IMG/VR virus record: IMGVR_UViG_3300045825_000118
Span: 1-21,697 of that record
DNA length: 21,697 nucleotides
Source of the DNA: a virus
Direction: 5' to 3' (one strand)
Every line of letters starts with the position of its first letter. Within the stretch, counting starts at the first letter, position 1. Shown one piece after another: positions 1 through 21,697 of this stretch. The position numbers and the translations under genes were made by a program. Below the pieces are notes generated by a model, which made no database searches, had not been told where the DNA came from, and saw nothing but the letters and a program-made list of their open reading frames with translations.

Positions 1-516
1 ATCGAACTTTTTACAGGAATCAAACTTATCTGTATGTCCTGTCGTCCAGCTAATGAATTTATCTGCAAAATAAAATTCAAAGGTATCAATGGGCAGTTTC
101 CTATTTTTACACCAAATATACGCAGGATCATTATGAGATAAATTCCTAACTAAAGGCAATGATGAAAAGATGTCATATTGCTTATGTGTTACTTTGGATA
201 TAAATTTTGTGGCATCTACTTCTGGAATGGTACTGATAACCATATTGTCTTTAAACACTTCCAGATTGTATTCTTTGTAAAGATTAAAATCGAATTCTTT
301 TAAGAATGTTGAAAATAATTGACTAGCACCACAATTATGACAACGATAAAATAGCTTTCCAGTTTTAGTATAAAAGTAACCTCTCATCTTATTTAGTTTC
401 TTTTCAGAATCACCACAGATGGGACACTTACAATTAGCTATACCATTACCTTTAAACTTAAATCCTTCTAACCGATATGATATTAGTTTAAGGAATTTAT
501 CGTCAATCCACGACAT
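1..516 (-). CDS. 61: DNA primase gp61, N-terminal part (cut by window edge)
   Basis: The open frame runs from ATG at 516 off the left edge, giving 172 residues without a stop. It begins MSWIDDKFLK and has a zinc-ribbon pattern, CPIC at about residues 31-34 and CHNC at about 59-62. Around these are GDSEKKLNKMRGYFY and FLKEFDFNLYKEY, which line up with the T4 gp61 segments GDSKTDQNKARGWYY and YLKEFEPDLYREY. T4 gp61 makes the RNA primers for lagging-strand synthesis with the gp41 helicase; the zinc ribbon recognises the priming site. The catalytic TOPRIM region lies outside the window. The start overlaps the end of the upstream 93-residue gene by 14 bases, so the two are probably translated together from the promoter at 817-845. 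Confidence 0.9.
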   Translation of the reverse strand, partial: MSWIDDKFLKLISYRLEGFKFKGNGIANCKCPICGDSEKKLNKMRGYFYTKTGKLFYRCHNCGASQLFSTFLKEFDFNLYKEYNLEVFKDNMVISTIPEVDATKFISKVTHKQYDIFSSLPLVRNLSHNDPAYIWCKNRKLPIDTFEFYFADKFISWTTGHTDKFDSCKKFD

Positions 517-784
517 TTGAAGATTGCTCCTCTGTAGTATTTTCAGCTACGATTGTAGCTTCTTTGACTACATCAGGTACTATTGGATCAAACTTAGTAA
601 TTTCATCAGATTCTTTTTTTGCTTGCTCGGAGTATTCTACGAAGTTATGCTGTCTACATAAAACATGAGTGACTAATAAACCTTGCATATATGTTGCATG
701 AGGTAATTTGACAACGACATAATTATTATTTTCGACCTGAATCTGGCCCGATATTGTTACGTCTAGTCCATTGTGAAGTTTCAT
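503..784 (-). CDS. hypothetical 93-residue protein upstream of primase
   Basis: I do not recognise this protein. It starts MKLHNGLDVTISGQIQ. The first 55 residues look like a small beta-rich domain, with the stretch NNYVVVKLPHATYMQGLLV. The tail from about residue 55 is acidic and probably disordered (EQAKKESDEITKFD, then ENTTEEQSSNVVD). It is the first gene behind the sigma70-type promoter at 817-845 and overlaps the primase start by 14 bases, so it is likely an early gene linked to replication. No clear Shine-Dalgarno is seen; GAGAGAC lies about 8 bases before the ATG. Confidence 0.75.
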   Translation of the reverse strand: MKLHNGLDVTISGQIQVENNNYVVVKLPHATYMQGLLVTHVLCRQHNFVEYSEQAKKESDEITKFDPIVPDVVKEATIVAENTTEEQSSNVVD

Positions 785-803
785 TTAAATGTCTCTCGTT
801 TGA

Positions 804-825
804 TGTTATACCCCATAGTATAACA
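804..825. other. inverted repeat overlapping the -10 box
   Basis: TGTTATAC (804-811) and GTATAACA (818-825) are perfect 8-base inverted arms around a 6-base centre. The repeat covers the -10 hexamer and probable transcription start of the promoter at 817-845. That is a typical place for a repressor operator, although a 5' RNA hairpin is also possible. Confidence 0.5.
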
Positions 826-845
826 CCATAATCATATTTTTGCAA
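817..845 (-). promoter_or_regulatory. sigma70-type promoter for the 93-residue gene and primase
   Basis: Read on the minus strand, TTGCAA (840-845) is followed after exactly 17 bases by TATACT (817-822). That is 4 of 6 and 5 of 6 matches to the host sigma70 hexamers at ideal spacing. It sits 33 bases before the start codon at 784 and just downstream of a terminator, so it begins a new transcription unit. Confidence 0.7.
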
Positions 846-849
846 CTCA

Positions 850-892
850 CAAAAAAGAAATGAAGGTGGAATAAATTTAACCACCTTCATTA
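850..892 (-). terminator. intrinsic terminator after the 120-residue gene
   Basis: On the minus strand an 11-base perfect stem (AATGAAGGTGG at 881-891 as read on that strand, pairing with CCACCTTCATT at 859-869) with an 11-base loop is followed by TCTTTTTTG. It closes the regA/gp62/gp44 transcription unit just before the promoter at 817-845. Confidence 0.85.
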
Positions 893-906
893 TCAAGTTT
901 AACACA

Positions 907-1269
907 TTAAACAGCTTTCTTTGAAGCCTTCTTTTTCTTTGGTGTAGCAGATTCTAGTTCAGTTGATGTATTGATTATATCATCTGTAGATTCTGTTTCA
1001 GAAGAAACTGGATCAGTTGAGGCATCATGAACTACATCAGATAAAAATGATACATTACCTAATACGACATAAAGTGCCTCGTATGGATTCTGGCCGTCAA
1101 CATATGGTGCCCATATAGAGAATGTTGTCTCTACCACGTTACTATGTTGAGCAAACACTTGAACCCATGCATTCCAGTTCTCATTTTTGCCACCCCAGAT
1201 ACGATCAAGTTTTAATGTTGCATTAACTAGATGTTTATCACCGCCGCTATAAGTGGCAAAAATGGACAT
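907..1269 (-). CDS. hypothetical 120-residue protein with basic tail
   Basis: I do not recognise this protein. The first 80 residues look globular and aromatic-rich (IWGGKNENWNAWVQVF, FSIWAPYVDGQNPYEALY). From residue 83 it becomes Ser/Thr/Asp/Glu-rich and ends in the Lys-rich stretch PKKKKASKKAV. The start is supported by GGGAGAAATAAT directly before the ATG. It is the last gene before the terminator at 850-892. In T4 the DNA polymerase gene 43 follows regA; here this and one other small gene take that place. Confidence 0.75.
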   Translation of the reverse strand: MSIFATYSGGDKHLVNATLKLDRIWGGKNENWNAWVQVFAQHSNVVETTFSIWAPYVDGQNPYEALYVVLGNVSFLSDVVHDASTDPVSSETESTDDIINTSTELESATPKKKKASKKAV

Positions 1270-1280
1270 ATTATTTCTCC

Positions 1281-1457
1281 CTACGCTACTACTTCGACAT
1301 CTGTGATAGGCTCATCCTTATCACCGATTTGTTCTTGAGCCTTACCACGAATGAATGTGATTAGATCAAGGGAATATCGAGCAGGAACTTCACCCAATAC
1401 TTGTAGGATTTGATTAACTTCATCTAGTGAAAACACTACTTGCTTATCTGTTGCCAT
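1281..1457 (-). CDS. small conserved-type phage protein, 58 residues
   Basis: The start at 1457 (MATDKQVVFSLDEVNQILQ) is chosen over an upstream GTG because AAGGAG lies 6 bases before this ATG, inside the end of regA. The pattern FSLDEVNQILQVLGEVPARYSLDLITFI resembles small phage proteins of unknown function with a single helical domain. This is from memory of the pattern and no function is known. It overlaps regA by 14 bases and lies 11 bases before the next gene. Confidence 0.75.
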   Translation of the reverse strand: MATDKQVVFSLDEVNQILQVLGEVPARYSLDLITFIRGKAQEQIGDKDEPITDVEVVA

Positions 1458-1890
1458 TTGCTTCTCCTTTAAATTTACTCGGACCAATCGTATATTTGGG
1501 AACTAATTCCCACTCTTCTTTATCCTTGTGGGATAAAACTTTTACAGCAGATGCAGGAGCTAATAATGTTAACTTTTCTGGTTCTAAAATAGTTAATAAA
1601 TTCCAATCTGCCAACATCTTTGATATCGTATTACGTCTAGCATAATCCGATTCTGAAATATTTGTTTCCTTGCCATCTAACATCAGCAATTCTTTAAAAT
1701 GAACGATTAAATAAAGGTCTTTGCGGTATAAAATATGTGCTGACTGAAATAACTTCTTTGATCTATTAGATGCTACACCTAATCTAGTTAATGTCTCTTT
1801 TACTAAGAGAAAACTTTCTGGCTTTTTAAGTAGGACTAAAACACCTATCTCATCTATTAAATCATCTTCTGTTATTTGATTGCCATTCAC
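1444..1890 (-). CDS. regA: RegA translational repressor
   Basis: This gene encodes 148 residues; T4 RegA has 122. It aligns along nearly the whole T4 protein: LLKKPESFLLVKETLTRLG against T4 LKKPEDFLKVKETLTRMG, then LFQSAHILYRKDLYLIVHFKELL, and near the end EWELVPKYTIG. RegA binds AU-rich start regions of early phage mRNAs and blocks ribosome loading. This version has about 14 extra residues at the N-terminus (MNGNQITEDDLIDE) and about 12 at the C-terminus. It overlaps gp62 by 4 bases (ATGA), giving the T4 order 44-62-regA apart from one inserted gene. Confidence 0.95.
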   Translation of the reverse strand: MNGNQITEDDLIDEIGVLVLLKKPESFLLVKETLTRLGVASNRSKKLFQSAHILYRKDLYLIVHFKELLMLDGKETNISESDYARRNTISKMLADWNLLTILEPEKLTLLAPASAVKVLSHKDKEEWELVPKYTIGPSKFKGEANGNR

Positions 1891-2255
1891 GTTCGACCAC
1901 CCTTGTTTATTTTTTCTTTTAACTTATTAAATGATTCTTCACTGAGTAATGAAAGATACACCTCAGCCAACTTACGATTACATCTGTAATACTTAGATAT
2001 CAAATCGACATCATTATTTATAGCAGCTTTATTCCACTTGCCTGTCTTTTTACCTTTAGGCAAACCATACAAATAAAATGAATTCTGAATGTCTTTGTCA
2101 AGGTGATAGTATTTATTCATGATTTCTGCAAAGAAAATTGTGTCGATACTGTTTGAGAATATTTTATTTATCATCCAAGAATTATAGTCAGACATTGGAT
2201 AATCTAATTTACTCTTATCTAAAAGACTTTGTGCTAACTCAAATGGACTACTCAT
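1887..2255 (-). CDS. 62: sliding-clamp loader small subunit gp62
   Basis: This gene encodes 122 residues; T4 gp62 has 187, so it is a short form. The diagnostic segment is YLYGLPKGKKTGKW (T4: YLMAAVPRGKRYGKW), followed by DVDLISKYYRCNRKLAEVYLSLL, which matches the T4 region LIIKLLAKRYQVN. The position between gp44 and regA supports the call. One gp62 with four gp44 subunits opens and loads the gp45 clamp. Overlaps of 8 bases with the phosphoesterase upstream and 4 bases with regA downstream suggest coupled translation. Confidence 0.85.
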   Translation of the reverse strand: MSSPFELAQSLLDKSKLDYPMSDYNSWMINKIFSNSIDTIFFAEIMNKYYHLDKDIQNSFYLYGLPKGKKTGKWNKAAINNDVDLISKYYRCNRKLAEVYLSLLSEESFNKLKEKINKGGRT

Positions 2256-2769
2256 TTAATCCCCTCAAATCAAATGCACGTCGAATTAATTCAAAGTCTA
2301 CTGGAGCATAATCCCACACGTCTACACATACGTTAAAATATCTTAGATCAGATAACGTATTAGCATGAACGTGACCATGAATGTTACCTTTGCTTCTCCC
2401 TAACGATTCTGGATGAATAGGCACATGAGATAATATGAAGTTATCAAGACGATCATAAGCACGAATATCATTAAAGTATTTCATATACTGAGATACTTTT
2501 AACCTATCATGGTTACCTTTAATTAGAACTTTCTTTTGTCCATTTAATCTTGGCATAATTGAATCTAATAATCTGTTATGAAAACATAGATCACCCAAAT
2601 GATATACTGAGTCGTTTTTGGAAACTTTATCATTCCATTGAGACACCATATATTCATCCATTTCCTCAACGGATGAAAATTTTCTCAATTGTTCTCCAGC
2701 AGAATTCTTAAATGTCAAAAAATTGGCATGACAAAAATGATGATCTGATGTAATAAAAGTTTTACTCAT
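2248..2769 (-). CDS. calcineurin-like metallophosphoesterase
   Basis: This 173-residue protein carries the complete metallophosphoesterase metal-ligand set: DHH at about residue 9, GDL at 59-61, GNHD at 85-88, SHVPIH at 114-119 and GHVH at 132-135. The family uses two metal ions to hydrolyse phosphate mono- or diesters; the substrate cannot be deduced here. The small size and HGHVH ending resemble stand-alone phage phosphoesterases. T4 has no gene at this place. Here it is inserted between the two clamp-loader genes and overlaps gp62, so it is co-expressed with the replisome. A nucleotide, RNA-end or 2',3'-cyclic-phosphate substrate would fit but is a guess. Confidence 0.9.
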   Translation of the reverse strand: MSKTFITSDHHFCHANFLTFKNSAGEQLRKFSSVEEMDEYMVSQWNDKVSKNDSVYHLGDLCFHNRLLDSIMPRLNGQKKVLIKGNHDRLKVSQYMKYFNDIRAYDRLDNFILSHVPIHPESLGRSKGNIHGHVHANTLSDLRYFNVCVDVWDYAPVDFELIRRAFDLRGLNE

Positions 2770-2776
2770 AACATTT

Positions 2777-3715
2777 TTATTTCCAAATAATATTAGAACT
2801 AACCATTAGTGTTGTCAAAAATGCCATACGATTTATTTCTGAGTCTGCACAGAAAGAATCTTTATAAGAAAATTCACCCAGATATAAGATTAACTCTGGA
2901 ACAGATTTAGACTCTAATCTTTCAAACGCATTATCATAAAACAATCTAAATAAAATAGCAGAATCAATATCAATATGCTCACTGACCCAACGCCTAACTT
3001 CTCCAAATTTCTTTCCCTTTAATGCGGTAATTAATCTAACAAAAGACTCCTCTGTTAGATTAGTTAAGATGCCAGAATCAATCTTACCTCCAGCAGAATA
3101 TGATTGTAACTCATTGAGAACAGATCGAAAATCTGGAAACTTTTTCATAACTAATGCAGCAACAGCTTCTTTCTCATACTCAATGCTTTCTGTATCTAGG
3201 ATATTGATAACACGTTTTAAGAATCTTGCTGCTATCAACGGTTTATCTTTTGCTGTTATCTTAAAGTCGATACATGTACATCTTGAATGAATTGCATCAA
3301 TAACTTTTTGTGGATAATTACAGGTGAAGATTATACTATGATTGCCACCAAACTCTTCGATTAGACCACGTAAACTTTTTTGTGCGTCTAAAGAAAGACT
3401 ATCGCACTCATCTAAGATGGTTATTTTATTGGAGTCATTGAAAGATACAGTTGATGCAAACTGAGTAACCTTAGTTCTCATTGTATCAATACCGTTTTCC
3501 ATTGAGGCATTAATGAATAATAAATCTGCATTTAATTCATTTGCAATTGCACGAGCAACAGTAGTTTTACCAACTCCTGCCGAACCAGAAAATAACATCG
3601 ACTGCATTTTACCTGATGCAATAATACCATTAAGACGATCTTTTACTTCTTGAGGTAGAATACATTCATTTATTGTTTTTGGTCGATACTTCTCGGATAG
3701 GATTAATTCCGACAT
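2777..3715 (-). CDS. 44: sliding-clamp loader ATPase gp44
   Basis: This gene encodes 312 residues; T4 gp44 has 319. It is an AAA+ ATPase with Walker A GSAGVGKT (44-51), Walker B ITILDECD (98-105) and the arginine-finger SRC motif in HSRCTC (144-146). The opening SEKYRPKTINECILP is typical of clamp loaders. gp44 is the ATP-driven ring that, with gp62, opens gp45 and places it on primed DNA. No strong Shine-Dalgarno lies in front of the ATG at 3715. Instead there is an A-rich leader resembling a RegA target. Confidence 0.96.
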   Translation of the reverse strand: MSELILSEKYRPKTINECILPQEVKDRLNGIIASGKMQSMLFSGSAGVGKTTVARAIANELNADLLFINASMENGIDTMRTKVTQFASTVSFNDSNKITILDECDSLSLDAQKSLRGLIEEFGGNHSIIFTCNYPQKVIDAIHSRCTCIDFKITAKDKPLIAARFLKRVINILDTESIEYEKEAVAALVMKKFPDFRSVLNELQSYSAGGKIDSGILTNLTEESFVRLITALKGKKFGEVRRWVSEHIDIDSAILFRLFYDNAFERLESKSVPELILYLGEFSYKDSFCADSEINRMAFLTTLMVSSNIIWK

Positions 3716-3732
3716 ATAATTTTTCTCATTTT
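3713..3732 (-). promoter_or_regulatory. probable RegA translational operator at gp44 start
   Basis: The leader just before the gp44 start reads AAAATGAGAAAAATTAT then ATG. From memory, the T4 gene 44 RegA site is AAUGAGGAAAUUAUG, which matches almost base for base. Since RegA is encoded in the same operon, feedback repression of clamp-loader translation is likely. The T4 comparison is recalled, not computed. Confidence 0.5.
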
Positions 3733-3797
3733 AGAATTAGGAGGGGAGTTTAATTAGTGTTAAATGCTTTAGCAATCCCCGACCACTATTATTACGT

Positions 3798-3971
3798 TTA
3801 AGCCTTAACTACTGATACTCCAGTAACTGTCTTGCCACGCTTTTTAAATTCACTACGAACACCAGCAGCGGTTGCATGACGACTACGATATGTGGTCTTA
3901 CCTTCATTTTTTACAGATACATTCCACATATAACGATTACCATCAGAACCACCTTTTTGGATTTTTTGCAT
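3798..3971 (-). CDS. small basic protein, 57 residues, between gp45 and gp44
   Basis: Translating 3971 to 3798 gives a 57-residue protein starting MQKIQKGGSDGNRYMWNVSV and ending in VTGVSVVKA. It is rich in Lys and Arg (KTTYRSRHATAAGVRSEFKKRG). TGGAG lies 9 bases before the ATG, and the frame is clean to TAA at 3798-3800. I do not recognise it; the basic character suggests nucleic-acid binding, as an inference only. It fills most of the gap between the clamp and clamp-loader genes. Confidence 0.7.
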   Translation of the reverse strand: MQKIQKGGSDGNRYMWNVSVKNEGKTTYRSRHATAAGVRSEFKKRGKTVTGVSVVKA

Positions 3972-4009
3972 ATTTAAAACTCCATTATATAATTGAGCAA
4001 TTAATTAGA

Positions 4010-4030
4010 ATAAAACCCTTGCTCAAGGGG
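4010..4030 (-). terminator. weak terminator or attenuator at the end of gp45
   Basis: On the minus strand CCCTT-GAGC-AAGGG is followed by TTTTATT. The stem includes the gp45 stop codon TGA (4025-4023), so terminating ribosomes would interfere with the hairpin. A short stem and an interrupted U run suggest partial termination, which would lower gp44/gp62 relative to gp45. Confidence 0.5.
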
Positions 4031-4715
4031 CATTATTTACTTCAATGAATGCTGACATGTCACTTGTTGACTCGATAGCAACATAATATACCAACTCAAT
4101 ACTTGTATGCGTAAAGCGAGAAATCTTCTTAGCCGAAACGTCAACTGTATATGATCCACTAAGCAACTTCATCTTTTCCATCTTATAATTAACTTGGAAA
4201 GATTCTGACGTTTCAACTTCGGTGTCAATTTCAAATACATTACATGTTGGATTCTTTAGGTCATGCACACGCAATATGATAGTCTTACCATCACCAATTA
4301 CAGAAAAATCACCAGCAGTTAAGATAGCAGACATCTTTTGTAATTTGCTAAAAACAACATCTGTAAGTGTAAACGTGATATCCGATATAGGAAACTTAAT
4401 TCCTTTAACTGGTGGAGTAATTAGCAATGAAGCATCTGCAAACGTATATGATACCTTTTGTTTGCCTTGGCTAATCACAACCAACTTATCTGAAATATCC
4501 AATTCTGGTTTATCAAATGCTGATAATACACCGAGGAATTCATTCAGATTATAAATCGAAACTTGAGAATCAAATGTATCTGCACTCTCATACGATGCAA
4601 TCAGATCCTTTGATGGAGACATTGTTTCAATTTTCGTACCTTCTTGAATTACGATATTCTGATTTACTTTAGAGAAAGAAGATAAAATCTCTAATGTTGT
4701 TTTTGATATTTGCAA
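4023..4715 (-). CDS. 45: sliding clamp gp45
   Basis: This gene encodes 230 residues; T4 gp45 has 228. The start MQISKTTLEILSSFSKVN lines up with T4 MKLSKDTTALLKNFATIN, and IYNLNEFLGVLSAF with T4 IYDLNGFLGIL. The start codon is TTG at 4715. No ATG is in frame nearby, GAGGGAG lies 6 bases upstream, and the N-terminal alignment leaves no room for another start. gp45 forms the trimeric ring that tethers the polymerase and also acts as the mobile enhancer for gp55-dependent late transcription. It starts one base after the stop of the preceding gene. Confidence 0.93.
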   Translation of the reverse strand: MQISKTTLEILSSFSKVNQNIVIQEGTKIETMSPSKDLIASYESADTFDSQVSIYNLNEFLGVLSAFDKPELDISDKLVVISQGKQKVSYTFADASLLITPPVKGIKFPISDITFTLTDVVFSKLQKMSAILTAGDFSVIGDGKTIILRVHDLKNPTCNVFEIDTEVETSESFQVNYKMEKMKLLSGSYTVDVSAKKISRFTHTSIELVYYVAIESTSDMSAFIEVNNAP

Positions 4716-4716
4716 T

Positions 4717-5001
4717 TTATGCTCCCTCTAAAATTTCGACATCTTGAATTTGTGAATCACTTGATACCATATCATTATACTTACCTGAAAGCAGTTTGTC
4801 TAATACTGGAGTATTAATTCCCGCATTTTTCATCATTGATACATGCCCGGTTGTCATAATTCCAGGATGATTAACATTACGCATAGCATCACGTAATCGT
4901 TTACCTGTACGAATTTCAGTTTCACCATCATATTGCTTTTCTGACATCTTGCGCCAGAACTTTTGCTTACCTTTTACTCCACCACGATGTCCTCTTGACA
5001 T
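4717..5001 (-). CDS. hypothetical 94-residue protein between rIIB and gp45
   Basis: I do not recognise this protein. The N-terminal third is strongly basic (MSRGHRGGVKGKQKFWRKMS), the middle has RTGKRLRDAMRNVNHPG, and the C-terminus is acidic (IQDVEILEGA). AAGGAG sits 7 bases before the ATG. In T4 the gene next to 45 is rpbA, an RNA-polymerase-binding protein. I see no clear similarity to it, so position alone is not enough to assign that name. Its stop lies one base from the gp45 start, so the two are translated together. Confidence 0.75.
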   Translation of the reverse strand: MSRGHRGGVKGKQKFWRKMSEKQYDGETEIRTGKRLRDAMRNVNHPGIMTTGHVSMMKNAGINTPVLDKLLSGKYNDMVSSDSQIQDVEILEGA

Positions 5002-5017
5002 AATTATCTCCTTAGAT

Positions 5018-6070
5018 TTATTTCAACACTTTTGCTTTTTTATTCTTACCTGCCTTATATCCAGCAGCATATCCTTCTTCCCATTGTGGAAAAATATATT
5101 CATCTACTGTTGGATCTCCAAAGTCAAATTTGTTTTTTAGTTTACCCTCATTATATCCAAAAACATAACCAGAATTATAACAATTAATAAGCACTTCTGA
5201 TGTGTATCTATCTTCTTCAATATCTTCTTCAATATCTTCTTCAATATCATTACCTGAAATATCTACCACGGCATTATTTGTGTAATCTGTCGTTTGTAGC
5301 GTATCACGCCAACCATCAGCAACTTCTCCAACTACCTCGTATTTCCATGCGCGACCTTTAGCATTATTGTAATCTGCTGGAATAGAAACAACATCTGCTG
5401 GATTAATCTTAACCAACAAGCAACGATCTGTATTTTGTGAACGTGAACCATAATGGCTCAAGTATGCACGAGAGCAAAAGTGCAGACCCATTGAGCATGT
5501 GTTGTTACGGTCACCATCAACTAAAGCGCGGGGCATAGACGGAATATCGCCAACTGCATTGCGCATCGTACCAGAATAGATATCCATATAATCACTCTTT
5601 ACGATCTTATATGCAATAAAGTATCCATCTTCTGTCAAAGGCAACTCACATGCTTCGATAAACAAATACAACTCATCAATAGAGGTCTTTGATGGATTCT
5701 CATAAATATTTGCGATAAAATTCAATATTGGTCTTGAATCAAATCCTTGTTCATACATCTTTGTAAGACGTGATGTGATAGAATCATGAAGATCAACTGT
5801 CAAATTATGCTGGTGGAGATATACAAGACCCATGCCATTTTCAATCTTAATTGAGACTCGACCTAACGGATCTTCACCGTGAAGAACAAGAAAATTCTGA
5901 ACGATATGTTTAGTATCTAGGTCAAAACATTCATCATACAGTTCTTCTTGAATCAATCCAATAACTTGAGCATATCGAGGATCTTCTGAATAGAATTTTA
6001 CCTGCTCTCCAGTTGATGTATTAAGAACCATGACGGACGTATCAGATACCATGTGTACAAAGTTATTCAT
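5018..6070 (-). CDS. rIIB: RIIB protein
   Basis: This gene encodes 350 residues; T4 RIIB has 312. The middle carries the typical RIIB region: EDGYFIAYKIVKSDYMDIYSG, then HFCSRAYLSHYG and VVSIPADYNNAKGRAWKYEVVG. It lies directly after rIIA, as in T4. RIIA and RIIB are membrane-associated lysis and exclusion-related proteins of uncertain biochemical role. The C-terminal 90 residues add an acidic repeat (DIEE three times) and two GY-rich motifs, YNSGYVFGYNEG and WEEGYAAGYKAG. AAAGGAG precedes the ATG. Confidence 0.92.
   Translation of the reverse strand: MNNFVHMVSDTSVMVLNTSTGEQVKFYSEDPRYAQVIGLIQEELYDECFDLDTKHIVQNFLVLHGEDPLGRVSIKIENGMGLVYLHQHNLTVDLHDSITSRLTKMYEQGFDSRPILNFIANIYENPSKTSIDELYLFIEACELPLTEDGYFIAYKIVKSDYMDIYSGTMRNAVGDIPSMPRALVDGDRNNTCSMGLHFCSRAYLSHYGSRSQNTDRCLLVKINPADVVSIPADYNNAKGRAWKYEVVGEVADGWRDTLQTTDYTNNAVVDISGNDIEEDIEEDIEEDRYTSEVLINCYNSGYVFGYNEGKLKNKFDFGDPTVDEYIFPQWEEGYAAGYKAGKNKKAKVLK
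5210..5248. repeat. 12-base tandem repeat inside rIIB
   Basis: The unit ATCTTCTTCAAT occurs three times in a row plus a partial fourth. It encodes the DIEE-DIEE-DIEE stretch on the minus strand. The unit length preserves the frame, so copy-number changes would be tolerated. Confidence 0.85.
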
Positions 6071-6101
6071 TTTACTACTCCTTTAAAAATATAAATGTTT
6101 C

Positions 6102-8162
6102 TCACTTGCCTACTAAATTAATATAATCGACAATATTATCAATTTTTGTTTTATCAGTCATGTAATTGGTTAGACAAAACTCTAACATTGGATATGTATC
6201 AATCGACATTTTTTTAAAATCTTGTCCAACAATATCAACAAGTGGTTTACTTAACATATTCGCATAAGTGTTAATTATACTTGGGTCGTATGATTTTGTC
6301 AACTTTAATGACAACAAACGTTTAACTTCCATGCGAATCTTACCAATTACAGATATAGGATTGATTTTAAGATTCTCTTCTTTTAACAATATACCAAACA
6401 TATAATACGTTGACTCTCCCTCAACTATATTTTTATTATGAACATCAACATACATCTGTTTGTCAGCATACAGAAGGTCATACTGTTTAGTCACAAATTC
6501 TTTTGCTGTAATTGTATATGAAGGAACAGTAGACTTTTCCTTAACGTATATTACAGTACAAACCTTGTTCTTAGATGAAAATTCTGAGAATTTACGCTCA
6601 AATGAATCAACTATAGAGTCAGATGTTCTAATATTAGGAACCTTGATACAAACAATATCCTTAGTCTTATCTAAAGATTCATCTCCCACTGTATAAAAAG
6701 ATTTACGATCCCGCCTGTAAATTTCAGATTCTGCTTTTACCTTTGGTTTTCTCTTAACTACTGGAGGACAAACCAATGATGAGGCTTTTACCTTATTAAA
6801 GCAATCTGGGATAAGATCAAACCATTCTTTATCCAAAATAACAGTGTAGTACATTCCAGTAACTAATCCAGCATTTTTTACCTTAGTCAATGTCCTCTTA
6901 TCATCACGACAAACAAAACAAATATCATCTTTATTCTTTGCTGTAAACCTTATAAAATATATTTTAGATGAATACGATTTAGATGAATACGATCTAGTGC
7001 TAATATGGTTATATCCTTTAGCATACGATTCTGTTTTCAATTTAGAAACAGATCCTTTATAACCATACTGAACAGGATACTCTTTTTCTGTCAATTCAAT
7101 TTTATATGTACTAAGATAATCAAAGTCAACCTTATTACGCATAGTATCTAATGTACTAGCGGATGCAATATATCCGCAACTTGTAGCGGTTAAAAAGTGT
7201 TCACTCTTAAACTTTGCGGCTGCTTGTTGATATTCGACCAAATCTGTGTGAATTGCGACATTAGCATCCCAGCCTTCACACAATTTTATTTTAATATCTG
7301 CATATCTTTGTTCGATAGCAGCAATCATGGATTGGCTATATTGCAAATCCTCACGAGATAAGCTAACTGGTAATGATGATATATCAAATGGCAGATATAT
7401 TGTTTTATCAAAACTTAGAGTGTCTTTGATTTTTGACATATCAATTAAATAATCACGATGATTCATAATCACCACGACTTTTTGAAAATATCCTGGTTCA
7501 TCAGATGTAAACTTAGCCAGATTATGAAATTCAAAATCAAATTTATGCTTAGTATAGCTATTATGTTTATCACCAAGTATGTTAGGATAAACAGCATAAT
7601 GAGCAAACACCTTCTTAGCAGCATCAGACCAAGTTTTTGTCAACTTAGTTGGAATAACTACTTCAATACCAGTTTCATCGGATAGTTTAGAAAATAAATT
7701 ATTAATGGATGGTACACCACGATCATTGATATGGACGAGGTATGATGTCATACTTCCAGCATGATATGAATTAATTGTCCAAGTATCTGTTACAGCAGCA
7801 GGTGACTTACTTCCGATACCAAACCCACCCACGAAATCATTAGAGTCTCCTTTAGAAGATGCTCCAAATGTGGTCAGCAAAGAATAAACATCAGATTCAG
7901 ATAATCCTGGACCAAAATCTCGTACTCTAACTTCAGCAGATAATGATGATGGCATCGTAATTTGAATTGGCAAATCTTGTTTACCTACCATCTTATGAGC
8001 ATCAAGAGCATTTGAACATAATTCTGTTAAAACAGCACGCTCACGGTCTTTATACAAACTAACACCCAACAGAGTAAATAATTTAGCTGAATCGGTTGAC
8101 ATCTTGAATTCAACTGAATTTTGAATGTTTGTTTTAACTGAATTTGTATTTTCTAATATCAT
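6102..8162 (-). CDS. rIIA: RIIA protein, GHKL-type ATPase fold
   Basis: This gene encodes 686 residues; T4 RIIA has 725. The N-terminus carries GHKL ATP-binding motifs: N-box ELCSNALDAHK (47-57), RDFGPGLSESDV (81-92, G1 type) and GGFGIGSKSPAAV (112-124, G2 type). These are as found in RIIA and related to the gyrase/Hsp90/MutL group. Known roles are rapid-lysis control and exclusion by lambda RexAB. The ATPase motifs look intact. The middle contains a Ser/Tyr/Lys-rich low-complexity segment (HISTRSYSSKSYSSKIYF). Confidence 0.93.
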   Translation of the reverse strand: MILENTNSVKTNIQNSVEFKMSTDSAKLFTLLGVSLYKDRERAVLTELCSNALDAHKMVGKQDLPIQITMPSSLSAEVRVRDFGPGLSESDVYSLLTTFGASSKGDSNDFVGGFGIGSKSPAAVTDTWTINSYHAGSMTSYLVHINDRGVPSINNLFSKLSDETGIEVVIPTKLTKTWSDAAKKVFAHYAVYPNILGDKHNSYTKHKFDFEFHNLAKFTSDEPGYFQKVVVIMNHRDYLIDMSKIKDTLSFDKTIYLPFDISSLPVSLSREDLQYSQSMIAAIEQRYADIKIKLCEGWDANVAIHTDLVEYQQAAAKFKSEHFLTATSCGYIASASTLDTMRNKVDFDYLSTYKIELTEKEYPVQYGYKGSVSKLKTESYAKGYNHISTRSYSSKSYSSKIYFIRFTAKNKDDICFVCRDDKRTLTKVKNAGLVTGMYYTVILDKEWFDLIPDCFNKVKASSLVCPPVVKRKPKVKAESEIYRRDRKSFYTVGDESLDKTKDIVCIKVPNIRTSDSIVDSFERKFSEFSSKNKVCTVIYVKEKSTVPSYTITAKEFVTKQYDLLYADKQMYVDVHNKNIVEGESTYYMFGILLKEENLKINPISVIGKIRMEVKRLLSLKLTKSYDPSIINTYANMLSKPLVDIVGQDFKKMSIDTYPMLEFCLTNYMTDKTKIDNIVDYINLVGK

Positions 8163-8194
8163 ATAATCCTCGTCTTGAATTTAACTACTTGTTG

Positions 8195-8215
8195 ATGCTA
8201 CCTGTCACGTAGCAT
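8195..8215. other. hairpin between KTSC gene and rIIA
   Basis: ATGCTAC (8195-8201) and GTAGCAT (8209-8215) form a perfect 7-base stem with a 7-base loop, 10 bases after the KTSC-gene stop. No U run follows on either strand, so it is more likely an RNA stability or processing hairpin than an intrinsic terminator. Confidence 0.6.
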
Positions 8216-8224
8216 GGGCAAATA

Positions 8225-8446
8225 TTAAAGGTAAGTGTATTTGTTACGAATATTACGAGCGAAGAATGAACCAATAGAATCAGCCTTCTTCAACTTGCAA
8301 ACGATTGAGCGTGGAATGTTTTGATATTGATATGTCTTACCAGATTGAAACTGAATGTACAGTTCCTTAGTATTACGAGCATATCCGATACGAGCGATTG
8401 AGGAAGATGTAACAGATTTCATTACGAAGTTTGAAGATGTTGTCAT
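8225..8446 (-). CDS. KTSC domain protein, 73 residues
   Basis: This is a single KTSC domain: VTSSSIARIGYARNTKELYIQF, GKTYQYQNIPRSIV, then ADSIGSFFARNIRNKYTY. The family pattern of SS..I..IGY, L.I.F..G..Y.Y..VP, and A.S.G.FF...IR..Y is complete. KTSC domains occur alone in phages and at the C-terminus of some lysyl-tRNA synthetase-like proteins; their role is unsettled. The gene has its own strong promoter (8493-8520) and a strong Shine-Dalgarno, AAAGGAG. Early, high expression is therefore likely. Confidence 0.88.
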   Translation of the reverse strand: MTTSSNFVMKSVTSSSIARIGYARNTKELYIQFQSGKTYQYQNIPRSIVCKLKKADSIGSFFARNIRNKYTYL

Positions 8447-8492
8447 TTTATTTCTCCTTTAGTTAATGACGTGTTGTGCAGCGAATGTGGTC

Positions 8493-8520
8493 ATTATACT
8501 TGAGATAAAACTAATGTCAA
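8493..8520 (-). promoter_or_regulatory. strong sigma70-type promoter before the KTSC gene
   Basis: TTGACA (8515-8520) and TATAAT (8493-8498), both perfect, are separated by 16 bases on the minus strand. The region just downstream (CACATTCGCTG) and the leader end (AAGGAGAAATAAAATG) are nearly the same as in the duplicated promoter module at 16976 and 17506, so this is a third member of that family. It lies in the 83-base gap after gp46 and would drive the KTSC gene, rIIA and rIIB early. Confidence 0.85.
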
Positions 8521-8529
8521 CAACTATTT

Positions 8530-10242
8530 TCAAACAATTTCAGTAAAATTATTTTTCAATGTAAATTCAATAACATGGTCTACTTTATCTTTCATTTCTG
8601 ATTTGTGACTAATGATAAAGACGTTATCTGCTGATGCTGTTTTGAGTAATCTGTGCATTAATTCAGAACCTTCTCGGTCTAGATTTGAGTCCATTTCATC
8701 CATAAATGCGATATTACAGTTGAGTGAATTCTTTGTCTTAGCTATTGTATTCCATGTTAATAAGATAGCAATGTCGATTCTTCTTTTCTGGCCTTCACTA
8801 AATGAGTTATATGTGAAAGTGTCACGATGTCTTGATTTGATTGTCTCATTGAAATTTTCATCTAAGTTGTATAGAACAAAGAAGTCAAAATCAGCCAGAT
8901 ATTTGTTAATTAATTTGTTGATGGTGGGAATGTATTGTTTAATTATTTTTGATTTGATGCCAGAATCGGCTAATAATTGTTGTATAAATTCCTGATATTG
9001 TTGTTCAACTAGCATGGTATCTCTACGTTTACTTGTTGACATAAAATCTTTTGCAAAATCTTTTAACTTAGACATTTCATCATCTACACTGGAACTATCT
9101 TCTTCGATTACAGTCAGCTTCTTATTGTTTGCATTAATTAATGCTGTATTAGCAAACATATCACGTTGTAATTCTGATATATTGGATTGAATGTCTGAGT
9201 ATGCATGAAGTAAATCGGAAAAAGAATTTAATTCTGCATTTAGAGTATTCTCTTTAAATGATAAGTTATTAAGATCGGACTCTAAGGATATTAATTCATC
9301 CGAATGAGAATTAACAATATATTCTTTATGCTCACCATGAATTGATTGTGAACATGTTGGACATATATCCAAAGACGAATAAAATTCTTTTTTCTCTTTT
9401 AATTTTGAAGCTGATAATTTTGTTTGTTTTGACAACAATCTAATTTCAGTAAGAGCATCATCAATGGTATTTTTCTTTTCTACGTCAGAATCATAATTTG
9501 CAAGATTAATGATAAGAGGATCAATTAAATCTTGAATCTCTTTATTTTTATCACGAAGTGATTTGATATCTACAGAAATAATTTCAGAAGAATGTGTCTT
9601 TTCTGTCTTTAACTTTTTGATAAAAGATTCCTGAAGAATGATTTTATCCTTCAAAGATTTCATATTAGATGCAATATCTTTCAGTATAGCTTTATTATCT
9701 TTAGCTAAATCTTTTACTATGGTGTTCATGACAGAAAAGACTTTTATGTCCAATAAATCTTCAACAAATTCTCTTCTATCTTTAGCTGGTAATTTCATGA
9801 ATGGAACATAATCTGTACCACCACCAACAGCTACTACCTGAGTGAATGCCCTATAATTAAATTTTAGAATTTGTTGTTCAAGATATTTTTGATAATCTCT
9901 CACATTGGGATCTTGGTTGACTAGCTTATCATTTAAATAAATTTCAAAAATATTTGGTTTTATTCCGCGTACTATTTTAAACTTCTTTTTACCTATCTCA
10001 AACTTAATTGTAGTGAGAAGTTGTTTTTGATTGATAGCATTAACTAATGCTGGTTTAGTTATATCACCATAGCCTCTACCAAACAAAGCAAAACATATAG
10101 CAGATAATAAGGAAGATTTTCCAGAACCATTAGGACCTGCTATAGCTGTTGTCCTATGAGCATTTAGTTTAACGGTGATTGGAGTATTACCAATGGATCT
10201 AAAATTTTTGTAAGATATTTCAGTAAATATAAGATTGCTCAT
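8530..10242 (-). CDS. 46: recombination nuclease ATPase subunit gp46 (Rad50/SbcC type)
   Basis: This gene encodes 570 residues; T4 gp46 has 560. It has Walker A GPNGSGKS (36-43), a zinc hook CPTC (294-297) between two coiled-coil arms, the ABC signature FSEGQKRR (481-488), Walker B IAFMDE (511-516) and an H-loop ISH (544-546). With gp47 it forms the Mre11-Rad50-type complex. That complex processes DNA ends, degrades host DNA and feeds recombination-dependent replication. It overlaps gp47 by 4 bases. Confidence 0.97.
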   Translation of the reverse strand: MSNLIFTEISYKNFRSIGNTPITVKLNAHRTTAIAGPNGSGKSSLLSAICFALFGRGYGDITKPALVNAINQKQLLTTIKFEIGKKKFKIVRGIKPNIFEIYLNDKLVNQDPNVRDYQKYLEQQILKFNYRAFTQVVAVGGGTDYVPFMKLPAKDRREFVEDLLDIKVFSVMNTIVKDLAKDNKAILKDIASNMKSLKDKIILQESFIKKLKTEKTHSSEIISVDIKSLRDKNKEIQDLIDPLIINLANYDSDVEKKNTIDDALTEIRLLSKQTKLSASKLKEKKEFYSSLDICPTCSQSIHGEHKEYIVNSHSDELISLESDLNNLSFKENTLNAELNSFSDLLHAYSDIQSNISELQRDMFANTALINANNKKLTVIEEDSSSVDDEMSKLKDFAKDFMSTSKRRDTMLVEQQYQEFIQQLLADSGIKSKIIKQYIPTINKLINKYLADFDFFVLYNLDENFNETIKSRHRDTFTYNSFSEGQKRRIDIAILLTWNTIAKTKNSLNCNIAFMDEMDSNLDREGSELMHRLLKTASADNVFIISHKSEMKDKVDHVIEFTLKNNFTEIV

Positions 10243-11285
10243 TCACATACCTCAAGCGATTCCAAATATAAAGATGTAAGCATACTTTTTAATTTGGACT
10301 TATCTAACTCAGTCTCAGTTTGGTCGATAAAATTTTCAATTAGAGTTTTTGTATCATCCAATTTAAGATCAGAACTGATATCAACATTTTCAAAATCTGT
10401 TTCTATATCCAGTATCTTAATATCAATTGGCAATGCTGCAATCAACTTCAATAAGAAGTTTTCAAACTTGGTTGGATCTTTTTTATTAACAACGACCAAC
10501 TTAACATACGCATCTTTTACATCTTCGATAATTGGAATTCCAACAGTGTCATCATATTCAATCCTTGTGAATAATTTAGTCTTTGTTTTAATGAATTCGA
10601 TATTATGCGTGTTAGTATCAAATATGTGAAACCCCTTTTGATCGTTATAATCTGCCCATGTTAGCTCAAATGGAGTACCAGTATAAAGAACATTTTTCTT
10701 TTTACTGCGAGTATGATAATGACCAGATAATACTAAGTCAAACTGTTCATAATCTTTTAGATTGGTCTCACCATGAGATTCAACTCCTTTTTGCATACTG
10801 AACCCAGCTAATTCAAGATGTCCAGCGCATATTATGGATGAAGACGATTTAATAGCTGTTGTGATTTCAGTCTCATTTGAGTTACAAATCCAAGGTAAAA
10901 GCAAAAATTGCATACCATAAATGTCATATTCGGTAGGACTATCAATGATGAAAATGTTCTCATAATGTTCCAATAATAATGTTGTTGAGTTTACGTCTAA
11001 GTTACTCTTAGATGCTAGATCATGATTACCTAATAAAGTAATCATATTAATATTGTCTATTGCTAATGCATCAAAGAATCTTTTCTTCCACTCATTAAAG
11101 ATAACATGATTGGTGTTGGTGCGCTGATCGAACAAATCTCCCAACTGTAATATCGTATTGATATTATGTTTTTTCATGTAAGGAAATAATTCGTCCTCAA
11201 AGAATTTGATTTGGTAATTTGATACAACTGGAGAAGATGATCTTGCTCCTATGTGTATATCACCTAGGATGAGAACTTTACTCAT
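10239..11285 (-). CDS. 47: recombination nuclease subunit gp47 (Mre11/SbcD type)
   Basis: This gene encodes 348 residues; T4 gp47 has 339. The metallophosphoesterase nuclease motifs are all present: GDIHIG (8-13), GDLFDQR (49-55), GNHD (86-89), GHLEL (155-159) and GHYHTR (188-193). The C-terminal region is the gp46-binding and capping part. It shares 4-base ATGA overlaps with gp55 upstream and gp46 downstream, so stoichiometry is probably set by translational coupling. Confidence 0.97.
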   Translation of the reverse strand: MSKVLILGDIHIGARSSSPVVSNYQIKFFEDELFPYMKKHNINTILQLGDLFDQRTNTNHVIFNEWKKRFFDALAIDNINMITLLGNHDLASKSNLDVNSTTLLLEHYENIFIIDSPTEYDIYGMQFLLLPWICNSNETEITTAIKSSSSIICAGHLELAGFSMQKGVESHGETNLKDYEQFDLVLSGHYHTRSKKKNVLYTGTPFELTWADYNDQKGFHIFDTNTHNIEFIKTKTKLFTRIEYDDTVGIPIIEDVKDAYVKLVVVNKKDPTKFENFLLKLIAALPIDIKILDIETDFENVDISSDLKLDDTKTLIENFIDQTETELDKSKLKSMLTSLYLESLEVCE

Positions 11286-11869
11286 TGTTCAAATTCTTTA
11301 AGAGGGTTAGGTAAATCTTCTTGTATCATTAAAAGACGTTCTGCTTTAATCTTAATTGATCTTTTTAGTGCCATCGGCATTGAATCCTCAGAGTATCCAA
11401 CATCACGTAGAAAGTCGATATAATCGGTTGTGATCTGTTGATCTCCTTCAATTTTAGAATGCTCAATAAAATCTGTTAGAGTGTTATCAGATACTATAAT
11501 TGCTTTAACATATTTTTGTGCTTGTTCATCATCAATCCTACGAAGGAATGCTCTCCAACAAATAGTGGTGATATAAGCAAATGGATTATCACCTTTGACC
11601 GGATTAAAATTCTTTGCAAATCTTATACAATCAACTAAAGCATCACCGATAAAATCGTCACGATAAGTGTAATTTATAAAGTTAGGACGATATGCTAGAC
11701 GATTAGCAATTCTAATCATAGAGTCAACAATAAAAGGAGGAATCTGAGGTTCTTCTTTTCCTTCACCTAGTGCTTCTTTAATTTCAGCATACCAGTTGAT
11801 ATATTCCTGAAGTAATCTCTTGTTACTTACATAGTGTTCTTTTTCATGTGGTTTTAATTTGACTATCAA
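11282..11869 (-). CDS. 55: late transcription sigma factor gp55
   Basis: This gene encodes 195 residues; T4 gp55 has 185. The core YVSNKRLLQEYINWYAEIK matches T4 YVNNKELLQAIIDWKTEL. The segments IANRLAYRPNFINYTYRDDF and NPFAYITTICWRAFLRRI match the T4 sigma region-2 part (LSKRFNFSGYTQSWKQEM and NPHAYITQACFNAFVQRI). gp55 directs host RNA polymerase to ATAAATA late promoters. The C-terminus LPNPLKEFEQ ends in a hydrophobic and acidic peptide, as expected for the sliding-clamp-binding tail; that tail function is inferred. Confidence 0.93.
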   Translation of the reverse strand: MIVKLKPHEKEHYVSNKRLLQEYINWYAEIKEALGEGKEEPQIPPFIVDSMIRIANRLAYRPNFINYTYRDDFIGDALVDCIRFAKNFNPVKGDNPFAYITTICWRAFLRRIDDEQAQKYVKAIIVSDNTLTDFIEHSKIEGDQQITTDYIDFLRDVGYSEDSMPMALKRSIKIKAERLLMIQEDLPNPLKEFEQ

Positions 11870-12288
11870 TGTAATACCCTCTTTTCATGTTTTTCAACTG
11901 GTGCGGTATCAATTAAACCATACTCTTTCATAAGATCATCCCGTTTAGCTTGAATAATACATTTACCATAATTACTTAGCTTACCATCATCCATTAGTTC
12001 GGCTTGAACTGTTTTGTTAACAAAGAATCTTAACAAAGATGACCCATAAAATTTACGAAAGAAATCTGTTGGAGGAGCAGTAGCTATCACAACGTATGAA
12101 GGTATGTGTATAACCTCATGATCTGTTCCTGGAATAAATGGAAGAGCAGTCGTTTGTTCTCCGGTAGCGGTTGTTTCAACTTTAAATGATATTGGATTAG
12201 ATAAGTTATACGAGTAAGTAGCATCAACGTATTCTGCTACTGCTAGTACATTTGATCCATCAGACAGCTTTAATATTTTTAGATTCAC
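11866..12288 (-). CDS. Sm-like domain phage protein (putative)
   Basis: This 140-residue protein opens LKILKLSDGSNVLAVAEYVD, followed by NPISFKV and a later segment IPSYVVIATAPPTDFFRKFYGS. This order is typical of small phage proteins predicted to have an Sm/Hfq-like beta barrel (LKL.dG..i.g.v, NP..i, ..v......P...f...Y). The match is from pattern memory. An Sm-like protein could bind RNA, but no activity is shown. It sits between uvsW and gp55 with 4-base overlaps on both sides. Confidence 0.6.
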   Translation of the reverse strand: MNLKILKLSDGSNVLAVAEYVDATYSYNLSNPISFKVETTATGEQTTALPFIPGTDHEVIHIPSYVVIATAPPTDFFRKFYGSSLLRFFVNKTVQAELMDDGKLSNYGKCIIQAKRDDLMKEYGLIDTAPVEKHEKRVLH

Positions 12289-13796
12289 TTTTCTATGTCC
12301 ATTTCAATTATTTTATAATCGTGACCTTCTGCCGCAAAAATCCGAAGTCTTTCAATAAAGTGAAGCCATGTATAGTTTGGACTCGACTTAGTACCTATTT
12401 TATCAGATATATCAAACACTTTCAAATAATCCTTATCATTTGACTTTCTTAGTCCACGACCAACAGACTGCATGACTCTGATAACAGATTTAGTAGGAGC
12501 AGTAAAGATTATATTATGTAATCTGGGTATGTTGATGCCGACTGCCATAGTGCCGACTGAAGCAACAATGATATTGTTCTCTGTTGAAGATTGAACAGCA
12601 ATTCTAATTGCTTCTCTTTCTTCTGCCTTGATATCTCCAGATATAAAATGCACCTTCTGCGTTGTGCAATGCGTCTTGATATTTTCATAAAGTGGTATCC
12701 CGTGATTTTCAACCTTATTAAAAAGAACTAGAGTATTTCCTGTTTGCTTTAATGCTAGTTTACGAATAAAATCATTTCTACCTTGATGTTGGCATAAGAA
12801 TGCATCCTCTGTGTGATAATCTGCTGCCTCTAACAACTTTCTCGTTTCTTTAGAGTAGTTGAGAGTTATACAGGCAATTTTTATTTCAGATAGATATCCT
12901 TCTTCAATTAAATCTCTTGTTGTTTTTACTCTTGATATTTCTCCAATTAGTCCACGTAATACCATTTGATTAGTGGTGGATTTATCTAATGATCCAGTCA
13001 CACCGAACCGATATTTAACATTAGTTGATTTTTCAAATATACCCTTCACACACTCTGATTTTGCTCCATGAACTTCGTCGTATGCAATCACATCAATATT
13101 ATCGTTAAACCATTTTGCTGGTTGTTTAAATATACTCTGCCAAGTTGATAAAACTATAGATTTACATATATTCTTATCTGCTCCTTCTGCTACTATTTGA
13201 GATTCTTTATCAATATCAAAACCATTATGAGAACTATAATCTTTAAAGTCATTAAACATCTGTTTTATAAGACTAAGATTAGGGACAACTAACATAAAAG
13301 TTAATCCTTTAGCTAAGTACCATCTACAGAGGATATATAATATCAAACTTTTTCCTGAACCAGTTGGACTAAGGGATATTTGTTTTTGATTCCTTATACA
13401 ATTAAATACCGATTGTAATTGATGATCTCTCACGTCTATTGGATTGCCACCAGAATGTAAATTTAATGATGTAACGAATTCTTTTAATTGTTCAGGTGTG
13501 ATATCATCTTTATCATCTGGTCTACCATAAACAGTAGACTCTTTTACTTCATATGAGTATCCTATCTTTTCTATATGAGATATCAAATCTTGATATAATC
13601 CAACTGGTAGTGTACCGAAGTTAAGATTTATTAATGATATAGTTCCGTCCCACACCTTTGCCTTAAATTTAGGAGAGAATTTAGCTCCAGGAACATCAAA
13701 TGTGTATCTATCTTTTAGCTCACGAAGAATACCGATATCACAATCTAGGTAAAGTAGACTTTCATTTTTCTTTGTTATAATGATGTCGGATGTCAT
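12285..13796 (-). CDS. uvsW: RNA-DNA and DNA-DNA helicase UvsW
   Basis: This is a 503-residue superfamily 2 helicase. It has an N-terminal DNA-binding domain (residues 1-100, with FSPKFKAKVWDGTISLIN matching T4 FNPRFRYGNWDGRIRLLD). Motif I is PTGSGKS (144-150), motif II DEVH (240-243), motif III GVTGSL (265-270), and motif VI QSVGRGLRK (443-451). In T4, UvsW unwinds R-loops and branched DNA, shutting off origin replication and promoting recombination-dependent replication. It shares 4-base overlaps with the genes on both sides. Confidence 0.95.
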   Translation of the reverse strand: MTSDIIITKKNESLLYLDCDIGILRELKDRYTFDVPGAKFSPKFKAKVWDGTISLINLNFGTLPVGLYQDLISHIEKIGYSYEVKESTVYGRPDDKDDITPEQLKEFVTSLNLHSGGNPIDVRDHQLQSVFNCIRNQKQISLSPTGSGKSLILYILCRWYLAKGLTFMLVVPNLSLIKQMFNDFKDYSSHNGFDIDKESQIVAEGADKNICKSIVLSTWQSIFKQPAKWFNDNIDVIAYDEVHGAKSECVKGIFEKSTNVKYRFGVTGSLDKSTTNQMVLRGLIGEISRVKTTRDLIEEGYLSEIKIACITLNYSKETRKLLEAADYHTEDAFLCQHQGRNDFIRKLALKQTGNTLVLFNKVENHGIPLYENIKTHCTTQKVHFISGDIKAEEREAIRIAVQSSTENNIIVASVGTMAVGINIPRLHNIIFTAPTKSVIRVMQSVGRGLRKSNDKDYLKVFDISDKIGTKSSPNYTWLHFIERLRIFAAEGHDYKIIEMDIEK

Positions 13797-14446
13797 ATTA
13801 GCGGATTTTTAGATATAATCATGTGATGATTCTCAAATTTTTCGTGTGGTTCTCTCTTTTTAAGCCCAATAACATCATCGTTACCAAAAGAGTTAGTAAG
13901 ATGCTTTGCTTTATTTTCATGTATTGTCTGTTGTAATTGTTTTCCATCCCAATGATAAACATGATGGCCATTATCTAATGCTTTATCTACGAGTCGATGC
14001 CACATTTTATGTCCGTCTGTATATTGGTTAGAATCTGATCTAAGCGGATATTTTGATTTTTTAAAATGATCGTAAATTACGTTAGTAGCATGTCCGTTTG
14101 GTAATCTATCATTAGATTTAACTCGTTCTACTACTTTCTGAACTTCATGTTCATATGGAAACTTATCTGTTTTAGCCTGATATGAAACTACCGCATTATG
14201 CAATGTTTCTTTTGAATCATGGTCGTTTGTATGATATTCAGTCCTAACAGGAATACCATTTTCCTTTGTTATATGTCGATGTACATTAACACCACTACCA
14301 GATCCATTAACGTTTGATACTATCTTATTTTTGTGAGTAAGTTTGTAAAACTCATTTCTATAATTATTTACATTTGTATCTAGTCTTGAATACATAGATG
14401 CACCCAACGCATGAGCCATTTCTTTTAATTCTTTAAGGGTTGACAT
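13793..14446 (-). CDS. hypothetical 217-residue protein upstream of uvsW
   Basis: The protein is His- and Asn-rich and basic, with no transmembrane segment. It contains YPLRSDSNQYTDGHKMWHRLVDKALDNGHHVYHWDG. The pattern SD..Q...G...W..L resembles a segment seen in phage proteins linked to GNAT-type acetyltransferase or ADP-ribosyltransferase-like annotation, but I cannot assign a fold or activity from it. It overlaps uvsW by 4 bases and the preceding gene by 14. Confidence 0.75.
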   Translation of the reverse strand: MSTLKELKEMAHALGASMYSRLDTNVNNYRNEFYKLTHKNKIVSNVNGSGSGVNVHRHITKENGIPVRTEYHTNDHDSKETLHNAVVSYQAKTDKFPYEHEVQKVVERVKSNDRLPNGHATNVIYDHFKKSKYPLRSDSNQYTDGHKMWHRLVDKALDNGHHVYHWDGKQLQQTIHENKAKHLTNSFGNDDVIGLKKREPHEKFENHHMIISKNPLI

Positions 14447-14762
14447 TTAATTTTCTCTCCATTAATATTTCATCTTCTAATGTTTTAATACAAAAATACA
14501 TAACGTTATAACCTGAAAACTCTACATCAACTTTTATGTTATCCATAGTACGAGTAAAAAAGTCTGACATATGAAGATAAATTAAAAACGACTCATTAAA
14601 TTTTTCAAATATTTCTTGAGAAAAGTCGTAAACATCAATATATTTAATAACTTCTGGTCTTAACAAATGTGGAAACGATAATAATGTCATCGTATTATTA
14701 ATCGTCATGCCATTAAATGGAGGTTTAACATCAAACGATTTTGATCCAACATTAACTAACAT
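14433..14762 (-). CDS. hypothetical protein, paralogue of the upstream gene
   Basis: This 109-residue protein shares TINNTMTLLSFPHLLRPEVIKY with TLTLLTFPEMLTYDAIRY of its neighbour, and CIKTLEDEILMERKLNV with VVKTLDDEILIERTLHV. Order and length agree, so the two are tandem duplicates that have diverged. Its function is unknown; predicted mixed alpha/beta, no metal-binding pattern. It overlaps the genes on both sides (14 and 11 bases). Confidence 0.8.
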   Translation of the reverse strand: MLVNVGSKSFDVKPPFNGMTINNTMTLLSFPHLLRPEVIKYIDVYDFSQEIFEKFNESFLIYLHMSDFFTRTMDNIKVDVEFSGYNVMYFCIKTLEDEILMERKLNVNP

Positions 14763-15066
14763 GTAATGTCCTCTCTATTAATATTTCATCATCTAATGTT
14801 TTCACCACAAAATATGTCATATATGTATCGTCTGTATTAATTCTAACCTTAACGTTAGTATGTTGATACCAATCGGTGTTCTTCAACATAAAGAATTGAT
14901 TGTTATGCTGGCTTATACGAAGTAAAAAATACTTATTAAGTTCTAAGTCATTAAACATTTCATTGGAGAATTCATGTTCTCCTATATATCTGATGGCATC
15001 ATAAGTCAACATTTCTGGAAATGTTAATAATGTTAGTGTGTTTCTAATTGACCAGTTATAATTCAT
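14752..15066 (-). CDS. hypothetical protein, paralogue of the downstream gene
   Basis: The start is set at the ATG at 15066 (MNYNWSIRNTLTLLTFPEML, 104 residues) because AAGTGGA lies 7 bases upstream. A longer form from GTG at 15078 would consume that site. It is the second member of the tandem pair. The conserved ends are the N-terminal N-T-[LM]-T-L-L-[ST]-F-P and C-terminal KTL[DE]DEIL[IM]ER. I do not recognise the family. It follows uvsY by one base. Confidence 0.8.
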   Translation of the reverse strand: MNYNWSIRNTLTLLTFPEMLTYDAIRYIGEHEFSNEMFNDLELNKYFLLRISQHNNQFFMLKNTDWYQHTNVKVRINTDDTYMTYFVVKTLDDEILIERTLHVS

Positions 15067-15067
15067 A

Positions 15068-15511
15068 TTAATTTCCACTTAAATATTTTTGATATTCGAT
15101 CATAGCCTTCAATGAATAATCTCTACTCTTGATAGAATTAAGTATATATTCAAGTCCAGTGACAGAGGTTTTATATTCTTCAACTATTCTCTTCAAATTA
15201 ATCAATATAGGATCAATTTCAAATTGATGTTGAACCTCTGTGTTAGACATCTTTAATCCTTGAAATTGAGGCCAATCATTATCAATTAATTCTTGCTGTG
15301 TAAGTTCACCACGATAATATCGTTTACGCAAATATCCCATCTTATTTTTCTTAGCATCAGTATTAGCTAACTTTTGTTTGAAGAAAATAAAATACTCCAA
15401 ATACTTGGCATGTAACATAGGAACTCTAATTAATTCTGATGAAAGTTTAGATTCATCAATTACAACATCTACTTTCCAGTGTTCTAAAACATCGTTTATT
15501 GTAAGTTGCAT
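15068..15511 (-). CDS. uvsY: recombination mediator UvsY
   Basis: This gene encodes 147 residues; T4 UvsY has 137. The layout is the same: INDVLEHWKVDVVIDESKL matches T4 LEDLQEELKKDVFIDSTKL, the middle is KKNKMGYLRKRYYRGELTQQE, and the C-terminal ILNSIKSRDYSLKAMIEYQKYLSG matches T4 ALDAIKSRGFAIKHIQDMRAFEAG. UvsY helps load UvsX recombinase onto single-stranded DNA coated with gp32. It is the first gene of the long minus-strand operon behind the perfect promoter at 15542-15570. No strong Shine-Dalgarno precedes its ATG. Confidence 0.88.
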   Translation of the reverse strand: MQLTINDVLEHWKVDVVIDESKLSSELIRVPMLHAKYLEYFIFFKQKLANTDAKKNKMGYLRKRYYRGELTQQELIDNDWPQFQGLKMSNTEVQHQFEIDPILINLKRIVEEYKTSVTGLEYILNSIKSRDYSLKAMIEYQKYLSGN

Positions 15512-15541
15512 GATTATTTGAAATATAGTTGATTATAGATG

Positions 15542-15570
15542 ATTATAGAATATATCTAACATAATGTCAA
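15542..15570 (-). promoter_or_regulatory. perfect-consensus sigma70 promoter for the uvsY operon
   Basis: TTGACA (15565-15570), exactly 17 bases, then TATAAT (15542-15547) on the minus strand is a full match to the sigma70 consensus at optimal spacing. A second TATAATC lies 10 bases further, from a tandem repeat of GATTATAGA. The start codon of uvsY is 31 bases from the -10 box. Confidence 0.92.
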
Positions 15571-15587
15571 AAATGTGTCAACTAAAT

Positions 15588-15616
15588 TTGACATCATACG
15601 TTAATGATAATATAAT
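15588..15616 (+). promoter_or_regulatory. perfect-consensus sigma70 promoter, plus strand
   Basis: TTGACA (15588-15593), 17 bases, then TATAAT (15611-15616) is again a full consensus match, firing away from the uvsY promoter. The two -35 boxes are 17 bases apart. It would transcribe the 61-residue gene and possibly the structured region after it. Confidence 0.9.
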
Positions 15617-15617
15617 A

Positions 15618-15625
15618 TATAAATA
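15618..15625 (+). promoter_or_regulatory. T4-type late promoter TATAAATA, plus strand
   Basis: The exact T4 late consensus TATAAATA is followed by GTTAAAC. It sits one base after the sigma70 -10 box and 25 bases before the ATG at 15650, so this gene can be read both early and late. The extended form ATAAATAGT is shared with the late promoters at 16991 and 21661. Confidence 0.85.
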
Positions 15626-15649
15626 GTTAAACATATTGAGAATGATATT

Positions 15650-15835
15650 ATGGCATTTAAGAGATTAACAAGAAGTCAACGTAAAAGAGAAAATTCTAAA
15701 CCATACGAAATGCAAGTTGAACATAGAGAAGAATTGTATAAAAAAGCTGAACGTTTGGTACAATTAAATACAGCTTTTACAATGTTTGACGCATTAGAAT
15801 TTATCCATTCCACAAGGGACAGATTAAAACAATAA
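15650..15835 (+). CDS. small basic hypothetical protein, 61 residues
   Basis: It starts MAFKRLTRSQRKRENSKPYE, then is mostly helical (REELYKKAERLVQLNTAF) and ends STRDRLKQ. The highly basic N-terminus suggests nucleic-acid binding, as an inference. I do not recognise it. The ribosome site is weak (TTGAGA). It is the only gene between the divergent early/late promoters and the non-coding region, so it may be co-transcribed with the RNA. Confidence 0.65.
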   Translation: MAFKRLTRSQRKRENSKPYEMQVEHREELYKKAERLVQLNTAFTMFDALEFIHSTRDRLKQ

Positions 15836-15838
15836 ATA
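15831..15838 (+). promoter_or_regulatory. possible late promoter before the structured region
   Basis: AATAAATA at the end of the 61-residue gene matches 7 of 8 bases of the late promoter TATAAATA and has the same first base as the one at 16991. Transcription would begin near 15845, just before the first helix of the structured region. It lacks the GTnTTA extension, so this is weaker than the others. Confidence 0.4.
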
Positions 15839-16171
15839 AGATTACCAATGAACAAAGTAGAGAGTTAAATCCGTTGGGGATTCTACTGTGAGTTTGATAA
15901 TATCACTTACACCAAATCGTTAAGCTAACACGATAGAGCATCAGTCCTAAGACCTTCCTTTCAGACTTTGCAGAGTTTATCTCCCCTGTCATTTATACAG
16001 TTCTCCAGGCAAGACCGTCTATAAATCGTAATTATTGTTGTAAACAACACGCCAGAGCCTTAGAAGCCAACTGCGTTAACGTGGGGGAGGCTGTAATATT
16101 CTTTATTGATTTTGATTATATAATGATTAATTAATCGTATACTCTACTGAGAATAAATTAAATCAAAAATT

Positions 16172-16261
16172 AAGTGGGAATGTGCAACAGTCTTTTCGTT
16201 GCAACATTAGTTCCGAAGGAACGATTTAATATAATATTAGGTGAGAATTAAATATCCACTT
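16172..16261 (+). other. four-way RNA junction within the candidate ncRNA
   Basis: The closing helix AAGTGG (16172-16177)/CCACTT (16256-16261) encloses three hairpins. They are AATGT-GCAAC/GTTGC-A-ACATT (16179-16208, one bulged A), GTTCC-GAA-GGAAC (16210-16222) and ATTTAAT/ATTAAAT (16224-16253). Linkers are only one or two bases. About 28 pairs form in 90 bases with a compact tRNA-like cloverleaf layout, but the arms do not match tRNA lengths or loops. Confidence 0.7.
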
Positions 16262-16322
16262 CACAAATAATCAATATAAGTTAGTATATAAATCGCATAA
16301 GCGTATGCTAATACTTTAGATA

Positions 16323-16379
16323 GTTGTAGCTAAAAAAGCAGCTACAACATCTCCGAGAGAAACAAAAAGCGTTTCTCTC
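16323..16379. other. pair of matching hairpins between converging units
   Basis: GTTGTAGCT-AAAAAAGC-AGCTACAAC (16323-16348) and GAGAGAAAC-AAAAAGC-GTTTCTCTC (16355-16379) are perfect 9-base stems with nearly identical loops. They lie between the plus-strand structured region and the 3' end of the minus-strand tube gene. No U run follows on either strand, so they are not standard intrinsic terminators; protective 3' hairpins or part of the RNA fold fit better. Confidence 0.7.
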
Positions 16380-16429
16380 TACAATATTATCAATTCTTCA
16401 CAATGTAAATTAACTACTTCAGTTTAAGT

Positions 16430-16966
16430 CTACAGATAATCAGAATCTACTGTTTTGAAGTCACCTTCATAAGTTAGATAATCATAATTAAAGGATACAT
16501 TAGCAAGTACATATTGAAACTTTTCTACAGTAGAGTCTAAATCATATCCAGATAAAGATGTAGGCCATGCACCATAGAATCTAATAAATGGTTTATTATC
16601 TATCATTAATACTACATCAGCTTCTTTATCTACACTTGATCCATTAACGGTCATAGACTTCATCCAATTAAAAATAGATGCCCAATTTCTTGAATATTTG
16701 TCTACCATAAATGTAACAATAAACGGCTCAAATAAAAGTTTCTCACCAATGCCGTTATAATCTATGACCCTTGTATTAATGTTTACTTGATGTACATTAA
16801 TGGTTGGTAAAGTAAGTTTTTGCAGAAAGAAGGATACATCATCTAGTCCAGGAATAATTAACGAAAATTTATTGTTAGCTAATCCATCAAACGTCAGGAA
16901 TTCTCCATTAGTCATTGATGCTTCACCTACATATTTTGTATCAACTAAATTAACGACTGTCATCAT
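16430..16966 (-). CDS. gp19-like tail tube family protein
   Basis: This 178-residue protein has the tube-protein pattern FSLIIPGLDDVSFFLQKLTLPTI near the N-terminus (T4 gp19: LFQVEISYLG, then CKATALPAG). The centre is FIVTFMVDKYSRNWASIFNWMKSM (T4: WTVTVMNDEAHDARQKFVDW). The C-terminal FYGAWPTSLSGYDLDSTVEKFQYVLANVSFNYDYL matches T4 GLWPTNVGELQLD, then FEVTLALDYWE. Such proteins form the inner tail tube or tube-baseplate adaptors. In T4 gene 19 lies before genes 20-23; here the gene is after gp23, so it may be a second tube-like paralogue. AAAGGA precedes the start; M1 or M2 could be used. A late promoter is at 16991. Confidence 0.8.
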   Translation of the reverse strand: MMTVVNLVDTKYVGEASMTNGEFLTFDGLANNKFSLIIPGLDDVSFFLQKLTLPTINVHQVNINTRVIDYNGIGEKLLFEPFIVTFMVDKYSRNWASIFNWMKSMTVNGSSVDKEADVVLMIDNKPFIRFYGAWPTSLSGYDLDSTVEKFQYVLANVSFNYDYLTYEGDFKTVDSDYL

Positions 16967-16990
16967 TTATTCCTTTATAAACATTAACAC

Positions 16991-16998
16991 TATTTATT
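16991..16998 (-). promoter_or_regulatory. late promoter for the gp19-like gene
   Basis: The minus strand reads AATAAATAGTGTTAATG, 25 bases before the start codon at 16966. The extension GTGTTA matches GTATTA at the gp22 late promoter, and position relative to the start is the same. Confidence 0.75.
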
Positions 16999-17011
16999 TT
17001 AAAAATAGTTG

Positions 17012-17039
17012 TTGACTTCTTTATCAGCTAGTATATAAT
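17012..17039 (+). promoter_or_regulatory. sigma70-type promoter, module copy 1
   Basis: TTGACT (17012-17017), 16 bases, then TATAAT (17034-17039). The downstream box CACATTCGCTG is shared with the KTSC-gene promoter. It drives the 97-residue gene starting at 17074; an ATG at 17038 is within the -10 box and cannot be the start. Confidence 0.88.
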
Positions 17040-17073
17040 GCACACATTCGCTGAACATTTAAGGAGAAATAAA

Positions 17074-17367
17074 ATGGCAAAGATCACTAAAGCAACAGTT
17101 AAGTCTTTCATTAAAAAAAATCGTGCTAACTTGTTGATCTCATGTAAGTCACAATTCGATGGAATGTCTGATATGGTTAAATCTATTAAAGATCAGTCAT
17201 TTAGTAAAGCACTTGATGATGGTATGGTAAATCATACGCTCGGTATTGCCGGTGCATGGTTTGTTGGTAATTCTCGTGATTGGTTTGTTCATTACGAAAC
17301 TGATACACTGATCGGCATTGACGTGTATAATTCTTGTGGTTCTTTTACTCTAGCAATCAACAAATAA
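17074..17367 (+). CDS. conserved phage hypothetical protein, 97 residues
   Basis: The start at 17074 (MAKITKATVKSFIKKNRANL) is fixed by AAGGAG 7 bases upstream. Other landmarks are SQFDGMSDMVKSIKDQSF, NHTLGIAGAWFVGNSRDWF and GIDVYNSCGSFTLAI. The pattern KSF..KN...L......FDGM, LGI.G.W.VG.SRD and N.CGSF is one I associate with small proteins widespread in phages and prophages. No function is established. It is the first gene of the accessory cassette and overlaps the next gene by one base. Confidence 0.88.
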   Translation: MAKITKATVKSFIKKNRANLLISCKSQFDGMSDMVKSIKDQSFSKALDDGMVNHTLGIAGAWFVGNSRDWFVHYETDTLIGIDVYNSCGSFTLAINK

Positions 17368-17486
17368 TGTCAAAACCACATAGCTTTACCAGAAAAATAT
17401 TACATTGGTGGTATTGTGCCCATTGTGGTATGATACTTCTTAAAAATGATGTTAGTATTTCTAAAAGCAGAAAACATTGTGAATAA
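17367..17486 (+). CDS. small zinc-ribbon-like protein, 39 residues
   Basis: This short frame starts MSKPHSFTRKILHWWYCAHC. Its ATG overlaps the previous stop in the form TAATG, so translation is coupled. A CAHC knuckle at residues 17-20 and a terminal HC (residues 37-38) give four likely zinc ligands around the stretch GMILLKNDVSIS. It resembles tiny zinc-binding proteins frequent in phage accessory regions; its role is unknown. Confidence 0.7.
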   Translation: MSKPHSFTRKILHWWYCAHCGMILLKNDVSISKSRKHCE

Positions 17487-17505
17487 AATGAAATTGTTTG
17501 CAGCA

Positions 17506-17587
17506 TATAAACATTAACACTATTTATTTTAAAAATAGTTGTTGACTTCTTTATCAGCTAGTATATAATACACACATTCGCTGAACA
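17506..17587. repeat. 82-base direct repeat, copy 2 (two-way promoter module)
   Basis: Second copy of 16976-17057, 530 bases downstream, with a single difference. Recombination between the copies would delete exactly one module plus the 97- and 39-residue genes. Its minus-strand late promoter (17521-17528) faces back into those genes, so it would make antisense RNA late in infection. Confidence 0.95.
17542..17569 (+). promoter_or_regulatory. sigma70-type promoter, module copy 2
   Basis: TTGACT (17542-17547), 16 bases, then TATAAT (17564-17569), followed by the same CACATTCGCTG box. It would drive the small genes from 17614 onward, independently of copy 1. Confidence 0.85.
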
Positions 17588-17613
17588 AACACTTTAAGGA
17601 GCGAGGAGAAACC

Positions 17614-17727
17614 ATGAACAAAAGCACCGAACCTGTCCCGCCGCCGCCCGTGCGACTCGAACGGCAGGTTAGGTATTTTAACAATAAAGAGGTGAATGAT
17701 GAAATGTCCAAACACAAAAGAAGATAA
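17614..17727 (+). CDS. short proline-containing protein, 37 residues
   Basis: The frame MNKSTEPVPPPPVRLERQVR, ending MSKHKRR, has a good ribosome site (GAGGAG, 5 bases before the ATG) and is the first frame after promoter copy 2. The first 55 bases are GC-rich, while the rest is AT-rich like the phage, so this may be a recombination junction. The last 29 bases overlap the next gene in another frame. I do not recognise it. Confidence 0.5.
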   Translation: MNKSTEPVPPPPVRLERQVRYFNNKEVNDEMSKHKRR

Positions 17728-17869
17728 TGATTGTGATGACCTTGAGGAATTTAGGATAAACGGACTAGATAACTATGCATCAAATGGCGATGCTGAAATC
17801 TATGTAGGGCGTATGGGGGTTATGTGCTGCCCTACATGCCAATATATAGATATTCCGTATTTTGTTTAA
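17699..17869 (+). CDS. small Cys-rich protein, 56 residues
   Basis: The frame starts MKCPNTKEDNDCDDLEEF and ends GVMCCPTCQYIDIPYFV. AAAGAGG lies 6 bases upstream. Cysteines at 3, 12, 43, 44 and 47 suggest a zinc-ribbon-type fold. Such proteins are common in phage accessory cassettes; no function can be given. Confidence 0.65.
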   Translation: MKCPNTKEDNDCDDLEEFRINGLDNYASNGDAEIYVGRMGVMCCPTCQYIDIPYFV

Positions 17870-17882
17870 GAAAGGGTTAATG

Positions 17883-17918
17883 ATGAGTAAATCACGTGGA
17901 GCATTTGAGGAGTACTAA
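17883..17918 (+). pseudogene. 11-residue frame, possible remnant of a longer gene
   Basis: The frame reads MSKSRGAFEEY and stops. It has a good ribosome site (AAAGGG, 6-7 bases upstream). It contains the Shine-Dalgarno of the next gene and ends one base before its ATG. The start resembles the SR.AFE.W opening I associate with longer phage proteins, so it may be what remains after a deletion; it could equally act as a leader peptide. Confidence 0.3.
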
Positions 17919-17919
17919 A

Positions 17920-18276
17920 ATGAGTGAAATTAATACAATCAAAATTAATGAAGTTGAATATGTTCGTGCGGATTCTATACCACCATCAACAATTAAGCCA
18001 ATTTACGATGGAGAATTTCAGCCTTTTGAAATCGGCGCTGTTTACTTCATTCGCACGGTTACGATGATTGACACAGGGCGCGTTATCGCTGCTTGCAAGC
18101 AATGGGTTGTTTTGGAAGATGCGGCATGGATTGCCAATACTGGACGATTTGCTGACGCGCTTAAAAAATGTACTTTTGGCGAAGTCGAGCCGTTCCCTGA
18201 TGGTCAAGTCGTGATTAGCACCGGGTCAATTGTTGATTTTGTGAAAATTAAAAACGTTCAACGGAGCCAAAAATGA
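17920..18276 (+). CDS. conserved phage hypothetical protein, 118 residues
   Basis: The start at 17920 (MSEINTIKINEVEYVRADSI) is set by GAGGAG 7 bases upstream; an in-frame GTG at 17896 lies before this site. Landmarks are YFIRTVTMIDTGRVIAA, VLEDAAWIANTGRFADALK and EVEPFPDGQVVISTGSIVD. That pattern is familiar from many unrelated phages and prophages, with no known function. Its GC content rises towards the 3' end, in contrast with the phage core. It overlaps the next gene by 4 bases (ATGA). Confidence 0.9.
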   Translation: MSEINTIKINEVEYVRADSIPPSTIKPIYDGEFQPFEIGAVYFIRTVTMIDTGRVIAACKQWVVLEDAAWIANTGRFADALKKCTFGEVEPFPDGQVVISTGSIVDFVKIKNVQRSQK

Positions 18277-18488
18277 ACGCAGCGATAATGTTGGCTGGTT
18301 CTAAGTTGTCGCGGTCGCGGTCGTGGTCGGGTTCGCGGTCGGCGGTGTCGCGGTCGGGTTCAGGTTCGTGGTCGTTGGCGCGTTCGTGGTCTGGTTCGTG
18401 GTCGGGTTCGTTGTCGCGGTCGCGTTCGGGTTCGTGGTCTGGTTCGGGTTCGTGGTCGGGTTCGAATTCGGGGTCGTGGTCTATTTAA
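18273..18488 (+). CDS. Ser-alternating repeat protein (SR/SW/SG), 71 residues
   Basis: After MNAAIMLAGSKL, nearly every second residue is Ser, alternating with Arg, Trp or Gly, for example SRSRSWSGSRS and SGSWSGSGSWSGS. Ser is almost always TCG, alternating with CGG, TGG or GGT, so the DNA is a GC-rich repeat of the type TCGNGG. The ATG overlaps the previous stop (ATGA), which supports real translation. Similar dipeptide-repeat proteins occur in other phages; the role is unknown and the chain is probably disordered. Another open frame over the same repeat is a by-product of the missing stop codons. Confidence 0.65.
   Translation: MNAAIMLAGSKLSRSRSWSGSRSAVSRSGSGSWSLARSWSGSWSGSLSRSRSGSWSGSGSWSGSNSGSWSI
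18303..18485. repeat. GC-rich TCGNGG-type low-complexity tract
   Basis: About 180 bases built from TCG alternating with CGG, TGG, GGT and rare variants. Composition is far from the AT-rich phage around it. It is prone to slippage in 6-base steps that keep the frame. Confidence 0.9.
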
Positions 18489-18506
18489 CAGCAAAGGGGG
18501 AATGAG

Positions 18507-18536
18507 ATGATAGCACCTTTAAGAAGGGGTGGATGA
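18507..18536 (+). other. 9-residue frame with strong ribosome site
   Basis: AAAGGGGG lies 6 bases before an ATG coding MIAPLRRGG and a stop that overlaps the next ATG (TGATG). It may be a leader peptide coupling translation of the 63-residue gene, or a truncated gene start. Confidence 0.3.
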
Positions 18537-18727
18537 TGAACGATCAAATAGATTATGTACAGTTTGAACTTGCTATGAAAAAGATAGCCGAGTTGGAATC
18601 AGAACTCGCATCACTCCGCACCCATCTTGCGAAAGCACAGTCACAAGTGGCGGTGTTGCGGAATGATTTGATATGCGGGATAACAATATTGACTGGATTG
18701 AATATAGTCTGGGCAGACAAGTCCTAA
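18536..18727 (+). CDS. coiled-coil hypothetical protein, 63 residues
   Basis: MNDQIDYVQFELAMKKIAEL leads into a heptad-like coiled coil (ELESELASLRTHLAKAQSQV), then a more hydrophobic end (ICGITILTGLNIVW). The second of two adjacent ATGs is preferred because AAGGGG lies 6 bases before it. It is the last plus-strand gene of the cassette. I do not recognise it. Confidence 0.6.
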   Translation: MNDQIDYVQFELAMKKIAELESELASLRTHLAKAQSQVAVLRNDLICGITILTGLNIVWADKS

Positions 18728-18786
18728 AACGTGGGGCGCTAGCCTGCCCATCGGCACGTTGTCGATCAGTCACATCGCAAAGCGCC

Positions 18787-18984
18787 TCATGCTGGCGCAG
18801 TCCTATAGGAGATTGTTTTCTCTGTCAGCGGCGTAAATACCGCCTTCATCATCGTTCCGTTGGCAAAAATACATTGCGTGTCGTGTGTCTCGCAAAGATC
18901 GTCAAGCACATCAGCGGTCAGCGACCCCGTGCATCCATTCGGTTGCGAACTCATAAACCTCATAATCCGTTCAGATTCTCTCAT
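18787..18984 (-). CDS. small hypothetical protein, 65 residues, GC-rich
   Basis: MRESERIMRFMSSQPNGCTG opens the frame, and AAGGAAGG lies 6 bases before the ATG, which favours this strand over a plus-strand frame across the same bases. The N-terminus, RIMRFMSSQPNGCTGSLTADVLDDL, could be the first helices of a winged-helix domain, but this is speculative. GC content is high. No clear promoter is visible in the gap 18985-19093, which holds only a 6-base inverted repeat (TATATC-GACA-GATATA, 19038-19053). Confidence 0.5.
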   Translation of the reverse strand: MRESERIMRFMSSQPNGCTGSLTADVLDDLCETHDTQCIFANGTMMKAVFTPLTEKTISYRTAPA

Positions 18985-19093
18985 GTTAATCCTTCCTTAT
19001 GATGTTAGAGCAGAGTGGTAGGTTATGTTTGATAATGTATATCGACAGATATATGATTGTGGTACTCTTACTTTTATATTAAAGTGATATACG

Positions 19094-19126
19094 AAAAAAA
19101 GACCTAGATTTTACTCTAGGTCTTTT
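19094..19126 (-). terminator. strong terminator after gp23
   Basis: A 12-base perfect stem, AAAAGACCTAGA (19097-19108) and TCTAGGTCTTTT (19115-19126), with a 6-base loop. On the minus strand the run of seven T (19094-19100) ends the gp22-gp23 transcript. The plus strand also ends the stem in TTTT, so it may stop cassette transcripts as well. Confidence 0.9.
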
Positions 19127-19147
19127 CAATTACAACGTTACGTTTTC

Positions 19148-20461
19148 TTATGCGATATTTTGCACACGGAAGATGCGGAAAAACTTATTACTCTGAGCGG
19201 CTAGGTTAAATGCATTAGTATTACCTGCATTAGCACCGTTCAATGGATTTCCTGCGAGAGCATAACGAGTCTTAAATGCAATCTTAGGTTGGAAGGTTGC
19301 CGGATCAATTGCACGATGCATAGTTAGAGGAACGTATGGGCAATAGAACATACCAGCTTTGCCTAGATCATTACCTTTGTAACCTACAACGCAGAATTGG
19401 TTAGCATCACCGTTAGCCATATATGGATCAATAAAGACCTTATATTTACCATTCAATGTACCTACGAAGGTAGCACCTGTATCATCAACATTTAGTGCTT
19501 CTGCTGAGCCGATAGTGCCTACATCTAATTTACCTGTCATAGCTAGTGCTGATGCTACATCTGAGGAAACTAGAAGGATATTACCGCGACCCATACGAGT
19601 TGTTTGAGCTACGCGATTTGCTTCACGTTCGATTTGGAACATGAGACCCTTGAAACGTTCAACAGACCAACGACCATTAGCATCTACATCCAAGTCAAAA
19701 GTGCCAGGAACAGCAGTCAATTCAGCGCCAACAGTTGATACTTTGTAAAGTGTACGAACAACTTCACGATTCATTTCAGCGATGATTTGATTTGACAAAA
19801 GATTAGTCAATTCAGTTTCAGCGTCAAGACCATGAACTGCTTTTAAGTCTTGTGATAATTCAACTGTGTAACCAGCTTGTAGACCACGCTCAACGGCTGT
19901 CACAGTCATCTTTTCGATTGTGAAAGTCATTTGATTTAGTGTAGTTGCTCCACCGAAATCTTCACCTGCTGCTGTTGATACTCCAGTAGGAGTGGTTACA
20001 GGAGTGCTATCCCAGAATGTATTGATACCATTTGTTGCATCTACTGGGTTAGTAGTAGCAGGAGATTGCAATGCTGCACCAGTTGAGAAGCCTGGATCTG
20101 CTTCATTAAACAACGCTTCTGTACCAGAACTATTGGTATAACGATTACGAGCAGCAAAGATCAAGCCTGTAGGCATTGTCATTGGTTGTACGCCACAGAA
20201 GTCATAAGCAATCAACTTAGGCATGGATCGGCGCAATAGACCTACGATAACTGGATCATAGTTAGATACGTTGGCGGTTGAGGAACTAGGAACTGTTTCA
20301 TTCAAGAAACCATTTTGTGCTTGAGCGGATTTACCTTGCTCACGAACAGTATTTTCCATAACGATAGCAGTAACACGTCTACGTTCGCCGGTTAGTTTTT
20401 CGCAAGATTCATCATCTAGTACGGGTGCCCATTTTTCTAGGGCTTCATTTAAGTATGTCAT
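19148..20461 (-). CDS. 23: major capsid protein gp23
   Basis: This gene encodes 437 residues; T4 gp23 has 521. LRRSMPKLIAYDFCGVQPMTMPTGLIFA matches T4 VRRAIPNLIAFDICGVQPMNSPTGQVFA. LSQDLKAVHGLDAETEL matches T4 LAQDLRAVHGMDADAEL. The C-terminal part FQPKIAFKTRYALAGNP matches T4 FQPVMGFKTRYGIGINP. FLNE at 52-55 corresponds to the T4 prohead protease site FLTE, so cleavage after Glu55 is expected. The shorter length reflects a smaller insertion region. AAAGG precedes the ATG; the gene follows gp22 by 14 bases. Confidence 0.97.
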   Translation of the reverse strand: MTYLNEALEKWAPVLDDESCEKLTGERRRVTAIVMENTVREQGKSAQAQNGFLNETVPSSSTANVSNYDPVIVGLLRRSMPKLIAYDFCGVQPMTMPTGLIFAARNRYTNSSGTEALFNEADPGFSTGAALQSPATTNPVDATNGINTFWDSTPVTTPTGVSTAAGEDFGGATTLNQMTFTIEKMTVTAVERGLQAGYTVELSQDLKAVHGLDAETELTNLLSNQIIAEMNREVVRTLYKVSTVGAELTAVPGTFDLDVDANGRWSVERFKGLMFQIEREANRVAQTTRMGRGNILLVSSDVASALAMTGKLDVGTIGSAEALNVDDTGATFVGTLNGKYKVFIDPYMANGDANQFCVVGYKGNDLGKAGMFYCPYVPLTMHRAIDPATFQPKIAFKTRYALAGNPLNGANAGNTNAFNLAAQSNKFFRIFRVQNIA

Positions 20462-20475
20462 TTGTGATACCTTTC

Positions 20476-21633
20476 TTAGTTAGAACTACGGATAATTGGG
20501 CTTTTCATGGCCTTTAATACTGCTTCAACATCTGAGTGAATTTTATTCTCAGTTATTGGAGTTTGTTTCTCTTGAGATGTTACATCTTTAGCACCTTTAC
20601 GGAAATAAGATTCCTTTAGTGCGGATACTTTAGATGTGTAAGTTTCCTCATCTGTAAACTCGACTGCTTCAGCCAATGAATACAATTTATCTGCTTCGAT
20701 TGCTGTAAGACCTTGTGAATGTTTAGCGATGATTGCTTCACATGTTAGGATAGTACATTCAACTTTAGCATCATTAGCTTCTTGAATTGCCTTATCTAAT
20801 TGAGATTGAATTTCTTCGATCTGTTTAGATTGTTCAGCAACTACATCAAGTTTGCTTTCTGGAACGTCAATATAGTGTTCTGTAAAAACTTGTTTCATAT
20901 TTTCCATGAAACTAGAAACCATTTCGACTTTGATACCACTCTCAAGGGCAACAGCATTGTCATTTAGCCACGACTCGACTACATGTCCGAGATATCCATC
21001 AATTTGATCGACTAGCTCTCCCTTTGCTTCTTCTACTGCTTCAGTTAGATTCAACTGATGTTCTTCTTCCAAATCTTTGATCTTTGCTTCTGTTACTTGT
21101 TCAACTGCGGCTTCAAAAATTGCTTCTGCTTTAGTCTTAAAAGATTCTGTCAAAGTTTCACCTGAGAACAAAGCCTCAAATGCTTCTTGTGTTAATTTAC
21201 CTTGAACATTTGGTTTATAATCTTTGTTAATCTTAGCTGTTTCGGATGTTGCTTTGCTGTCTGTGGAATCATTCTTTGCAACATCTTCTACCTTTTCTTG
21301 CTTAGTACCTTTGTTATACTTAGCAACAGTTTTAGTTGTCTTAGATGTACCTGATAATTCTTGATCTGGCATCTTTAATGATTTACCGATGCCGGGAACA
21401 GTTTCAGATTCTCCAACAACCTTTTCATCTTTGTCGTCTTCTTTCTTATCTTTTGACAAATCTGTTTTACCATCATCTTTATCGTCAGAATCATTATCAT
21501 CCTGATTTTCATCATCATCTTTTTGCTTATCAGACGAACCTGATTCATAATTGGCAGCAGCTTTAAGTACATCTTCGGCTTTGCCTTCATTTAATCCATT
21601 TAGGATTTGTTTAATTTTATCTTCAAGTGACAT
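20476..21633 (-). CDS. 22: prohead core scaffold protein gp22
   Basis: This gene encodes 385 residues; T4 gp22 has 269. The region VEESWLNDN-type core, seen here as HVVESWLNDNAVALESGIKVEM, matches T4 LAKEWMTENKLAVDRGIKAEL. FTEHYIDVPESKLDVVAE matches T4 FVEHNVVVPEESVDVVAE, and LYSLAEAVEFTD matches VESLAEGIEYTD. gp22 forms the internal core around which gp23 assembles and is then degraded. An extra acidic, Lys/Asp-rich disordered stretch fills about residues 30-140. The late promoter at 21661 lies upstream, and AGGAG precedes the ATG. Confidence 0.9.
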   Translation of the reverse strand: MSLEDKIKQILNGLNEGKAEDVLKAAANYESGSSDKQKDDDENQDDNDSDDKDDGKTDLSKDKKEDDKDEKVVGESETVPGIGKSLKMPDQELSGTSKTTKTVAKYNKGTKQEKVEDVAKNDSTDSKATSETAKINKDYKPNVQGKLTQEAFEALFSGETLTESFKTKAEAIFEAAVEQVTEAKIKDLEEEHQLNLTEAVEEAKGELVDQIDGYLGHVVESWLNDNAVALESGIKVEMVSSFMENMKQVFTEHYIDVPESKLDVVAEQSKQIEEIQSQLDKAIQEANDAKVECTILTCEAIIAKHSQGLTAIEADKLYSLAEAVEFTDEETYTSKVSALKESYFRKGAKDVTSQEKQTPITENKIHSDVEAVLKAMKSPIIRSSN

Positions 21634-21660
21634 TTACTACTCCTAATCTTTGTGTAATAC

Positions 21661-21668
21661 TATTTATC
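21661..21668 (-). promoter_or_regulatory. late promoter for gp22-gp23
   Basis: The minus strand reads GATAAATAGTATTAC, 28 bases before the gp22 start. The GATAAATA core differs from T4 TATAAATA by one base, and GTATTA repeats the extension seen at 16991. Co-transcription of gp22 and gp23 from here is likely, as no promoter is visible in the 14-base gap between them. Confidence 0.75.
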
Positions 21669-21697
21669 AACATTCACTTAATTCATCAACTATTTTG

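Follow-up and report, generated by a model that had tools for sequence, protein, structure and literature searches.

Background

GOLLD and ROOL RNAs form homo-oligomeric cages, and the stable RNAs C and D of phage T4, which lie in a tRNA cluster, are short noncoding molecules whose role is unknown. GOLLD and ROOL are encoded by phages, extend over hundreds of nucleotides without coding for protein, have no known function and are less conserved in parts of the RNA (PMC12286853). They are often found near tRNA islands. Beside uvsY, T4 has the R-loop replication origin ori(uvsY), also called oriF. All that a T4 origin requires is a middle promoter together with an AT-rich unwinding element, and any sequence that forms an R-loop will serve (PMC3016281).

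We have analysed a 21.7-kb virus contig of 21,697 nt (IMGVR_UViG_3300045825_000118; the window), which comes from a T4-like phage. Near its uvsY gene is a gene-free stretch that a sequence-only reading had taken for a large structured RNA of the plus strand. A covariance-model match, compensatory changes and gene order support that proposal, folding energy does not, and in our analysis the stretch probably makes a folded noncoding RNA. Like GOLLD and ROOL, the proposed element is phage-encoded, hundreds of nucleotides long, noncoding and partly less conserved; unlike them, its body has no excess stability, no Rfam match and no demonstrated elaborate fold. With T4 RNAs C and D it shares a phage of the T4 type and the standing of a proposed noncoding RNA of unknown role, and those RNAs are set apart from it by description, being short and within a tRNA cluster. 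It is like ori(uvsY) in lying beside uvsY in a T4-like phage and in having a promoter and, about 480 nt downstream, an AT-rich stretch (PMC3016281). However, the promoter in the window faces away from uvsY and is of the TTGACA type with the full sigma70 consensus, whereas T4 middle promoters depend on MotA, and the proposed transcript has conserved base pairs. Is the stretch a gene for a folded RNA, or does it serve the phage as DNA?

Results and Discussion

Gene order and promoters

The genes on the minus strand of the window include those for a gp22-like scaffold, gp23, a gp3-like tail protein (16430-16966; tail tube in PHROGs, mostly tail completion in named relatives), UvsY (15068-15511) and a uvsW-like helicase, among others. 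The uvsY promoter is perfect (15570-15542, minus strand) and stands back to back with a plus-strand sigma70-type promoter, TTGACA-17-TATAAT (15588-15616), which matches the full consensus at 12 of 12 positions. The T4-type late promoter motif TATAAATA is found at 15618-15625 on the plus strand, 33 nt before a small ORF (15650-15835, plus strand) that encodes 61 aa and belongs to no known family. Promoters of both early and late type are thus present, as had been claimed. From the end of this ORF to gp3, 594 nt (15836-16429) contain no genes, and the longest ORF in six frames is 29 aa, against a mean of 49 aa in shuffled sequences, which bears out the claim that the stretch has no coding frame. 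In two IMG/VR contigs, L001 (UViG_3300045995_000364) and L003 (UViG_3300032018_000005), the order is likewise gp3, gene-free stretch, small plus-strand ORF and uvsY, and both carry AATAAATA on the same strand ahead of the small ORF.

This order, with the small ORF preceding the stretch in all three phages that carry the conserved core described below, would agree with a 3' untranslated region controlling the messenger of the ORF in cis. The ORFs are barely alike, however: the one in the window has weak similarity (28%) to its counterpart in L003, and sequence comparison could not demonstrate a relation of the L001 ORF to the others. Moreover, the L001 ORF has a TTGACA promoter at its extreme end, so that RNA can be made there without the ORF, and we regard control in cis as improbable. 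Our best reading of the sequence is a plus-strand transcript of about 600-615 nt, which would run from the early and late promoters through the small ORF and the folded RNA to a hairpin, S2. The proposed noncoding RNA body would occupy 15836-16235 on the plus strand, these ends being deduced from the promoter and S2.

Comparison with known RNA families

No Rfam family matched the stretch at gathering score, GOLLD and ROOL gave no match up to E 10, and the window contains no tRNA genes; the resemblance to GOLLD and ROOL put forward earlier has found no support. Likewise, the suggested tmRNA, HEARO and group I intron had no match in Rfam or ARAGORN. By the Rfam, tRNA and tmRNA searches, the element belongs to none of these and to no other Rfam family. 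The contig of L003 does have tRNA genes: ten adjoin a permuted tmRNA gene (L205:19536-19884, about 59.5-59.9 kb on that T4-like phage contig; Rfam tmRNA_permuted, E 3e-22) with the tag ANDTAWALQA, and these tRNAs are about 54 kb from the element. A 129.8-kb relative has 13 tRNA genes in one cluster (L210:510-4143).

Hairpins and folding energy

The sequence-only reading had counted at least ten local helices. There are exactly ten in 15845-16380 (stem of at least 5, loop of 3-12), compared with 4.9 +/- 1.7 in shuffled sequences, and only 2 of 300 shuffles had ten or more. It had also noted a possible 7-bp closing helix, and AGTAGAG (15856-15862) can indeed pair with CTCTACT (16142-16148). There are 15 such long-range 7-bp matches against an expectation of 10.5, and this one is absent from the minimum-energy fold; we reject it on account of this chance-level count.

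Over the whole interval 15845-16380 the folding z-score is -4.5 on the plus strand and -2.7 on the minus strand. The plus-strand value is misleading, because it is carried mostly by two 9-bp terminator-like hairpins (16323-16379, minus strand) that follow the gp3 stop and that probably form the end of the gp3 transcript, outside the RNA. In sliding windows the excess lies at 16081-16240 and, above all, at these twin hairpins. The RNA body itself (15836-16235) is no more stable than shuffles on the plus strand (z -0.88), and its first 260 nt (15836-16095) have a z-score of +1.05. The expected excess of stability is therefore seen for the interval but not for the body, and the interval was drawn too long at its 3' end, where 16236-16380 is probably 3' untranslated sequence of gp3.

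A conserved folded core

L001 and L003 have ACTTGCGTTAAAGG in common, for which the window has ACTGCGTTAACG (16070-16081, plus strand; ACTTGCGTTAAAG in the relatives). In both relatives ACTTGCGTTAAAG sits inside a common fold, and in all three phages a G-run and an AT-rich segment come after the motif. For L003 the minimum-energy fold consists of a closing helix, TCTCCC/GGGAGA, a helix H_a, a hairpin H_b and, directly after it, a helix P_c (CGC/GCG). The same four helices can form in L001 and in the window, although the window has another minimum-energy fold. Their plus-strand positions in the window are 15981-15986 (CTCCCC) with 16084-16089 (GGGGAG, the G-run) for the closing helix, 15991-16026 for H_a (ATTTATA at 15991-15997, TATAAAT at 16020-16026), 16036-16049 for H_b (TGTTG/CAACA), which abuts P_c, and 16050-16075 for P_c, which has a 20-nt loop containing CCTTAGA. 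No pseudoknot partner for this loop was found at a place shared by the phages.

We recognised the closing helix, H_a and H_b by inspecting the three core-carrying sequences. In a hand alignment of these, made to fit the helices, 14 of 21 pairs are changed on both sides; since the gaps had been placed to fit, the RNAalifold score of this alignment was discarded as a measure of strength. Helices of the H_a type occur in shuffled sequences at a frequency of 0.03-0.09 per sequence and those of the H_b type at 0.006-0.016, figures that were calculated with the helices already known. Because of the fitted alignment and the differing fold of the window, we put the weight on a covariance model, which covered H_b and P_c, had L003 and L001 as its sole source sequences and was searched against the window. 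Its best match there was 16035-16103 on the plus strand (28.3 bits, E 1.4e-4), which includes P_c; the runner-up scored 13 bits. Without structure the same segment scored 14 bits, so about 14 bits come from structure. In the alignment fitted to the model, all pairs of H_b are kept in the three phages and four of its five pairs are changed on both sides.

Outside the core, a MAFFT alignment of the whole stretch is poor. Among the contigs searched, the core is carried by the window, L001 and L003 only: motif and model searches of the relatives' contigs gave nothing convincing elsewhere, the close relatives L084/L086 lack the element, and no DNA similarity to the stretch was found in named phages. 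A motif scan of IMG/VR returned L001, L003 and six further contigs, which we take as chance matches, uvsY, gp3 and uvsW all being absent from them.

The 3' end

Two hairpins on the plus strand end the proposed RNA. S1 (16179-16208), which L003 also has, is bulged and in two parts. S2 (16210-16232 including its ATTTAATA tail, stem-loop 16210-16222) is terminator-like, with a cGAAg loop, and probably marks the 3' end of the plus-strand transcript. The same loop with an ATTTA-like tail is present in the window, in L001, twice in L003 and in a fourth phage, L014. Across the four phages every cell is paired and four of five pairs are changed on both sides, a covariation score that none of 500 shuffles reached. 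The check for compensatory changes was therefore passed by S2 as well as by H_b in the core. The comparison supports the core and the 3' end of the body and gave nothing for its 5' third. In the L003 contig (1549-1722) the S1-S2 module is duplicated in tandem at a distance of about 131 nt.

Watson-Crick pairs fit either strand, and a late-type motif on the minus strand before S2 could make the complement. The minus strand might then be the working one, a late promoter there making a uvsY leader or a separate late RNA: TATTAAAT stands directly before S2 on that strand in the window, L001 and L003, and TATAAATA does so in L014. As a late motif TATTAAAT is only putative here, however, S2 followed by ATTTA suits a plus-strand terminator, uvsY owns its perfect promoter, and the z-score of the whole interval is the weaker one on the minus strand. 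We give this arrangement little credence.

Might the stretch do nothing, as a hairpin-rich spacer or the remains of lost genes? The body without excess stability, the very fast change of sequence and the absence from L084/L086 would all agree with this. Against it, the match of the independent model has its E-value of 1.4e-4 and its 14 bits from structure, S2 and H_b covary, and the promoter is conserved; conservation of the core fold, S2 and the promoter is shown by comparison of the phages. A stretch with no function has, in our judgement, a poor chance of being the answer, and it is likely that a real, conserved folded element is present.

The uvsY-upstream site in related phages

Gaps upstream of uvsY were collected from relatives and scored for an exact TTGACA with an acceptable -10 element on the strand facing away from uvsY, into the gap. 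Among the gaps of 130 nt or more, 23 are distinct and 17 of these have such a promoter, where shuffles predict 1.6; gp3 may not be the neighbour of some of the largest gaps counted. None of 44 gaps of 20-129 nt has it. These cases are not independent, since the phages are related. A transcript start resembling CTGTGCCTCGATGATAT is common to several short-gap members (L007/L224, L102/L239, L084/L098 and L241), and in two short-gap relatives the promoter region is followed by tandem repeats rich in AT. The upstream gene lies within 32 and 8 bases of uvsY in two named Kyanoviridae phages. A search for UvsY in GTDB genomes gave only four distant matches.

Long, ORF-poor versions are found in three further phages, L020 (735 nt), L035 (942 nt) and L268/L267 (942 nt). 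None had an Rfam match at gathering score or a credible one at looser thresholds, and clear sequence similarity to the window was not found. Folding of the L020 gap (L020:3257-4000) is dominated by a hairpin of about 20 bp, and the gap ends with an S2-like cGAAg hairpin. The L268 gap (L268:3040-4001, in a 178-kb phage contig) contains two 35-nt direct repeats that are 97% alike.

An R-loop replication origin like ori(uvsY) is the most serious rival to an RNA gene at this site. Transcripts from the plus-strand promoter would form an R-loop at the G-run and the AT-rich stretch, be cut and prime replication, and the folded core would help hybrid formation, for which ColE1 RNA II is a parallel. 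The element adjoins uvsY, the promoter is conserved while the sequence downstream is not, and two short-gap relatives run from promoter into AT-rich repeats. In the window itself the AT-rich stretch (16095-16178, plus strand) is at the 99th percentile, the segment 16095-16194 ranks within the top 1% by AT content, and no 100 nt are richer in AT than those at the divergent promoters. On the other side, the AT-rich element is about 480 nt downstream of the plus-strand promoter and is absent from the long versions elsewhere, L020, L035 and L268 having a GC content of 0.40-0.43. The promoter is directed away from uvsY, an R-loop does not need conserved base pairs, and the sign of an origin in GC skew is absent from the region and from a 130-kb contig, GC skew being uninformative. 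We hold an origin to be unlikely, and prefer a role as RNA because pairs are kept through changes and because the GC content of the body is raised (0.41, against 0.31 in other noncoding sequence).

A proposed noncoding unit back to back with uvsY

In the RNA gene that we favour, the early promoter at 15588 and the late promoter at 15618 would start a mostly noncoding plus-strand unit back to back with uvsY. Its transcript would cross the 61-aa ORF, continue as about 400 nt of RNA with the conserved core and end at S2, the core comprising the closing helix, H_a, H_b stacked on P_c, and the motif (ACUUGCGUUAAAG in relatives). The unit may be a long and rapidly evolving form of a noncoding unit kept by many relatives at the uvsY site, and the folded RNA would most likely bind a protein or RNA partner rather than code. 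We infer its transcription, both ends, the strand and any function of the RNA from the arrangement of these signals, and would put the chances that the stretch works as an RNA in this way at about even.

A broader proposal is more tentative, and we think it somewhat less probable than its opposite: that one clade of T4-like phages has retained, back to back with uvsY, a gene for a noncoding RNA. Its location would then define a new class of phage RNAs, the short versions having a 5' leader in common (about GTGCCTNGATGATAT) and the gene having grown, in at least six phages, to an ORF-poor RNA of about 400-900 nt. If the RNA reading is right, it would add an undescribed family of phage RNAs and point to one fixed place in T4-like genomes that keeps noncoding transcripts, beside genes of recombination that have a part in the change of replication mode in T4. 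Because both roles can be assayed on one and the same DNA, it also becomes testable whether uvsY R-loop origins exist outside T4.

Other features of the window

Two adjoining ORFs of about 109 aa (14433-14762 and 14752-15078) resemble a tandem duplication, with 38-47% translated identity over parts and 85% DNA identity over 53 nt. A stretch of about 95 nt occurs in two copies that are 94% alike (16976-17066 and 17506-17601), around plus-strand ORFs; both contain the hairpin ACTATTTATTTTAAAAATAGT and TTGAC, and a weaker inverted copy lies near 8440-8534. Directly after gp23, at 19097-19126, a 12-bp hairpin preceded by an A-run and followed by a T-run is likely a two-way terminator.
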